Below, one piece after another: positions 1 through 64,000 of a DNA stretch of 64,000 bases. A model generated the notes under the pieces. The model did not search any database and was not told the DNA's origin. It saw only the letters and a program-made list of their open reading frames with translations. Origin of the DNA: Glutamicibacter sp. JC586 (lineage in GTDB: Bacteria; Actinomycetota; Actinomycetes; Actinomycetales; Micrococcaceae); contig NZ_VHIN01000002.1 in assembly GCF_009805585.1 (NCBI RefSeq), forward strand, positions 620,001 to 684,000, read 5' to 3'. How positions within the stretch are numbered: the stretch's first letter is position 1; the number at the start of each line of letters is the position of its first letter. The position numbers and the translations under genes were made by a program.

Positions 1-1149
1 TCCATGGTTTCTTCCAAGGATGCAGCATGGACCCTAAATGAAAAGCTACGCAAAGAAGGCCACTCTCCAGAAGTGGTTCGTGCGGTCATTGCTCAGTCTG
101 AGCTTCGATACAAGGCACGCGTGAAGTTTGGCCCATTCGCTGACTCATTGATTTTCACCCCTGCTGGGTTGGAGCAAGCCACCCGCCTGACCATTGCCGG
201 TCTGCACGCCCAACGATTCACCAAAGCGGGTGCAACTCACGTAGCTGACCTCGGCTGCGGAATTGGAACCGACTCCATCGCATTAGCCAGCGCCGGTTTG
301 CAAGTGACTGCAGTAGAAAAGGATGAAACTACCGCTGCGGCCACCACCTTGAACTTAATGCCATTTGAAAATGCCTCGGTGGTCCATGGCGGCGCCGAGG
401 AAACTGACCTAACCGGAATCGATGGAGTCTGGTTAGACCCAGCTCGCCGCACCGACGTGGCTGGCAGCACTCGCAGGCTCTTTGATCCTGAGGCCTTCTC
501 CCCTCCCCTGTCTTTCGTTGAAAAACTCGTTGACTCAGGACTGGATGTCGGTGTGAAGCTCGGCCCAGGCCTGCCGCACGATGCTATTCCGGAAAATGCT
601 GAATCAGTATGGATTTCTGATCACGGATCCGTCATTGAAGCATGTTTATGGTTCGGCAAGCTCAAACGTGAAGACGTGGTTCGCGCAGCCTTGGTCATTG
701 ATAAAAACGGGGCACATGAGCTCACCAGCTACGTAGCTGCCAAAGATGACCCAGCCGCTGAAGTTGGAGAACTTGCCGCTCACATCTATGAGCCCGATGG
801 TGCGGTAATTCGTTCCCACCTGATTTCCAAGCTCCTGGAAACCACCGGCGGCCATCTCCTTGATGAGCACATTGCGTACTTCACTCATGAAAAGGAGATC
901 TCGACTCCGTTTGCCCGAGGCTTCAAAGTTCTGGCAGTTCACGACTACAACGTGAAGAAGCTTCGCAGCTGGGTCAAGGTCAATGGAATTGGCACTCTAG
1001 ACATCAAGAAGCGCGGTGTAGATGCGACTCCAGAGGAGCTTCGAAAGATTCTATTGGCGGGTGCGCCAAAGAGCGCGAAGAACCGTGCGACCTTAATGTT
1101 GGCGCGAATCGGTGAGAAACGTGTAGCTTTCGAGGTCTCACCTCACTAA
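1..1149 (+). CDS. Class I SAM-dependent methyltransferase with THUMP-like domain (5' end probably cut)
   Basis: The frame is open from base 1; the first ATG is at 4, but family members usually have some 10-20 more residues before this point, so the true start probably lies outside the window. From the ATG the protein is 381 residues. Residues 82-90 (DLGCGIGTD) are the SAM-binding motif I and residues 144-149 (LDPARR) resemble the DPxR motif of this family. The C-terminal third, after about residue 300, matches the THUMP-like region. The substrate is unknown, probably a nucleic acid. It stands alone before a divergence in function at 1304. Confidence 0.8.
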   Translation, partial: SMVSSKDAAWTLNEKLRKEGHSPEVVRAVIAQSELRYKARVKFGPFADSLIFTPAGLEQATRLTIAGLHAQRFTKAGATHVADLGCGIGTDSIALASAGLQVTAVEKDETTAAATTLNLMPFENASVVHGGAEETDLTGIDGVWLDPARRTDVAGSTRRLFDPEAFSPPLSFVEKLVDSGLDVGVKLGPGLPHDAIPENAESVWISDHGSVIEACLWFGKLKREDVVRAALVIDKNGAHELTSYVAAKDDPAAEVGELAAHIYEPDGAVIRSHLISKLLETTGGHLLDEHIAYFTHEKEISTPFARGFKVLAVHDYNVKKLRSWVKVNGIGTLDIKKRGVDATPEELRKILLAGAPKSAKNRATLMLARIGEKRVAFEVSPH

Positions 1150-1303
1150 TCTAAAGTGATACAGATCCCATCTGTACTGTGCACCACCCAAAGAGATGGG
1201 AAATATACAATAGAGATGGAAAAACAGCGGTTTACGTTGGATTTTCAGTTTTGTTTGTTCGGCTCCGGAGCTTTCCGTCCGAGTAGTCATCGCTAGGAGC
1301 GCC

Positions 1304-2446
1304 GTGCAAAAAATTGAGTTCGCAAAATCCGCCCAATCCACCATTGGTGTTGAATGGGAAATTGCTTTAGTCAATCGCGAAGATGCGGACTTGTGCTCGG
1401 TAGCTGAAGATGTCCTTGATCAACTCAAGGACGATGCAGGCCTGAGCCACGAAGACGAGCACCCAACGGTCAAGCCTGAGTTACTCATGAATACCGTTGA
1501 AGTAGTCACTGGTGTTCACAAGACCGTCGCCAGCGCTGCAGAAGAGTTACGCACCAACGTCCGAATGCTCAATGACGTTGCAGGAGAGCACGGAGTAGAC
1601 CTGTACTGCGCAGGCTCGCACCCGTTCGCTGCACCGACATTGCAGCCAGTGACCGACAAGGACCGTTACGCCAAACTCATTGACCGCACCCAGTGGTGGG
1701 GCCGCCAGATGGTGATCTACGGAGTGCACGTGCACGTGGGATTGGACAGTCGTGACAAGGCACTGCCAATCACCGACGGTTTGATCAATTACCAGCCACA
1801 TTTCCAGGCACTCAGTGCCTCCAGCCCGTACTGGGGCGGGGAAGATACCGGCTACGCTTCACAGCGTTCATTGATGTTCCAGCAGCTCCCAGCCGCCGGC
1901 ATCCCTTTTCACTTCAACTCATGGTCCGAATACGAAGCACACATCGCTGACATGCTGCACACCGGCGTGATTGATGATGTCTCGGAGATCCGTTGGGATG
2001 TTCGTCCAGTGCCACGTTTTGGCACCGTTGAAATGCGTATCTGCGATGGCTTGAGCTCCCTAGATGACATTGCAGCAATTACTGCATTGACTCAGTGCTT
2101 GGTTCACGACATGTCAATGTCTATTGAAGCTGGCTACAAGATTCCCGTCATGCCTGCTTGGTTCCGTGTAGAGAACAAATGGCGTGCTGCCCGTTACGGT
2201 TTGGATGCCATCATCATCCTCAACGCCCAGGGTGACGAAATGCTGGTGACTGATCATCTGCGTGCAGAGGTAAAGCGTCTGGCTCCGGTTGCTGAACAGC
2301 TTGGCTGTTCCGAAGAACTTCAGGGCATCATTCGCCTGATTGAAACCGGCGCCGAATACCAGCGACAGCGCAAAGTGTTCGCTGCCTCGGGTGGAGACTT
2401 CAAGGCAGTTGTGCGCGATAACGTGGAGCGCATGAAGTCGATCTAG
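1304..2446 (+). CDS. ybdK: Carboxylate-amine ligase, YbdK / glutamate-cysteine ligase family 2
   Basis: 380 residues, starting at a GTG preceded by TAGGAG 5-6 bases upstream. The ATP-grasp-like GCS2 fold is indicated by GVEWEI (15-20), VHVHVG (141-146) and GTVEMRICD near residue 245. YbdK-type enzymes make gamma-glutamylcysteine weakly in vitro and their physiological product is uncertain; since actinobacteria use mycothiol rather than glutathione, a role in glutathione synthesis is not implied. It is monocistronic: a strong hairpin follows 20 bases after the stop. Confidence 0.85.
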   Translation: MQKIEFAKSAQSTIGVEWEIALVNREDADLCSVAEDVLDQLKDDAGLSHEDEHPTVKPELLMNTVEVVTGVHKTVASAAEELRTNVRMLNDVAGEHGVDLYCAGSHPFAAPTLQPVTDKDRYAKLIDRTQWWGRQMVIYGVHVHVGLDSRDKALPITDGLINYQPHFQALSASSPYWGGEDTGYASQRSLMFQQLPAAGIPFHFNSWSEYEAHIADMLHTGVIDDVSEIRWDVRPVPRFGTVEMRICDGLSSLDDIAAITALTQCLVHDMSMSIEAGYKIPVMPAWFRVENKWRAARYGLDAIIILNAQGDEMLVTDHLRAEVKRLAPVAEQLGCSEELQGIIRLIETGAEYQRQRKVFAASGGDFKAVVRDNVERMKSI

Positions 2447-2466
2447 AGCCGACGAGCTAATACGAC

Positions 2467-2507
2467 ATGCAAAGAGCGACTGGAACTTCTCCAGTCGCTC
2501 TTTGCAT
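2467..2507 (+). terminator. Hairpin terminator after ybdK
   Basis: An 18-bp perfect inverted repeat (ATGCAAAGAGCGACTGGA and its complement) with a 5-nt loop. There is no strong T-run, only ATTCATCT. It separates ybdK from the convergent gene ending at 2518 and could work in both directions. Confidence 0.8.
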
Positions 2508-2517
2508 ATTCATCTGT

Positions 2518-2799
2518 CTAGGCTGATTTCCTCGTCGGATCTTCATAGTTAGCCAAGGCGATCACCGTTTCGTCTGGCCTCTTGCCGATCCCCACCGCCA
2601 CCCGGTAGGCGGACTTTGCATATTCGACTACAAGCTTGAAAGCTTCGGGAGGGAACCGTCCACTTAAGGGGACGTCGTTTTCGTCAATGACAATGTAGTT
2701 GCCAGCAAGTTTGACGACACGTGCCGTTGTGGTCAACGGGTCATGGTTTGCAGTCCTCTCACGAATAGAACGCATGCCGATCCCCAATCTTTTTTCCAT
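2518..2799 (-). CDS. Hypothetical protein, 93 aa
   Basis: I do not recognise this protein. The start is placed at the ATG at 2799, four bases after the stop of the upstream membrane protein gene; a second ATG at 2775, preceded by GGGGATCGGC, is an alternative. The longer open frame up to 2964 is the overlap with the upstream gene in another frame and is not used. No signal peptide, membrane segment or known motif is visible; it is a small soluble, mixed-charge protein. Tight spacing implies co-transcription with the gene at 2804-3412. Confidence 0.6.
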   Translation of the reverse strand: MEKRLGIGMRSIRERTANHDPLTTTARVVKLAGNYIVIDENDVPLSGRFPPEAFKLVVEYAKSAYRVAVGIGKRPDETVIALANYEDPTRKSA

Positions 2800-2803
2800 C
2801 GTA

Positions 2804-3412
2804 CTACTCGGCCATGCGCTTGGTCTTGCGGTTCTTCGAGCGCTTCTGCACAGCAAGGTGTTGACGCTCCTCGCCTGAGAGCTGTTCTGGATGGTTGGCT
2901 TGCAGAACACTTTGCAGAATCCGGCTGAGCATTTCTTTTTCGTTTTCAGAATTCTGCCATCCATTCTTTGGACTGAACGTTCTCACCTTCGTTGCAGAAG
3001 CCTGGTCACTGGCCTCGTCTCGTCCAGTCCACGAACCCAACAACGTTTCAATGATCAGGCTCCCGGCAATCCGCTGGGCGGCGGTTCCGTGGATCTGGTC
3101 GATCCCGTATTGGGTGCGCTTCCACCACTGGTCTGCGTCATCTACTCGGGCTCTGTACCGTAATGTACGGTAAGCGAGCCACGACGCAACGCTGACCGCC
3201 ATAAAGGCACCAACTGGGGCCAGAGTTGCTAGCGCGATAACACCTGGTTCCGTCCACAGAAACACCGCGTTCACTACACCCTGCGACTGTGTTAGAAAAA
3301 TAAGGATTCCGCCCAGTAGGAAGCACAGTGAAACCCACCTGACGACTCGGCTTTTAATCATGATGCCAACATATGATCGAACAACTGTCCTGACCTTGTC
3401 ACGAGACAACAT
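2804..3412 (-). CDS. Hypothetical membrane protein, 202 aa
   Basis: I do not recognise the family. Two hydrophobic segments span roughly residues 24-44 and 55-82, followed by a cytoplasmic, charged C-terminal half of about 115 residues ending in a very basic stretch (QKRSKNRKTKRMAE). No obvious Shine-Dalgarno site precedes the ATG at 3412. It is followed after four bases by the 93-residue gene, so the two probably act together. The basic tail might contact nucleic acid or the membrane surface, but that is conjecture. Confidence 0.6.
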   Translation of the reverse strand: MLSRDKVRTVVRSYVGIMIKSRVVRWVSLCFLLGGILIFLTQSQGVVNAVFLWTEPGVIALATLAPVGAFMAVSVASWLAYRTLRYRARVDDADQWWKRTQYGIDQIHGTAAQRIAGSLIIETLLGSWTGRDEASDQASATKVRTFSPKNGWQNSENEKEMLSRILQSVLQANHPEQLSGEERQHLAVQKRSKNRKTKRMAE

Positions 3413-3422
3413 TGTGGATAAT

Positions 3423-3465
3423 GCTGAGGGTCAGGCCTGATCAATGATCAGTCCCGACCCTCAGC
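3423..3465 (-). terminator. Terminator of the MFS-MarR operon
   Basis: A 10-bp stem (GCTGAGGGTC / GACCCTCAGC) encloses a second internal pairing built on TGATCA repeats. It lies 25 bases past the marR stop on the minus strand and just before the start of the next minus-strand gene. Confidence 0.75.
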
Positions 3466-3489
3466 CGTTATCCTCTTTTATGTCAACGC

Positions 3490-3963
3490 CTAAGCGCGGA
3501 ATTTTTCTTCTACCTTCTCCGCAAAACGCGTGAGTAGCGCAGCCAACTCAGTGACATCCGATGGATCCCAAGAAGCGAATGCATCTAGGTAGTCTGCTCG
3601 TGTAGTGCTCTTGATTTCCTTGAATCGCTGGAGCGCGAACTCCGTAGGACTAACAAAGAACACTCGCGCGTCTTGTTCGGAGCGTTCCGCCTGAATCAGG
3701 CCCCACGCTTTGAGGTCTTTGAGCTGACGAGAGACCACAGACTTATCCATGTGAGTGTCGCAGACAATATCCGAGACAGTCAGCTCCCCCTCGGGACCAC
3801 GCAGTGAATGCAGAAGCACCACGCGCAGTACCGAGAAGCCTGCACCTCGTAGCTCAGGATGGAACAACCTGGCATTCTGCGCCATTCGCCCTTTGACCGC
3901 CGGCGAAAGGCGTGCAAAGGCCGCCTCAATGTCATCTAGCGCTACCGCATTGACCTGACTCAC
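3490..3963 (-). CDS. MarR-family transcriptional regulator
   Basis: 157 residues with a winged helix-turn-helix; the recognition region is around residues 68-96 (TVSDIVCDTHMDKSVVSRQL). The start is GTG at 3963, overlapping the TGA of the upstream exporter gene as GTGA, which indicates translational coupling. MarR proteins are ligand-responsive repressors that commonly control an adjacent drug exporter. Two matching palindromes sit at the promoter of this operon, so autoregulation together with the exporter is the simple reading. The inducing ligand is unknown. Confidence 0.85.
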   Translation of the reverse strand: MSQVNAVALDDIEAAFARLSPAVKGRMAQNARLFHPELRGAGFSVLRVVLLHSLRGPEGELTVSDIVCDTHMDKSVVSRQLKDLKAWGLIQAERSEQDARVFFVSPTEFALQRFKEIKSTTRADYLDAFASWDPSDVTELAALLTRFAEKVEEKFRA

Positions 3964-6233
3964 GACGGGTCCTTCGGAGTCGACTGGGCTGCACCGCCTG
4001 CTGGGTTCTCATCGGTGTTGACTGCTGTGGCCAGCTCTTCGCTTGTAGCTGGCTCTGGGGTTGCTACGTGAGCAGCATGACGGCCTTGCGCCCGGCTAGC
4101 GGCCTTACGATCTTCACGCGCCTGGTCTTGCAGTTCGCGCTGCACACGCTCTGTCTCATCAACGCGCTCCCCCAGGACATTCAGACGATTGTCATAAGCT
4201 TTCAAGGCGCTAACCGTGCTGGCTATCTGATCTTCAATCTGGGAATGAGCAGCACGTGCCCGTTCCAATGATGACTGCAGCTCTTCCACCATGGCTCCAA
4301 CGCGTGCGGATTCACGATGAGCATCAGTCTCCGCAGCTTCCATACGCTCATCCAGAGGTAGTGCAGGATCCAAGGCAGCGCTTGGCTTAGCTTCGCGGTT
4401 ACGCATGACTTGTTCAACCAAGTCGCGCTCATCCATCCGGCGGGCTTCACGGTTTTGACGCCGAGCCTCTTCGAGCTCTTCATCTGAAGGCAACGTGATA
4501 GCTCCGGTAGCGAGCAGTTCCTCGTAGCCGCGGCCACCGCGTTCAGCTGGCTCTAGTGCGGAGAGTTCTCCACCAAGTTCTTCTTCGATCTGCTCCGAAG
4601 CGCTCTTCTTCGACAGGGGCTTGTTTGGCAGGAAGATGGCACAGATCAGAGTAACGACAGCCAGTGGCACTACCAACAGGAACAGGAACGCGATGGACTG
4701 TCCGTAGGAGCTTTCCACTACGGTACGCACTGGCTCACACAGATCGTTGATCGCTGGAACCTTGCCGCTGCCCAAAGAGGTCAGGCTATCGGCACAGTCC
4801 GGGTGGTCCACCAAGAGCTGAGGTACACCAGCTGCTTTGTTGATCTGTTCAGCAAGACCTGCCAGACCATCTTTCATCTTGTCCGAAACTTGAGTCCCCA
4901 AAACCGAGCCAAGAACAGAAACACCAATGGTGCCGCCAAGGCTACGGAAGAAGGCAATAGCACCGGAACCGGAACCGATCATGCGCGGAGGCAAGGAGTT
5001 CTGAGTAACCAGCACGAGGTTCTGCATCAGCACACCGGAACCCAGACCCAGCAAGAACATGCCGAGGTCAACGAACCACAGTGGAGTGTCGTAGTCGATA
5101 CGCGACATCAGGTACAGGCCGGCGGTCAGTACTGCACCGCCGCCAACAACGTACGGCTTCCACTGTCCGGTGCGGGAGATCAGCTGACCAACAATGATGG
5201 CGCCAAACATGGAGCCCAGAACCATTGGCAGGGTCTGCAGACCGGCGTGGGTTGGGGTGAAGCCACGGGCTAGCTGTAGGTACTGGCTCAGGAAGACCGA
5301 GGTACCGAACATGGTGACACCCACGGCGATGGATGCAATCGAAGCCAGCGCGAAGGTGCGCTGAGCGAAAAGACGGATTGGGATGATTGGTTCTTTGACA
5401 TGCAGCTCCCATAACACGGTGGCGATGATGAGCACGCCGGCCGAAACTGCCATGATGATGCTCTGCGAGGAGTCCCAAGCGAATCCACCGGAGTCTGCGG
5501 TCTTGCCACCAAGGCTGATCCAGATCAGTAGCAAACTGATACCGGCAATGATCAACGCAGATCCCAGGAAGTCAATCTTCACGTCCTTGCGTACGTGCTT
5601 GATGCGCAGGGTGGACTGAATCAGGATCAGTGCACCAACGGCAAATGGCACACAGACGAAGAAGCACCATTCCCAGCCCCAGCTATCGGCAATTACGCCA
5701 CCGAGCAGTGGGCCACCGATCTGGCCAACGGCCATCACTGCACCCATGATGCCCATGTACTTGCCACGCTCGCGCGGCGAGATGATATCGGCAATAACTA
5801 CCTGAACCAGTGCCATCAGGCCACCGGTACCAATGGACTGAACCAGACGCCATGCAATGAGCCAGTTCATGGCTCCATCGTGTGAGTCGCCACCGATTTG
5901 GCCGGAGAAACCGGCGGCTACGGTACCAAGCACGAAGATGACCAATGCGATTTGCAGCATCAGCTTGCGGTTGAAGATATCCGACAGCTTGCCCCAGATT
6001 GGGGTGGATACGGTCATGGACAAGAAAGCCGCAACCAGGACCCAGGTGTATTGGGTGTTGGTGCCGTGAAGATCGGAAACGATCAGTGGCATTGGGGTGG
6101 CGATAACCGTGGATGACACCAGTACGGTGAACATCGCGGCCATCAAACCGGAGATGGAAAGCATTACCTGGGCCGGCTTCATTGCGGCTTCGGGTTGTGC
6201 CTCGGGTTCTATAGGTGGCGCAGCAGTTGACAT
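3960..6233 (-). CDS. DHA2-family MFS drug exporter with long cytoplasmic coiled-coil tail
   Basis: 757 residues. Residues 1-536 are a 14-helix EmrB/QacA-type major facilitator transporter, with the usual extracellular loop before the last helix holding two cysteines. Residues 537-757 are an extra hydrophilic tail of 221 residues, rich in Glu, Arg and Ala, with heptad-like coiled coil about 645-710 and a Pro/Thr/Ala-rich end. Ordinary family members end near 500-540 residues. It is probably a proton-driven multidrug exporter controlled by the MarR protein encoded downstream. No good Shine-Dalgarno site precedes the ATG, and the promoter places the transcript start at about the ATG, so the mRNA is probably leaderless. 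Confidence 0.9.
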   Translation of the reverse strand: MSTAAPPIEPEAQPEAAMKPAQVMLSISGLMAAMFTVLVSSTVIATPMPLIVSDLHGTNTQYTWVLVAAFLSMTVSTPIWGKLSDIFNRKLMLQIALVIFVLGTVAAGFSGQIGGDSHDGAMNWLIAWRLVQSIGTGGLMALVQVVIADIISPRERGKYMGIMGAVMAVGQIGGPLLGGVIADSWGWEWCFFVCVPFAVGALILIQSTLRIKHVRKDVKIDFLGSALIIAGISLLLIWISLGGKTADSGGFAWDSSQSIIMAVSAGVLIIATVLWELHVKEPIIPIRLFAQRTFALASIASIAVGVTMFGTSVFLSQYLQLARGFTPTHAGLQTLPMVLGSMFGAIIVGQLISRTGQWKPYVVGGGAVLTAGLYLMSRIDYDTPLWFVDLGMFLLGLGSGVLMQNLVLVTQNSLPPRMIGSGSGAIAFFRSLGGTIGVSVLGSVLGTQVSDKMKDGLAGLAEQINKAAGVPQLLVDHPDCADSLTSLGSGKVPAINDLCEPVRTVVESSYGQSIAFLFLLVVPLAVVTLICAIFLPNKPLSKKSASEQIEEELGGELSALEPAERGGRGYEELLATGAITLPSDEELEEARRQNREARRMDERDLVEQVMRNREAKPSAALDPALPLDERMEAAETDAHRESARVGAMVEELQSSLERARAAHSQIEDQIASTVSALKAYDNRLNVLGERVDETERVQRELQDQAREDRKAASRAQGRHAAHVATPEPATSEELATAVNTDENPAGGAAQSTPKDPS

Positions 6234-6242
6234 TACTCAACT
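6225..6242. promoter_or_regulatory. Probable MarR operator 1, over the exporter start codon
   Basis: AGTTGA-N6-TCAACT, a perfect inverted repeat with a 6-nt spacer. The ATG of the exporter (6231-6233) lies inside the spacer. It has the same architecture as the site at 6253-6270, centre to centre 28 bp away. Assignment to the MarR protein of this operon is an inference from position and symmetry. Confidence 0.7.
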
Positions 6243-6270
6243 ATCTAAAAAAGGTTGAGAACTGTCAACC
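6240..6270 (-). promoter_or_regulatory. Promoter of the exporter-marR operon with operator 2
   Basis: On the minus strand a perfect -35 TTGACA (6268-6263) is followed by 17 nt and GATAGT (6245-6240) as -10. Transcription would begin at about 6233, the A of the start codon. The -35 is embedded in the palindrome GGTTGA-N6-TCAACC (6253-6270), so a bound repressor would block RNA polymerase. Confidence 0.7.
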
Positions 6271-6496
6271 GAATTTTCGGCGATTCGACCATCACAAAAT
6301 TTACATCGCCAGACTATGAAATCCCGAGATTTCGGGGAACGATCGGTCTAGGTGAATACCTACTTGAGAGTAACCAAACCGAGATTGGGAGCAAGGTCAC
6401 AGAGATTTTTCCATGCCAACTATTCGTTGACGTCATAAGCCAGACAACTTGTAGACATAGGACCATTGCGCTTGGGTACCAAAGTACGATGAGCGC

Positions 6497-7330
6497 ATGC
6501 CTGAAGATATCTATCGCATTGCTCGTGTCCACCCTAATGACGCAAAGTCCTCCCCCATCGATGAACATTTTTTTGTACGCAACGATGCTGAAGACTTTGA
6601 CTCCGTTGAAGGCAAGAAGTGGAAAATCATTGAATCCCCTTTCCCGACTTCACGCGCTAATCTGAACAGCCCCGCCCGTCCGGGTTGGAACATCGGTGAT
6701 GAGGTCACTGAAGATCAATTCACTCTTCTGGCCCCATGCACTCCATTGAATGTCTTCGGCATGGCACACAACACTGGTGCTCCAGGACGTGCTTTGCCAC
6801 CGCAGGCATTCCACAAAGCAGCCAGTTCGGTCATCGGACCTCTGGATGCGATTCAACTCGATAACGCAGATGCGCGAGTCGAACCAGAAGCAGAACTCAC
6901 AATCGTTATTGGCAGCCCCGCGAAAAATCTAACGCTAGATAACGCTCGTGAAGCAGTTCTCGGCATGACCATCGGCAATGATGTCACTGACCGCGATGCT
7001 CAGAAGACAGATGAATTATGGATCAGCGCCAAAGGCCCGGATACATTCTCACCATTAGGTCCATGGATCGTTATTGGACTTGAGGACAGTGAACTAGAAG
7101 TCGGAATCGTTCACAACGGTGAATCACTACCCACCTCAACAACGAAGAATCTAGGTTGGGGTGTAGAAGAGATCCTTGTCTATCTCAGCAGCTTCATGAC
7201 TCTTCAACCAGGGGACGTCATCATGACCGGGTTCCCAGCCAAGAGCCAGCCCATCACCGCCGGAGACGACGTCATATGCAAGGTTCAAGGAATTGGTGAG
7301 CTAAAGAATCCAGTTACTGCCGGACGCTAA
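6497..7330 (+). CDS. Fumarylacetoacetate hydrolase (FAH) family protein
   Basis: 277 residues. The FAH fold is indicated by the metal-ligand region EPEAEL (129-134), GNDVTDRD (160-167), and the following KGPDTFSPLGPW, typical of 2-hydroxyhepta-2,4-diene-1,7-dioate isomerase/hydratase relatives. These cytosolic Mg/Mn enzymes act on acyl-pyruvates or similar 2-keto acids; the substrate here cannot be read from sequence. It is a lone gene between the MarR operon and the convergent LacI gene, so there is no pathway context. Confidence 0.8.
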   Translation: MPEDIYRIARVHPNDAKSSPIDEHFFVRNDAEDFDSVEGKKWKIIESPFPTSRANLNSPARPGWNIGDEVTEDQFTLLAPCTPLNVFGMAHNTGAPGRALPPQAFHKAASSVIGPLDAIQLDNADARVEPEAELTIVIGSPAKNLTLDNAREAVLGMTIGNDVTDRDAQKTDELWISAKGPDTFSPLGPWIVIGLEDSELEVGIVHNGESLPTSTTKNLGWGVEEILVYLSSFMTLQPGDVIMTGFPAKSQPITAGDDVICKVQGIGELKNPVTAGR

Positions 7331-7351
7331 AGACAGATACACGAGTGCGTC

Positions 7352-8380
7352 TCAATGAGTTTTCATCGAGTCGCGCTCAATGAGCGGCATATCAATTTGA
7401 TGCTCCCCCGGCTCCAGCTTTCCATCGAGCAAGAGTTCAACGGCTAAGGCCCCCATTTCTTGATACGGAAGCCGGATGGAAGACAGCTGGGGACGTAAGT
7501 AACTAGCGATGATTTCATCGTCAAAGGACAACACCGATAGGTCCTTGCCCGGTATCAACTGCTTTTCGGCGAGCGCTTGGAATACACCCATGGCAACACG
7601 GTCGTTAGCACAGATTATGGCGTCAGGCAGTCCGGCCTCAGACAGCATTTGTGTAGTTGCGGTGTAGCCGTCCGTGGGATTCCAATCATCTAGGGTCCAG
7701 TGACCGAATAGCTCAAGGCTGGATTCTTCGAGTGTCTCAAAGAGCGAGGCGAATCGTCTCGTGATGCTCGGATAGAACCTCGGCCGCTTCGCAACATGGT
7801 TGAGTTGGCCAATGATGGCCACGGCGTGTGCGCCCGACGCAACGATGCGTTGAACTGCCGTCTTGCCTGATTCAAATTCATTGGGCAACACAGAAATACA
7901 AGGTCTCTCATCAATTCCGTTAACCAAGACTGTAGGCAATCCGGTGTGTGGAATTTTCAAATCGCGTTGTCGAGAATCCATGAATCCGAGAATCAATCCG
8001 TCAACGTCTCGGTGCGCCATTTGGGTGACCGCTTCAGCCAGTTGATCTGGCTTACCGAAGGTTTCAGCAATCAGCACCGTGTGCTCACGTCCCTCGGCTG
8101 CACGCAAGATTCCGGTAATCATTTCGGAGGCGAAACGAGTCACTGTCACCTGGTCAGAAATGAATCCCAGAGTGCGCGTTTTTCCGCTACGTAACGACTG
8201 AGCCGCAGCGTTGGGACGGTATCCAAGTTCTTTTGCTACTGCCCGGACTCGCTCCGCCGTTTCTTCGGAAAGACGTGTCCCAGGCTTGTTATTCAAGATC
8301 ATGCTGACCGAGGCTTTTGACATTCCTGACGCTTCTGAAACATCAGCTATCGTCACTCGCTTGGCTTTTTGCGTGTTCAC
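7352..8380 (-). CDS. cscR: LacI-family repressor of the sucrose operon (CscR-like)
   Basis: 342 residues, start GTG at 8380 with AAGGAAAC in front. The N-terminus is a LacI helix-turn-helix (TIADVSEASGMSKASVSMIL, about residues 10-29), with the hinge region near residue 55 and a periplasmic-binding-protein-like sensor domain after residue 65. It is transcribed divergently from the invertase-fructokinase-permease genes and faces an 18-bp palindrome at their transcription start. It is therefore very likely their repressor, induced by sucrose or a product such as fructose; the ligand is inferred. Confidence 0.85.
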   Translation of the reverse strand: MNTQKAKRVTIADVSEASGMSKASVSMILNNKPGTRLSEETAERVRAVAKELGYRPNAAAQSLRSGKTRTLGFISDQVTVTRFASEMITGILRAAEGREHTVLIAETFGKPDQLAEAVTQMAHRDVDGLILGFMDSRQRDLKIPHTGLPTVLVNGIDERPCISVLPNEFESGKTAVQRIVASGAHAVAIIGQLNHVAKRPRFYPSITRRFASLFETLEESSLELFGHWTLDDWNPTDGYTATTQMLSEAGLPDAIICANDRVAMGVFQALAEKQLIPGKDLSVLSFDDEIIASYLRPQLSSIRLPYQEMGALAVELLLDGKLEPGEHQIDMPLIERDSMKTH

Positions 8381-8426
8381 GTTTCCTTCTTGCGAATGGG
8401 GCAGGCAGTTATACGAGCGTAGCCTA

Positions 8427-8455
8427 TTGCGAGGTCTCGATCACACTGCTAAAGT
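8427..8455 (+). promoter_or_regulatory. Promoter of the csc operon
   Basis: -35 TTGCGA (8427-8432), 17-nt spacer, -10 TAAAGT (8450-8455). The predicted transcription start is at about 8462, inside the operator palindrome. Confidence 0.75.
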
Positions 8456-8459
8456 TCTG

Positions 8460-8477
8460 TGCTAAATGCATTTAGCA
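8460..8477. promoter_or_regulatory. Operator for the CscR-like repressor
   Basis: TGCTAAATGCATTTAGCA is a perfect 18-bp palindrome at the predicted transcription start of the csc operon. A half site TGCTAAA is repeated just upstream at 8447-8453, across the -10. The centre is GC, not the CG common in LacI-family operators. Confidence 0.8.
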
Positions 8478-8492
8478 GATTCTTACTGAAGG

Positions 8493-9974
8493 ATGGCAAC
8501 GTTGCCCGAAACCCAGCAGGTCGCGGTGAAGCGACCAGAGCTACACTTCACAGCAAAGAAAAACTGGATCAATGATCCCAACGGATTGTTCTTTGATGGA
8601 AAGCAATATCACCTCTACTTCCAGCACAACCCCAACGGAGTCGGCCACGGCTTCATGTCCTGGGGTCACGCGGTAAGCACCGACTTGGTCAACTGGACTG
8701 AACTGCCTATCGCGATCTTGCATGGAGATGTTGCAGATATCTTCTCTGGCTCCATCGTGGTGGACCACGAGAACACCAGTGGTTTTGGAAACGGAAGCGT
8801 TCCACCAGTTATTGCTATCTACACTGCAGCAGCTAAGGACGAGACCAACCAGTCGCAAGCCATTGCTTACTCGCTTGATGGTGGCGCAACCTTCACCAAG
8901 TACGAGCAGAACCCGATACTGGACCGAGGCTCCAAAGACTTCCGTGATCCAAAGGTCATTCGTTACGAATCCGCGGAAGGTTCTTTCTGGGTCATGGTTG
9001 CCGTGGAGGCAATCGAACGCCGAGTCCTGATCTACCGTTCCGAGAACCTGAAGGACTGGACCGAGCTCTCCAGCTTCGGCCCACAAGCCGCCACCGCTGG
9101 AATCTGGGAATGTCCAGACCTCTTCCAGCTCCCGGTTGCTGGCACCGATGAACTCAAGTGGGTTCTCATTGTTTCGCTGAACCCCGGTGGAATTGCAGGC
9201 GGTTCCGGCAGTCAATACTTCGTTGGCGAATTTGACGGCACCTCATTCAATCCTGACCAAGAGCAAGACGCTTGGGACAGCCTTGAATTCGAAACCCTGA
9301 AGCAGGGTCGCTGGTTGGACTACGGCCGCGATTTCTACGCAGGAGTGAGCTTCCACGGCTTGCCAGTAAACCAGCAGACTATCATCGCTTGGATGAGCAA
9401 CTGGGACTACGCCCGAGAACTCCCACACGGCGGATGGCGCGGCTCCATGAGCACCGCGCGTCAGGTGGACCTGGTCAAGGACTCTGACGGAAAGCTAGAA
9501 ATCCGCCAGTGCATTCTCGGTCTTCCTACTGCTGAAGAAACTGAGCAATCAACCGTGAATGGTGAGGGTCGCATTGAGCTTGGCTCCCCTGCATTGATTG
9601 AACTTACTACGGCAGGCGCCGTTGCTGAACCTGTTGTCGTTTCACTGCACCGATCAGATGACACCCTGATCAGTGAAATCAGCGTTGAATCGTCCTTGAT
9701 TCAGCACCGTCGTGAAGCCGGCTTGGTAAGCCATGAACTCTACTCATCCAACCAGCGTCTGCCGTTGCCAACAGATATTGACGAACTGTTAGTGCAGATT
9801 GTTTTGGATCATGGATCCATAGAGATATTGGCTGCTGATGGCCGCCGTTCATTGACAGACCAACTTACCGGTGAAGCTGTACCAGCGTACGCAGTTGTAC
9901 GAACCGCCGACGGCACTACCGCAAATGTCGGCGTCCAGACTCTGAGAATTCAGAGCACGGAGATCAACGCATGA
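8493..9974 (+). CDS. cscA: Intracellular GH32 sucrose hydrolase (invertase)
   Basis: 493 residues, no signal peptide. It carries the three GH32 catalytic motifs: WINDPNG with the nucleophile Asp28, FRDP (150-153) and WECPDL with the acid/base Glu206, followed by a beta-sandwich domain from about residue 340. It would cleave imported sucrose to glucose and fructose. The start is uncertain: the ATG at 8493 directly abuts the GAAGG sequence, while an in-frame TTG at 8502 has this Shine-Dalgarno sequence at normal distance. It overlaps the fructokinase gene by ATGA. Confidence 0.88.
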   Translation: MATLPETQQVAVKRPELHFTAKKNWINDPNGLFFDGKQYHLYFQHNPNGVGHGFMSWGHAVSTDLVNWTELPIAILHGDVADIFSGSIVVDHENTSGFGNGSVPPVIAIYTAAAKDETNQSQAIAYSLDGGATFTKYEQNPILDRGSKDFRDPKVIRYESAEGSFWVMVAVEAIERRVLIYRSENLKDWTELSSFGPQAATAGIWECPDLFQLPVAGTDELKWVLIVSLNPGGIAGGSGSQYFVGEFDGTSFNPDQEQDAWDSLEFETLKQGRWLDYGRDFYAGVSFHGLPVNQQTIIAWMSNWDYARELPHGGWRGSMSTARQVDLVKDSDGKLEIRQCILGLPTAEETEQSTVNGEGRIELGSPALIELTTAGAVAEPVVVSLHRSDDTLISEISVESSLIQHRREAGLVSHELYSSNQRLPLPTDIDELLVQIVLDHGSIEILAADGRRSLTDQLTGEAVPAYAVVRTADGTTANVGVQTLRIQSTEINA

Positions 9975-10876
9975 GTCGCATTACCGTTGCAGGCGAATCC
10001 CTCGTAGACGTCGTAGGAGACGAGGCACATGCAGGTGGGTCCCCACTCAACGTTGCTGTTGGCCTGGCTCGTCTCGGACATGACGTTGAGTTCTACACTG
10101 AATATGGTCAGGACGAGTACGGAAACCAGATTGCAGAGCACCTGAGCAAGGCTGGCGTTCAGGTAGCTGAAGGTTGCGTTACCGAACGCTCCACTTCGGT
10201 AGCCCAGGTGGAGATGGATGAGCAGTCAAATGCTCATTACAGCTTTGACATCCACCAGCAGATTCCTGACGTGCGCACCGATGATTCGGTTGAGCTTCTG
10301 CACACCGGCTCCATCGCTGCTTGGCTTGAACCTTCTGGTCAAAGCATTGTTGATGCGTTCCAGAATGCTGCAGATGTTTCGCTACGCAGCTATGACCCGA
10401 ACCTTCGTCCAGATCTTGTTGAGAACAAAGAAAAAGCACTCAAAAGAATTGAGTTGCTAATCAGCCTCAGCCATATCGTCAAGCTCAGCGACGTGGACGG
10501 CGAGTACCTTTACCCACATCTTGATCCATGGGGAGTTCTGGAGCATGTTGCCAGACTAGGCCCAGCGTTGGCTGTCATGACCCAGGGCGGTGGTGGTTGT
10601 CTAGCCCTAGCTGATGGCAAGCGCTACGACATGGCCGCCTCCCCTACCGAGCTGGTAGACACCATCGGTGCAGGCGATGCCTTCATGTCAGGACTTCTAA
10701 ACGGCGTCTTGACCACACCTGAACTAGCCACGACGCTACGCAACGGTGAGGCAGCTCAGACACAAGATATCGAGCACGCACTACGCCATGGCCTGACCTC
10801 CGCAGCACTGACGGTGGCGCAGGCCGGAGCTAATCCGCCTTGGCTTGAAGACTTCAACCACGCACTCAATAACTAA
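9971..10876 (+). CDS. cscK: Fructokinase, PfkB family
   Basis: 301 residues of the ribokinase/PfkB fold. The N-terminal signature is GGSPLNVAVGLARLG (about 22-36), and the C-terminal DTIGAGDAF holds the catalytic Asp. It phosphorylates fructose released by the invertase to fructose 6-phosphate. It starts at an ATG overlapping the invertase TGA, so the two are translationally coupled. It may also serve the fructose produced by the neighbouring levan pathway, which has no kinase of its own. Confidence 0.88.
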   Translation: MSRITVAGESLVDVVGDEAHAGGSPLNVAVGLARLGHDVEFYTEYGQDEYGNQIAEHLSKAGVQVAEGCVTERSTSVAQVEMDEQSNAHYSFDIHQQIPDVRTDDSVELLHTGSIAAWLEPSGQSIVDAFQNAADVSLRSYDPNLRPDLVENKEKALKRIELLISLSHIVKLSDVDGEYLYPHLDPWGVLEHVARLGPALAVMTQGGGGCLALADGKRYDMAASPTELVDTIGAGDAFMSGLLNGVLTTPELATTLRNGEAAQTQDIEHALRHGLTSAALTVAQAGANPPWLEDFNHALNN

Positions 10877-10914
10877 CTACGCTTCACAGCTACACGAAAG
10901 AATCCAGGACAAAG

Positions 10915-12213
10915 ATGGCTGGCTTTACAACTGCTCTGAAAAATCCCGTATACCGACAGAGCTCATTCTCGATGCTTCTTTTCTTTGCATCGTGGGGAAT
11001 CTGGTGGTCCTTCTTCCAAATTTGGCTCACCAGCGACGCCGCCGGATTGTCCTTATCCGGCGCTCAGGTTGGCACCGTATATTCGGTGAATTCCTTGGCT
11101 ACCCTGCTCTTGATGTTTGGCTACGGAGCCGTCCAGGACCGTCTGGGTATCAAGAAGACTCTGGCCATCGTGCTGGCCGCAGTGACGGCGCTAATTGGCC
11201 CGTTCGCAACGTGGGTCTACCAACCGTTGTTGCAGAGCCACTTTATGGCTGGTGTCATCATCGGAGCCATTGTGCTGTCGGTTGGATTCCTTGCCGGCGT
11301 TGGTCTGTTTGAAGCCTTGACCGAACGCTTCAGCCGGCGTTTCAACTTTGAATACGGACAGGCCCGCATGTGGGGTTCCTTCGGCTACGCAGTAGTAGCA
11401 CTGGCCGCAGGCTTCCTGTTCACCATCAATCCAGCTTTGAACTTCTGGATCGGTTCGGTACTAGGTCTGATTCACTTGTTACTGTTGCTCTTCACCCGTA
11501 CCGGTGAACCACCAGTAATCAAGCGAGCTCCAGTAGACGGCATCCTCTCCCCTGCCTCCACACCGTCATTCCGTGAAATGTTGGGACTGTTCAAGCTGCC
11601 AAGCCTTTGGCTAATCATTCTCTTTGTCATGCTCTCATGGACGTTCTATACCGTCTTTGATCAGCAGATGTTCCCTGACTACTACACCGGGCTCTTTGAG
11701 ACTCAGGAAACTGGACAACAGGTTTACGGTATCTTGAATTCTGTCCAGGTCTTCCTCGAAGCCGCGATGCTGGGAATCGTGCCAATCATCATGCGCCGAG
11801 TTGGTGTTCGCACTTCGCTGTTGATGGGTGTCTCCATCATGTTCGTCCGAATCCTCGGGTGCGCTTTAGTAGATGATCCCGTATGGGTCTCTGCCATCAA
11901 GATGCTGCACGCCATCGAAACTCCGCTGTTCATCCTGCCGGTGTTCCGTTACTTCACCCTGCACTTCAACCCAGCACTGTCCGCAACGTTGTACATGGTT
12001 GGATTCCAAGTTTCTGCTCAGATTGGCAACGTCATCCTGTCCACTCCCCTCGGTGCCCTGCATGACCACATGGGCTACCAGCAGACGTTCATCACCATCT
12101 CCATCGTGGTGCTAGTCGCCGGTATCTACGGATTTTTTGCGCTGAAGAAAGACGACCAGCAGGTTGACGGCGATCCATTCTTGCGACACTCGAAACTGAG
12201 GGTCGACGCCTAA
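10915..12213 (+). CDS. cscB: Sucrose:H+ symporter, CscB-like (MFS, oligosaccharide symporter family)
   Basis: 432 residues, 12 predicted helices. The match to E. coli CscB as I recall it is strong throughout: YSVNSLATLL, GAVQDRLGIKK, FEYGQARMWGSFGYA, FDQQMFPDYYTGLFE and LLSTPLGALHDHMGYQ all align with equivalents in CscB. It imports sucrose with a proton. It begins 38 nt after the kinase with AGGACAAAG before the ATG and ends at a terminator, closing the csc operon. A PTS route is absent here, consistent with symport followed by intracellular hydrolysis. Confidence 0.88.
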   Translation: MAGFTTALKNPVYRQSSFSMLLFFASWGIWWSFFQIWLTSDAAGLSLSGAQVGTVYSVNSLATLLLMFGYGAVQDRLGIKKTLAIVLAAVTALIGPFATWVYQPLLQSHFMAGVIIGAIVLSVGFLAGVGLFEALTERFSRRFNFEYGQARMWGSFGYAVVALAAGFLFTINPALNFWIGSVLGLIHLLLLLFTRTGEPPVIKRAPVDGILSPASTPSFREMLGLFKLPSLWLIILFVMLSWTFYTVFDQQMFPDYYTGLFETQETGQQVYGILNSVQVFLEAAMLGIVPIIMRRVGVRTSLLMGVSIMFVRILGCALVDDPVWVSAIKMLHAIETPLFILPVFRYFTLHFNPALSATLYMVGFQVSAQIGNVILSTPLGALHDHMGYQQTFITISIVVLVAGIYGFFALKKDDQQVDGDPFLRHSKLRVDA

Positions 12214-12248
12214 ATCTCAGGCCCAGTAAAAGATTCGCTACGTGAGGC

Positions 12249-12274
12249 GGGGATCATCAAAATCGATGATCCCC
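12249..12274 (+). terminator. Terminator of the csc operon
   Basis: GGGGATCATC and its exact complement around a 6-nt loop (AAAATC), 35 nt after the cscB stop; the stem extends further with one mismatch. The right arm is followed by ACCTTCTTCG. Confidence 0.75.
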
Positions 12275-12413
12275 ACCTTCTTCGTCAATAACCTTCTAGC
12301 CAGTAGTCCCATCAAAGTTGCCTAGTGGTGCACAAGAATACTCCAAGGTATCCCCATACATCGCTCAGACCCAATAGGAAACCTACGAGCGCTATTTGTT
12401 TCTCTAAATCGCT

Positions 12414-13142
12414 CTATTTGTTCAAATACCATGGAGGGGTCGGCATTGCGCCCAGCTTCTTCTTGACCTCGTCGTCATACATGGTCAACGCGATTTCATC
12501 GAGGCTTTGCGAACTATTCGCTGCCACCAGATATACCGTTTTGTAGAACTCGACCCAATTCTCAGGCAGAACACGCTTAAATACCGGAGCAGTCTGAATT
12601 CCGTAGACTTCGTGGCCTAGTTCTTCATAAACAGGTTTCGTCAGTTCGACAGGTGCGTATGGGTTGGGGGTAACGAATACCCTCGCACCCCAGCTTGTTA
12701 ATTCGTCTTGCAATCCGGGGCGTTCAATCTTCTCTTTACCTAAGAGGTGCAATCCTGCGTGGCGATAAATACTGATAACTAACCGGACGTCGCGATCTCG
12801 GAGCTTGCGTTCGAAATCAGGAAGAGCCTCAGCAATCTTTTGTTTGCTGACATCCTTCTCTCCTACGCTCGGCTCCATCACCAGGTCTGTGAAGCCGATC
12901 CCTTTCGCGACAAGCGCGTCATCCAGGTACTCGCCGTTAAGGAACTCGGGTTTGCAGATCGCATGAGCGACCCGCTGCAACATCAATTTCCCATTATGCC
13001 CTTGGTAGTAATGTCCTGAGAGAACGCTGGGTGGTGCTGGATTCAGCCCCGCAATGACGACTTTAGAATCGCACTCGGGCCACAAATCAGCAAGCGACAT
13101 TTGGCCATCGGATAATACTGCCTGGTGCCCAATCAGACCCAT
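12414..13142 (-). CDS. Uracil-DNA glycosylase superfamily protein (MUG/TDG type)
   Basis: Start set at the ATG at 13142, which has TTGGAG seven bases upstream; the longer frame to 13199 lacks a site. The product is 242 residues. VVIAGLNPAPPS (28-39) matches the water-activating GLNP motif of mismatch-specific glycosylases, and VTPNPYAP about 140 residues later matches the second, DNA-intercalating motif. It would excise uracil or thymine from mispairs, or represent a relative that has lost this; the loop following GLNP differs from E. coli Mug. It stands alone after the csc operon and is slightly lower in G+C than its neighbours. Confidence 0.65.
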   Translation of the reverse strand: MGLIGHQAVLSDGQMSLADLWPECDSKVVIAGLNPAPPSVLSGHYYQGHNGKLMLQRVAHAICKPEFLNGEYLDDALVAKGIGFTDLVMEPSVGEKDVSKQKIAEALPDFERKLRDRDVRLVISIYRHAGLHLLGKEKIERPGLQDELTSWGARVFVTPNPYAPVELTKPVYEELGHEVYGIQTAPVFKRVLPENWVEFYKTVYLVAANSSQSLDEIALTMYDDEVKKKLGAMPTPPWYLNK

Positions 13143-13512
13143 TTTGTTCTCCAATACTTCTTGCCAATAAATACCATGAATAATATTTTTATGCCCCACT
13201 GACAGTTTTTGCAGACTAATGTGCAGGAACGTTCTTAGTGAAGTCTCGGGTTCACTGATTTGCCACCTATCCGGTCTAGGAATCCTGTCCTGCTCTAACT
13301 AGGACAGACCAGTTAATTGGGCAGATAATACTCTCAGTGTCATTGAAGTTGCGCTTGGCGAGATTCGAAACGAAACAATCCTCTTGGTCGACGAAGTTGG
13401 AGGTCAGATTGTGACCACCATACAACTCCTTCTAGAGCGCGATCGTAGTGGGAACTTCCTGTTGTCATTTGCTCAACACAGCAGCCAGTTTTTCATTTTA
13501 CCTACTCAAGAA
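13143..13512. other. Intergenic region between the UDG-like gene and the levan operon
   Basis: 370 bp without a convincing gene. It contains an inverted repeat TGTCCT-N9-AGGACA (13286-13306) and a plus-strand frame open from 13303 that runs into the levan fructotransferase gene in antisense without a good start or ribosome-binding site. No terminator hairpin is visible after the fructotransferase stop. Confidence 0.5.
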
Positions 13513-15072
13513 TCAGATCCGCTCCCCAAACTCCCGCACCATAATCCCCGAGAACCTCGCTACTCCACCATCAGTGTAGAACGATACGCCGCTGTCCCCG
13601 TCTGCGAAGTGAACCTGTTGCGAGATCACCGAATGACCGGCGTTGACGAAGACTTCCACGCTCTGCGTATCCACGAAGATTCGCAAGTGTACCGAGCGGG
13701 CGCCAGCATCGATAGGCGCAGCTGCCCTGGTGTAAGGACTCAGTTCGAATCCGGTCTGGTTTGACGGACTCCGGTCGACGTATAACTCGCTGCCGTATTT
13801 CCCGATATTTGTGTGTCGAGTTCCGTCAGCAGCACGTCCAACTGAAACACCAACGTTCGTCGCAGAGTCCCACGCAATGTCCAGTTCTAGTTCGTAGGCA
13901 CGTCCATTCCACGGAAGCAGGAAGCTGCCGTCAACATTTTGGTCATCAAAGGAGTGCGTTGCTGTGGCGTGGCTGGACAAGGCTTTGATGGGATTGCTGA
14001 GCAACGCATACCGCCCATCACCCTGTTTGGAGATTTCCAGTTCTCGCACGATAGAGTTTTGACCGTTGTATCCGTCGCTGGCATCCGTTGGTACCTCACG
14101 GTTTGCGTACTTCCAGTTGTTCATCCAGCCTATGGCCAACCGCTTCGTGTCAGGGTCTTGTTCCGAAGGCCAGGAGACTGCTCCGTACCAGTCCCATCCC
14201 CAGTCCAGCCACTGTGGTTCAATGTCATCAGCGATGAATTGCTCTCCGTCCCACTCCCCTGTCCAGTACGCGTAGGTCATCGGCAGACCAATACTGTATG
14301 CATCCATGCTGGCTCCTAGAACCCAGTGGCGAGTTCCGTCATCCGCTGTCATTTCGAAGAGGTCCGGACATTCAATGCCTCCCAATTCATGATTCGGAAA
14401 GTCAAAGTTTCGTTTCAGCTGCCATTCGCGCAAATTCTTTGACGTGTAAAAGACTGCGTAGCGTGCCCGCCCAATGACACACACCCATTCATTGCGCGCA
14501 GAGTCCCAGTGAATCTTGGGATCTCGGAACCACTCTGCGTTCTCAATCTCGGCCTGAGTGGTGGCGCTACGACCATCAGTGTTGACGATGACCGGTTCTG
14601 ACAAGCCGTTGAATGTGTATCCTCCGTCTGTTGACCAATAGAGATACTGTTCTTGGTATTTGCGGACGCCATCGGTCGGCCGTGTCGCCAGAGCAACCAA
14701 TGCCCCCGCCCCAAACCCAGCGGTGTTCTTTTCATCGATAACACTAGAGCCAGTCCAGACGGGAAAGTTTGGTTTCTGCCCTATAGCTACTCCGTGATGA
14801 GTGAATGAAACTCCATCAGTGGTGGTTGCGTGGTCCCAGTCTCCAGGACCGTTGTTCACATCTGAATGCAGATAGTAGAGGTGGTATGCACCGTTGAGGA
14901 ACACCGGACGTTGAGGATCACATAACCATCCAGCAGGTGGAGTCATATGATAAAATGCCCGTTGAGAGATTGCGGCTCGTGCTGCAATGGGCAGTGAACT
15001 GGCAGCGCCAAGTCCGAGTGCTCCTATGCCTGCGATTTGAAACAGACTACGTCGGGAAATTTCGTGCATCAT
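13513..15072 (-). CDS. lft: Secreted GH32 levan fructotransferase (difructose anhydride IV-forming)
   Basis: 519 residues. A Tat signal peptide is evident: SRRSLF at 6-11, hydrophobic core, AARA near 30-33. The mature part is a GH32 propeller plus sandwich, but the nucleophile motif is WLCDPQRP (Asp52) instead of WMNDPNG; RDP is at 183-185 and ECPDLF holds Glu234. From memory, the variant motif, overall length and long stretches match the levan fructotransferase of Arthrobacter ureafaciens, which turns beta-2,6-levan into the cyclic disaccharide DFA IV by intramolecular transfer. It has a good AAGGA site, and is the last gene of the operon, 100 nt after the LacI gene. An exo-levanase is the alternative. 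Confidence 0.82.
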   Translation of the reverse strand: MMHEISRRSLFQIAGIGALGLGAASSLPIAARAAISQRAFYHMTPPAGWLCDPQRPVFLNGAYHLYYLHSDVNNGPGDWDHATTTDGVSFTHHGVAIGQKPNFPVWTGSSVIDEKNTAGFGAGALVALATRPTDGVRKYQEQYLYWSTDGGYTFNGLSEPVIVNTDGRSATTQAEIENAEWFRDPKIHWDSARNEWVCVIGRARYAVFYTSKNLREWQLKRNFDFPNHELGGIECPDLFEMTADDGTRHWVLGASMDAYSIGLPMTYAYWTGEWDGEQFIADDIEPQWLDWGWDWYGAVSWPSEQDPDTKRLAIGWMNNWKYANREVPTDASDGYNGQNSIVRELEISKQGDGRYALLSNPIKALSSHATATHSFDDQNVDGSFLLPWNGRAYELELDIAWDSATNVGVSVGRAADGTRHTNIGKYGSELYVDRSPSNQTGFELSPYTRAAAPIDAGARSVHLRIFVDTQSVEVFVNAGHSVISQQVHFADGDSGVSFYTDGGVARFSGIMVREFGERI

Positions 15073-15172
15073 TGCGCGTTCCTTCCTGTATCTGACACGC
15101 GCGTCGCTGCGCGGTCAGGAGGAGAAAAGTTTGAGGGGGCCAGCGATTGTTGCCGGTGATCTTGAAGTCTTC

Positions 15173-16192
15173 TCAGACCGACTGTCGTCGAATGGCGGGG
15201 CAGTCAATCAAATACGTGCCTTTGTCCTGTTCTGGATCAATGCCTAGAAGAACCCGGATGCCAGCGGCACCAAGTTCATAGTGAGGCAGCGCCACGGTGG
15301 TTAACGGTGGCCTTAGGTGCGCCGCAATGACTTCCTGATTATCAAAGCCAACTACGGAAACGTCTGTGGGTACGTCCAATCCACGTACTCTTAGCCCGTC
15401 GTAAAGGCCCATGGCCACACGGTCGTTATGGCAGAAGACTGCGGTGGCGCCCGACGCAACAACTGCGGTTGTTGCTTCGTATCCTCCTTCTTGTTCAGGG
15501 GTCGCAGGAATGACCAGTGACTTGTCATAGGCAACGCCTGCGTCTTCAAGTGCTGAACGGTACCCGGCCAACCGTCCAGTCAATGCTGGTGACGGCGTGG
15601 TCGTATTGATGAAGGCAATCCGTTGGTGTCCCGACGCGATGAGTTCTTGAGTTGCGGTCTTTCCCCCTTGTTCCTCATCCGGTACAACCGCTGGCAAACC
15701 GCTTCCCGTGGAGAAACAGTTCACGAGGACCGTATCTGTCTGCAGCAGTGGATCCGGGACCTCTATTTCGCGGTGGTACCAAGTGGAATAAAGAATCCCC
15801 CGCACTTGGTGTTCCAACATCATAGCTATCGCATCTGATTCAGCTGCTTGGTTACCGTCCGTATTGGCTACGAGTAAAACGTATCCGTGCTTCCACGCTT
15901 CGTCTTGGGCACCATGAATAATCTGACCGGCGAAAGGTGTGGTTGCAATGGCATCCGCCACGAGGCCAATGAACCGTGAAGATCCTGAAGACAGGTTCTT
16001 GGCCAATGCGTTGGTTCGATATCCCAAAAGTTCTACCGCTTCATGGACACGTTGTCTGGTTTCCTCTCCGATGCGTGCGCCTGGTTTGTTGTTCACTACG
16101 TGCGAGACAGTTGCTACTGAAACACCGGCTTCTTTGGCAATGTCTTTCATGGTGACGGGTGCACCATGTTTGCTTGATCTGTCTTTGATCAT
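15173..16192 (-). CDS. LacI-family regulator of the levan/DFA operon
   Basis: 339 residues with a LacI helix-turn-helix (TMKDIAKEAGVSVATVSHVV, about 14-33) and a sugar-binding effector domain. Its ATG overlaps the TGA of the second permease gene (ATGA), so it is made from the same transcript as the transporter. The near-palindromes TTAATCGGTTAA and TCAACCGGTTAA at the operon promoter are its likely operators, giving autoregulation. The effector could be DFA IV or a fructose derivative; this is inferred. Confidence 0.85.
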   Translation of the reverse strand: MIKDRSSKHGAPVTMKDIAKEAGVSVATVSHVVNNKPGARIGEETRQRVHEAVELLGYRTNALAKNLSSGSSRFIGLVADAIATTPFAGQIIHGAQDEAWKHGYVLLVANTDGNQAAESDAIAMMLEHQVRGILYSTWYHREIEVPDPLLQTDTVLVNCFSTGSGLPAVVPDEEQGGKTATQELIASGHQRIAFINTTTPSPALTGRLAGYRSALEDAGVAYDKSLVIPATPEQEGGYEATTAVVASGATAVFCHNDRVAMGLYDGLRVRGLDVPTDVSVVGFDNQEVIAAHLRPPLTTVALPHYELGAAGIRVLLGIDPEQDKGTYLIDCPAIRRQSV

Positions 16193-17106
16193 CCCTTGGT
16201 TGCTCCACTCTCAAGTCCCTGGATCATTGCCTTGTTCAGAACAAGGAAGACCAGGAGCAGTGGCGTGACGGAAACGCAGACCGCCGCAAAGGTTGCCGTC
16301 CAGTCGGTATTGCCCATCGCGCCAATGTAATTCTGCAAGCCTAGCGGAATGGTCTTCAGTCCGTCGGAGAGCACAAAGGTATTGGCGAAAATGAAATCGT
16401 TCCAGATGAAGATACTGTTCACCAGCACCACGGTGACGATGGTATTCAGCGAGAGCGGGAAGGTGATCTGGGTAAAGATTCGGTATGGGCCAGCGCCATC
16501 CAAGGAAGCTGCCTCATAGGTTTCTCGAGGAATGAATCCGTAGAACGACGAGAACAGGTAGATGGACATCGGCATAGAGAAGGCCGCCAACGGGATAATC
16601 ATCGACAGGTGGGTGTCTAGCAATCCCACTTTTGAATAGTCAATGAACAGTGGCACCAAGGCAATCTGTACCGGAACAATGATGCCCAGCATAAATAGTG
16701 CACGGACCAAATTGCTCAGTCTAAAGCCCAAGACTTCCAAGGCAAACGCTGCCATCATGCCGGCGATAACAATTAGTGCACTGGCGCCCAAGGTGACAAT
16801 CAGCGAGTTGACGATATTCATACCGAGATCTCCAGTAGCAAACGCTCTGGAGTAGTTTTCTAGCGTGAATTCACTCGGCCAGGAGAACGCGTTGCCACCA
16901 GCAAAATCAGATGCCGTTCTAAAACTGGTGAGGAACATCCACACAAGTGGGTAAACCTGCACGATGACAATCAGTACGATGGTGAGAGTCAGCAAGTTGC
17001 GTTGGATTTTAAGCCGTCGCGGCTTTCTCGACCTAGGCTGCGGCTGATTTTCGAAGGAGGGCTCAGTCATGGTTACCTTCTTGTCCACTTCCAGCGTTGT
17101 AGTCAT
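16189..17106 (-). CDS. ABC sugar permease, MalG type (CUT1 family)
   Basis: 305 residues from the ATG at 17106, which overlaps the TGA of the first permease (ATGA); the longer frame to 17160 lies inside that gene. Six membrane segments are predicted. The EAA loop (EAASLDGAGPYRIFTQITFP) that contacts the ATPase is clear. It forms the channel with the MalF-type partner to import a small oligosaccharide delivered by the binding lipoprotein. No ATPase gene is in the operon, as is usual in actinobacteria where a shared MsiK-type ATPase is used. Confidence 0.88.
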   Translation of the reverse strand: MTTTLEVDKKVTMTEPSFENQPQPRSRKPRRLKIQRNLLTLTIVLIVIVQVYPLVWMFLTSFRTASDFAGGNAFSWPSEFTLENYSRAFATGDLGMNIVNSLIVTLGASALIVIAGMMAAFALEVLGFRLSNLVRALFMLGIIVPVQIALVPLFIDYSKVGLLDTHLSMIIPLAAFSMPMSIYLFSSFYGFIPRETYEAASLDGAGPYRIFTQITFPLSLNTIVTVVLVNSIFIWNDFIFANTFVLSDGLKTIPLGLQNYIGAMGNTDWTATFAAVCVSVTPLLLVFLVLNKAMIQGLESGATKG

Positions 17107-18062
17107 GAGTTGTCCTTTCGGCGCAGCATCAGCAGGATCAGTCCAACGGCAACGAGGCACTCAATCACAATGAATACTGAAATGGCACTGGCGTAACCAT
17201 AATCAGTGTGCACAAAAGCCGTCTTGTACATGTAAGTGGTCAGCAGTTCCGAAGACTGTCCAGGACCGCCGTTGGTGAGCAGGTATGGAATATCGAATCC
17301 ACGCAAGGCGAAGGTGGTTGCCATGATGGTGGTTGTGGTCCAGACCGGTCGAATGTGTGGGAAGCGGACGTTCCAGAAGACCTGCCACCATGAGGCGCCA
17401 TCCAAGCGTGCTGCCTCTTCGAGTTCTCGTGGAACCGAAATGAGTGCCGCGTAAATGATCAGCATGTACAGGCCGGTGTAACGCCAGCCTTCAGGGATGG
17501 ATACCGCGGCAAGTACGGTCTGAACATTTGAGAGCCACGCAGTTTGGAACTGGCCGAGGCCGACCCACTCAAGCAACTGGTTGAGCATGCCTACTGGCTC
17601 CAGTGAATAGATCCGAAGGAACAAGAAGCCAATAGCCACAGTGGAAATCACTGCGGGCAACAGGTACAAGGTCTTGACCAGTTCGCGGGCCTTGGGCAGC
17701 GCGGTGAGCAGGCTTGAAACTATCAGCGCTCCCCCAAGCTGCAGGACCAAGCAGATCACCAGGTAACCTACTGCGTTGGCAAATGCTGTCCAGAAGACAT
17801 CATCACGGGAAAGCATCTTTATGTAGTTATCCAGACCAACAAACTTCATGTTGGTGATGCCGTCCCATTTGAAGAAGCTCAGGAACAGCGACTGAACGAT
17901 AGGCAGAAGAACTGCAACGCCGTAGATCACTAGTGGTGGCAACAGGAAGATGGCCACCGATAGCTTGGAACGGCGGGGCAACATGGAAGCTGGTGCCTTC
18001 TTCCGCGTCCGGCGAGCGCGCGCCGGACGCGTAGCAGGAGCACTTTCTACGATGCTACTCAC
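17103..18062 (-). CDS. ABC sugar permease, MalF type (CUT1 family)
   Basis: About 319 residues. I place the start at the GTG at 18062, which has GAAGGAG seven bases upstream; the ATG at 18068 is only one base from that site. The start overlaps the end of the binding-protein gene. A basic N-terminus (ARRTRKK) precedes six membrane segments, and EEAARLDGASWWQVFWNVRF is the ATPase-contact loop. It pairs with the MalG-type permease encoded immediately downstream. Confidence 0.87.
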   Translation of the reverse strand: MSSIVESAPATRPARARRTRKKAPASMLPRRSKLSVAIFLLPPLVIYGVAVLLPIVQSLFLSFFKWDGITNMKFVGLDNYIKMLSRDDVFWTAFANAVGYLVICLVLQLGGALIVSSLLTALPKARELVKTLYLLPAVISTVAIGFLFLRIYSLEPVGMLNQLLEWVGLGQFQTAWLSNVQTVLAAVSIPEGWRYTGLYMLIIYAALISVPRELEEAARLDGASWWQVFWNVRFPHIRPVWTTTTIMATTFALRGFDIPYLLTNGGPGQSSELLTTYMYKTAFVHTDYGYASAISVFIVIECLVAVGLILLMLRRKDNS

Positions 18063-19392
18063 CGACATTCTCCTTCAGAGAAGCGTCCATGGTGGTGACA
18101 AACTCATCTGGGGTGATGTCTCCTTGGACCAGCAGAGTCAGTTCCTGCTGCAGACGCGTGTTGGTAGCTGGGTCCAGCTGGGTATCCCACGGCATGGCGA
18201 TCTTGCTGCCCACATCATCGGCTTGCTTGATGGCCTGGTCATAGAGCTTAGTGGCCTTCTTTGGCACGGTGGTCTTGGCGCCGGTGGTTGGTGAGAGTGC
18301 ACCGGTGGATGCGTAGAGTTCTGGGTAGCGCTCTAGTGCGAAGGCGAGGAAGTCGCGGACCAGTGGGTCATAGGTCTGTGCGTTGACTGCCATCCCGATA
18401 CCGGATGGGCTCACGTATTCGTTGGCAGCTGTGGCTGAACCTTCGATGGTTGGCAGCGTGAAGTAGTCAACGTCATCTCGAACTTTGGCATCCAGAGTAT
18501 CGGTGGCCAAGTTGTTTAGCTCCCAGGTTCCGATGTTGTAGACACCGGCCTTGCCGCTTGTGAACAGTCCCTGCGCATCGGAATATCCGGCTGAAGAGAA
18601 GCCCTTCTGGAAGCAGCCGGCCTGGCCCAGATCCGAGAGCCACTGCGCTGCGGCTTTTCCTTCTGGGTCCGAGAACTTGGCTTCACCGGTCTTCAGCTTC
18701 TGCACGTACTCCGGTCCGGACATGCGGAATGGATAGTAGGACATGTAGCGTTCCAGTGGCCATTGGTCTTTGCCATCTAGTGCAATAGGCGTGATGCCTT
18801 CTTCCTTTAGCGCCTTGCACATGGCGGGGAAGTCATCGAGTGACTTTGGAACGTCAACGCCTGCGTTCTTGAAGACATCTTTGTTGTACCAGAAGAATTC
18901 CAGCTGGAATTCGAAAGGAACCATGTAGAGGGAACCGTCGTCAAAGCGCTGGTAGTTCAGCGCGGCTTCACGGTACTCATCGCCCAAATTCAGGTCCGTC
19001 AACAGCTTGTCTACGTCAATCATCTGTCCGGTTTGAGCGAGCTTCTGCGCAAATGGTGTGGCATCAGTATCAAATAGCTCAGGCAGTTTCTTCGCTGCCG
19101 CCAAGGTCTCATACTTCTGAATGTAGGACGGACGATCCGGTGTGGTGATCAGATTCAGTGAAAAACCAGGGTGGTCTTTTGCATATTCGTCAGCAATTTT
19201 CTCCATCGTCGTTATCACACCACCATCAGCCGGACGTGAGAGCAACCAGGAGATTTCGCGAGGCTTAATGTCGCCCTCGGGATTCACGTTGGTTGGGTCA
19301 GCGCCTGAGCTTCCACCGCAGCTGGATAGCACCAGAGCGGTAGCGGCGAGGAACGGCAAGAACTTAAAACGGCGAGCTGTCTTGGACATCAT
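18055..19392 (-). CDS. ABC transporter sugar-binding lipoprotein (family 1 solute-binding protein)
   Basis: 445 residues from the ATG at 19392, which has GGAG six bases upstream. The signal peptide ends in a lipobox (LSSC), followed by a Gly/Ser linker. The rest is a cluster B solute-binding protein of the carbohydrate type, with many Trp/Tyr residues suited to stack on sugar rings. It would capture the extracellular product of the levan fructotransferase, DFA IV or short levan oligomers. It lies 52 nt after the GH32 gene and overlaps the first permease gene. Confidence 0.87.
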   Translation of the reverse strand: MMSKTARRFKFLPFLAATALVLSSCGGSSGADPTNVNPEGDIKPREISWLLSRPADGGVITTMEKIADEYAKDHPGFSLNLITTPDRPSYIQKYETLAAAKKLPELFDTDATPFAQKLAQTGQMIDVDKLLTDLNLGDEYREAALNYQRFDDGSLYMVPFEFQLEFFWYNKDVFKNAGVDVPKSLDDFPAMCKALKEEGITPIALDGKDQWPLERYMSYYPFRMSGPEYVQKLKTGEAKFSDPEGKAAAQWLSDLGQAGCFQKGFSSAGYSDAQGLFTSGKAGVYNIGTWELNNLATDTLDAKVRDDVDYFTLPTIEGSATAANEYVSPSGIGMAVNAQTYDPLVRDFLAFALERYPELYASTGALSPTTGAKTTVPKKATKLYDQAIKQADDVGSKIAMPWDTQLDPATNTRLQQELTLLVQGDITPDEFVTTMDASLKENVGE

Positions 19393-19444
19393 GAGATTCT
19401 CCATTGAAGTCGTAGTGCAAGTGGATGGCTGGCGATTGGCGTCG

Positions 19445-20920
19445 TCAGGCCGAAGGAGTGAAGGCTCTGCTTTCAGTGGCTACATCGGCGCTTGACCCGC
19501 TGTCACGCGTTGCGATGGTGAACTGGGAAATGGTGACCGCGCCTTCGCCAACAAAGGCTCCGGCCCGACCGGTAGGTCGGTCATACAGTCGTGTACTCAG
19601 AACCGTTGCATCATCCAGGGTTGCGACACAGAGGTTCCCGTCAACAATGACGTCTAGCTCGTGCGAGCCCGGGCCGATCAGGCAGGGCCGTTCGAGTTCA
19701 ATGGCAAAGGGCACGTCTCCGTTGATATGCCATTGTTCTGGACCTGGAACCCGGCGAGGCCAGCGGTCCAAGACCAGTCGATTTCGTTGTGGTTCTAGCT
19801 TCAGGGCGTATCCTTCATCGCCGTCGGCGCTAGCCCGCAGCAGAACTCCTACCTCCCTGGTACCCTCTTCGATCTCAAAGTGAGCACGTAGCCGGAAGGA
19901 AGATGAGGTGTCTTCTTGTGTGACTACATCCGCGTAACCATCCAGAGCTACCAAACGGGTTCCTGCGCTGAAAGCGGCTTGTTCTTCTTGGAAAGTTGAA
20001 CGCAGTTCCTGTGGCGGGTGGAAGGCCAGGGTTCCGTCTTCTCGTTGTTCAGCTTCCAGAACCGAGAGCGTTCCTGCCCACTGCCAGGCGCCGGCGTCAC
20101 AGGAATTTTCTTTTGATGCAATCCATCCAAAGAAAAATCGACGTCCATCACGTTCAGCAGACTTGGATGCGTAGTAAGCCCGTCCATCCAAGGTGTCGTA
20201 TTCAGGGACAATCCACGGACCGTTCAGGCTACGTGCCATCCGGTAGCGGGTGGTGAATGCATCACTGAATTCCGAATAGACGAGATACCACCAGCCTCCC
20301 CACTGGAAGACCTCTGGGCATTCATGGGCAATGTAGCGTCGAGGATCCCAGAAAGGTTCTATTGGTTCCCATGTAGAGAGATCTGTAGAGGTGCACTGTG
20401 CAATGACTCCGCGTCGTCGCTCTGCACCGCTATTATGGCGGGCTGTGATGAGCATGCGCCACAGGTCTGACTCGGCATCCCAAAATACGTATGGATCTCG
20501 CCAGTCACCGGACTCGTAGCCAGTCGTTGCTCCGAAGGTATCCTCAGGGTGACGCTGCCAAGATTTCATTCCGTCGGTGCTGGTTGCGTGCATCGCGAGC
20601 TGCAATGGACGACCATCTTCACCAAGGCGGTTTGGGTTCTGCCCGGTGTAGAACGCATGATGTTTTCCGTTGGCGTCTAGGACAATACTGCCGGTGTAGA
20701 CGTTGTAGTCATCAGCTTCTAAACCACCGGATGCGATTGATTCTCCGGTTTCGCGGAAATTCACAACGTCATCGGTCAAGATACGATGCCATGGCATGCC
20801 GCCACCAGATGCTCCACGGTCTTCATGGAGATAGAAGAGATGGAAGGCTCCGTCTTCTTGCCACGGAATAACATCGCCTACCCACGCTCCATTGGGCCGG
20901 TAGAACCCTTGTGCTGTCAT
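19445..20920 (-). CDS. Cytoplasmic GH32 enzyme with divergent active-site motif; candidate DFA IV hydrolase
   Basis: 491 residues, no signal peptide. It is a five-bladed propeller with C-terminal sandwich of the GH32 clan, but the nucleophile motif is WVGDVIPW (Asp16) in place of WMNDPNG; DWRDPYVF (139-146, Asp142) and HECPEVF (Glu200) complete the triad. It is the first gene of the levan operon, ahead of the importer, so it probably cleaves the imported sugar, giving fructose or levanbiose. The change in the pocket motif fits a substrate other than sucrose. A plain beta-fructosidase is possible. The ATG has only a weak AGG upstream. Confidence 0.8.
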   Translation of the reverse strand: MTAQGFYRPNGAWVGDVIPWQEDGAFHLFYLHEDRGASGGGMPWHRILTDDVVNFRETGESIASGGLEADDYNVYTGSIVLDANGKHHAFYTGQNPNRLGEDGRPLQLAMHATSTDGMKSWQRHPEDTFGATTGYESGDWRDPYVFWDAESDLWRMLITARHNSGAERRRGVIAQCTSTDLSTWEPIEPFWDPRRYIAHECPEVFQWGGWWYLVYSEFSDAFTTRYRMARSLNGPWIVPEYDTLDGRAYYASKSAERDGRRFFFGWIASKENSCDAGAWQWAGTLSVLEAEQREDGTLAFHPPQELRSTFQEEQAAFSAGTRLVALDGYADVVTQEDTSSSFRLRAHFEIEEGTREVGVLLRASADGDEGYALKLEPQRNRLVLDRWPRRVPGPEQWHINGDVPFAIELERPCLIGPGSHELDVIVDGNLCVATLDDATVLSTRLYDRPTGRAGAFVGEGAVTISQFTIATRDSGSSADVATESRAFTPSA

Positions 20921-20938
20921 GACTTGCCTGTCTTTAGG

Positions 20939-20994
20939 TTAATCGGTTAAGCACTAACCCTAGTGGCGCTAGTCACATTTGGTCAACCGGTTAA
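20939..20994 (-). promoter_or_regulatory. Promoter and twin LacI-type operators of the levan operon
   Basis: Minus strand: -35 TTGACC (20986-20981), 18-nt spacer, -10 TAGGGT (20962-20957), transcription start about 20950. Two near-palindromes flank it: TCAACCGGTTAA (20983-20994, over the -35) and TTAATCGGTTAA (20939-20950, at +1 to +12). Each departs from TTAACCGGTTAA at one symmetric pair. Their centres are 44 bp apart, about four helical turns, on the same DNA face. Confidence 0.75.
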
Positions 20995-21160
20995 GCAAAG
21001 TTTTCTTTGACAGTTTTTTGAGGGTACAAAAGCATGGGGTGCAACCTGGGAATGGTCATTTCTCAATCATCCGTCCAGGTGAGTCCCCTCATCTAAGAAC
21101 GCGTTCGCCGGCTCAGCGACAGTACGGTTTCTACACAGCGGTTCTACCAACAACAGATGC
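20995..21160. other. Intergenic region between levan operon promoter and tsaD terminator
   Basis: No gene seen. A TTGACA (21008-21013) occurs on the plus strand without a convincing -10 at normal spacing. The stretch from 20921 to 21254 holds only the levan promoter, this spacer and the tsaD terminator. Confidence 0.5.
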
Positions 21161-21205
21161 AAAACGCCTCCGTTCCTACGCTGAGAAACGCAGAAACGGA
21201 GGCGT
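21161..21205 (-). terminator. Terminator of the alr-tsa operon
   Basis: An 11-bp perfect stem (ACGCCTCCGTT with its complement, 21164-21174 and 21195-21205) and a 20-nt loop that can pair partly. On the minus strand the stem is followed by TTTTGC. It lies 50 nt after the tsaD stop. Confidence 0.8.
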
Positions 21206-21254
21206 ACTAAAGATGTCAACGACAATATTGTTGTCGCTACGAAATCGGCGCAGA

Positions 21255-22325
21255 CTAGCTCAACACAATATTGGTCACCGGCTGCGATGAGTCTGTGGCG
21301 AATTCCAGTCCAGATGGTGCAACACCGGCTGCAACCAGCTGCGCCCCAAGGGCAGCAACCATACCGCCGTTGTCGGTGCACAGGCTGAACGGTGGAACCA
21401 CCAGTGTGATATCTGCAGATGCACAGCGTGCTGCGAGCAGTTCTCGCAGACGAGTGTTGGCCGCTACTCCTCCACCAAGAAGAACAGTTTTTAGCCCTTC
21501 CTCTTGCATCGCCCGGACAGCCTTAGAGGTAATGACGTCAACTACGGCTTCTTGGAAGGACGCGGCGATGTCTGCCACCGGCACTTCTTCTCCGTTGGCT
21601 TCAAAGTGTTCAACACAGCGCGCTACTGCGGTCTTCAGTCCCGAGAAGGAGAAGTTATGGCGGTGCTTGCCAGGATTCTCTTCACTGCCCACAAATTTAG
21701 GCAAGGTCAGTCCTCGTGGGAAACGGAAGGCCTTCCGGTCTCCGTCCTTGGCCGCCTTATCAATGGCCGGACCGCCTGGGTATCCGAGTCCAAGCAACCG
21801 AGCTGTCTTGTCATAGGCTTCGCCCGCCGCATCATCAATGGTAGAGCCTAATAACTGCACGTCATTGGTCAGCGAGGCGACCTTCAAGATTTCGGTGTGT
21901 CCACCAGAAACCAACAACGCACCAAAGGTTGGCGGTAGGACGGTTCCTTCAAGAACACCGACGCCAACGTGTGCCACCAAGTGGTTGATACCGTACAAAG
22001 GCTTGTCGGCAGCCAACGCCAACGCCTTCGCGGCAGAGACACCAACCATCAAGGCTCCTGCCAGTCCTGGTCCGCTGGTCACGGCAATGGCATCAATGTC
22101 ATCCAAGGTCAGTTCCGCAGTATCCAGTGCAGACTGCAAGGTTGGGACAAAAGCTTCCAAGTGTGCGCGGGCCGCGATCTCTGGAATCACGCCACCAAAG
22201 CGCACGTGCTCATCCATGGAGCTGGACACAGCATTGGCCAGCAGCTTGTTGCCACGCACAATGCCTACGCCGGTCTCATCACAAGAGGATTCAATGCCTA
22301 GAACAATAGGATCTGTGGTGCTCAT
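21255..22325 (-). CDS. tsaD: tRNA N6-adenosine threonylcarbamoyltransferase
   Basis: 356 residues of the Kae1/TsaD family. It transfers the threonylcarbamoyl group to A37 of ANN-decoding tRNAs, working with TsaB and TsaE, both encoded just upstream. INHLVAHV contains the metal-binding H-x3-H; ESSCDETG at the N-terminus and the SGGHT segment are ATPase-fold motifs. Its ATG overlaps the rimI stop (ATGA). It is the last gene of the operon. Confidence 0.95.
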
Positions 22326-22801
22326 GCGTTTGGTTCTTCCTCTTGTCCCTGACCGGCGTCCAATTGCAGCCTCATGATCAGTGCGTCTACGCCACCCTTG
22401 TAGTAGCCCACGCGACGGTGAATGGTTACAAACCCCATGGATTCATACAGTCCAATAGCGTTGGGATTATCAAAGCGGACTTCCAACATGACATCCAGCG
22501 CTTTTCGTTCTCGCGCGGTGTCAATGAGCAAGGTCAGCAACTTACGGCCTAGGCCTCGTCCCTGAAATTCAGGACTGATGGCAATGGTCTGCACATCACT
22601 AATCGGCAGCACCGTGCACAATCCCGCATAACCAACAACCGTGCCGTCGTTTTCGTACACCCAGTAGTTGCGGGTTTCAACTTGAGCCAGTTCTGATTCA
22701 AAGGCAGCAACAGGCCATGCATCTTCAGGGAAAAGTTCGGTCTCTAGCTGGTGAACTGCGGGAATATCGCTGACGGTCATTTCACGCAAAGTCACGCTCA
22801 T
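22322..22801 (-). CDS. rimI: Ribosomal-protein-alanine N-acetyltransferase
   Basis: 159 residues, GNAT fold with the acetyl-CoA loop [10 protein letters not shown] (about 81-90) and the C-terminal YESMGF. RimI acetylates the N-terminus of S18 and sometimes other proteins. It sits in the usual actinobacterial place between tsaB and tsaD and overlaps both genes by four bases, so translation is coupled. Confidence 0.9.
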
Positions 22802-23475
22802 GCTTTGACCTGCTTCATGAAGGCAGGAACTTGGGCGTCAGACTCGCGAAGATATTGTGGCGCGGTGTCGCTCAGATCCTTGCCTGCAGCCAGATCAGCA
22901 ATGCCACGCAGAGCAAGATTCGCGGCATCCGCGATCCACTCAAATGACTGTTCCTGTGGCTGAGCACCGGCAGCTTGAAGCTGTTCCGTGTACAGCCCGG
23001 CACCTACACCAAAGACCGAGAGCGCTGGCAGCGTCGAGGCGGAAGCAACATGTGGTCCGTCAAGGATTTCGCCGATCTGGTTATAGCGAGCCCAGTACAC
23101 TTCCTTGCGCCTGGCATCAGAAGCAACAATGAATTCTTCTGGTACGTTGCCAGACTGGACAGCTCGCTCTGCGAGCGCGTGCAGAGACATGACACCGTGG
23201 ACCGGTACATTCCAGACGAAACCAAAGGTACGGGCCGCAACGAGTCCGGCGCGTAGCCCGGTGTAAGGACCTGGGCCCACGCCGACAAAGATACCATCTA
23301 GGTCTTTGCCCTTTACAATATTCTCCGCCAGAAGATCTCGTACGTATACGGACAGGGTTTCGGTCTGGTCGTTACCTTTAGGCGAGGTCTTCTGGGCGAT
23401 AACTGAACCAGTAGCGGAATCTACCAGTGCTACCGAGGTATGCGCCGAGGTGTCAATTGACAGATAGTTAGGCAT
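22798..23475 (-). CDS. tsaB: t6A synthesis protein TsaB
   Basis: 225 residues, inactive ASKHA-fold partner of TsaD. The N-terminus LSIDTSAHTSVALV and the motif GPGPYTGLRAG (about 67-77) are characteristic. It dimerises with TsaD and is needed for the threonylcarbamoyl transfer. It overlaps tsaE by eight bases upstream and rimI by four downstream. Confidence 0.93.
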   Translation of the reverse strand: MPNYLSIDTSAHTSVALVDSATGSVIAQKTSPKGNDQTETLSVYVRDLLAENIVKGKDLDGIFVGVGPGPYTGLRAGLVAARTFGFVWNVPVHGVMSLHALAERAVQSGNVPEEFIVASDARRKEVYWARYNQIGEILDGPHVASASTLPALSVFGVGAGLYTEQLQAAGAQPQEQSFEWIADAANLALRGIADLAAGKDLSDTAPQYLRESDAQVPAFMKQVKA

Positions 23476-24055
23476 GTTTCTCTCCGGAGTGCTGTGCCGA
23501 GATTACGGACAGCAAGTTTTCTTTCAGTTGAGCAAAGTTGTTTGCATCCCAGCGCGGGCCAATTGCCTTGAGCGTGAACTCTCTTGGCTCATCCAATTCT
23601 TCTTCGGATTCTTCCCACGGATTTTCTACAGTCGACGTGTTGACTTCGCGGTCTAACTGAATTTCTAGACGTGAGTCGGTCAGGTGCTCAACCTTGCCTA
23701 GTCCCCACTCAACAACGGTAACCGAGTCAGCCAGCGTTGATTCTAGGTCTAGGGTGTCTACGTCGTTTTGGTCCTTGAGGCGATAAGCATCCACGTGGAT
23801 CAGTGTCGGTCCATCACCAAGGGACGGGTGCTGGCGAGCTAGGACGAAGGTCGGAGAAATGATTCCTTCGCGTACGTTTAGTCCTATACCCAGCGATTGG
23901 GTCAGCGTGGTCTTCCCTGCGCCCAAGGCACCAGTGAGGATTACTAGATCTCCAGCTTTCAGCCCAGCGCCCAGCGCTTGGCCAAGGGCTTCGGTCTGTG
24001 TCAGGTCAGTGAGCTGAATCGTAATTTCTTGGTTGTTCTCACTCACCGGCTTCAC
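23468..24055 (-). CDS. tsaE: t6A synthesis ATPase TsaE
   Basis: About 195 residues. The P-loop GALGAGKTTL identifies the ATPase that drives the TsaBD cycle. The start is at one of two nearby GTG codons (24055 or 24046) that overlap the end of alr; I use 24055, which has AAGG eight bases before it. The longer frame to 24136 lies within alr. The C-terminal 40 residues, acidic with Glu-rich EESEEELDE, extend past the E. coli length of about 150. Confidence 0.9.
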   Translation of the reverse strand: MKPVSENNQEITIQLTDLTQTEALGQALGAGLKAGDLVILTGALGAGKTTLTQSLGIGLNVREGIISPTFVLARQHPSLGDGPTLIHVDAYRLKDQNDVDTLDLESTLADSVTVVEWGLGKVEHLTDSRLEIQLDREVNTSTVENPWEESEEELDEPREFTLKAIGPRWDANNFAQLKENLLSVISAQHSGEKHA

Positions 24056-25238
24056 CCCAGCTACCTTCAACATAGAAGCGAGGCACACGAGGCGAGATGC
24101 GGGTAACAACTTCGTAGTTGATGGTGTTGGAGGCATGCGCCCAGGTGTTCACCGATTGCCCACCTGCGCCGAAGATGATCGCCTCTGCACCAAGGAGGTC
24201 GGCCGGATCAATCTCTGGTCCCAGGTCAATGACGCACTGGTCCATGGCAATGCGTCCGCGCACAGGGTAACTACGTCCATTGACGGTCACAGGAGCACCG
24301 GTGGCGATACGAGGAAGTCCGTCGGCGTAGCCCATCGGAATCAGGCCAAGATAAGTTTCACCTTCGGTTCTGTAGTTCAAACCGTAAGAAACACCTTGGT
24401 CAGCGTGGACCTTCTTGACGTTAGCAACGCGGGTAACAACCTTCATCGCTGGGTGCAGGCCCAGGCTCTCGGGCGAGTCATTTTCGAACGGGCTCAAGCC
24501 ATAGAGTCCAAGGCCCAGGCGCACCATGTCATGGTGTGCATCTGGACGCGACAAGATGGCAGGAGTGTTAGCGATATGGCGGACTTCTAGGTCAAAACCA
24601 GCAGCTTCTACCATCTCGATAGCCTTGCTGAACAGGGCCAGCTGCTCATCAGTTTCTGGGCGCTCCGGTTCATCAGCCACTGCTAGGTGCGAAAACAGAC
24701 CGACCACGCGCAACAGCCCTTCTTCTTGGAACTCGTTCGCACGGTTCAGCAAATCAGGGAAGGCATCCATGGTGGATCCGTTGCGACCCAATCCGGTGTC
24801 AATCTTCAAATGAATACGTGCTGGGGTTTGCACGGAGCGCGCAGCGGCAGCTACGCGTTCTAATTCCCACCCTGAAACGCCAAGATCAAGGCGGGCATCA
24901 ACGGCAGCCTCAAATGGAGTGTCTTCGGTATGCAACCAGGCCAGGATGGGCGTTTCGAGTCCTGCTTCGCGCAGGACGAGTGCCTCGGTGACGTGCGCGC
25001 AGCCGAGCCAGCTCGCACCGCCTTCTACTGCTGCTTTTGCTACTGGAATTGCGCCGTGGCCGTAAGCGTCGGCTTTGACGACGGCCATTACTGCGGCTGG
25101 AGCGACGACGTCAGAAATCTGCTTAACGTTGTTACGGATGGCCGAAAGGTCAATTACCGCCCGGCGTTCAAAACCGTTGCTCTGCGCATTCTCGGTGCTG
25201 GGGCCCATGTTGCTTTCTTCAAGCGCTTCAGAGTTCAC
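24039..25238 (-). CDS. alr: Alanine racemase
   Basis: 399 residues if started at the GTG at 25238; an ATG at 25208 would give 389. It is a PLP enzyme (fold III): AVVKADAYGHG holds the Lys forming the internal aldimine and the YGLNYRTEG/GYADGLPR region supplies the catalytic Tyr partner. It makes D-alanine for peptidoglycan. It heads the alr-tsaE-tsaB-rimI-tsaD operon, an order common in Micrococcaceae. Confidence 0.93.
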   Translation of the reverse strand: MNSEALEESNMGPSTENAQSNGFERRAVIDLSAIRNNVKQISDVVAPAAVMAVVKADAYGHGAIPVAKAAVEGGASWLGCAHVTEALVLREAGLETPILAWLHTEDTPFEAAVDARLDLGVSGWELERVAAAARSVQTPARIHLKIDTGLGRNGSTMDAFPDLLNRANEFQEEGLLRVVGLFSHLAVADEPERPETDEQLALFSKAIEMVEAAGFDLEVRHIANTPAILSRPDAHHDMVRLGLGLYGLSPFENDSPESLGLHPAMKVVTRVANVKKVHADQGVSYGLNYRTEGETYLGLIPMGYADGLPRIATGAPVTVNGRSYPVRGRIAMDQCVIDLGPEIDPADLLGAEAIIFGAGGQSVNTWAHASNTINYEVVTRISPRVPRFYVEGSWGEAGE

Positions 25239-25321
25239 CTATTTATCTTCCCACTTTTCCGCCCGCGTTGCTGTGATACTGCCTGCGCCGTACGGCACAT
25301 CTGTTAGTTAAAGCTAGAAGA

Positions 25322-25357
25322 GACGGATCAAAGCATTTTTCAATGCTTCAATCCGTC
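25322..25357 (-). terminator. Terminator of mscL
   Basis: A 16-bp stem closed by a GAAA tetraloop on the minus strand. Two internal positions pair as U-G wobbles only in the minus-strand RNA (they are C/A mismatches on plus), which points to minus-strand use. Confidence 0.8.
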
Positions 25358-25382
25358 CCCTAGAAACGGTTGAATGGATCGT

Positions 25383-25781
25383 TTAGCGCAGGTTCTTCAG
25401 TTCGTCGCGAATCTGCTCCAGGATAGCCAGCTGTGGGTCCGGCTCTTCCTCTGCTTCTTCTTCGGTCAGGCCACGGCGAGCTGCAAGCTTCTCGTTGACC
25501 TTCTGCATTGGCAGTACCAGTGCGAAGTAAACAGCAGCAGCGATGAGCAGGAAGTTAACAAGTGCGGTCAGGAAGACGCCGAACTTGATATCTACACCGT
25601 TGATGTTCAGCAGCAGGAAGCTGTCGAAGTTTGGGGAACCCACCAATGCAGCGATCAGTGGCATCAAGATGTTGTCTACAAGAGCGGTAACTACGGCGCC
25701 GAAGGCAGCACCGATCACAACAGCAACGGCCAGATCGACAACGTTGCCCTTCATAATAAAATCGCGGAAACCTTTAAGCAT
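25383..25781 (-). CDS. mscL: Large-conductance mechanosensitive channel
   Basis: 132 residues from the ATG at 25781 (MLKGFRDFI), the conserved MscL N-terminus; the frame extends to a GTG at 25796. Helix 1 (GNVVDLAVAVVIGAAFGAVV) is the gate, a second helix lies near residues 70-90, and the C-terminal helix is acidic. It opens under membrane tension to release solutes on hypo-osmotic shock. No Shine-Dalgarno site; TATGCT (25793-25788) lies six bases before the ATG, suggesting a leaderless mRNA. Confidence 0.93.
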   Translation of the reverse strand: MLKGFRDFIMKGNVVDLAVAVVIGAAFGAVVTALVDNILMPLIAALVGSPNFDSFLLLNINGVDIKFGVFLTALVNFLLIAAAVYFALVLPMQKVNEKLAARRGLTEEEAEEEPDPQLAILEQIRDELKNLR

Positions 25782-25904
25782 GTTTAGAGCATACACAGCC
25801 TGAGCACAGGATCAAGCGCAAATCTCCAAATGAAATCCTTAAATTCGGAAAACTCTCAGGTTGTGTTTATTTGCTGGAATCTTTGACGCCTCAAGAACTT
25901 CAGG

Positions 25905-26897
25905 CTAGATCTTACGCAAAAGCATGCGGCGTACCGAGTGATCCGCAGATTTGCGCAGAACTAATTGCGCACGTCCTCGGGTGGGCAACACGTTTTCTTT
26001 CAGATTGGGCTCGTTGATTCGCTTCCAAATGCCGTGAGCCGTTTCACGAGCTTCTTCGTCCGTGAGTAGTGAGTACTTATGAAAATAGCTGGCCGGATCT
26101 GCGAAAGCGCCGGAGCGTAGACGCATGAACCGCTTGATGTACCACTCTTCAATGTTGCTCGTGCGGGCATCCACATAAACCGAGAAATCGAAGAAGTCAC
26201 TCAGAGCCAAACCAACGGTTCCATCAGAACGCGTACGGGCTGGCTGCAGAACGTTCAGTCCCTCAACAATAAGTACCTGCGGGCGACGCACAACGTTGTG
26301 TGCCCCCGGAACAATGTCATACGTCAGGTGCGAGTACACCGGTGTACTTACTTCTGGCGCCCCTGACTTCACGGCAGAAACAAACCTCAGCAACGCACGA
26401 CGGTCGTAGGATTCCGGGAAACCTTTACGGTGCATGATCCCCCGGCGTTCAAGTTCAGCGTTGGGGTACAAGAATCCATCGGTGGTAATCAACTGAACGT
26501 CAGGGGTCTGTGGCCAGCGGCGCAACATTTCCTGCAATACGCGGGCGGTGGTTGATTTACCTACGGCAACAGAGCCGGCCACACCAATCACGAATGGCGT
26601 GCGGGTGGTCTGCTCACCAAGGAATGTAGTTGTAGCCTGGTGTGTCGCTCCGGCGCCTTCGACGTAGAGATACAACAGGCGGCTCAGTGGCAGGTAGACG
26701 TCCCGTACCTCTTGCAGGTCCAGTTCATCACCAAGGCCACGAAGGCGTTCAATGTCAGCTTCGTTTAGTGGCTGCTCCATTTGGTCAGAGAGCCGCGCCC
26801 AGGTCTCGCGTTCAAGATCTACAAACGGCGAGATGGGTGTTTCAAGTGTTCCGTGTGGTTCCACAGGGTCAAATTCTGCCAAGAATATGCTCCACAT
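25905..26897 (-). CDS. coaA: Pantothenate kinase, type I
   Basis: 330 residues from the ATG at 26897; an upstream GTG at 26960 would add 21 residues but has no ribosome-binding site. The P-loop [24 protein letters not shown] and [15 protein letters not shown] are textbook CoaA motifs. It catalyses the first, feedback-regulated step of coenzyme A synthesis. It is transcribed divergently from glmS. A strong hairpin ends nine bases before the ATG. Confidence 0.93.
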
Positions 26898-26906
26898 CCC
26901 AATTAA

Positions 26907-26945
26907 GGGGTGCGGGCAGCTGCCTCCGATGCCCGCTTTCTCCCC
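26907..26945 (-). promoter_or_regulatory. Stem-loop in the coaA leader
   Basis: Seven pairs (GCGGGCA/TGCCCGC) plus an outer GGGG/CCCC pairing around an 11-nt loop, ending nine bases before the coaA ATG at 26897. It could control translation or, if the GTG at 26960 is used, simply be coding sequence. Confidence 0.45.
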
Positions 26946-27019
26946 TTGAGAGTGAGTCACACCATAGCGAATATTGAGTGCTCAAACACGATTATTCCCA
27001 TCGATGGGCAAGTACCCGG

Positions 27020-27025
27020 TAAGAT
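27020..27025 (+). promoter_or_regulatory. -10 element of glmS, leaderless arrangement
   Basis: TAAGAT lies seven bases before the glmS ATG at 27033. Transcription would start at or next to the A of the ATG, and there is no Shine-Dalgarno sequence. No good -35 is visible. Confidence 0.6.
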
Positions 27026-27032
27026 TTTTCTC

Positions 27033-28904
27033 ATGTGCGGAATTGTTGGATATGCAGGAACCTCGAGCTCAGTCGCCGACCACGGTGCCCTCGACGTTCT
27101 AATTGAAGGTTTGCGTCGGTTGGAATACCGCGGTTATGACTCGGCTGGTGTCGCAGTTGTTGCTGATGGCGCTATTCATGCTCGGAAGAAGGCCGGCAAG
27201 CTGGTCAATCTCGAGAACGAAATTGCTGAAGCTCCACTGCCTAAGTCAATGACTGGCATTGGACACACCCGTTGGGCAACCCACGGTGGGCCAAGTGATG
27301 GCAACGCCCACCCACACCTCGCCGATGGTGGCAAGCTTGCCATGATCCACAACGGAATTATTGAGAACTTCGCCGGCATTAAGGCAGAACTGGTGGCTGA
27401 TGGCGTCACTTTCCTGTCTGAAACCGACACCGAGGTCGCCGCAGCTTTGCTGGGCAAGCTTTACACCACCGAGGCCAACGGGGATCTCACCCGTGCCATG
27501 CAGTTGGCAGTAGCCCGCCTTGAGGGTGCGTTCACTTTATTGGCTGTCCACCAGGACCACCCGGGTGTTGTTGTGGCTGCACGCCGCAACTCGCCATTGG
27601 TTCTTGGCCTTGGCGATGGCGAAAACTTCCTGGGCTCTGACGTTTCCGGCTTTATCGACTTCACCCGTCGCGCCGTGGAACTGGGCCAGGACCAGATTGT
27701 CACCATCACCCCAGACACCCACTCCATCACTGACTTCCAGGGCAACCCTGCAGAAGGCAAAGAATTCACCGTTGACTGGGACGCAGCCAGCGCTGAAAAG
27801 GGCGGCTTCCCGTCCTTCATGGAAAAAGAAATCTTTGACCAGCCTGCCGCTGTGGCAGATACCCTCTTGGGACGTTCAGATGCCGATGGCCGTCTGACCC
27901 TCGATGAGCTGCGTATCGCCCCTGAAGAACTGGCTCAGATTTCAAAGATTGTTGTGCTTGCTTGCGGTACCAGCGCTTACGCCGGTTCCGTAGCTAAGTA
28001 CGCTATCGAGTCCTGGTGCCGTATCCCAGTAGAGGTCGAGCTCTCCCACGAGTTCCGTTACCGCGAACCAATCGTGGACGAGAAGACTCTGATTGTCTCC
28101 ATCTCCCAGTCCGGGGAAACCATGGACACCCTGATGGCTGTACGTTACGCCAAGGAACAGGGCGCGAAGACCATGTCCATCTGTAACACCAACGGGTCCA
28201 CTATCCCGCGTGAATCAGATGCAGTTCTCTACACCCACGCTGGCCCAGAAATTGCAGTGGCTTCCACCAAGGCATTCTTGGCACAGATCACCGCTACCTA
28301 CCTGTTGGGTCTGTACCTGGCGCAGCTGCGTGGCAATCTGTTCCAGGGTCAGATCAAGGACATCCTTGCAGACCTGGGCAAGATCCCTTCCAAGATTCAG
28401 GACATCCTGGATCGCGCGGATGAGATCAAGGATCTGGCACGAAGCATGTCCGAAGAAAGCTCGGTACTGTTCCTGGGCCGCCACGTTGGTTACCCAGTAG
28501 CTATGGAAGGCGCCTTGAAGCTCAAGGAAATTGCCTACATCCATGCTGAAGGCTTCGCCGCTGGCGAGCTGAAGCACGGTCCTATCGCTCTGATTGATGA
28601 CGGCCAGCCAGTGTTCGTAGTGGTTCCTTCCCAGCGTGGACGCGACTCCCTACACTCCAAGGTTGTCTCCAACATTCAGGAAGTTCGCGCACGTGGTGCA
28701 AAGACTTTGGTTGTCGCAGAAGACGGCGATACCGCGGTCAAGGACTTCTCCGAGTGGGTCTTCTACGTTCCTGAAACCCCAACCCTATTGATGCCTCTGC
28801 TGGCCACCGTGCCACTGCAGCTCTTCGCTTGCGAACTGGCTTCAGCTAAGGGCTACGACGTAGACCAGCCACGTAACTTAGCTAAGTCGGTGACTGTGGA
28901 GTAA
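27033..28904 (+). CDS. glmS: Glutamine-fructose-6-phosphate aminotransferase (isomerizing)
   Basis: 623 residues. The start must be the ATG at 27033 because the Cys after Met (MCGIVGYAG) is the N-terminal nucleophile of the glutaminase domain; the frame open from 26910 is upstream extension. Glutaminase domain about 1-240, then two SIS isomerase domains; the C-terminus DQPRNLAKSVTVE is canonical. It makes glucosamine 6-phosphate, the first step to UDP-GlcNAc; glmM for the next step is in this window. Confidence 0.96.
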   Translation: MCGIVGYAGTSSSVADHGALDVLIEGLRRLEYRGYDSAGVAVVADGAIHARKKAGKLVNLENEIAEAPLPKSMTGIGHTRWATHGGPSDGNAHPHLADGGKLAMIHNGIIENFAGIKAELVADGVTFLSETDTEVAAALLGKLYTTEANGDLTRAMQLAVARLEGAFTLLAVHQDHPGVVVAARRNSPLVLGLGDGENFLGSDVSGFIDFTRRAVELGQDQIVTITPDTHSITDFQGNPAEGKEFTVDWDAASAEKGGFPSFMEKEIFDQPAAVADTLLGRSDADGRLTLDELRIAPEELAQISKIVVLACGTSAYAGSVAKYAIESWCRIPVEVELSHEFRYREPIVDEKTLIVSISQSGETMDTLMAVRYAKEQGAKTMSICNTNGSTIPRESDAVLYTHAGPEIAVASTKAFLAQITATYLLGLYLAQLRGNLFQGQIKDILADLGKIPSKIQDILDRADEIKDLARSMSEESSVLFLGRHVGYPVAMEGALKLKEIAYIHAEGFAAGELKHGPIALIDDGQPVFVVVPSQRGRDSLHSKVVSNIQEVRARGAKTLVVAEDGDTAVKDFSEWVFYVPETPTLLMPLLATVPLQLFACELASAKGYDVDQPRNLAKSVTVE

Positions 28905-28921
28905 TCCACCAAGCATCGTCT

Positions 28922-28957
28922 AAATTGCGGGCATCCTTGATTGGATGTCCGCAATTT
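28922..28957 (+). terminator. Terminator of glmS
   Basis: A 15-bp stem (AAATTGCGGGCATCC to GGATGTCCGCAATTT) with a 6-nt loop, followed by TTA after the T-run. One G-U pair forms only in plus-strand RNA, consistent with glmS termination. Confidence 0.85.
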
Positions 28958-28991
28958 TTATGCCCGCGCAACGCTGGATAAACTGGAGAGC

Positions 28992-29342
28992 ATGATTGCA
29001 GGTATTGGAGTGGACATTGTTGATGTGCCACGGTTTGGCCGACAGCTTGAGAAGACTCCGCGCCTGAAAGAACGTCTCTTCACTCTTGAAGAACGAAATC
29101 TCCCACTTCGTTCCCTCGCGGCGCGTTTTGCAGCCAAGGAAGCCATTGCCAAGGCGCTGGGCGCACCGGTGGGAATGAACTGGCAGGACTGCACCATCCG
29201 CAAGGACGAAGCCGGAGACCCGCAGGTCCACAACACCGGTTCAGTAGCCGCCGCTAGCGAGCAACGCGGAATCAAATCATGGCATCTGTCCATGTCTCAT
29301 GATGGGGACATGGCCATCGCCATGGTTGTCGCTGAACGCTAG
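28992..29342 (+). CDS. acpS: Holo-[acyl-carrier-protein] synthase
   Basis: 116 residues from the ATG at 28992, with GGAG just upstream; the frame extends back to 28941 over the glmS terminator. [12 protein letters not shown] and [12 protein letters not shown] hold the Mg-binding Asp and Glu of AcpS. It moves phosphopantetheine from CoA to the acyl carrier protein. It lies with coaA and nnr in a cofactor-related neighbourhood. Confidence 0.93.
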
Positions 29343-29422
29343 TCGCTCGACACCCAATTAATAAGCGACACGTTGGAGACTAAATAGGGCTTCCCGCAGC
29401 TGATTTGAGTATTGTTTGACTT

Positions 29423-30949
29423 ATGATCTCTGTCTTTAGTGTTGCGCAAATTCGCGGGGTGGAAGCCCAAGAGATTTCCAAGCGTGGTGAAGCTTCGCTC
29501 ATGAAGCATGCCGCCTCTGAACTGGCCTCGATAGCCAATCATATGCTGGCTGAAAACCTTAGCTCAGAGCCAGCGTTTGTTATCGGTCTCATTGGCCCTG
29601 GTAACAACGGTGGCGACGGCCTTTACGCACTAGCAGAGCTTCAGCAGCAGAACATTTCCACGCTGGCACTGCAGTACTCCGATCAGGTACACGCTGAAGC
29701 CGCCGCAGCTTACAGCGCAGCCGGCGGAACGCTCACCGACTTTGCTGACGGAGCGAACGAGCTAGCCAATGCCTCGCTAGTTATAGACGCCATCTACGGC
29801 CTTGGCTACCGTGCAGGATCCCCACTTCCCCAGCTTCCTGCCAACGTGCGTGTGCTGGCCTGCGATGTACCGTCCGGCCTAAATCCTGAGACTGGTGAAG
29901 CAGAAGATAACGTCTTGCGTGCAGAACGCACAGTGACGTTCGGCGGAATGAAGTCAGGTCTATTGACCGGGGACGCTCCATTGGTGACCGGTGAGATCAC
30001 GGTTGCTGACCTTGATTTTGATTTCTCATCCATCGCACCAGCTACTCAGTTGGTCGACGAGGGCACTGCCATCGAACTGTTGAACCAGCACCGTTCATGG
30101 AGAGACGCAGCGCGGCACAAATACCAGCGTGGAGTCTTGGGCCTCATCGCAGGTTCTGAGCTTTACCCCGGTGCTGCCCAGCTGACGGCCAAGGCTGCTG
30201 TGTCTTGTGGTGTGGGCATGCTGCGCACCCACGTGCCAGAAGCCATCCAGCCTTTGGTTGCCTATTTGGTTCCAGAATCTGTGCCGTTGGATGATCAGCA
30301 GATCAAGGAAGCCTTATCTTCATCACGCCGTCAGATTCACGGCAAGGGTGCCAAGATTTCTGCGTGGGCTATCGGTCCTGGCCTTGATGGACGTACTCCC
30401 CCGACCGGTGTGATCGCTGAGGTCTTTGCCAGCCGCCAGCCGGCAGTCATTGACGCCTCCGGTCTAGAAGTTGTTCCAGCTGGGCCGAGTGAGCAGCCAC
30501 GAGTACTGACCCCTCACGCTAAGGAACTGCAGATGCTGCTCAGCCGTGCTGGCGTGAAGGTCAGCCCAGATGAGATTGCCCAGGACCCAATTCGTTGGAC
30601 CCGCTGGGCTGCGCTGGCATACAACGCAGTGGTTCTGCTCAAAGGTCCAACCAACTACATCGTGGCCCCTAACGGCAGCAGCTTGATCGTCACCCCGTCA
30701 GCGCCTGGACTTGCCACTGCGGGCAGCGGAGATGTCCTTACTGGCATCCTTGGCTACTTGCTTTCGGACAGCTCAATCACCGGGACTCACGGTGTTCGGA
30801 CCGTACCTAACGCGCGCATCATGGAACTTACCGCCTGTGCTGCAGTGATCCACGGTCAGGTAGGACAAGCCGCTGCCGAAGAGGGACCTGTCAGTGCTTC
30901 TAAGCTAATTGACTTCCTTCCTCGGGTTATGAAGCGCTTCGGGTTCTAG
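29423..30949 (+). CDS. nnr: Bifunctional NAD(P)H-hydrate repair enzyme (epimerase + dehydratase)
   Basis: 508 residues, a fusion. The N-terminal YjeF epimerase domain (about 1-215) contains GPGNNGGDG, and the C-terminal ribokinase-like dehydratase domain (about 230-508) contains GLATAGSGDVLTGILG. Together they restore hydrated NADH and NADPH. No Shine-Dalgarno site; TATTGT (29410-29415) lies seven bases before the ATG, so the mRNA is probably leaderless. Confidence 0.93.
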   Translation: MISVFSVAQIRGVEAQEISKRGEASLMKHAASELASIANHMLAENLSSEPAFVIGLIGPGNNGGDGLYALAELQQQNISTLALQYSDQVHAEAAAAYSAAGGTLTDFADGANELANASLVIDAIYGLGYRAGSPLPQLPANVRVLACDVPSGLNPETGEAEDNVLRAERTVTFGGMKSGLLTGDAPLVTGEITVADLDFDFSSIAPATQLVDEGTAIELLNQHRSWRDAARHKYQRGVLGLIAGSELYPGAAQLTAKAAVSCGVGMLRTHVPEAIQPLVAYLVPESVPLDDQQIKEALSSSRRQIHGKGAKISAWAIGPGLDGRTPPTGVIAEVFASRQPAVIDASGLEVVPAGPSEQPRVLTPHAKELQMLLSRAGVKVSPDEIAQDPIRWTRWAALAYNAVVLLKGPTNYIVAPNGSSLIVTPSAPGLATAGSGDVLTGILGYLLSDSSITGTHGVRTVPNARIMELTACAAVIHGQVGQAAAEEGPVSASKLIDFLPRVMKRFGF

Positions 30950-30967
30950 AAGTTCGTCCGAAGAACC

Positions 30968-31003
30968 AAAAATGCGGTTGTCCGAAAGGACAACCGCATT
31001 TTT
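30968..31003. terminator. Bidirectional terminator between nnr and ugd
   Basis: A perfect 16-bp stem (AAAAATGCGGTTGTCC) with a GAAA loop. A/T runs at both ends give a T-tail in either direction, serving convergent nnr and ugd. Confidence 0.92.
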
Positions 31004-31017
31004 GATAGCAAGTGAAT

Positions 31018-32388
31018 CTAGGACTGAACAGGTACCTGCCCGGTCGCCACGTCGCTAGCGCTCAGCTCAAAGTACTCTCCCGGGCCGGTCATGATCCAGC
31101 CCTGCTCGCGCCAAGCCGGACGGTCCAGAACGTTACGGCCATCAATAAGCATCTTCGACGCAACCACTTCCCCAAGCTCGTTTGGATCCAAGTCGCGGAA
31201 TTCCTGCCACTCGGTCAGTACCAGCGTGAGGTCTGCATTGCGCGCTGCTTCCCTGTGCGAATCTACGTAGTTCAATCGTGGGAAACGTCCGGCAGCGTTC
31301 TTATTACCCTCTGGGTCATAAACCGAAACCTCGGCACCCGCGTTATACAGACGTACAGCGATATCCAACGCTGGTGAGTCTCGCACGTCATCACTATCCG
31401 GCTTGAAGGTCACGCCCAGGACGCAGATGTGCTTACCTGCGAGGTCATTGCCAAGCATGTGGGAGGCAAGGGAAACCACGCGGTCTCGACGGCGCAAGTT
31501 GATCTGATCCACTTCGCCTAAAAAGCCCATGGTCTGATGCAGTCCAAGCTCGCTCACGCGCGCTTGGAGGGCACGGATGTCCTTTGGTAGGCATCCACCG
31601 CCAAAGCCCACTCCTGCGTTCAGGAAACGGCGTCCAATGCGCTTATCGTGGCCAATAGCATCAGCCAGGGTCTTGATGTCACCACCGACAGTTTCAGTTA
31701 CCTCGGCGAAGGCGTTGATGAAAGAAATTTTGGTGGCCAAGAAAGCATTGGCGGCGACCTTCACCAGCTCAGCAGTCTCAAGATCGGTAACAATCTCTGG
31801 GACATCCAAAGCTAGGACAGGTGCGTAAACTTCACGGATCAAATCCAGGCCACGCTCTTCCACAAAGCCATAAACCAGACGGTCGGGACGAAGGGTATCG
31901 TTCACCGCGAAGCCTTCGCGCAAGAACTCAGGGTTCCATGCCAGGGCAATAGAGCTTCCTGGCTTTGTGTTCTGTTCAATTCTTTCGTTCAGTCGTCGGG
32001 CAGTACCTACCGGCACGGTGGACTTGCCGACAATCAACGCGTCCCCGGTGATGTGTGCCAGCAACGAGTCGACGGCACCGTCAACATAAGACATATCTGC
32101 AGACTGCGAGTCCGCACGCTGTGGGGTGCCCACGGTAATGAAGTGAATATCTGCGTTGGCGGCTACGTCAGCGTAGTCGTCGGTGAAGCGCAATCGTCCG
32201 GAAGCTACATGCTTGCGCAGAAGCTCGGGCAGACCCGGTTCGTGGAATGGCAGGATACCTGCGGCCAGCGCGTCTAGTTTGGCTTTGTCTACATCGACGC
32301 CGATGACTTCATAGCCCAGTTCAGCCATGCAGGCGGCATGGGTTGCACCGAGGTAGCCGGTGCCGATCACGCTGATGCGTAGAGTCAC
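31018..32388 (-). CDS. ugd: UDP-glucose 6-dehydrogenase
   Basis: 456 residues from the GTG at 32388, which has AGAAGGAC upstream; the longer frame to 32412 is ignored. The Rossmann motif ISVIGTGYLG opens the protein, GFGGGCLPKD carries the catalytic Cys, and the UDP-binding C-domain includes GVTFKPDSDDVRDSPAL. It oxidises UDP-glucose to UDP-glucuronate for surface polysaccharides. It is not a usual member of the glmM-coaA-glmS neighbourhood and may have been inserted here. Confidence 0.93.
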   Translation of the reverse strand: MTLRISVIGTGYLGATHAACMAELGYEVIGVDVDKAKLDALAAGILPFHEPGLPELLRKHVASGRLRFTDDYADVAANADIHFITVGTPQRADSQSADMSYVDGAVDSLLAHITGDALIVGKSTVPVGTARRLNERIEQNTKPGSSIALAWNPEFLREGFAVNDTLRPDRLVYGFVEERGLDLIREVYAPVLALDVPEIVTDLETAELVKVAANAFLATKISFINAFAEVTETVGGDIKTLADAIGHDKRIGRRFLNAGVGFGGGCLPKDIRALQARVSELGLHQTMGFLGEVDQINLRRRDRVVSLASHMLGNDLAGKHICVLGVTFKPDSDDVRDSPALDIAVRLYNAGAEVSVYDPEGNKNAAGRFPRLNYVDSHREAARNADLTLVLTEWQEFRDLDPNELGEVVASKMLIDGRNVLDRPAWREQGWIMTGPGEYFELSASDVATGQVPVQS

Positions 32389-32444
32389 GAAAGTCCTTCT
32401 CTCCGAGAACACAAACCGATGTCAGTTTCTACTAGTTAGCATGC

Positions 32445-32491
32445 CACACCCCCGCAGCGTGTCCTGACGTGGAACACAGTACGGGGGTGTG
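32445..32491 (-). terminator. Stem-loop after glmM
   Basis: A 10-bp outer stem (CACACCCCCG / CGGGGGTGTG) with an inner GTGTCC/GGAACAC pairing. It lies about 45 nt past glmM and before ugd. There is no T-run on the minus strand, so termination strength is uncertain; on plus it is followed by AGTTTTCTT. Confidence 0.5.
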
Positions 32492-32535
32492 AGTTTTCTT
32501 GATATTTACGAGTTAGACGCTGTAAGACTTCTTAG

Positions 32536-33882
32536 TTACAGCGAAAGGTACTGCTGAACTGATGCCGCTAGGGTTTCGGCTTCAGCCTGAGCCTGCTCTT
32601 GTGTGGCTGCTTCAACCATCACACGAACCACTGGCTCGGTTCCCGATGGACGCAGTAGCACTCGGCCGGTGGAGCCCAAACGCGCTTCGGCTGCAGCAAC
32701 ATCACGCTGCAGTGGCTCGTTCTCTGGGGCGGCCGCTTTGTCAACGCCGCGGACGTTAATCAGAACCTGTGGCAATACGGTCAGTACCGCTGCCAGTTCC
32801 TTCAACGACTTGCCGGTGGCCTTCACACGGGCTGCAATCATCAGACCGGTCAGGACGCCGTCACCGGTGGTTGCATGCTTGGAGAAAATCACGTGGCCTG
32901 ACTGCTCGCCTCCCAGCGAGTAGTTTCCTTCGTGCATTCCTTCAAGTACGTAGCGATCCCCTACGCCGGTCTGCTTCAGGGTGATCCCTGCAGCCTCCAT
33001 AGCCAGCTTCAAACCGAGATTACTCATCACGGTGGCAACCAAGGTGTTGTCCTTGAGCTCTCCGCGGTCCTTCATATCCATTGCCATGATGGCCATGATC
33101 TGATCTCCGTCTACAACGGAACCTTCATGGTCCACTGCCAAGCAGCGGTCAGCGTCACCGTCGTGGGCGATACCTAGGTCTGCACCGTTCTCTAGTACGG
33201 CAGCCTGTAGCTTTTCCAGGTGGGTGGAGCCATAGCCGTCATTGATGTTGATGCCATCTGGATCAGCGCCAATAACAACCACTTCAGCACCGGCGGCCTT
33301 GAAGACCTCTGGCGAACATCCCGATGCTGCACCGTGGGCGCAGTCAAGGACTACCTTCAAACCGTCCAAGCGGTTGGGAAGGGCCTGCAACAGGTGCATG
33401 ATGTAGCGGTCTTCTGCGTCAGCAAAACGTGCAACACGTCCTACTTCGCCAGCCGTTGGGCGGGGCTTAGGCATCTTCAAACATGCTTCGATGGCATCTT
33501 CGAGAGAGTCATCAAGCTTCTTGCCACCGCGAGCCAAGAACTTAATACCGTTATCCGGAGCCGCGTTGTGCGAGGCAGAAATCATGACACCAAAATCAGC
33601 GTCTAGATCTCCGACCAAGAATGCGGCTGCTGGAGTTGGTAGCGTACCGGCATCCATCACATCCACGCCTGAGGCGGCCAAGCCGGCCTCAATAGCTGCG
33701 GACAGGAAGTCACCACTGATACGCGGGTCCTTAGCCACGACAGCGACAGGCCTACGCCCATCCTCTGACTGACTCAAACCCAGCACCACAGAGGCTGCCT
33801 GCGCCAATTCCAACGCTAACTCGGGAGTTAACAGTTCGTTTGCTTTTCCTCGGACCCCATCGGTCCCAAATAACCTTGCCAT
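32536..33882 (-). CDS. glmM: Phosphoglucosamine mutase
   Basis: 448 residues from the ATG at 33882 ([12 protein letters not shown], the conserved N-terminus); a TTG at 33891 is possible. The phosphoserine loop is ISASHN and the metal loop DGDADR. It converts glucosamine 6-phosphate to the 1-phosphate, following GlmS. TATGAT lies eight bases before the ATG, so leaderless translation is plausible. It follows rpsI, as in other actinobacteria. Confidence 0.95.
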
Positions 33883-34003
33883 CGTGTTCAATCATAAGCC
33901 CTCTGCTTCGATTTACCCGTGTTTCGATGGCGCAACGGACAGGCAATGAGGATTCTTGACTACAGATATGAAGTAGAACTAGCCAAATCGCTCTGCTTAA
34001 CGG

Positions 34004-34045
34004 CCGAAGGCCCCAACTTCCCTCGCGGGGAGTTGGAGCCTTCGG
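34004..34045 (-). terminator. Terminator of rplM-rpsI
   Basis: A long hairpin of about 18 pairs (CCGAAGGC..CCAACTTCCC and complement) with a 4-nt loop, 20 nt past the rpsI stop, separating it from glmM. Confidence 0.85.
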
Positions 34046-34065
34046 GATAAACCTTGAAGTAAGGT

Positions 34066-34566
34066 TTAGCGCTTCGAGAACTGCGAAGCCTTACGTGCCT
34101 TCTTAAGACCAGCCTTCTTACGCTCGATGACGCGTGCGTCACGAGTCAAGTAGCCAGCCTTCTTCAGGGTTGCGCGGTTTGCATCGCGGTCGATCTCGTT
34201 CAGCGAACGTGCGATACCCAAACGAAGTGCACCGGCCTGGCCGGAAATGCCGCCACCGTTGATACGAGCGATAACGTCGTAAGCACCTTCAAGACCAAGG
34301 ATCTTGAATGGCTCGTTGACGTCCTGCTGGTGCAGCTTGTTAGGGAAGAAGTTCTCCAGGGTGCGACCGTTAACGGTCCACTTGCCGGAACCTGGTACCA
34401 GGCGAACGCGAGCAATAGCCTGCTTGCGACGGCCAACTGCTGCACCTGGAACGGTCAATGGAGCACGCTCGGTGTCAGCAACTACTGCCGAAGCAGAGGT
34501 CTCAGTGGTGTAGGTCGAAGGGGTTTCGCCTTCAAATTCAGTGGTTTCTTCAGTGTTCTGAGCCAC
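34066..34566 (-). CDS. rpsI: 30S ribosomal protein S9
   Basis: 166 residues, start GTG at 34566 with AGGAG seven bases ahead. Residues about 38-166 are the S9 core, ending in the basic [11 protein letters not shown] tail that reaches the P-site tRNA. The first 36 residues are an acidic Thr/Glu-rich extension, longer than the E. coli protein but common in actinobacteria. It lies 38 nt downstream of rplM. Confidence 0.96.
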
Positions 34567-34604
34567 GATAATCTCCTATTAAGTATTTCTTCTCGGGGCC
34601 AGGA

Positions 34605-35048
34605 CTACTGAGCGACCTGGGTGATTTCCAGTGCCTTTGGCGACTGAGCAGCGTGTGGGTGCTCGGCGCCGCGGTATACCTTCAGCTTCGAGAGCTGAGC
34701 GGCAGACAGCTTGTTCTTAGGCAGCATGCCCTTGATAGCCTTCTCAACAGCCAGAACTGGGTTCTTCTCCAGCAGATCTGCATAGTTGATGCTCTTCAAG
34801 CCACCTGGGAAACCGGAGTGGCGGTAAGCGCGCTTGTTCTCAAGCTTCTTACCGGTCAGTGCAACCTTTTCTGCGTTGATGATGATGACATGGTCGCCCA
34901 TGTCCATGTGTGCAGCGAAGGTTGGCTTGTGCTTGCCGCGCAGCAAGGTTGCGGCCTGGACGGCGAGACGGCCAAGTACTACGTCGGTGGCGTCAATGAC
35001 AAACCACTGACGAGTCTGGTCAGCCGGCTTTGGGGTGTACGTACGCAC
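34605..35048 (-). CDS. rplM: 50S ribosomal protein L13
   Basis: 147 residues, start GTG at 35048 with AAGG eight bases ahead. [23 protein letters not shown] and the MLPKNKLS segment are conserved L13 features. It binds 23S rRNA early in assembly. The two-gene rplM-rpsI operon starts from a promoter about 235 nt upstream, leaving a long leader. Confidence 0.96.
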
Positions 35049-35376
35049 AGTAATTGCCTTACGTTGATTCGTTTCTGGTCAAACAGTCGCTTGCATGCTG
35101 ACGGCGGTGAGATCCACCAGCGGCTTGCACTGTCGTGTTGTTCTTGTGTTTAGACCAGTACGTCAGGTGAGGACTGATGATAACCGGCCGTCCATATAGT
35201 GTTCGCACACCCAGCAGACCAGCGACTATGCAACTAAGCCGTCACGCTTGGGCGTGTAGTGTCGAACGTGGACATACACAACTCATAAAAGTTTAGCGGA
35301 TTAAAGTGTTTCCGGCCAAAAAAGCATCACGGTCGTGAGCAACAACACCCTTAAGATCCCGGGGTTCGTCAGCCCT
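35049..35376 (-). promoter_or_regulatory. rplM promoter and long untranslated leader
   Basis: 328 bp without a gene. A promoter, TTGGCC (35319-35314), 18 nt, TAAACT (35295-35290), predicts a transcription start near 35283 and a leader of about 235 nt before the rplM GTG. The leader has several short inverted repeats, such as ACGC/GCGT around 35245-35258. Autogenous L13 control through the leader is a possibility, not shown. Confidence 0.55.
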
Positions 35377-36312
35377 TTAGCCCTGAGTCGGCCCTTGTTC
35401 CACTTCATCATCGGTGCGCCGAGCGCGCGTCTGTAGCGCACGGGCTGCCAGCTCGTCAGCCTCTGGATAGTAGACCTCTTCGAGGACCAGCGCACGAGGG
35501 TGTGACAGCTTTGTCTTGGAGTCACGGACCATCTGTTCCAAACGAGTTGCCAAGAAGCCTGGCTGCTCACGCCCATCCCCCACCATCATCGCTGCCCCAA
35601 TTAATGCGCGCACCATATTGTGGCAGAAGGCATCTGCTTTCAAGTGCGCCAAAATCAGACCATCGTCACCGCGGGTGAAACTGAACTCCTGCAATGTACG
35701 AATGGTTGTCGCATGCTCGCGAGGCTTGCAGTAAGTCAGAAAGTCATGACGCCCAAGCACCGTCTGAGCTTCCCGGTTCATCGCTTCAACATCTAGCTCT
35801 TCGCGGTGCCATGTGGTCAGGTGCCTGGTCAATGGATCCCAACGGTGCTGACCATCAGCGATTCGGTAAGAGTAGCGGCGGGCCAAGGCGGAGAAGCGTG
35901 CGTCAAAACCTTCAGGCGCGCGTCGGGCCTCGTGCACCCATACCGCACCTTCTTGTCGACCAAGGATTCCATTGATACGGCGGACCAATGCAGGGCCTGG
36001 CTCTAGCGACGCTTTGCGAGGTAGCCCCTCATGCTCTTCTTCGGTGAGATCAAAGTGAACTACCTGTCGGCGCGCGTGCACTCCTGCGTCGGTACGGCCG
36101 GCAACGACTACCCGTACGCGCCGGCGCACAATCATTTCCAAAGCTTCTTCGACCAACTGCTGCACGCCGGTGACATTTGGCTGGCGAGCCCAGCCGTTGT
36201 AGGCGGCGCCGTCATATCCGAGCACCATCTGCATCCGGACCCAGGCGGGTGTTTGAGCGGTCCCCAGTGAGGTGGTTCCCATTGGATCAACGAAGTCAGG
36301 CTGCGTGCTCAT
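35377..36312 (-). CDS. truA: tRNA pseudouridine(38-40) synthase
   Basis: 311 residues. AGRTDAGVHA contains the catalytic Asp, and the Arg/Tyr segment SALARRYSYRI follows. It isomerises uridines 38-40 in the anticodon arm. The C-terminus has an extra basic then acidic tail of about 30 residues. No Shine-Dalgarno site precedes the ATG; CATAAT (36325-36320) sits seven bases ahead, suggesting a leaderless transcript. In relatives truA follows rplQ directly; here five lipoprotein genes lie between them. Confidence 0.95.
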   Translation of the reverse strand: MSTQPDFVDPMGTTSLGTAQTPAWVRMQMVLGYDGAAYNGWARQPNVTGVQQLVEEALEMIVRRRVRVVVAGRTDAGVHARRQVVHFDLTEEEHEGLPRKASLEPGPALVRRINGILGRQEGAVWVHEARRAPEGFDARFSALARRYSYRIADGQHRWDPLTRHLTTWHREELDVEAMNREAQTVLGRHDFLTYCKPREHATTIRTLQEFSFTRGDDGLILAHLKADAFCHNMVRALIGAAMMVGDGREQPGFLATRLEQMVRDSKTKLSHPRALVLEEVYYPEADELAARALQTRARRTDDEVEQGPTQG

Positions 36313-36477
36313 AGGTTCAATTATGCGTGGTGATTCACCGGGCTCGCCAATTACACGAGTCTGAAAAGTTGCTCGTAATGCTTGTGAGTCAGATAACTCT
36401 GATATGTAGAGTAACGGACAAAGGTCATTTCACCTACTTGTCTTGGCCTTTCATCATCACTACGTTCGGAGAAACCC

Positions 36478-36915
36478 ATGCTCAAGAAGATCGTTACTAC
36501 CGCGGCGGTAGTCGCACTAGCCTCCTCAGCGCTGACTGGCTGCTCATCAGGCAAGCTATCAACCGAAGAATCTTGCACGTTCATGAATGACAAGGCCAAG
36601 GAATTGGGCCTCAAAGACAAGATGGAAGGCGCTACGAACCAACTGGCGACAGGTAACACGGATAGTTACAGCTCCGTAATGGACGAGGTCACCAACATCA
36701 TGAAAGATGCAGCAGAAAAGACGGAGGACGATAAGCTCGCTGACGCGTTGAACGCAGCGGTTGAGGATGCCAACAAAGCGCAAGCCATCTTGACCGACGA
36801 GAAACTAAGTCTGCAGGAAAAGTCAGTCAAGATCCAAGAGTCGCAATCTCAAGATTCCGAAGACAAGATGGCCTACCTTGACCAGGCATGCCCGAATATG
36901 GATGGCTTCGAGTAG
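36478..36915 (+). CDS. Small lipoprotein, paralogue 1 of 5
   Basis: 145 residues with a lipoprotein signal peptide: basic MLKK, hydrophobic core, lipobox LTGC with Cys at residue 22. The mature part is a short, acidic, probably helical domain opening with KLSTEESCTF and ending YLDQACPNMDGFE, so two cysteines may form a disulfide. A good CGGAG site precedes the ATG. I do not recognise the family; four more copies follow on the same strand. It is most like copy 2. Confidence 0.75.
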   Translation: MLKKIVTTAAVVALASSALTGCSSGKLSTEESCTFMNDKAKELGLKDKMEGATNQLATGNTDSYSSVMDEVTNIMKDAAEKTEDDKLADALNAAVEDANKAQAILTDEKLSLQEKSVKIQESQSQDSEDKMAYLDQACPNMDGFE

Positions 36916-36952
36916 GATCCCACCACCCACTCATTCCGTTAGGACTTCCCCT

Positions 36953-37393
36953 ACGATCAAAAGAACTGGAACCACTATCGCAGTCCTCTCACTGGTTATC
37001 GCCGGCCTGACCGCCTGTGCCCCCGAGAAACTCTCAACTGAGGAAACCTGCACGTACCTCAATGACAAAGGCAAAGAAGCCGACATCGCTCAGAAGCTGG
37101 ATGAGGCCGGTGCTAAATCGTACGCTGGCGATTTCGAGACTGTGAAGGCTTCGTACGAAGAGTATTCTGCGATACTCAAGGATTCGGCAGGAAAGACCGA
37201 AGATACTCAACTTGCAGATGCCATGAATGCGGCCGCCGGATACGGTAACCAGCTTTCAGAGATCCTAACTTCAGAAGACCTGTCGATGATGGAAAAATCT
37301 AGCCAGGCTCAAGCACTCAATACGGCCGACGCAAGACAGCGGTTGGCATATATGGATGAAGCCTGCCCTAATTTAGATGGAGTGCGCAAGTAA
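36953..37393 (+). CDS. Small lipoprotein, paralogue 2 of 5, apparent ACG start
   Basis: 146 residues if read from ACG at 36953. This codon occupies the place of ATG in the sister genes: AGGA lies eight bases upstream, the next codons (ATC AAA AGA) match copy 5, and starting here puts the lipobox Cys (LTAC) at residue 22 exactly as in the other four. The only in-frame ATGs (36878, 36902) lie in the end of copy 1 and have no site. The body (KLSTEETCTYLND to YMDEACPNLDG) is intact, so it is either expressed weakly or has lost its start. Confidence 0.65.
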   Translation, partial: TIKRTGTTIAVLSLVIAGLTACAPEKLSTEETCTYLNDKGKEADIAQKLDEAGAKSYAGDFETVKASYEEYSAILKDSAGKTEDTQLADAMNAAAGYGNQLSEILTSEDLSMMEKSSQAQALNTADARQRLAYMDEACPNLDGVRK

Positions 37394-37430
37394 CCGCCCC
37401 TGAATCCTCCACTTAGGTGTGGGAAACAAG

Positions 37431-37904
37431 ATGTTCCAGAAGATTGGCGCGACCGCCGCCCTCATTGCGCTGGCTACCTCATCCCTTACTGGTTGCACGC
37501 CTGAAAAGCTATCAACCGAAGAGACGTACACCTATTTGTCAGACAAAGCTAAGCAGGTGGGTTTGGCACAAAAAATCAAAGAGGGCCAGTACCAGGTCAT
37601 GCTCCACGGCAGCTACGACGGCATGAAAGCTCTTAATGCTGAACTCATCGGGCTCTTAGACGAAACCGCCGAGCAGACAGACGACCCAAAGTTCTCCGAA
37701 GCTCTTTACGCGCAATCTGAATACTACGGCCAGAGTTCGCCAATCTCGAACGACGAAAATCTCAGTGAACAGAAAAAGAACCAACGGCAACAGAAGATTG
37801 ATTCTACTCCGCATGATAAAGTAGTTCGCTACTTAGATGAGGCTTGCGCTAACGCTGAGCCGCTGTTCTGGCTCAACGGATCCCCCTCATCCTTGCGCCC
37901 TTGA
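37431..37904 (+). CDS. Small lipoprotein, paralogue 3 of 5
   Basis: 157 residues from the ATG at 37431 (MFQKIGATAA); the GTG at 37419 is less likely because GGGAAACAAG before the ATG matches the site of copy 4. Lipobox LTGC, Cys22. The motif KLSTEETYTYLSD has Tyr where the sisters have Cys, although the C-terminal Cys (YLDEACANAE) is kept. The C-terminus carries about 14 extra residues (LFWLNGSPSSLRP). Family and function unknown. Confidence 0.7.
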   Translation: MFQKIGATAALIALATSSLTGCTPEKLSTEETYTYLSDKAKQVGLAQKIKEGQYQVMLHGSYDGMKALNAELIGLLDETAEQTDDPKFSEALYAQSEYYGQSSPISNDENLSEQKKNQRQQKIDSTPHDKVVRYLDEACANAEPLFWLNGSPSSLRP

Positions 37905-38013
37905 TACTTTTCCACAACCATAAAAGCAAGATCCTCAAACAGTTCGTACCCTGAGGGCATACCAGAACAGCCTTCTGGTCCTGCACAGCATCGGCGCGAA
38001 CAGAGGAAACAAC

Positions 38014-38508
38014 ATGTTGAGGAAAATTGGAACCGTATTTGTTCTGTCATTGACCTGCCTGACCGGTATTACTGCATGCTCTGCAGCCAAAGTTTCAACC
38101 GAGGCGTCGGACTCGCGGACACACGAAGCAAAACTGACCATCCAGGAAACCTGCGCGCTACTAGATGAACTAAGCACCCAGCACAGCAGTAGGCAGGAAC
38201 GCCGAATAGCCGATATGGCACTCATGGCGAAAAATACTCAGCCGATGATCGAATTTCTTGAGACAACGATCTTCATATTTGACGAAGTTGCTGGTCAGAC
38301 GGGCGATAACAGCATGCGAGCCGCATTACTTGCCTCGAGCAACAATTTCCAACTAATCCTAGACGTCTTCAGATCTCATAAGTCCGATGATTCCATTCTT
38401 TCTGCCGAGTTAAAAGCGGTAGAGCGCCGACTCGACCCGACATCGATGCCCTATCTAAAAGCCTCATGCCCGGGATCAATTGTTAATCCAAATACTGACG
38501 AACAATAA
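38014..38508 (+). CDS. Small lipoprotein, paralogue 4 of 5
   Basis: 164 residues, ATG with GAGG seven bases upstream. Lipobox ITAC, Cys22. This is the most diverged copy: an insert of about 16 residues separates the VSTEAS segment from LTIQETCALLDE, and the end reads YLKASCPGS. The central region is less acidic and more hydrophobic. It keeps both conserved mature cysteines. Function unknown. Confidence 0.65.
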   Translation: MLRKIGTVFVLSLTCLTGITACSAAKVSTEASDSRTHEAKLTIQETCALLDELSTQHSSRQERRIADMALMAKNTQPMIEFLETTIFIFDEVAGQTGDNSMRAALLASSNNFQLILDVFRSHKSDDSILSAELKAVERRLDPTSMPYLKASCPGSIVNPNTDEQ

Positions 38509-38669
38509 TAATTCGTTCTACGCGCTCAGGTTGGAAAATACCCTGTGACTTGATGATGGTCGAAGACGTGCCCGGCAACATTACCCTTCAAGTTTATGTA
38601 GGCTTTAAGCATTGTCGGCTGAGCTCCCCCGAGCACCGTCGGATCATCATCACTACACCAAGGACATCC

Positions 38670-39110
38670 ATGATCAAGAAGGTCTCTGCGACCCTCGCCC
38701 TCCTGGTGCTTTCGGCCACCATCGTCACTGGTTGCTCGTCCGATAATTTGAAGACTGAAGCAACGTGCGACTACATCAATGAACAGGTCATAGAAAAGCA
38801 GCTACTTGAACGCTCGGATCAGATGAGTGAAGACATCATTGATGGCAATACCAAAGCCTATGCCGGCATCATCGATGAGTTCTCCTCGATTCTCTCTGAT
38901 GCTGCCGAGAAGACTAACGATAAGAAGCTGGCCAAATCCTTGCTTGCTGCCGCCGATCAGAACACGCAAATTGCTGCAGTCATGGCGACCGGCACTTCGG
39001 CCAATGTCTTCGAGATCGATCAGAAGCTCACCGCCCTTGAGGACCAGAACGCTTCCGAAGACGCTGACCTGCTAAGCGAGAAATGCCCGTACATGCAAAA
39101 CTTCAGCTGA
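38670..39110 (+). CDS. Small lipoprotein, paralogue 5 of 5
   Basis: 146 residues from the ATG at 38670 with AAGGA upstream; the frame open from 38550 is leader. Lipobox VTGC, Cys22, then DNLKTEATCDYINE and a C-terminal SEKCPYMQNFS. The 13 bases TCATCATCACTAC about 14 nt before its start are also found before copy 1, evidence that the leaders were duplicated too. It ends 20 nt before a terminator shared with rplQ. Confidence 0.73.
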   Translation: MIKKVSATLALLVLSATIVTGCSSDNLKTEATCDYINEQVIEKQLLERSDQMSEDIIDGNTKAYAGIIDEFSSILSDAAEKTNDKKLAKSLLAAADQNTQIAAVMATGTSANVFEIDQKLTALEDQNASEDADLLSEKCPYMQNFS

Positions 39111-39129
39111 CCAATACTTCGATAAACGA

Positions 39130-39173
39130 AAAAGATTCCCGCTGGTTCCTTACGGATCCAACGGGAATCTTTT
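39130..39173. terminator. Bidirectional terminator between lipoprotein 5 and rplQ
   Basis: AAAAGATTCCCG and its complement with a further TGG/CCA pairing and a 12-nt loop. A and T runs at the two ends allow use in both directions by the convergent genes. Confidence 0.87.
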
Positions 39174-39215
39174 GTTTCACCCTTTCAGGTGAGTGAGCGT
39201 TAGCTCGAAGGGGAC

Positions 39216-39680
39216 TTATGCCTCTTCGGTAGCCTCGGCCTCAGGTGCTTCAGCAGCCTTCTCGGTAGCCTTGGTGGCTTCCTTGACAACGGCCTGCTTT
39301 GGCGAAACTGGCTCCATCACGAGCTCGATAACTGCCATAGGAGCGTTGTCGCCCTTGCGGTTACCGATCTTGGTGATGCGGGTGTAGCCACCCTCGCGGT
39401 TTGCCATTGCTGGTGCGATGTTCTCGAACAGTTCGTGAACGATCGACTTGTTAGTGCGCGAACGCGAAGCGATGACGGCCTGGACGCGGCGACGCGATGC
39501 CAGGTCTCCGCGCTTTGCGAAGGTGATCAGGCGCTCTGCGTGTGGACGCAGACGCTTGGCACGGGTAAGGGTGGTGGTGATCTTCTTGTTCTCGAAGAGC
39601 TGTGCCGACATGTTAGCGAAAATCAATCGCTCATGTGCTGCACTGCCGCCGAGACGCGGACCCTTTGTAGGGGTAGGCAT
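39216..39680 (-). CDS. rplQ: 50S ribosomal protein L17
   Basis: 154 residues. The first 120 are the L17 core ([20 protein letters not shown], then [18 protein letters not shown]); the last 35 form an Ala/Glu-rich acidic tail typical of actinobacterial L17. It lies at the exit-tunnel side of the 50S subunit. It is 85 nt downstream of rpoA and closes the alpha operon. Confidence 0.96.
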
Positions 39681-39765
39681 GGTGGTTCTCCTAGATGAAT
39701 AACCCGTCCTGCACGAAACTTATCGTGTAAGCGGATGAAGTAGTGTGTCGCGAGACGCTAAGTCT

Positions 39766-40767
39766 TTACAGACCTTCGTCGTAGTCGTCGCCGTCTTCGA
39801 GGGCGCTACGAGCAGCTAGATCAAAGCCTGGAGGGGAATCCTTCAGGGCCAGACCCAGTTCAACCAGCTTGGCCTTGACTTCGTCAATGGACTTCGCACC
39901 GAAGTTACGGATGTCCATCAAGTCTGCCTCGGAGCGAGTAACGAGTTCACCCACAGAGTGGATGCCCTCACGCTTCAAGCAGTTGTACGAACGAACGGTC
40001 AGTTCCAGATCTTCGATCGGCAGTGCCATGTCTGCAGCCATAGCTGCATCCGTTGGCGATGGGCCGATTTCGATACCCTCAGCTGCGGTGTTCAGTTCGC
40101 GGAACAAGCCGAACAGTTCAACCAGGGTGGTACCTGCGGATGCAACTGCATCGCGAGGTGCGATCGATTCCTTGGTCTCAACGTCAACGATCAAACGATC
40201 GAAGTCGGTGCGCTGCTCAACACGGGTAGCTTCCACGCGGAAGGTTACCTTCAGAACTGGTGAGTAGATCGAATCAACTGGGATTCGGCCGATCTCGCCG
40301 TCGATGTTCTTGTTCTGAGCTGCTGACACATAGCCACGGCCACGCTCAATGGTTAGTTCCATATCGAACTTGCCATTGGCATTCAAGGTAGCGATGTGCA
40401 GATCAGGGTTGTGGAACTCCACACCAGCTGGTGGGGTGATGTCCGCTGCAGTAACGATGCCTGGGCCCTGCTTGCGCAGGTAGGCAACAACTGGCTCGTC
40501 GTGCTCGGAAGAGACCGAAAGGTTCTTGATGTTCAAGATCAGTTCGGTAACGTCTTCTTTGACACCGGCTACGGTGGTGAACTCGTGCAGTACTCCGTCA
40601 ATACGAACGCTGGTTACAGATGCACCAGGGATCGAGGAGAGCAGGGTACGGCGAAGCGAGTTACCAAGGGTGTAACCAAAGCCTGGCTCCAGTGGTTCAA
40701 TTACGAACCGGGAGCGGTTATCGGCAACTACTTCTTCGGTCAGGGTTGGGCGCTGCGTAATGAGCAC
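39766..40767 (-). CDS. rpoA: RNA polymerase subunit alpha
   Basis: 333 residues, start GTG at 40767 behind AAAGGA. The N-terminal domain (1 to about 230) dimerises and assembles beta and beta-prime; the C-terminal domain (about 250-315, with [15 protein letters not shown]) binds UP elements and activators. The tail is acidic. A 164-nt gap with a hairpin separates it from rpsK. Confidence 0.97.
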
Positions 40768-40872
40768 TTACATTTCCTTTCAGCGAGCGTCCGCTATATG
40801 ACGCCTCACGGGGGTGGAAACGACGGTAGCCAAAGGTGGCCGTTCGTCTTTTGCAGGCAATGAGTCCAAGAC

Positions 40873-40906
40873 AGTCACCGGAGCACTTTTAGATGCTTCG
40901 GTGACT
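40873..40906. promoter_or_regulatory. Stem-loop between rpsK and rpoA
   Basis: An 8-bp stem (AGTCACCG/CGGTGACT) extended by four inner pairs, 8-nt loop. No T-run follows on the minus strand, so it may attenuate or process the transcript rather than end it. Confidence 0.45.
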
Positions 40907-40931
40907 TCTTAGGCCTAGCCTAGCGAATCAA

Positions 40932-41333
40932 TTAGACGCGGCGACGCTTTGATGGGCGGCAACCGTTGTGAGCGCTTGGGGAAACATCCTGGATGGATCC
41001 AACCTCAAGGCCAGCAGCCTGCAGCGAACGGATCGCGGTTTCGCGTCCCGAGCCTGGGCCCTTGACGAAAACGTCAACCTTGCGCATGCCGTGCTCCTGA
41101 GCGCGCTTTGCAGCAGCTTCAGCAGCCATCTGGGCAGCGTATGGGGTCGACTTACGCGAACCCTTCATGCCTACCTCGCCGGCCGAAGCCCACGAGATAA
41201 CAGCACCAGTTGGATCGGTGATCGAAACAATGGTGTTGTTGAAGGTGCTCTTGATATGCGCCTGTCCCTGCGCAATATTCTTTTTGTCCTTGCGACGCGG
41301 CTTACGTACCGCTCCACGAGTCTTTGGGGGCAT
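40932..41333 (-). CDS. rpsK: 30S ribosomal protein S11
   Basis: 133 residues with the conserved [21 protein letters not shown] and the C-terminal [18 protein letters not shown]. It shapes the platform of the 30S subunit near the mRNA exit. ATG preceded by GGAG; 43 nt after rpsM. Note that rpsD is not between rpsK and rpoA here. Confidence 0.97.
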
Positions 41334-41376
41334 TTCTTCTCCTACGAAAAAAGTATTTGAGTTAGATCGCTAAGAT

Positions 41377-41751
41377 TTAGCGAGTCTTCTTCTTACCGGC
41401 GACGGTACGCTTCGGGCCCTTACGGGTACGTGCGTTGGTCTTGGTGCGCTGACCGCGGACTGGCAGGCCCTTACGGTGACGAATACCTTCGTAGGATCCG
41501 ATCTCGACCTTACGGCGAATGTCAGCCTGAACCTCACGGCGCAGGTCACCTTCTACCTTGTAAGTGCCTTCGACGAAGTCGCGCAACTGCACGAGCTGGT
41601 CATCGGTGAGATCCTTGACGCGAGTGTCCGGGTTGATCCCGGTCGCTGCGATGGTCTCTTCTGCACGGGTCTTACCCACGCCGTAGATGTAAGTCAGCGC
41701 GATGATTACGCGCTTCTCGCGTGGAATATCCACGCCTGCTAAACGAGCCAA
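41377..41751 (-). CDS. rpsM: 30S ribosomal protein S13
   Basis: 124 residues. The start is the TTG at 41751: the family always begins [10 protein letters not shown], and AAAGG lies seven bases before this codon. The TTG at 41766 would add MKGSH and lacks a site. The C-terminus is the basic [11 protein letters not shown] tail that contacts P-site tRNA. Confidence 0.95.
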
Positions 41752-41882
41752 GTGGCTACCTTTCAACGAACGGAGGTCTGGAGCAGTACCATCCGTGATC
41801 TCTCACGGCCCCGGCCTCCGAATCCGGGGGTACACCAGGACAAAATGTCCTAGCTGATACTGCCTAATTGACTACGCGTGGG

Positions 41883-41902
41883 AATCCCGTAAAAACGGGA
41901 TT
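41883..41902 (-). terminator. Hairpin at the end of rpmJ
   Basis: AATCCCGT/ACGGGATT with a 4-nt A/T loop, overlapping the rpmJ stop codon; 8-bp stem. It may be a weak terminator or an RNA-processing site between rpmJ and rpsM. Confidence 0.45.
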
Positions 41903-42014
41903 AGCCCTGACGCTGCTTGTGGCGTGGGTTCTCGCAGATCACCATGACGCGACCATTGCGGCGGATTACCTTGCACTTGTCGCAGATCGGCTTCACGCTA
42001 GGGTTAACCTTCAA
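41901..42014 (-). CDS. rpmJ: 50S ribosomal protein L36
   Basis: 37 residues, beginning [19 protein letters not shown]. The zinc ligands CDKC and CENPRH are present, so this is the zinc-binding form. It starts at TTG (42014-42012) with AGGAG seven bases upstream. It sits between infA and rpsM, its normal place. Confidence 0.96.
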
Positions 42015-42116
42015 CGGTTTACTCCTCTATGCGGTTGCAGTTAAATGTGGAGCAGTAAAAAGCTTGTCCAAGAACAATCATTGAGCCGAAGCTCAGAAAG
42101 TTTTTGTGTCTGCGGT

Positions 42117-42338
42117 TTACTTGTAGCGGTAAACGATACGACCTCGGTTGAGATCGTATGGGCTCATTTCAACCTGCACTCGGTCCTCCGGGAGGATTCG
42201 AATGTAGTGCTGACGCATCTTACCCGAGATAGTGGCGAGCACTACGTGTCCATTCGGCAGCTCCACGCGGAACATCGCGTTCGGCAGTGCCTCCGAGACG
42301 GTGCCCTCTACCTGGATGACGCCTTCCTTCTTGCCCAT
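42117..42338 (-). CDS. infA: Translation initiation factor IF-1
   Basis: 73 residues, a single OB-fold ([36 protein letters not shown]-type region reads ILPED here). It occupies the A site during initiation. It heads the infA-rpmJ-rpsM-rpsK-rpoA-rplQ group. A hairpin TTGTTGGT/ACCAACAA lies just upstream (about 42357-42380). Confidence 0.97.
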
Positions 42339-42509
42339 TTTCCCCGCTAACTTTTTTTGTTGGTAATTTTCACCAACAAGTAATTGGTTCTAGTTCTCGA
42401 ACGGTGATTTCAAAACATAGAGTTTTGGGCACACTTAATTCGGGAACCAACAGTCAACGATACGCTATTGCGCCGGTGAGTGCCAATCGTTCACTGACTT
42501 AAAAATGTT
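42339..42509 (-). promoter_or_regulatory. infA upstream region
   Basis: Gene-free stretch with an A/T-rich part and the inverted repeat TTGTTGGT-N7-ACCAACAA directly before infA. It must hold the promoter of the alpha operon, since a terminator separates it from map, but I cannot choose a -35/-10 pair with confidence. Confidence 0.4.
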
Positions 42510-42547
42510 AGATCCAGCACGCGAGGGCTCACTCACCTGCTGGATCT
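42510..42547 (-). terminator. Terminator of map
   Basis: A 10-bp perfect stem AGATCCAGCA/TGCTGGATCT with an 18-nt loop; on the minus strand followed by AACATTTTTAAG. Confidence 0.8.
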
Positions 42548-42564
42548 ATGAAACTTGGGCGCGC

Positions 42565-43404
42565 TTAGGCCTTGATCGGCGATGGAGTCACACCGAATGG
42601 CGCCAGCCCCGCCGCTCCCCCATCGGCAGCCGAAAGCACCCAAATGCCGCCCAGGTGGAAGGCTACGGTGTGCTCCCACTGCGAGGCGTTGGACTTATCG
42701 TTGGTGACCACGGTCCAGTCATCTTCCAGCACCGAGGTCTCGATGCCACCGCGTACCAGCATTGGCTCAATGGCTAAGGCCATGCCTGGCTTGATGCGTG
42801 GGCCGCGGTGACCGGAGTTGTAGTTCAAAACATCCGGTGCCATGTGCATGGCCGAACCGATACCGTGACCGCAGTAGTCTTCCAAGATGCCTAGCTCTGC
42901 TCCAGGCTGGCTGGTCACGTACTCGTCAATGGCTTCACCGATCTGACCGATGAAGCGAGCGTTGGCTGCGGCGGCAATGCCGGCCCACATGGCCTGCTCG
43001 GTAATGTCACTGAGGCGTTGGTCTGCTGGGTCGATGTTCTTCCCGATCAGTACGGTACGAGCCGAGTCCGAGTGCCAGCCATCAACAATGGCGCCACCAT
43101 CAATCTTGAGCACGTCGCCATCTTTGAGCTCATAGTCCGAAGGAAAGCCGTGGACTACTTCGTGGTTTACCGAGGCGCAGATGTTCGCTGGGAAGCCGTG
43201 GTAACCAAGGAAGTTACTGGTGGCGTTGTTGCGCTCTAGCACCTTGCCGAAGACCTGGTTGATTGCTTCGGTGGTTACTCCGGGACGGGCCATCGCAACG
43301 GCTTCGTCCAACGCTTCTGCCAGGACCAGTCCTGCCTGACGCATCTTCAAGATTTCAGAGTTGGATTTGTACTCGATACGAGGCTGTCCGAAAGCCAATG
43401 TCAT
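42565..43404 (-). CDS. map: Methionine aminopeptidase, type I
   Basis: 279 residues from the ATG at 43404; a TTG two codons later is better spaced from GGGGA. The metal ligands are visible: KIDGGAIVDGWHSDSA (two Asp), GHGIG (His), AIEPM (Glu) and EHTVAF (Glu); the substrate His is in YHGFPANICAS. It removes initiator Met. A terminator after adk shows it has its own promoter. Confidence 0.95.
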   Translation of the reverse strand: MTLAFGQPRIEYKSNSEILKMRQAGLVLAEALDEAVAMARPGVTTEAINQVFGKVLERNNATSNFLGYHGFPANICASVNHEVVHGFPSDYELKDGDVLKIDGGAIVDGWHSDSARTVLIGKNIDPADQRLSDITEQAMWAGIAAAANARFIGQIGEAIDEYVTSQPGAELGILEDYCGHGIGSAMHMAPDVLNYNSGHRGPRIKPGMALAIEPMLVRGGIETSVLEDDWTVVTNDKSNASQWEHTVAFHLGGIWVLSAADGGAAGLAPFGVTPSPIKA

Positions 43405-43448
43405 TCCCCTAGCTAAAAAGTTATGTGTGCGTTGTTTTGCTAAAAACT

Positions 43449-43498
43449 GCGCAGGGACCGCGCTGCAACGTTCCTTCGTTGCTGCACGATCCCTGCGC
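43449..43498 (-). terminator. Terminator of secY-adk
   Basis: About 20 pairs (outer GCGCAGGGA/TCCCTGCGC, inner GCAACG/CGTTGC) with one A/A mismatch and wobble pairs formed on the minus strand, then AGTTTTTAG. Confidence 0.9.
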
Positions 43499-43516
43499 CG
43501 TGTACTACCAAGTGCC

Positions 43517-44089
43517 TTAGGCGTTGACGTTCAACGCTGCCAATACACGCTCGGTCACTTCTTCGATGGCACCTAGGCCATTTACCTTGCGCACGATGCC
43601 GCGTTCCTCGTAGCGCTCTACGACAACACGAGTTTCTTCGTTGTACAGGCTCAAGCGGTGACGGATGACCTCTTCGGTGTCGTCCTTGCGGCCTTCGATT
43701 TCTGCACGCTTGAGCAAACGAGCTACCAGCTCATCGTCATCGGCGGTCAGCTGCAGGACAGCGTCCAGGGCAACGCCCTTATTGGCCAGCATGGCATCCA
43801 GTGCATCAACCTGAGCGGAGGTGCGTGGGTAACCGTCGAGCAGGAAGCCCTTGGCTACGTCGTCCTGGTTCAGGCGATCTTCAACCATATTGTTGGTTAC
43901 TGAATCAGGTACAAAGTCACCGTTGTCAATGTACTTGCTTGCTTCGATACCCAGCGGGGTGCCGCCCTTGACGTTGGCACGGAAGATGTCGCCGGTGGAG
44001 ATGGCAACGATTTCCAAACGCTCGGAGATCTTTACGGCCTGGGTGCCTTTGCCGGCACCTGGAGGTCCAATAATTAGCAGTCGACTCAT
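43517..44089 (-). CDS. adk: Adenylate kinase
   Basis: 190 residues, the short form without the zinc-binding LID. P-loop GPPGAGKGTQ at 8-17, the AMP-binding ISTGDIFR and the GYPRT motif are present. It balances ATP, ADP and AMP. Its ATG overlaps the secY TGA (ATGA). Confidence 0.96.
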   Translation of the reverse strand: MSRLLIIGPPGAGKGTQAVKISERLEIVAISTGDIFRANVKGGTPLGIEASKYIDNGDFVPDSVTNNMVEDRLNQDDVAKGFLLDGYPRTSAQVDALDAMLANKGVALDAVLQLTADDDELVARLLKRAEIEGRKDDTEEVIRHRLSLYNEETRVVVERYEERGIVRKVNGLGAIEEVTERVLAALNVNA

Positions 44090-45390
44090 CGCAGTAGCCC
44101 TTCATAGTTTCGTTGCTGCATTTGAGCATTGATTTGTTTGACGGTTTCCAATCCCACACCAACCATAATGAGGATCGATGTTCCGCCAAATGGGAAGCTC
44201 TGATCTGCGTTGAACAGCACGAAGGCAATCAGTGGGATCAACGCGACGAACGCGAGGTACAGCGCGCCCGGCAAGGTAATTCGAGAAATCACGTACTGCA
44301 GGTATTCGGCGGTTGGCTTACCAGCGCGAATGCCTGGGATGAATCCGCCGTACTGCTTCATGTTGTCCGAGACCTCAACTGGGTTGAAGGTAATGGCAAC
44401 GTAGAAGTAGGAGAAGCCGATGATCATCAACGTGTAGACCGCCATGTAGTACGGCGATGAAGTTGAGGAGTGCTCCTGGAGCCACATGGCCCACTGAGGC
44501 AGCGTTCCGTCATCGTTCTGATTGAACTGCACCAGCATCTGTGGCAGGGCCAAGATGGAGCTAGCGAAGATCACTGGGATCACGTTGGCCATGTTCAGCT
44601 TCAGCGGGATGTAGGTGGAGGTACCGCCTACGGTGCGTCGGCCCACGGTGCGCTTAGCGTACTGGACCGGGATGCGACGCTGGGACTGCTCCACGAAGAC
44701 TACGAGAGCCACGATGAGCATGCCGACCAGCAGCACGCCGATGAATGGCATGACGCCCTGTGCCTGCAGAATCGAGCCCATAGCTGATGGGAAGCCTGAA
44801 GCAATGGAGACGAAGATCAGGATGGACATTCCGTTACCGATACCGCGTTCGGTGATCAATTCGCCCATCCACATGATCAGGCTGGTGCCTGCGGTGAGGG
44901 TGATGATCATCAGCAGGATCACGATTAGTGAGTCCTCTGGGACAAGCGGTAGCGAGCAGCTTGGGAACAGACTGCCGGTACGGGCCAGGGTCACCAGTGT
45001 GGTTCCCTGCAACAACGCCAAAGCGATGGTGAGGTAACGGGTGTACTGGGTCAGCTTGGCTTGGCCGGCTTGGCCTTCCTTATGCAGAGTCTCGAAGTGT
45101 GGGATCACCACACGCAGCAACTGGGTAATGATGGACGCCGTAATGTACGGCATGATTCCCATTGCAAAGATGGAGACCTGCAACAGGGCGCCGCCACTGA
45201 ACAGGTTCACGAACGAATAAAGTCCACCGGTGGTTTCACCCATTGCCAGACACTGCTGAACGTTGCTGTAATCAATTCCCGGAGCGGGAATGAATACACC
45301 GACACGATAGATCGCGATGATCCCAAGCGTGAACAGCAACTTGTTGCGCAGATCAGGCGTCCGAAAAACTCGGGCTATGGCGCTGAACAA
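44086..45390 (-). CDS. secY: Protein translocase subunit SecY
   Basis: 434 residues, ten membrane segments forming the Sec channel. It starts at TTG (45390) with the strong AGGAGG site four to five bases upstream. The N-terminus MFSAIARVFRTPDLRNK and the PGI/RAGKPTAEYLQ segments are conserved. A terminator after rplO means secY-adk has a separate promoter in 45391-45580. Confidence 0.96.
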   Translation of the reverse strand: MFSAIARVFRTPDLRNKLLFTLGIIAIYRVGVFIPAPGIDYSNVQQCLAMGETTGGLYSFVNLFSGGALLQVSIFAMGIMPYITASIITQLLRVVIPHFETLHKEGQAGQAKLTQYTRYLTIALALLQGTTLVTLARTGSLFPSCSLPLVPEDSLIVILLMIITLTAGTSLIMWMGELITERGIGNGMSILIFVSIASGFPSAMGSILQAQGVMPFIGVLLVGMLIVALVVFVEQSQRRIPVQYAKRTVGRRTVGGTSTYIPLKLNMANVIPVIFASSILALPQMLVQFNQNDDGTLPQWAMWLQEHSSTSSPYYMAVYTLMIIGFSYFYVAITFNPVEVSDNMKQYGGFIPGIRAGKPTAEYLQYVISRITLPGALYLAFVALIPLIAFVLFNADQSFPFGGTSILIMVGVGLETVKQINAQMQQRNYEGLLR

Positions 45391-45580
45391 GCGTCCTCCT
45401 GAAGTATGTGCTTGAGCCTAGGAAGAGATACTTCCTATGACCTAACGATTCTAGCGGTGAACAGTACTATCCTGCCAAATACGCCACACGAATTAGACGC
45501 AAATGTGTATCGATAGAAATGTTAACGACCAGATCAGCCAAGCATTGCTAGTATTCTATGAAAGTTTCTCGCCGATAGCA
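45391..45580 (-). promoter_or_regulatory. secY upstream region
   Basis: 190 bp without a gene, between the spc-operon terminator and secY. It should contain the secY promoter; TATGAT- and TAACGAT-like A/T-rich hexamers are present but no pair with a clear -35 stands out. Confidence 0.35.
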
Positions 45581-45628
45581 GAATGGTCCCGGTTCACGTT
45601 GATAACTCAACGTGAACCGGGACCATTC
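45581..45628 (-). terminator. Terminator of the spc operon
   Basis: A perfect 22-bp inverted repeat starting GAATGGTCCCGGTTC with a 4-nt loop, 16 nt past the rplO stop. It is the strongest hairpin in the window, though it lacks a T-run. Confidence 0.9.
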
Positions 45629-45644
45629 AAAGGCTAACCCTGAA

Positions 45645-46097
45645 TTAGAGGGTTTCTGCCGAGCCGCCAGCAGCAGCGATCTTCTCGGAAGCAGAAGTCG
45701 AGAAGGCGTCAACCTTCACGTCAACCTTAACCGTGATGTCGCCGGTGCCCAGGACCTTTACAGGCTGGTTCTTGCGAACAGCGCCCTTGGCAACAAGTGC
45801 CTCTACGGTAACTTCGCCGCCTTCTGGGAACAGTTCCGAGATCTTGTCCAGGTTTACAACCTGGAACTCGACGCGGAATGGGTTCTTGAAGCCACGCAGC
45901 TTTGGCAGACGCATGTGCAGCGGAAGCTGTCCACCTGCGAAGCCTGCCTTCACCTGGTAACGAGCCTTGGTACCCTTGGTACCGCGACCAGCGGTCTTAC
46001 CCTTAGAACCTTCACCACGACCAACGCGGGTCTTGGCAGTCTTTGCACCCTCAGCTGGGCGCAGGTGGTGAATCTTTAGTGCTTTTTCTTCAGCCAT
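45645..46097 (-). CDS. rplO: 50S ribosomal protein L15
   Basis: 150 residues. [20 protein letters not shown] and the Gly/Lys-rich [13 protein letters not shown] loop that threads into rRNA are typical; the globular C-terminal half follows. It is two bases after rpmD and the last gene of the spc transcript. Confidence 0.97.
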
Positions 46098-46099
46098 CT

Positions 46100-46306
46100 C
46101 TACTTCGCCTCCTCAACCTTCAACAGGTGTGGGACCTTGTTGACCATACCAACAGTCACAGGGTCAGCGGAGCGGACAACGGTCTGTCCGATGCGCTTCA
46201 GGCCTAGCGAACGAACTACGTCGCGCTGGGACTGGTTACCACCGATGATGGACTTGATCTGGGTGATTTCCAGCTGGGCGTCGCTTACTGCAATGTTCTT
46301 AGCCAT
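46100..46306 (-). CDS. rpmD: 50S ribosomal protein L30
   Basis: 68 residues, single-domain L30 ([26 protein letters not shown]). It lies three bases after rpsE and two before rplO. Confidence 0.96.
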
Positions 46307-46309
46307 TGA

Positions 46310-47020
46310 TTAAGCACCTGCCTTCTGGGACTGGATGTGACGCAGCATTGCTGCTGGTGCAACCTCGTCCAGCGGAAGACCGCGGCGAGCTGCAACAGCT
46401 GCTGGCTCTTCAAGAGCCTTCAGTGCAGCAATGGTGCCCTGAACGATGTTGATCTGGTTGCTAGAACCCATCGACTTCGACAGGATGTCGTGGATGCCTG
46501 CGCACTCCAACACGGCGCGCACTGGACCACCGGCGATAACACCGGTACCAGGAGCAGCTGGACGAAGCATGACGACGCCAGCGGCGGCCTCACCCTTGAC
46601 CAGGTGTGGAATGGTGGTGCCAACGCGTGGAACGCGGAAGAAGGACTTCTTAGCCTCTTCAACGCCCTTAGCGATAGCTGCAGGAACTTCCTTGGCCTTA
46701 CCGTAGCCAACGCCTACCAGACCGTTACCGTCACCAACAACGACAAGTGCGGTGAAGCTGAAGCGACGACCACCCTTGACGACCTTGGATACGCGGTTGA
46801 TAGCTACAACGCGCTCAAGGAACTTGTCCTTGTCTTCGTTGCGGTTATCCTTCTGGTCACGGCCACGGCCGCGGCCTTCGCCACGTCCACGACCTTCTCC
46901 ACGTCCGCGGCCTTCGCCACGACGGGATCCAGCGTTCTCGGTAGCGGGAGCCGATGCAGTCTCGACTGCTTCAGTAGCTTCAGACACCTGAGTTTCCTTC
47001 TTGTTAGTTGCTTCGCTCAC
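46310..47020 (-). CDS. rpsE: 30S ribosomal protein S5 with RG-repeat N-terminal extension
   Basis: 236 residues, against about 167 in E. coli. Residues 1-34 are acidic Thr/Ala-rich, residues 35-54 consist of GEGRGR repeated three times plus RGRD, then a charged linker; the S5 core begins near residue 66 ([20 protein letters not shown]). It contributes to decoding fidelity. Start GTG overlaps the rplR TGA (GTGA). Extended S5 termini are known in actinobacteria; the perfect repeats are notable. Confidence 0.95.
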
Positions 47021-47388
47021 AGTGCCAGCCCACCTTCACGTGCGCCGTCAGCAACAGCAGCCACGCGACCGTGGTACTTGTTGCCGCCGCGGTCGAAGAC
47101 AACTGCTTCGATGCCAGCAGCCTTGGCGCGCTCTGCAACGAGCTCACCAACGCGCTTAGCCTTTGCGGACTTGTCAGCATCGCTGTTGCGAAGATCTGCT
47201 TCCATGGTCGAAGCGCTGGCCAGGGTTAGACCCTGGGAATCGTCGACAATCTGTACGAAGATGTGACGAGCCGAGCGGTTGACAACCAGGCGTGGACGAA
47301 CGGTGGTACCAGTGATGTGCTTGCGCAAACGCTGGTGACGACGACCGCGCTGAGCGGACTTGCTCTTGCCCTTGATTCCGATAGCCAT
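47017..47388 (-). CDS. rplR: 50S ribosomal protein L18
   Basis: 123 residues; binds 5S rRNA. The basic N-terminus ([19 protein letters not shown]) and [20 protein letters not shown] are characteristic. Two bases after rplF; overlaps rpsE by four. Confidence 0.96.
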
Positions 47389-47390
47389 AA

Positions 47391-47927
47391 TTACTTACCA
47401 GCCTTTCCGACCTTGCGGCGGATGATCTCGCCAGCGTAACGAATACCCTTGCCCTTGTAAGGCTCGGTCTTACGCAGCTTGCGGATGTTGGCAGCAACTT
47501 CACCGACGTGCTGCTTATCAATACCAGCAATGGTGATCTTGTTGTTGCCCTCTACCGAGTAGGTAACACCCTCAACGGCTGCAACCTTGACTGGGTGCGA
47601 GTAACCTAGAGCAAGCTCCAGGTCAGCGCCCTTGGCCTGTACGCGGTAACCGGTACCGTGGATTTCGAGCTTCTTCTCGTAACCCTCGGTAACACCGATG
47701 ATCATGTTGTTGATCAGGGTGCGGGTCAGACCGTGCAACGAACGAGACTCGCGTGAGTCGTTCGGGCGGCTGACGGTAACAGTGTTCTCGTCCTTGGCAA
47801 CGGTGATAGGAGCCGAAACGGTGATCGAAAGTTCACCCTTTGGTCCCTTGACGGCGACCTGCTGGCCATCGACATTCAGTTCAACGTTGGCAGGAACGGT
47901 GATCGGAAGACGTCCAATACGTGACAT
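47391..47927 (-). CDS. rplF: 50S ribosomal protein L6
   Basis: 178 residues in two similar domains; [15 protein letters not shown] opens it and the C-terminal motif [18 protein letters not shown] is conserved. It lies near the factor-binding centre of 50S. Twenty bases after rpsH. Confidence 0.97.
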
Positions 47928-47947
47928 TGTATGTTTCTCCCTTTCCG

Positions 47948-48346
47948 TTACCAGACGTAGGCGAGGACTTCCCCACCCACGCCCTTCTTTGCAGCCTGAC
48001 GGTCAGTAAGCAGACCGGAGGAGGTGGACAGGATAGCGATACCAAGACCACCGAGCACGTGAGGCAAGTTGGTGGACTTTGCGTAAACGCGAAGACCTGG
48101 CTTGGAGATACGACGTACGCCAGCGATTGAACGCTCACGCGATGGGCCGTACTTCAAAGTGATGGTCAGAGTCTTGCCGACTTCTGCTGCAACTTCCTCG
48201 AACGAGGCAATGTAGCCCTGTTCCTTCAGGATGTTAGCAATGCGTACTTTTAGCTTGCTCGATGGCATCGACACGGTGTCGTGGTATGCCGAGTTAGCGT
48301 TACGCAGACGAGTCAGCATATCTGCGACTGGATCTGTCATAGACAT
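47948..48346 (-). CDS. rpsH: 30S ribosomal protein S8
   Basis: 132 residues ([18 protein letters not shown], or starting two codons later at 48340). The C-terminal [20 protein letters not shown] is the 16S-binding signature. Note that no rpsN gene lies between rplE and rpsH, as in many relatives that keep S14 elsewhere. Confidence 0.96.
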
Positions 48347-48403
48347 GTGGGCTTCAGCCCTTCCTCGTTACGGTTTCCTTAGCGGACCTGTAACGTAGTG
48401 AGA

Positions 48404-48973
48404 TTAGTTGTTGGTCCTGAATGGGAAGCCCAGAGCCTTAAGCAAGGCACGGCCTTCGTCATCAGTCTTGGCGGTGGTCACCACAGTGATGTCCATACCG
48501 CGCACGCGATCGATCTTGTCCTGATCGATTTCATGGAACATCGACTGTTCGGTCAGACCGAAAGTGTAGTTACCATTGCCATCGAACTGACGGTCGCTCA
48601 AGCCGCGGAAGTCGCGGATACGAGGAAGTGCCAGGGTGATCAAGCGATCAACGAATTCCCACATGCGATCGTTACGCAGCGTGGTGTGCGTACCAATTGG
48701 CATGCCTTCGCGCAGCTTGAACTGTGCGATGGACTTGCGGGCACGGGTGATCACTGGCTTCTGACCGGTAATTGCGGTCAGGTCGCGAACGGCGCCTTCA
48801 ATGAGCTTCGAGTCCTTGGCAGCTTCGCCGACACCCATGTTAACTACAACCTTGGTCAGGGATGGTACCTGCATTGGGTTTGCGTAGTTGAACTGCTCCT
48901 GCATTGCAGGGCGGATCTCGTCGTTGTACTTAGCCTTCAGACGTGGCTGGATCTTGGTGGCTGCTTCAGTCAT
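48404..48973 (-). CDS. rplE: 50S ribosomal protein L5
   Basis: 189 residues; binds 5S rRNA and bridges to the 30S head. [13 protein letters not shown] and the [13 protein letters not shown] motif are present. Its ATG overlaps the rplX stop by one base (TAATG). 57 nt separate it from rpsH. Confidence 0.96.
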
Positions 48974-49317
48974 TACAGATCCTTTCCGGAAGCCTTGGCG
49001 AAACGAACGCGTACAGTCTTGGACACGCCGTTCTTTTCTACGGTTTCCTCGCGGAAGCCGACGCGGGTTGGCTTCTTGGTTTCTGGGTCAACCACTGCAA
49101 CGTTAGAAACGTGCACTGGAGCCTCAACAACCTCGATGCCGCCAGTGGTCGAACCGGATTCGGTCTGACCAGCCTTGGTGTGCTTGGTGACGCGGTTTAC
49201 GCCTTCAACCAGCACGCGGTTGGACTCGGTGATAACCTTCAGGACTTTGCCCTGCAGGCCACGATCCTTGCCTGAGATGACCTGAACCAGGTCACCCTTC
49301 TTGATCTTTGCGCCCAT
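48973..49317 (-). CDS. rplX: 50S ribosomal protein L24
   Basis: 114 residues with the KOW motif at the N-terminus ([20 protein letters not shown]). It starts 50S assembly. Two bases after rplN. Confidence 0.96.
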
Positions 49318-49319
49318 GG

Positions 49320-49691
49320 TTACAGCACCTCCGGAGCCAGGGAAACGATCTTCATGAACTTCTTGTCACGAAGCTCACGACCCACTGGGCCGAAAATACG
49401 AGTTCCACGAGGATCGGCTGCGTCACCCTTAAGGATGACAGCTGCGTTCTCGTCGAACTTGATGTAGGAACCATCTGCACGACGGATTTCCTTCTTAGTG
49501 CGAACGACGACTGCCTTTACGACGTCGCCCTTCTTCACGTTGCCGCCAGGAATTGCATCCTTGACGGTAGCGACAATGGTGTCGCCAATGCTTGCGTAGC
49601 GACGCTTCGAGCCACCAAGAACACGAATGGTAAGGATTTCCTTAGCACCGGTGTTATCGGCAACCTTAAGTCGCGACTCCTGCTGAATCAC
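49320..49691 (-). CDS. rplN: 50S ribosomal protein L14
   Basis: 123 residues; [18 protein letters not shown] and [17 protein letters not shown] are conserved. The start is GTG at 49691 with AGGAG six bases ahead. It forms bridges with 16S rRNA. It is now the first gene of its transcript because about 4.5 kb of unrelated genes lies between it and rpsQ. Confidence 0.96.
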
Positions 49692-50430
49692 TTCTTACTC
49701 CTGTCGTCTCGCTGGTTCTCTTATAAACGAGCCTTGCGGAACGGATATGGTCTCCACGATACGTATCGCTTACCCCCACCGACGCGGGCGCACCGAATGC
49801 TGATCCCAATTGGCGGCAGGGCCGAGGCGTAAAATATCGAGGCCGTGCTTGTGCGACTAAACTGATTTAGACCGCACTGCATCGGGCCGAAGGTGGATAG
49901 TCCTCAAACGCGATGCGCACAGGTTTTCAAGTCTAACGCAGATTGGCGCCAAACCGAAATGGTGTGGTATGCGAAATTCAGGCGTTGTTCGTCACATGTA
50001 TTGCCCTGAACTTTCCCGAATTTTCGGCTCAGCAGCCAAACTACGTGGAGGCGAACTGCCCGTCACCGACTCGGCAAAGTTATTGCAACAAGGGAATGCG
50101 TCCACGGTATGACCCATGGGCCAGAAAACTCTTCTTATTGCCATCTCCTCTTCTAGGAGGACTGACAGCAACTCGACGTAGCTCCCAAGATCTTAGACGG
50201 CTCGATTACCCTAGCCATCACCTGAAATTGGGGGTCTTGCCTCAGCCCAGTCACGCACAGTAGGCAACGCGCACAGATGAGTCCACATCGCTTTTGACGA
50301 CAAAAAGAATCCGCCTCAAGTCACGTTATGGTCATTGATTGGATTTTAGGGCAGGATTGTCTTTCACCTAGCTCGGAAGTTTCAGTTGCTTGATGAGTCG
50401 ATGGCTATCCAACGATTTTCGGAGTTCAGC
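49692..50430. other. 739-bp gene-free region upstream of rplN
   Basis: No convincing gene, RNA gene or repeat seen. The first 170 bases should hold the rplN promoter; a minus-strand candidate is TTAGTC with GATATT 16 nt later (about 49857-49830). The remainder separates it from the divergent lipoprotein gene and looks like former coding or insert sequence with no surviving frame I can support. Confidence 0.4.
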
Positions 50431-51018
50431 ATGCAACGTTCTTTAGTTCTCTGCGCAACTGGGATTCTCGCATTGACCGTTCTCACCGGCTGCAATGCGA
50501 GCAGCACAGATTCCCCATCGAACGAACCTACAGCAGATAACGCCACCGCAAGTTCCGCATCCCAATCCTCGACCGAACAAACACAAACATCACAGGCCCC
50601 TGTTGATACCTCCGACGTCATTGCGACGAACGAATTTGTCGTCCCCGGGCACAAGAACGACAAAGTGAAGGTTGGCATTCAGTCCCTGAAGGTCGAGGGG
50701 AAAACGATGATTCTCCAATACGTCCTTACCCCCGACTTCTCGTCTGAAAGCGACTCCGCAAAGATCTCCATCTACGACATGTTTGGGGACTTACCGCCGC
50801 GTACGACCCTAGTTGACCGAGAAAATCTCAAAGAGTACACGGTAATTTCTGATGTAGGGCGTAGTTGGGCAGCAGATGCAGTTCATTCGCAGACCACCAA
50901 TCATGAACCCATCATTTGGTGGGGCGTTTATGCTGCTCCAGAAGATAACAATGACTCTTTTGACGTTCGCGTGATTGATTCGATGGCCGAGTTTGCTGAT
51001 GTGCCGGTGACACGATGA
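50431..51018 (+). CDS. Secreted lipoprotein of unknown function
   Basis: 195 residues from the ATG at 50431, which has CGGAG six bases upstream. The lipobox is LTGC (Cys about residue 22), then a Ser/Thr/Gln-rich linker of about 45 residues that would reach through the cell wall, then a folded domain starting near VIATNEFVV with a pattern (V-K-V-G-I-Q-S-L) seen in DUF4352/telokin-like surface lipoproteins; that match is tentative. Its stop overlaps the OmpA-domain gene by ATGA, so the two are made together. Confidence 0.7.
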   Translation: MQRSLVLCATGILALTVLTGCNASSTDSPSNEPTADNATASSASQSSTEQTQTSQAPVDTSDVIATNEFVVPGHKNDKVKVGIQSLKVEGKTMILQYVLTPDFSSESDSAKISIYDMFGDLPPRTTLVDRENLKEYTVISDVGRSWAADAVHSQTTNHEPIIWWGVYAAPEDNNDSFDVRVIDSMAEFADVPVTR

Positions 51019-51584
51019 AAACTTACGGCGTTCGACGTATAGGAGTTGGACTGCTGATAGTTTTGCTTGGCTGTCCGATTTCTGCAGCTCAAGCATCGGG
51101 CACCGCTGCCCAAGAATTACCGGATCCCTCTAGCGAACTAATTGCAGAATCCGTGATCACCTGGGATCCGGCCAAAAGCGTCAGGACATGGGACTTATCT
51201 GATTCCATCAAAAGCGTTGAGCAGGTGGAGGAAGCAGACGGCGAAACGACCATCACCTTGGCGACGGACATCCTTTTCACTCCGGATAGTTCCAAGCTTC
51301 CAACCTCGGCAAGCAACAAAATCGAGTCTTTGCTGTCCAAGATTCCCAAAGGCGCAGAGGTAAAAGTCAACGGTCACACTGATTCAGTTCACGGCGCAAA
51401 AGACAACAAGAAGCTCTCGTCGGACCGGGCTGAGGCCGTTGCCGCCGTACTTAAGAAAGCACGGTCCGACCTAAAAACAACGGTCAAGGGATTAGCCGAC
51501 ACCCAACCAGCGGTTCGAGAAGACCCCAAAGACCTGTCGACTTATGCTGCAAATCGCCGAGTCGAAATCATTTACGCCGGCTAG
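51015..51584 (+). CDS. OmpA-like domain exported protein
   Basis: 189 residues: a signal peptide (RRIGVGLLIVLLGC.. to AQAS), a short linker, and an OmpA C-terminal domain about 75-189 with KVNGHTDSVHGAKDNKKLS, SDRAEAVAAVL and NRRVEIIY, the peptidoglycan-binding signature. The protein presumably binds diaminoacid residues of the wall. It is coupled to the lipoprotein gene upstream, suggesting a wall-membrane pair. Confidence 0.82.
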   Translation: MKTYGVRRIGVGLLIVLLGCPISAAQASGTAAQELPDPSSELIAESVITWDPAKSVRTWDLSDSIKSVEQVEEADGETTITLATDILFTPDSSKLPTSASNKIESLLSKIPKGAEVKVNGHTDSVHGAKDNKKLSSDRAEAVAAVLKKARSDLKTTVKGLADTQPAVREDPKDLSTYAANRRVEIIYAG

Positions 51585-51636
51585 CTAATCTCTTGTCGCT
51601 GGGTAGTGGGCTCTGGACAAAGCCTCCTAGCGGTGG

Positions 51637-52593
51637 CTACTTGTTTGGCACACCGAGTTTCACCGTGAGCGCGAGATGATCAGATCCATCGATCTTGACC
51701 GTGTGTTGCCCAAGTGGAGCGAGCCCACGGGTTAACACATGGTCAATCCCAACGACCGGGGGCAGGGTTCCTCCGGTGGGCCATGTCGGCACCGGGAACC
51801 ACGACGTTTCGGGTTCCATGCTGGAGGCAAGTTGACGAAATTGTGGATGCGTCCGGGTCGAGTTGTAGTCCCCCGCCAGAATCATCGGCATATCATTATG
51901 CTGATCAGCCCACTGCTGCAATGCCGATAATCCGCTGCGCCACCGCTGAGCATCATCCAATGGCGGATAAAGGTGAACTCCCACAACGCGGATGGGTCCG
52001 TCGGGTGCCTGTACTTCAACGACGGGTAGGCCATACCATTCAGTCATTTCTGGACCGAGAGCATCTGCTCGCTGACTAAGCGGATAACGAGAAAAGATCA
52101 CCGTATCAGCCTCACCACCGGTTGGCACCGGTGCACTCCGGTAATCCAAAGCATCTAATGCTCCCTCGGCGGCCAAACGTTGGTGCAAAGGTTCGCTGGT
52201 CTCGACAAGCACTAGAACATCTGGATTAGTCATCTTGATGCTCTGCGCTAATTGCTTCGAATCGGCGCCTGCTTTCAGCGCGTTAAAGGAGAAGACAGAA
52301 ATTTCAGAAGTATGCGCTCCTGTTTCTTGTCTCCAGGGCGCTGCCACGTTGGGTAGCACGCCGAGGATGAGGGTGAGCATGATGAGAATTGCCATAAACC
52401 ATCTTCGCCTGAACGAAGCGAGCAACACAGCCACAACAACGCCGATCAGCATCCATGGTTGAAACGCTTGCAGACGCGGAGTCCAACCAGCAGCTGACCA
52501 AGATATGTAAGGCATCAAGCCAACAGCGCCGCAGAGCAAAATAAGAATCGCCCACGTCCACCCAAAATGTGGCTGTGGGCGATTTTTCGTCAT
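51637..52593 (-). CDS. Membrane-anchored endonuclease/exonuclease/phosphatase family protein
   Basis: 318 residues. Three hydrophobic helices fill residues 12-85, followed by an EEP catalytic domain facing outward. SFNALKAG, VETSEP (metal Glu), GVHLYPP, AGDYNST, GIDHVL and GSDHLAL are the family active-site motifs. EEP proteins cleave phosphodiesters of DNA or lipids; the substrate here is unknown. Transcribed convergently with the OmpA-domain gene. Confidence 0.85.
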   Translation of the reverse strand: MTKNRPQPHFGWTWAILILLCGAVGLMPYISWSAAGWTPRLQAFQPWMLIGVVVAVLLASFRRRWFMAILIMLTLILGVLPNVAAPWRQETGAHTSEISVFSFNALKAGADSKQLAQSIKMTNPDVLVLVETSEPLHQRLAAEGALDALDYRSAPVPTGGEADTVIFSRYPLSQRADALGPEMTEWYGLPVVEVQAPDGPIRVVGVHLYPPLDDAQRWRSGLSALQQWADQHNDMPMILAGDYNSTRTHPQFRQLASSMEPETSWFPVPTWPTGGTLPPVVGIDHVLTRGLAPLGQHTVKIDGSDHLALTVKLGVPNK

Positions 52594-52646
52594 GATCTCA
52601 GCTTAGTTCAGCGACGAGGGATCATCGCTGACTTCGCTGACAGCTC

Positions 52647-53150
52647 CTACTGCTGTGCAGCCCAGTCCGCGACTCGTCGTGCGCTTTCTTCTTCGCTTAG
52701 ATCTTCAACTCTGCTCATGATGGACCACCTCACCCCGTAAGGATCAATGATGGAGGCGAATCTGTCCCCGGAAACAAAATTCGTGACTGGTTCTCTCACG
52801 GTGGCGCCTTTCTCGATTGCCTTAGCCAGCACCGAATCAACGTCTTCGCAGTACAGTCCCAGAGAGTAGCAAGCATTTGGCGCTACGGGCGGTGGCACCA
52901 AGCCGTACTCCGGGCTGGGTTCACCTATTTGCAGGTGACCTTGGCCGAAATCCAATTCCGCATGTACGACAACGCCAGCCATTGTCGTGGCATCAATGAT
53001 TCGTGCTCCGAACGCATCTTTGTAAAACTCCAATGCCTGCGCCGCATTAGTTATGGCTAGGAACGGCGTCAATGAGGTGACACCTTTGGGAACACCAGCG
53101 TTGGTGTAGTTTCCGGTGACACCACGCACCGATTCGTTGTTGTTTTGCAT
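52647..53150 (-). CDS. VOC-superfamily (PhnB/glyoxalase-like) protein
   Basis: 167 residues, paired beta-alpha-beta modules. SLTPFLAITNAAQALEFYKDAFGA and the closing FGDRFASIIDPYGVRWSI-type segment (here SGDRFASIIDPYG) match PhnB-like members. The metal-binding residues are only partly recognisable, so an enzymatic or a binding/resistance role is open. It diverges from the AraC gene with 68 bp between, so it is probably that regulator's target. Confidence 0.8.
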   Translation of the reverse strand: MQNNNESVRGVTGNYTNAGVPKGVTSLTPFLAITNAAQALEFYKDAFGARIIDATTMAGVVVHAELDFGQGHLQIGEPSPEYGLVPPPVAPNACYSLGLYCEDVDSVLAKAIEKGATVREPVTNFVSGDRFASIIDPYGVRWSIMSRVEDLSEEESARRVADWAAQQ

Positions 53151-53218
53151 GTCTAAAGACTAAGATCCTGTGCCATGCTGGGGCTTGTAAATTTGCGACG
53201 ATTTCAAGGAGCCGCCGT

Positions 53219-54013
53219 ATGGCTGATGTCCACGACGGTCGAGGTGTTTTGTATCCGGCTCGTTTGCCGGAGTTTCAGCGCATCTTGCCTCCCGAACATT
53301 TACAGCAGCACGTCAGCTGGTTCTGGATCTCGCGCTGGGAAATTGCCCCGGGCAGGGTCTCGCGGCAGCAACTACTGCCCTTCCCGTTGATGAATCTTGT
53401 CGTTCAGATTGAGGGCGTGACAATCTCCGGTCCAAGCAGTGGCGCCTCGCATAGGGATCTGCACGGTACGGGCTGGGCTGTTGCCGTCTTGCTTCGTCCC
53501 GCGAGTGCACCTTTTGTCGCTTCCCTTGCCGGAACTACTCCTGCGCAGTTATTGGACCGGGAAGTGGTCTTGGCAGCGGTGAACCTTCACAAGGGCATTA
53601 AGGAAGAACATGCCAACACGACTGCCTTGCCGCTTAATGAACGTTGTGCCGATCAGTTGACTTCATGGCTAACGCAGTGCCTTCCACCGATCACGGATTC
53701 GGGAGTGCTGGCCAACAAATTCTTGGAATACGTTTCGACGCATCGAGAAGCCTCGCGCGTTGATCAAGTCGCTAAGGAATTGAATCTCACCGTACGCAGC
53801 TTACAACGCCTGTCCCTCAAATACTTGGGGGTCTCTCCCCTTGTAGTCATCCGGCGCTACCGATTGCAAGAAGCTGCCCTACATATGCGAGAGCACCCTG
53901 ATTCATCGCTCGCTGGCTTGGCTGCAGACCTTGGATACACAGACCAGGCTCACCTGTCCACGGACTTCCGTAAGGTTCTGGGCTATTCCCCCAGCGACTA
54001 TCGAAACAGCTAG
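53219..54013 (+). CDS. AraC-family transcriptional regulator
   Basis: 264 residues, ATG with GGAG seven bases ahead. The N-terminal half (LPPEHLQQHVSWFWISRWEI) is a sensor domain of the DUF6597 kind; the C-terminal 100 residues are an AraC double helix-turn-helix (VDQVAKELNLTVRSLQRL, then LAGLAADLGYTDQAHLSTDF). Probably regulates the divergent VOC gene. Confidence 0.85.
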   Translation: MADVHDGRGVLYPARLPEFQRILPPEHLQQHVSWFWISRWEIAPGRVSRQQLLPFPLMNLVVQIEGVTISGPSSGASHRDLHGTGWAVAVLLRPASAPFVASLAGTTPAQLLDREVVLAAVNLHKGIKEEHANTTALPLNERCADQLTSWLTQCLPPITDSGVLANKFLEYVSTHREASRVDQVAKELNLTVRSLQRLSLKYLGVSPLVVIRRYRLQEAALHMREHPDSSLAGLAADLGYTDQAHLSTDFRKVLGYSPSDYRNS

Positions 54014-54132
54014 TGCCCTGCACAAAGGCCGGCGCCCATCAAGACGTTCCCCGGGCATTGATAGATCAGTCCCGTTCCAGAATCAATTCCAAAGTCCAAT
54101 GTCACGGCGCTGGGCTTTGCATTTAACGCAGA

Positions 54133-54170
54133 AATGCCCCGAACTCTTCTTTCGAAAAGTTCGGGGCATT
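54133..54170. terminator. Bidirectional terminator between the AraC gene and rpsQ
   Basis: AATGCCCCGAACT and its complement (13 bp) with a 12-nt, partly paired loop. It ends the rpsJ-rpsQ operon on minus and the AraC gene on plus. Confidence 0.87.
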
Positions 54171-54206
54171 CTTCAATCACGAGATCCGTGAAATCGTTGC
54201 GAAAGC

Positions 54207-54494
54207 TTACTTAGCCTTCTCTACGATCTCAACTAGACGCCAGCGCTTGTCAGCAGACAGCGGGCGGGTCTCAGCGATAACAACCAAGTCGCCGATGCCG
54301 GCTTCGTTGTTCTCATCGTGAGCCTTGACGTTCTTGTTGCGACGCATAACCTTGCCGTAAAGGGCGTGCTTTACACGGTCCTCAACGTCAACGACGATGG
54401 TCTTCTGCATCTTGTCGGAAACCACGTAACCACGGAGGGTCTTGCGGTCGTTACGCTCGGTAGCGTTATCCACACCGTTCTCCTTCTCGCTCAT
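54207..54494 (-). CDS. rpsQ: 30S ribosomal protein S17
   Basis: 95 residues, OB-fold; [19 protein letters not shown] and the [18 protein letters not shown] region are conserved. Overlaps the rpmC stop by one base (TAATG). It is the last gene of the S10 operon here because of the downstream insertion. Confidence 0.96.
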
Positions 54495-54757
54495 TACTTG
54501 GATTCCTTCTTGGTTTCTTCAACCGGAACAACGACATCCTGACGAATGCCCAGCTCGCGCTCGCGCAGCACAGTGTAAATGCGGGCGATATCGCGCTTGA
54601 TAGCCTTCAGGTTTGCGTTGCTCTCTAGCTGGCCGGTAGCCGACTGGAAACGCAGGTTGAACAGTTCTGCCTTGGCCTTCTTCAATTCCTCGTTCAAACG
54701 AGCGGAATCGAAGCCGTCCAGGGACTCAATGCTAAGGTCTTTAGAACCGAGAGACAT
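54494..54757 (-). CDS. rpmC: 50S ribosomal protein L29
   Basis: 87 residues, helical hairpin; [20 protein letters not shown] is the signature. It lies at the tunnel exit. About 15 extra charged residues end the protein. Two bases after rplP. Confidence 0.96.
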
Positions 54758-54759
54758 CC

Positions 54760-55176
54760 CTATTCACCACCTTCACGACGCACGATGCGTGCCTTCATTG
54801 GTAGCTTGTGGATTGCAAGACGCAATGCCTCTTTAGCTACCTCTTCACTGACGCCACCGAGTTCAAACATGACTCGTCCTGGCTTTACGTTGGCGACCCA
54901 CCACTCAGGTGAACCCTTACCGGAACCCATACGGGTTTCAGCAGGCTTCTTGGTCAAGGGACGGTCAGGGTAGATGTTGATCCACACCTTACCGCCACGC
55001 TTGATGTAACGGGTCATAGCGATACGAGCGGCTTCGATCTGACGGTTAGTCACGTAAGCCGGGGTCAACGCCTGGATGCCGTACTCACCGAACGATACGG
55101 TGGTACCGCCCTTGGCAGCACCCGAACGCTTTGGGTGGTGCTGCTTACGGAACTTGACTCGACGTGGGATAAGCAT
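54760..55176 (-). CDS. rplP: 50S ribosomal protein L16
   Basis: 138 residues; [17 protein letters not shown] and [19 protein letters not shown] are conserved. It sits by the A-site tRNA. Starts directly at the rpsC stop. Confidence 0.97.
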
Positions 55177-55959
55177 TTAAGCCTCTCCTCCTTCCGCAGC
55201 ACCAGCTGCAGCGCCCTTACGGTCGTTACGACGACGGCGTTCGCCGCCACGTGGACGATCGTTTCCTCCGCGACCGCCACGAGCTGGAGCAGCAGCAGCC
55301 TGCTGTGCAGCCAGTTCCTTAGCGGTAACGTCACCCTTGTAGATCCAAACCTTTACGCCGATACGGCCGAAGGTGGTCTTAGCTTCGAACTTGCCGAAGT
55401 CGATGTTCGCACGCAGGGTGTGCAGTGGCACACGACCTTCACGGTAGAACTCCTTGCGGGACATTTCTGCACCGCCAAGACGACCGGAGCACTGAACGCG
55501 GATACCCTTGGCACCAGCGCGCATTGCCGACTGCATTGCCTTCTTCATCGCACGGCGGAAAGCCACGCGGGAAGCAAGCTGCTCGGCGATGCCCTGGGCG
55601 ACCAACTGGGCCTCCATGTCAGGGTTCTTGACCTCGAGGATGTTCAGCTGAACCTGCTTCTTGGTGAGCTTTTCCAGCTCGCCACGAATACGGTCAGCTT
55701 CTGCACCACGGCGACCGATTACGATACCTGGACGTGCGGTGTGGATATCCACACGAACACGGTCACGGGTGCGTTCGATCTCTACGCGGGCGATACCTGC
55801 ACGGTCCATACCCTTGGACAGCAGTGCACGGATCTGTACGTCTTCTTTTACGTAGTCCGCGTAACGCTGACCTGGCTTGCTGGAATCAGCGAACCAGTGC
55901 GAGACGTGGTCAGTGGTGATGCCGAGACGGAAACCGTTCGGATTTACCTTCTGTCCCAT
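55177..55959 (-). CDS. rpsC: 30S ribosomal protein S3
   Basis: 260 residues. N-terminal KH domain ([20 protein letters not shown]) and the C-terminal S3 domain, then an Ala/Gly/Arg-rich tail of about 45 residues typical of actinobacteria. Contacts mRNA at the entry channel. Abuts rplV and rplP. Confidence 0.97.
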
Positions 55960-56322
55960 TTAGTTCTCCCCACCCTTCTGGGTTGAAACAACCACAGTCA
56001 CGTGGCTGGTGCGCTTCTTGATCTGGAATGCGCGACCCTGTGCACGCGGCTGGAACCGCTTCATGGTCGGACCCTCGTCAACAAACGCTTCGCTGATAAA
56101 CAGCTCGTCCTCATTGAATGCTTCACCTGCGCGGTCCGCGGCGGCACGGGCGTTAGCCACTGCCGATGCGACAACCTTGTATACCGGCTCCGAAGCTGCC
56201 TGTGGGGCAAACTTCAAGATGGCCAGTGCTTCGTTGGTCTGCAGACCACGAACAAGGTTGACGACGCGCCGGGCCTTCATAGGCGTTACGCGGATGTGAC
56301 GCGCAATTGCCTTGGCTTCCAT
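55960..56322 (-). CDS. rplV: 50S ribosomal protein L22
   Basis: 120 residues; [20 protein letters not shown] opens the core and the hairpin that lines the exit tunnel includes [18 protein letters not shown]. Follows rpsS after 59 nt. Confidence 0.97.
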
Positions 56323-56381
56323 TGCTATCCTTCTCTCGTCTATCGAAGAAGTGCTAAGCGATACTAGTACCCTCGCGGGGC

Positions 56382-56663
56382 CTAGCGGCGCTTGCCCTTC
56401 TTGTCGTCCTTCACGTGGCCACGGAACGTACGGGTTGGAGCAAACTCTCCGAGCTTGTGACCAACCATGGATTCGGTTACGAACACAGGAATGTGCTTGC
56501 GACCGTCATGTACGGCGATGGTGTGTCCCAGCATGTCCGGGATGATCATCGAACGGCGGGACCACGTCTTGATGACGTTCTTGGTGCCCTTATCGTTTTC
56601 AGCAACGACCTTTAGGAACAGGTGCTGATCGACGAAGGGGCCTTTCTTCAGGCTGCGTGGCAT
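56382..56663 (-). CDS. rpsS: 30S ribosomal protein S19
   Basis: 93 residues; [15 protein letters not shown] and [10 protein letters not shown]-type segment ([19 protein letters not shown]). In the head of the 30S subunit with S13. Twelve bases after rplB. Confidence 0.97.
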
Positions 56664-56675
56664 GTTTCCAGGCTC

Positions 56676-57515
56676 CTATCGCTTGTTCTTGCCGGTCTTG
56701 CGACGACGCACAATGAGCTTGTCGCTTTCCTTGTTCGGACGACGGGTGCGTCCTTCACGCTTACCGTTAGGGTTGACCGGGTGACGACCACCGGAGGTCT
56801 TACCTTCACCACCACCGTGTGGGTGGTCAACTGGGTTCATGACAACGCCACGAACGGTTGGGCGAACGCCCTTCCAGCGCATACGGCCGGCCTTACCCCA
56901 GTTGATGTTGATCTGCTCAGCGTTACCAACTTCGCCGATGGTTGCGCGGCAGCGCACATCAACGTTGCGGATTTCGCCCGAAGGCAAACGCAGCTGAGCG
57001 AAGCGACCCTCACGGGCTACCAGCTGGATCGAAGCACCTGCGGAACGAGCCATCTTAGCGCCGCCACCTGGGCGAAGCTCAACAGCGTGAATCACGGTAC
57101 CAACCGGGATGTTACGCAGTGGCAGGTTGTTACCTGGCTTGATGTCAGCGTTTACGCCGGCCTCAATTGGGTCACCCTGCTTGAGGTTGTTCGGTGCGAT
57201 GATGTAGCGCTTGGTGCCGTCCACGTAGTGGAGCAGAGCGATACGAGCGGTACGGTTCGGGTCGTACTCAATGTGAGCAACCTTTGCCGGAACGCCGTCC
57301 TTATCGTGACGACGGAAGTCGATAACACGGTAAGCGCGCTTGTGTCCGCCACCCTTGTGTCGGGTGGTGATCTTACCGGAGTTGTTACGGCCGCCAGTCT
57401 TGGTGAGTGGACGAACCAGTGACTTTTCCGGAGTCGATCGGGTGATTTCTGTGAAGTCGGCTACCGACGAGCCGCGAAGGCCCGGGGTAGTCGGCTTGTA
57501 CTTACGAATTCCCAT
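56676..57515 (-). CDS. rplB: 50S ribosomal protein L2
   Basis: 279 residues; [18 protein letters not shown] is the peptidyl-transferase-adjacent signature with its conserved His. Needed for subunit joining. 33 nt after rplW. Confidence 0.97.
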
Positions 57516-57548
57516 TTATTTTCAATTCCTCGTTAAAGTGGTCTCCGC

Positions 57549-57851
57549 TTAGGAAAGCGGACCGCCGAAGATGTCAATCGAGCCTTCCTTCAGGGTGATG
57601 ATGGCGCGCTTGGTGCTCTTGCGTGCCCCCCACCCGAAGCGGGTGCGCTTGCGCTTACCGGCTCGGTTGATGGTATTTACAGAATCAACCTTGACGTTGA
57701 AGATAGCTTCAACGGCGTACTTGATTTCCGTCTTGTTTGAGCTAGGAGCCACCTCGAAGGTGTACTGACCCTGGTCGATTAGACCGTAGCTCTTTTCCGA
57801 AACGACTGGTGCGATGACCACGTCGTGTGGAGCCTTGGAGTTGATGCTCAC
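57549..57851 (-). CDS. rplW: 50S ribosomal protein L23
   Basis: 100 residues; docking site for trigger factor and [22 protein letters not shown] and [17 protein letters not shown] are conserved. GTG start overlaps the rplD TGA (GTGA). Confidence 0.96.
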
Positions 57852-58450
57852 TTGGCTTCCTCCTTCTGGACCAGGGCATCGAAGGCAGCCTTGGTGAAGA
57901 CTACGTCATCCGAAACCAGAACATCGTAGGTGTTCAGCTGGTCGACGTACAGAACGTGCACAAGCTCGAGGTTGCGAACCGAAAGGGCTGCAACATCGTT
58001 GGCGCGATCGATGACGACAAGCAGGTTCTTGCGCTCGGTGAGCGAACGCAAGGTAGCCAGAGCTTCCTTGGTCGATGGGGTTTCCCCTGCAACCAAGTTC
58101 TCAATCACGTGAACGCGACCGAAGCGTGCGCGATCAGACAAAGCGCCGCGCAGTGCAGCAGCCTTCATCTTCTTCGGGGTACGCTGCGAGTAATCACGTG
58201 GGGTTGGACCGTGGACAATGCCACCGCCGGTCATGTGTGGAGCACGGATCGAACCCTGACGAGCGCGGCCGGTACCCTTCTGCTTGAACGGCTTGCGACC
58301 TGCACCCGAAACCTCGGAGCGGTCCTTGGTCTTGTGGGTACCCTGGCGGGCAGCAGCAAGCTGTGCAACGACAACCTGGTGCAGCAGCGGGACGTTGGTC
58401 TGTACGTCGAAGATCTCTGCAGGCAGTTCGACGTTAAGTGCCTTAGTCAT
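57848..58450 (-). CDS. rplD: 50S ribosomal protein L4
   Basis: 200 residues; the extended loop [20 protein letters not shown] reaches into the exit tunnel. In E. coli L4 represses the S10 operon; whether that holds here is unknown. Four bases after rplC. Confidence 0.97.
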
Positions 58451-58454
58451 TTAC

Positions 58455-59105
58455 TTATGCTCCCTTCACGGCGTTGCGTACGAGAACGACGCGGCCGCGG
58501 GCACCTGGAATGGCACCCTTGATCAGCAGGAGGTTCTTCTCAGCGTCGATAGCGTGAATGGTCAGGTTCTGAGTGGTAACACGCTCAGCACCCATACGAC
58601 CAGCCATCTTCTGTCCACGGAAAACGCGACCTGGGGTCGATGCGCCGCCGATGGAACCTGGCTTACGGTGGTTCTTGTGAGCACCGTGCGATGCGCCAAC
58701 ACCATGGAAGTTGTGGCGCTTCATCACACCGGCGAAGCCCTTACCCTTAGAGGTACCAACGACGTCGACCTTCTGGCCGGCTTCGAAGAGCTCTACGGAA
58801 AGTTCCTGGCCTGGGGTGTACTCGGCAGCGTCTGCGGTGCGCAGTTCTACCAGGTGACGACGTGGGGTTACGCCTGCAGCCTCGAAGTGACCAGCCAGTG
58901 GCTTGGTGACCTTGCGAGGATCGATCTGGCCGTAGCCGATCTGAACTGCGGTGTAGCCATCGCGCTCAGCGTTGATGAGCTTGGTGACAACGTTGCTATC
59001 AGCCTGCACGACGGTGACAGGAATCAGGTTGTTGTTCGAATCCCAAACCTGGGTCATGCCGAGCTTCGTGCCCAACAGGCCCTTGAAATTACGGGTTGCG
59101 GTCAT
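58455..59105 (-). CDS. rplC: 50S ribosomal protein L3
   Basis: 216 residues; [18 protein letters not shown] and the loop [18 protein letters not shown] near the peptidyl-transferase centre. 20 nt after rpsJ. Confidence 0.97.
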
Positions 59106-59125
59106 AGTTTTCTCGCCACCTCCCC

Positions 59126-59434
59126 TTAAAGCTTGATTTCGATGTTGACATCCGCTGGCAGGTCGAGACGCATCAGCGAATCAACAGCCTTCGGGGTCGG
59201 ATCAACGATGTCGATCAGACGCTTGTGCGTGCGCATTTCGAAGTGCTCACGGCTGTCCTTGTACTTGTGTGGCGAACGGATAACGCAGTACACGTTCTTC
59301 TCCGTTGGCAGCGGCACTGGGCCGACTACGGTTGCGCCTGCGCGCGTGACCGTCTCAACGATCTTCCGGGCTGAAACGTCAATGACCTCGTGGTCATACG
59401 ACTTCAGCCGGATGCGGATTTTCTGTCCCGCCAT
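59126..59434 (-). CDS. rpsJ: 30S ribosomal protein S10
   Basis: 102 residues from the ATG at 59434 ([19 protein letters not shown]), with AGAGG upstream; the frame open to 59506 is leader sequence. [19 protein letters not shown] is conserved. First gene of the S10 operon; in many bacteria also a transcription antitermination factor (NusE). Confidence 0.97.
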
Positions 59435-59815
59435 GGCGTCATGCCTCTTTCTGTTAGCACTATCTAAAATTTCTGTGCCTGTATACGGGTTCTTGCGAAC
59501 CGGCACGCCTTACGCTGCGACTGAATCCGAATAAATCCGGGTTCCTCACCCGCAGGAGGCTCCGACCCCCGAACTCGGGCGTGTCGTAAATATTTCAGTC
59601 ACGACAAGACCGCAAAGTTCTACCTTTATCGAGGGCCTTATAGTTTGAAGCTGTTGTATTGATCCCGAACCACAGGCATTATCCTGTGTGAGAGTCAATC
59701 CCGGTTGTTCAAACCAGTTCCGATTACCTCAGCAAAGAGGATCGGGTTGCAATCAAGCAACTTATCTAGTCTGACAGGTTGGCCCCGATCGCGCAAATCT
59801 TTTATAGCTTTCTAG
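59435..59815 (-). promoter_or_regulatory. S10 operon leader and promoter region
   Basis: About 380 bp without a gene. It holds an inverted repeat CACAGG-N6-CCTGTG (59671-59688) enclosing a minus-strand GATAAT, a weak promoter candidate TTGCGG-N17-TATTTA (about 59615-59587), and CCCGA/TCGGG hairpin sequences near 59566-59578. A regulated S10 leader is likely but its structure is not resolved here. Confidence 0.45.
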
Positions 59816-59840
59816 CCCCGTGATCTTGACCTCACCGGGG
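59816..59840 (-). terminator. Possible terminator of the large membrane-protein gene
   Basis: CCCCGTGA/TCACCGGGG with one bulged C and an 8-nt loop, 17 nt past the stop; no T-run. Confidence 0.5.
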
Positions 59841-59856
59841 AAGAAAGCAGCACAAC

Positions 59857-62800
59857 TTACTGACCGGGCTCCCCCGGTGGGCTTGGAGGCAACGGCCCGG
59901 GTTGTTGCCAGGGCTCGGAGCCTGGCGGCATTGCCTGCTGCGTCGGCGGCCTCATCTGCTCAGGCTGTTGCCATGGCAACCGCGGCGGGCCTTGCAGTCG
60001 TTGCTCCGTGGGTGCCGTGCGTTGCACCGGGTTAGCAGGATCTTTGTCCGCGCCCTTATCAACCTTGGCCAGTTTGTAGATGGCAGCGGCGATCAACCCC
60101 AAGCCCAACAAAACAAGCCAGAGGAAGGCTAGTCCGCGCAAGAACCAGAGAATCGATGCGGTAACGGCAACTGCACCCCACCAAATCAGCAACCTGTCGC
60201 TGTGCTTCAGACTCCACGCCACAAGCGCGACAAAGAAGATCAACGCCATTAGCTGTACCGTCGAATTCGCATCAGCCAATGAACCCACAAGGCTCAGGCT
60301 GCCCGCTACCGCGGCCGCAATCAGATACCCACGAGCCAGCCGCTGATCTTTGCGCAAATACCGCCATGCCACGAGCACTACTGCGACAAGACAGAAGTAC
60401 ATTGCGGCGGAGCTGATTTTCGGAGTGGACTGAATTTGCGCGTAACTGCTGAGTCCCAGCAGTGCCGTCAACAAAAAGATGCCATCGGGCAGGTAACTGT
60501 TCACGCGAGGCGAAAGTTCGAAGTACCCGAAAACCCAGGCAGCGGCCACAATCAGTACTGCTCCCCCAACGACTGCCAGAACAACATCGTCTTGTACGTG
60601 CGCGGTCAGGCCGGCCACAACCCCAGCCAACAAGGCTGCTCCGAAGTAGAGCCTGGATGCCTCGCCACTGACATTGTTCGAATCTGTTTGTCGGTCCTTG
60701 ACTGCAGGATAGTTTGGAACCGGTTGGCGCCACCTTCCATGCAGTGTGGCCATTAGATAGAAGATCACCGCCGTCCCGAGCAACGCCCAAACAACCTCCA
60801 AGGCTTCGAGCGACCATGCTCCTGAGCGGTGACGAAGTAGCATTACCGCTCTGATCACAACATAGGCAATCACTGCACTAGCCGCAGCGGCAAACCAAGG
60901 ATTGTTGCGCGTGTGTACACATAGGGCTAGCGCGACTGCGCCCACCGCCCACGCAATGACCGCTTGCCAGGTTCCTGCCTGCCACACAGCCACCAACAGC
61001 AATGGCAACACGATTCCTGCACCGATCACTACGTGCAGATCGGTGTTACGACGAAGTCGCCATTCAAGTACTACGGCAACGAGGGCCATCAGCAGTAATA
61101 GTGAACAGGCAACACTAGGCGACCACCAAGTGCTACGGATCCAGCCAGTATCTTCGCGCAGCCCCAGGGCCGGAATGCTCAGTAAAAGCATCACTGCCGG
61201 AACTGCCGGAAGTAGATAAAGGTAAGTGGCGCCCGAAGTCTTTCGCTGCGCCCAGACACTTGCCACTGCATGAAGTCCCCAGAACATCGCGGACAGCAGC
61301 AACACCCCACGGTCGGGGCCGAACACCACAACAAAGTAAACAAGCACGCTCAGTGGTTCAAGGATTAGCAGGGCGAGGGTAATGATTTGGAGCTCTTTGC
61401 CCATCCCCTGACCTGATCGACCATGGAGTACCAGTCGAGTCAGTTGCGGTAGAACCACAGAAAGCAGTACCAATGCGAAGTGTCCGTGGATATCAACGTG
61501 TAGGGCATCGATGAACCACCAGACCATGGTACTGAACACTACCTGTGCTAAGGCCGCGTAGATCATCTTCCAGCGTTGGTCCTGAACTACCGCGCAGCTG
61601 GCCACAAAATACGTCAAAGCCAACACGCCAACAAGAATCGCTACCAGCCAGTGAGGCCGGGTGAAACTTAGCGCGTAGGTCACCGCGAGCATCGCCACAC
61701 TGCCCCAACGTACATGAGCATCCCATCGGGCCAGACCACCGGTTAGCGAGGTTAGTCGCCAACTGGCAACTATCGTGGTCACAGCGCTCAGCAAAGTCGC
61801 ACCGATGAACCAGTACAGGGAACTAACGTTCAAGAACTGCGGTAGTAACGTACCTGTACCAGCACTTCCACGCCAGACGGCCAGGGTGGTTGCAATCAAT
61901 ACGGCAGAGCCCGCAATGCGGATCAATCGAGGCGCAGACCCGCCAGCGACTTTCGAGTCAGCAGAAGAGAGTCGTAGCGTGCTGACGCAGTACCCCCAGG
62001 CGAACACGAAAACGCCCGCCCCGACACCCAATGCGAAGTTAGCACCGGCCGTGCCGTCAGTAGATTCCCAAAGGGACCCGCCGATAACAAATCCGGTGAT
62101 CATCAGCAGAACCCAACGCGTGTAACTTCTCAGGATGTGCCACTGCTTATTGGCAACCCGGCGGATCAAAAACAGCGCCGCCAGCCCCAACACTAAGGAT
62201 GGCAAGGGACGCCAGAAGTGAGCTTGGGTATCCATCAAGGCGATAATCGGTAGTCCCAAGACAACCAACACCTCGACACGGGCATATCGATAGAGCCCCA
62301 GAACAGTGAGCAGGATTAACAGTGGAATCCCGACGTAGCTGATCAACGGTGCAGCTTCGCCAAACATGTCCAGCAGGTAGCCTAGTGCTACCGATACAAG
62401 GGCAATGCCCCACAGTACCGCGCGTTCAATCTGCAGTGCTTTGCTGGTGACCGCGAACTTTGCTTGATAGCTGCGCTTGCACAGCAGAACAACAACCGCC
62501 TGCGCCGCGAAGCCAATAGCCATGGTCAATACCGTGCTCGACGTGCTGAATTCAATGTACGTTGAAGCCGCCCAGAGCATGAGCATAAAACTCAGTCGCG
62601 CGCCATAAAGCCGGTAAAGCCTAAATTCAGGTAGCAAACGGACGCTCAAGAGCAGTTGCCCGGTGAGCAGGAAGAAGATCCATAGATAGTCGCGGCTGCT
62701 CAGTTCTGGGAGTAGCACTAGGGCGAGCAGTCCAACGAGCGCGGGAAGAATTTGGGCCGTACCGGAGACCGCCGCATAAAACTGTGAGTGGCGAACACGA

Positions 62801-63663
62801 GCACTCATGGTGGCCAGCAAGAGCAGCATTACAGAGATGGCAAGCAGGAACAGCAAGTAGTAAAGCATTCCGCGTTGCATCATTGCAGCACCGGCCATAG
62901 ATGTACTGACCAAGATCAGGACGGCCATCCATGAAAGGATGCGTGAGTTCAGTCTGATAGTTGCGAAGCCGACTGCAAGGGTCGCAATTGCCGAGAAGAT
63001 AAACCAAACTACCGCCCCGGGCAGGTCAACGGTGTTGTAGGTTGCTATCGCGCAGAGTGGCAATAGAGCCAGACCGGTTCCTGCGAAAGCGGCACCAGCT
63101 GGCCTCAGTGAGCTCTTTGACGCGTGGGTTACCAGGCCTGCGATGTAGAAGACTGCAGCGAGTAGACACAGGGAAATAAGCTTGGCGTTGGGAGTCAAGG
63201 CGAAGCTGAGGAATAGCGCCGCCGCTCCGACAATCATTAGTGCCGCAACATACAAGGTGATGTTGATATTGCGAAGTTCGCGTTCCCGCTGGGTCAAGAC
63301 CCGCACTGCTTTAGCCGGTGTTACCTGAGCTTGTACTTGTTGCTGTGGCTGAGCAGGGGCTGCTGGGGCGAAGGGGCCAGAGGTGAAGTAGGGTTGGACT
63401 GGTTCTGGCGCGGCAGCTACCGGGGTGACTCCAGCCTGAGTCTGCGCTGAACTTCTCACCTGCGCATTGATGCCGTTGCTCGTATCCGCTTTTGGACCAC
63501 TTGCTGTGAAGAACGCGGCGGCAGCCTCATAGCCTTGCTGCCAGGCTTCGCGCAGTTGTGCAGAGGTGTGCGTTTGAGATTCAGACCTTCTCCGGCCCAA
63601 CCGTAGTCCGCCGAAAAACGCGGCAAGAATCAAGACGATCGATAACAAGATCAGTCCAGGCAT
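59857..63663 (-). CDS. Very large polytopic membrane protein of unknown function, 1268 aa
   Basis: Start at the ATG at 63663, eight bases after GGGGAG; a GTG three codons earlier touches that site. One N-terminal helix (PGLILLSIVLILAAFFGGL) is followed by RRR, a cytoplasmic Ala/Pro/Gln-rich linker (about 30-125), then an almost unbroken series of 30 or more hydrophobic helices from about 135 to 1200, and a Pro/Gln-rich tail. The layout resembles DUF2339-type and other giant actinobacterial membrane proteins, but I cannot name the family. It is monocistronic between tuf and rpsJ. Confidence 0.75.
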   Translation of the reverse strand: MPGLILLSIVLILAAFFGGLRLGRRRSESQTHTSAQLREAWQQGYEAAAAFFTASGPKADTSNGINAQVRSSAQTQAGVTPVAAAPEPVQPYFTSGPFAPAAPAQPQQQVQAQVTPAKAVRVLTQRERELRNINITLYVAALMIVGAAALFLSFALTPNAKLISLCLLAAVFYIAGLVTHASKSSLRPAGAAFAGTGLALLPLCAIATYNTVDLPGAVVWFIFSAIATLAVGFATIRLNSRILSWMAVLILVSTSMAGAAMMQRGMLYYLLFLLAISVMLLLLATMSARVRHSQFYAAVSGTAQILPALVGLLALVLLPELSSRDYLWIFFLLTGQLLLSVRLLPEFRLYRLYGARLSFMLMLWAASTYIEFSTSSTVLTMAIGFAAQAVVVLLCKRSYQAKFAVTSKALQIERAVLWGIALVSVALGYLLDMFGEAAPLISYVGIPLLILLTVLGLYRYARVEVLVVLGLPIIALMDTQAHFWRPLPSLVLGLAALFLIRRVANKQWHILRSYTRWVLLMITGFVIGGSLWESTDGTAGANFALGVGAGVFVFAWGYCVSTLRLSSADSKVAGGSAPRLIRIAGSAVLIATTLAVWRGSAGTGTLLPQFLNVSSLYWFIGATLLSAVTTIVASWRLTSLTGGLARWDAHVRWGSVAMLAVTYALSFTRPHWLVAILVGVLALTYFVASCAVVQDQRWKMIYAALAQVVFSTMVWWFIDALHVDIHGHFALVLLSVVLPQLTRLVLHGRSGQGMGKELQIITLALLILEPLSVLVYFVVVFGPDRGVLLLSAMFWGLHAVASVWAQRKTSGATYLYLLPAVPAVMLLLSIPALGLREDTGWIRSTWWSPSVACSLLLLMALVAVVLEWRLRRNTDLHVVIGAGIVLPLLLVAVWQAGTWQAVIAWAVGAVALALCVHTRNNPWFAAAASAVIAYVVIRAVMLLRHRSGAWSLEALEVVWALLGTAVIFYLMATLHGRWRQPVPNYPAVKDRQTDSNNVSGEASRLYFGAALLAGVVAGLTAHVQDDVVLAVVGGAVLIVAAAWVFGYFELSPRVNSYLPDGIFLLTALLGLSSYAQIQSTPKISSAAMYFCLVAVVLVAWRYLRKDQRLARGYLIAAAVAGSLSLVGSLADANSTVQLMALIFFVALVAWSLKHSDRLLIWWGAVAVTASILWFLRGLAFLWLVLLGLGLIAAAIYKLAKVDKGADKDPANPVQRTAPTEQRLQGPPRLPWQQPEQMRPPTQQAMPPGSEPWQQPGPLPPSPPGEPGQ

Positions 63664-63754
63664 AGCTGCCACTCCCCTAGTGATAAATCAGTGCGCCTTC
63701 CAATTAGACCACCTTATTGAGTTACTCACTAGTTCAAATGCCGTTAAATACGAA

Positions 63755-63786
63755 AAACCCCCAACACATTTCTGTGCTGGGGGTTT
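63755..63786 (-). terminator. Terminator of tuf
   Basis: AAACCCCCA/TGGGGGTTT plus CAC/GTG inner pairs around a 6-nt loop; a G-U pair forms only on the minus strand. T-rich flank (TTTTTCG) follows on minus. Confidence 0.87.
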
Positions 63787-63823
63787 CCCTAGTTCACTAA
63801 GGAACTACCACATCAAGTAGAGA

Positions 63824-64000
63824 CTACTTGGTGATGGTGGTTACCTTGCCCGAACCAACGGTGCGGCCGCCTTCGCGAATTGCGAAGCCGAGGCCCTCTT
63901 CCATAGCGATTGGCTGGATCAGCTCAACCGACATTTCGGTGTTGTCGCCTGGCATAACCATTTCGGTGCCCTCTGGGAGGGTGATAACGCCGGTTACGTC
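63824..64000 (-). CDS. tuf: Elongation factor Tu, C-terminal fragment
   Basis: The last 58 residues of EF-Tu (domain 3), cut by the window end. [20 protein letters not shown] and [18 protein letters not shown] are unmistakable. EF-Tu brings aminoacyl-tRNA to the ribosome. It is upstream of the S10 operon in the usual str-S10 order, with the large membrane-protein gene between. Confidence 0.97.

Follow-up and report, generated by a model that had tools for sequence, protein, structure and literature searches.

A putative operon for levan use through difructose anhydride IV in Glutamicibacter sp. JC586

Levan fructotransferase (LFT) and its product difructose anhydride IV (DFA IV) appear in the literature found mainly as subjects of sweetener and prebiotic chemistry, and a bacterium's own use of DFA IV was not found in the literature searched. 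A gene cluster of the soil-type bacterium Glutamicibacter sp. JC586 raises the question whether this cyclic disaccharide might be formed from levan outside the cell, imported and opened inside. The cluster lies in a window (the whole stretch of DNA that was analysed) of 64,000 nucleotides and had been described in a sequence-only reading as a self-contained operon for levan use via DFA IV. A printed account of such an operon was not found among the open-licence papers and passages searched.

Gene content and predicted functions

Open reading frames and Pfam domains place six genes on the minus strand at 13513–20920. They encode a GH32 enzyme that looks intracellular (iGH32, 19445–20920), a sugar-binding lipoprotein of an ABC importer (SBP, 18055–19404, PF01547), permease 1 in MalF-like position (17103–18068) and the MalG-like permease 2 (16189–17160; both PF00528), a LacI-family regulator (15173–16192, PF00356 and PF13377) and an exported GH32 protein (13513–15072). 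Accordingly named domains are GH32N and GH32C twice, SBP_bac_1, BPD_transp_1 twice, and LacI with Peripla_BP_3. Content, order and strand agree with the earlier description, and so does the tight packing: lipoprotein and permease genes overlap by 14 bp, the two permease genes by 4 bp and permease and LacI genes by 4 bp, with gaps of 40 bp between iGH32 and lipoprotein and of 100 bp between LacI and the exported GH32. The overlap of the permease genes is counted from an ATG at 17106, preceded by AGGAC, which is a better start than 17160 and probably the true one. The same set of genes is found across many genera, so it is not a chance grouping. A scan for sigma-70 promoters and terminators did not rise above shuffled sequence (4 versus a mean of 5.4 and 7 versus 6.9, respectively).

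The assignment of the exported GH32 as a levan fructotransferase (EC 4.2.2.16) is well supported by homology. The sequence-only reading had called it very like the Arthrobacter enzyme and had proposed a comparison with characterised LFTs; here 370 of 480 residues (77 %) are identical to the crystallised DFA IV-forming LFT (PDB 4FFF), with 908 bits to PDB 4FFF/4FFG and 363 bits to the next family, the endo-levanase LevB1. Its catalytic triad, assigned by motif, is D52 (WLCDPQ), D184 (FRDPK) and E234 (IECPD), motifs which LFT and levanase-like rows have in common. Furthermore, 24 positions (the first Met left out) are constant in no less than 97 % of 60 LFT rows, in which some genomes entered twice (e.g. 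L019/L065, L049/L117, L052/L130) were kept, and are absent from all 18 distant relatives aligned (36–51 %). We strongly infer from this homology that the enzyme makes a cyclic oligosaccharide, mainly DFA IV from levan. The N-terminus MMHEISRRSLFQIAG contains the twin-arginine motif SRRSLF, so that the export signal claimed before is indeed present, and RRx[FLIVAM] occurs within the first 60 residues in 54 of the 60 rows (motif only); export via Tat is predicted.

The nearest solved structure to iGH32, by sequence as well as by fold, is the endo-levanase BT1760 (TM 0.79–0.82, 23–24 % identity in the fold alignment). At such an identity, opening of DFA IV is not readable from the residues. A BT1760-like fold is what one would expect if the enzyme acts on fructose substituted at O6. 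Both GH32 proteins of the operon have Pfam GH32 domains above the gathering score and the triad, which in iGH32 consists of D16, D142 and E200, invariant across the 26 sequences of alignment A1. By sequence alignment D41, T104 and C222 of the BT1760 pocket floor correspond to D16, T76 and C201, and W44, likewise invariant in A1, stands at the position of Ile72. BT1760 holds a levan chain across the −1 site and leaves levanbiose uncut, according to the parts of PMC6560043 cited here. Inspection by eye of the window protein and of 29 homologous ORFs listed, some of whose N-termini are lengthened by mechanical start choice, showed no signal peptide such as exported endo-levanases of the BT1760 type have; hence the enzyme looks intracellular. 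An invertase or sucrose-phosphate hydrolase was considered and rejected: iGH32 reaches 80 bits with scrB_fam (cut-off 356), has no NDPNG motif, and its closest fold is that of an endo-levanase.

SBP_bac_1 and two BPD_transp_1 proteins in one cluster with an LFT constitute an ABC importer of the binding protein type. The lipobox of the SBP is LSSC, with Cys29 invariant in 23/23 aligned sequences. Its model, of moderate confidence (pLDDT 73), has the fold of oligosaccharide-binding proteins, and fold and sequence matches are mixed, comprising chito-, xylo-, raffinose, sucrose and cycloalternan binders; a fructan or DFA ligand is named for none of these matches, which counts against DFA IV as the ligand. 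Homologues of permease 1 with about 68–95 % identity adjoin iGH32 and SBP in other loci. There is no ATPase gene in the operon, and two proteins with a MalK OB domain are encoded elsewhere in the genome.

A second operon on the plus strand encodes an exo-type GH32 with INDPNG motif (8493–9974, PF00251), whose gene lies some 3.5 kb past that of LFT and whose product likely acts on the opened disaccharide, a fructokinase-like PfkB kinase (9971–10876, PF00294; the best NCBIfam match is fructokinase, below its cut-off) and a LacY-type sugar/H+ symporter (10915–12213, PF01306). Divergent from it lies the gene of a second LacI regulator on the minus strand (7352–8380, PF00356). The exo-GH32 adjoins the block in the window and in each of the other four species of the genus that have LFT.

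Two putative operators of the LacI regulator, whose gene accompanies the block in related loci, precede iGH32 on the minus strand: TTAACCGGTTGA at 20983–20994 and TTAACCGATTAA at 20939–20950, 44 bp apart. The two are near-copies of each other, noticed by eye in the window before the pattern TTAACCGNTTRA was chosen. The exact pattern is enriched upstream of iGH32, with 45 of 108 regions (some genomes twice, such as the three pairs named above, duplicates kept) versus none in five shuffles; its absence from the other 63 counts against it. The whole genome has three exact sites, two of them in front of iGH32. A stricter palindrome, TTRAYCGRTYAA, was found in 3/108 regions and in 38/108 with one mismatch. 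Exact inverted repeats upstream of iGH32 gave nothing consistent; the best exact half-site was present in 7 of the 103 regions searched, against as many as 3 after shuffling. The sampled loci of Arthrobacter type are without exact TTAACCGNTTRA and carry a related pair, GCTAAAACGCTTGATCA and GTGATCAAACGCTTTAGCA; several have a third related site further upstream, toward LFT where LFT is divergent. The stretch covered by the sequence-only reading ends at 20994, the upstream end of this conserved operator-like pair.

Distribution of LFT and the five-gene block

A survey of the family covered 395 genomes, of which 31 have LFT (E ≤ 1e-130) and 39 have iGH32 (E ≤ 1e-40). In each of the 31 genomes with LFT, iGH32 lies no more than about 8 kb away on the same contig (raw counts, relatedness ignored). 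Among 98 relatives, 19 have a protein of the LFT family at E ≤ 1e-50, and iGH32 is present in 7/7 of those with a true LFT versus 0/12 of those with levanase-like enzymes only (again raw counts). Both LFT and the block are present at locus L141 of Paenarthrobacter nicotinovorans. In two levanase-type operons, L018 and L024, iGH32 is absent and the importer is of Opp/Dpp type, with ATPases of its own; the domain check of the binding protein covered L024.

Loci were named for the best 80 of 483 iGH32 relatives, of which 14 with short flanks were dropped. In all 66 remaining loci iGH32, SBP, both permeases and LacI are present, counted at ≥50 % identity whatever their order. LFT lies within the flanks of 38 of these 66 loci from the best 80, in four different placements around the block, so that the association outlasts gene order. 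An exo-GH32 homologue is in the flank of 35 of the 66, and 16 of them have neither LFT nor exo-GH32 nearby.

In the same set of full-flank loci drawn from the best 80, 28 of 66 are without LFT in the flank, and their genomes contain no LFT match of ≥60 % at E ≤ 1e-20. There the block must work on a substrate that is not made by an LFT of the host, and thus it does not depend strictly on DFA IV production by the host itself; it may scavenge DFA IV or work on some other substrate. Of these 28 genomes, 25 have a GH32 of the LFT family at E ≤ 1e-20 (six of them at 43–53 %), and such enzymes could be a source of linear fragments. One genome (G079) has the whole block, exo-GH32 and fructokinase without an LFT-family match at 1e-50. 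A substitute for LFT was sought by eye in the 28 loci; recurrent ORFs without window match were mostly shadow frames, with no obvious glycosidase. On the iGH32 tree, in which the window row is scored as lacking exo-GH32 despite the gene beyond LFT, the presence of LFT switches at least 13 times. Two LFT-less loci hold LFT fragments; these at least lost LFT and kept the block. The SBPs of LFT-less loci are 66–78 % identical to that of the window (A2), those of Arthrobacter-type LFT loci 66–68 %. Being as close to the window, they suggest an unchanged ligand. In one more distant locus (L059), where iGH32 reaches 54 %, the ABC importer is a different one, with permeases of 27–30 %.

Proposed pathway and alternative readings

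We regard it as probable that the operon serves a levan pathway which cyclises outside, imports, and opens inside, via DFA IV. The Tat-exported LFT would turn levan mainly into DFA IV, and the lipoprotein and two permeases would import it, with energy from a shared ATPase of MalK type whose gene lies elsewhere. The iGH32, as a retaining enzyme of BT1760 type accepting O6-substituted fructose, would open the ring to levanbiose; this ring opening is the main new claim. Levanbiose would be split to fructose by the exo-GH32 of the neighbouring operon, or by its near-block homologue in other genera, and the adjacent fructokinase would phosphorylate the fructose. LacI may repress from the operator pair before iGH32 until the imported sugar or levanbiose lifts repression. 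A cyclic sugar usable by few microbes would keep the product of the exported enzyme partly private. Because iGH32 accompanies every LFT of the family survey and none of the levanase-only relatives, the proposed assignment of ABC system and iGH32 to DFA IV has strong indirect support. Of the earlier proposal of a self-contained operon for levan via DFA IV, the LFT assignment thus stands, whereas "self-contained" does not: the ATPase is outside, and the way from levanbiose to fructose-6-phosphate needs the adjacent exo-GH32/fructokinase operon or equivalents.

The importer and iGH32 might instead serve linear levan oligosaccharides such as levanbiose and levantriose, possible minor products of LFT, with iGH32 as an intracellular levan-oligosaccharide hydrolase. 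The nearest characterised relative of iGH32 is after all an endo-levanase cutting levantriose and longer chains, and most of the many genomes with the block and without LFT have other GH32s of the LFT family. We consider this unlikely, as iGH32 follows true LFT and not the levanase-like enzymes among the relatives, the two levanase-type operons use an unrelated importer, and most product would be wasted if DFA IV is the bulk of what the exported enzyme forms (a table of PMC6245366 gives 73–76 % yield). That the exported GH32 is merely a levanase of an ordinary levan or sucrose utilisation cluster seems very improbable indeed; it shares a GH32 branch with LevB1, but its score to LFT is far above that to LevB1, and its LFT-fixed positions are missing from all distant relatives.

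The block could also scavenge some other small fructoside, either a fructosyl disaccharide or a difructose anhydride other than DFA IV, LFT having been recruited beside it secondarily. The loci with neither LFT nor exo-GH32, the repeated changes of LFT on the tree and the pairing of the iGH32 of L059 with another importer speak for this. Against it, and making it rather improbable, stand the nearby iGH32 in every LFT genome of the survey, the four placements of LFT, the undiminished likeness of the LFT-less SBPs and the LFT fragments. Within the preferred reading, DFA IV import and opening, a more far-reaching version has about an even chance: iGH32 would be the first DFA IV hydrolase to be identified, with an activity new to GH32 that arose from an endo-levanase-type pocket, and the five-gene block a DFA IV uptake system widespread among actinobacteria (Micrococcaceae, Microbacteriaceae, Cellulomonadaceae and others). 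LFT, a costly exported enzyme, would have been lost from it repeatedly, leaving scavengers on their neighbours' DFA IV, and the privatised sugar would sustain a natural system of producers and cheaters. If the preferred reading is right, transporter, ring-opening enzyme and regulator for DFA IV are named, enzyme makers learn which gene to delete for DFA IV accumulation, and genomes that mark out producers and non-producers are at hand to test cyclisation as a privatiser of a public good.

Comparison with known systems

The LFT of Paenarthrobacter ureafaciens (PDB 4FFF/4FFG/4FFH/4FFI, of which 4FFG contains DFA IV) shares the GH32N and GH32C make-up and the 77 % identity over 480 residues with the window protein, but the enzyme itself is already known; partners for uptake or opening are not named for it in the literature searched. 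The ring enzyme of the DFA I locus of Bifidobacterium dentium presumably belongs to family GH172. This locus likewise combines LacI, GH32 and an ABC transporter with an enzyme that acts on dianhydrides and is probably intracellular, whereas its ring enzyme is presented, in the parts of PMC8605356 cited, as an alpha-fructofuranosidase of a new family and its substrate is DFA I. The DFA III clusters of Blautia also bring together a difructose dianhydride hydrolase, a GH32 beta-fructofuranosidase and an ABC transporter, and import followed by intracellular opening is the hypothesis of the authors; there, however, the hydrolase is a GH91 enzyme, the substrate is DFA III, and an exported cyclising enzyme is not described in the cluster in the sections of PMC11538131 cited. 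BT1760 of Bacteroides thetaiotaomicron (PDB 6R3R/6R3U; PMC6560043, in part) is closest in structure to iGH32 and shares its catalytic triad, but carries a signal peptide and has the polymer as its substrate, unlike the apparently intracellular iGH32 beside an SBP_bac_1 importer.

A precedent in design is the cyclic maltosyl-maltose (CMM) pathway (cmmA–G) of Arthrobacter globiformis M6, as described in the parts of PMC7676653 cited here. An exported transferase makes a cyclic sugar, as the levan enzyme would by homology to LFT; an SBP and two permeases are present, with the ATPase unnamed there; and an intracellular enzyme opens the ring while an exo-glycosidase helps to finish, roles which are proposed for the levan operon. 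The authors suggest the same benefit, that of an exclusive cyclic form of the sugar (PMC7676653). Starch and GH13 enzymes there stand against levan and GH32 here, and parts of that pathway have been tested experimentally, whereas the levan pathway is predicted from sequence. The operon would probably do for fructose what the known cyclic-sugar route does for starch.

Layout of the operon and its upstream sites

All six minus-strand genes described in the sequence-only reading are present, and their Pfam domains agree. In order of transcription they encode an intracellular GH32 enzyme (iGH32; 20920-19445), a sugar-binding lipoprotein (SBP; 19404-18055), two permeases (18068-17103 and 17160-16189, for the second of which ATG 17106 is the more likely start), a LacI regulator (16192-15173) and an exported GH32 protein (15072-13513). 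The overlaps between the genes are 14, 4 and 4 bp, the middle figure assuming the 17106 start, and gaps of 40 bp and 100 bp separate iGH32 from the lipoprotein and LacI from the exported GH32. Among the matches listed, Arthrobacter sp. NIO-1057 is the closest named relative (iGH32 identity 86 %). An ATPase is absent from the six-gene operon, and both proteins with a MalK OB domain (PF17912) are located elsewhere in the 3.52 Mb genome (window at contig C11:620001-684000), so that the description of the operon as self-contained was not borne out. In actinobacterial sugar importers an ATPase encoded elsewhere is common.

Two near-palindromes, putative operators for regulation of the block, TTAACCGGTTGA (20983-20994) and TTAACCGATTAA (20939-20950), precede iGH32 at a spacing of 44 bp. 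The pattern TTAACCGNTTRA, picked after the window had been seen, occurs exactly in 45 of 108 upstream regions of iGH32 and not in five shuffled sets; upstream of SBP (0/105), LFT (0/60) and exo-GH32 (0/52) genes no exact copy was found, all these sets including duplicates. Genome-wide there are three exact sites, two of them before iGH32. The third (G000:C3:514169-514180, locus L147) apparently has two genes as neighbours, one that looks, by eye, like the window's FAA-hydrolase-family gene and one for a probable symporter. Arthrobacter-type loci carry a related pair, GCTAAAACGCTTGATCA and GTGATCAAACGCTTTAGCA, before iGH32, and several of the nine such loci shown have a third related site farther upstream.

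A separate fructoside operon (7352-12213) has its own LacI on the minus strand; its second part (8493-12213) encodes a GH32 of the exo type (INDPNG), followed by a fructokinase-like kinase and a symporter of the LacY type. In the genus, four further species have LFT, and in each of them this set adjoins the LFT block; levanase-type operons of the genus likewise have parts of it as neighbours; exo-GH32 homologues in the flanks of other genera show 35-48 % identity among those above the filter. Between the two operons a protein of the uracil-DNA-glycosylase superfamily is encoded (PF03167, 26.6 bits; 12414-13199), with a homologue, a partial one, only at L016 among the loci compared.

The exported and the internal enzyme

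The exported GH32 matches the levan fructotransferase (LFT) of Arthrobacter (Paenarthrobacter) ureafaciens (PDB 4FFF) with 908 bits and identity at 370 of 480 aligned positions; the next family is the levanase LevB1 (9H8I) with 363 bits. Its catalytic residues, assigned by motif, are D52, D184 and E234. The first Met aside, 24 LFT-specific positions hold a residue that at least 97 % of 60 aligned LFT rows share and that none of the 18 more distant rows aligned (identity 36-51 %) has. The N-terminus contains SRRSLF, and in 54 of the 60 LFT rows an RRx[FLIVAM] motif falls within residues 1-60. Formation of the cyclic disaccharide DFA IV from levan by LFT is stated in two papers (PMC8605356, PMC6245366). 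Three open frames 836-840 codons long (G259:C12:183486, G452:C8:97698, G456:C47:8972) encode LFT-like proteins of 52-53 % identity, perhaps a subfamily of LFT that has an additional domain. The genome of the window itself encodes one more GH32 of the LFT family (40 %), adjoined by a LacI (G000:C19:465279-466667, L031).

Among solved structures the endo-levanase BT1760 of Bacteroides is closest to iGH32 in sequence (134 bits). When an AlphaFold model built from a 26-sequence alignment (mean pLDDT 86, pTM 0.88) was compared by Foldseek, the five highest-ranking matches were all entries of BT1760 (TM 0.79-0.82, identity 23-24 %), and LFT (4FFI) ranked tenth. The triad D16, D142 and E200 is invariant across the 26 sequences. 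According to PMC6560043 the pocket floor of BT1760 consists of D41, T104 and C222, which align in sequence with D16, T76 and C201 of iGH32; W44 of iGH32, invariant in the 26 sequences, takes the position of I72 of BT1760, immediately behind a loop for which that paper notes the absence of tryptophan. Because O6 is substituted on both fructoses of DFA IV, its opener needs a −1 site tolerating O6 substitution; such a site is present in the endo-levanase and should be missing from a pocket-type exo-enzyme. Opening of DFA IV by iGH32 is therefore inferred on chemical grounds, the model being no proof of activity. According to the same paper (PMC6560043) levanbiose is not cut by BT1760, which fits a pathway with a separate exo-GH32 as finisher. 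A second, more distant iGH32 (35 %) is found near the block at L082 and L088.

Co-inheritance, recurrence and apparent loss of LFT

The following co-occurrence counts are raw, ignore kinship and come from two surveys with overlapping genomes: among 395 genomes of the family LFT was found in 31 (E≤1e-130) and iGH32 in 39 (E≤1e-40), iGH32 being present in all 31 LFT genomes, always on the same contig within about 8 kb, and also in eight without LFT at E≤1e-130 (G107, G173, G209, G333, G396, G398, G402, G425); a search of 98 relatives at E≤1e-50 gave LFT-family proteins in 19 of them, and iGH32 occurs in 7/7 with a true LFT (65-100 %), in 0/12 with only levanase-like proteins (best match 35-46 %) and, with no LFT-family match at 1e-50, in G062 (iGH32 35 %), G079 (71 %) and G096 (31 %).

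For comparison, the ORF lists of two levanase-type operons from the same genus were read (L018:4229-12458, L024:7434-15656). Their LFT-like GH32 (39-42 % by blastp, 43-46 % in the genome search) is accompanied by an SBP_bac_5 binding protein, Opp/Dpp-type permeases, two ATPases and LacI, where SBP_bac_5 (PF00496) was tested for L024 and permease type and ATPases of both were judged by eye; iGH32 is absent from both operons. Linear levan fragments seem to be served there by a different importer without iGH32, and this pairing argues that iGH32 accompanies the cyclic product of LFT. For the uptake of fructan fragments, a transporter of the Opp/Dpp (SBP_bac_5) type is unusual.

The iGH32 alignment, scanned against named genomes, gave 483 relatives, and the best 80 were kept. 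Of these, 14 with shorter flanks were dropped, which left 66 loci flanked by 9 kb or more on each side. The complete block (iGH32, the SBP, the two permeases and the LacI regulator, each with at least 50 % identity) is present at all 66 loci. The genera represented include Arthrobacter, Paenarthrobacter, Pseudarthrobacter, Microbacterium, Plantibacter, Agromyces, Oerskovia, Cellulomonas, Sanguibacter and Actinomadura. The flanks contain LFT (at least 60 %) at 38 loci, exo-GH32 at 35, both at 23 and neither at 16. More than any other result, the absence of LFT from 28 loci speaks against an operon that would strictly 'make it and eat it'. An LFT match of at least 60 % was found in none of these 28 genomes; GH32 proteins of the LFT family pass E≤1e-20 in 25 of them, with two at 52-53 % and another four at 43-47 % as the closest. 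Presence of LFT changes at least 13 times on the iGH32 tree, and four placements relative to iGH32 exist (window included): downstream on the same strand (23), upstream divergent (14), upstream on the same strand (1) and downstream opposite (1). LFT fragments lie beside the block at L052 (G173, about 9302-9439) and L053 (G333, about 8229-9170), so the block has been kept there after an apparent loss of LFT. The block without LFT also suggests scavenging.

The core of the sequence-only reading is supported, and we consider it probable that DFA IV is made outside the cell, imported and opened inside: the exported LFT would form it, the cell would take it up and open the ring, and the separate exo-GH32 would then finish the degradation.

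Comparison with known systems

Among the papers listed in searches of an open-licence library with few subscription journals, none was seen to name a gene for a DFA IV hydrolase or importer, and iGH32 is a candidate for this activity without an assigned gene. The proposed route would resemble in its workings the CMM pathway described for Arthrobacter globiformis (PMC7676653), with an exported transferase, a cyclic sugar, an SBP importer, an intracellular ring opener and an alpha-glucosidase; its authors proposed that an exclusive cyclic sugar is a competitive advantage. Pairing of a dianhydride-active enzyme with an ABC importer is likewise described for the DFA III clusters of Blautia (PMC11538131) and the DFA I locus of Bifidobacterium dentium (PMC8605356).
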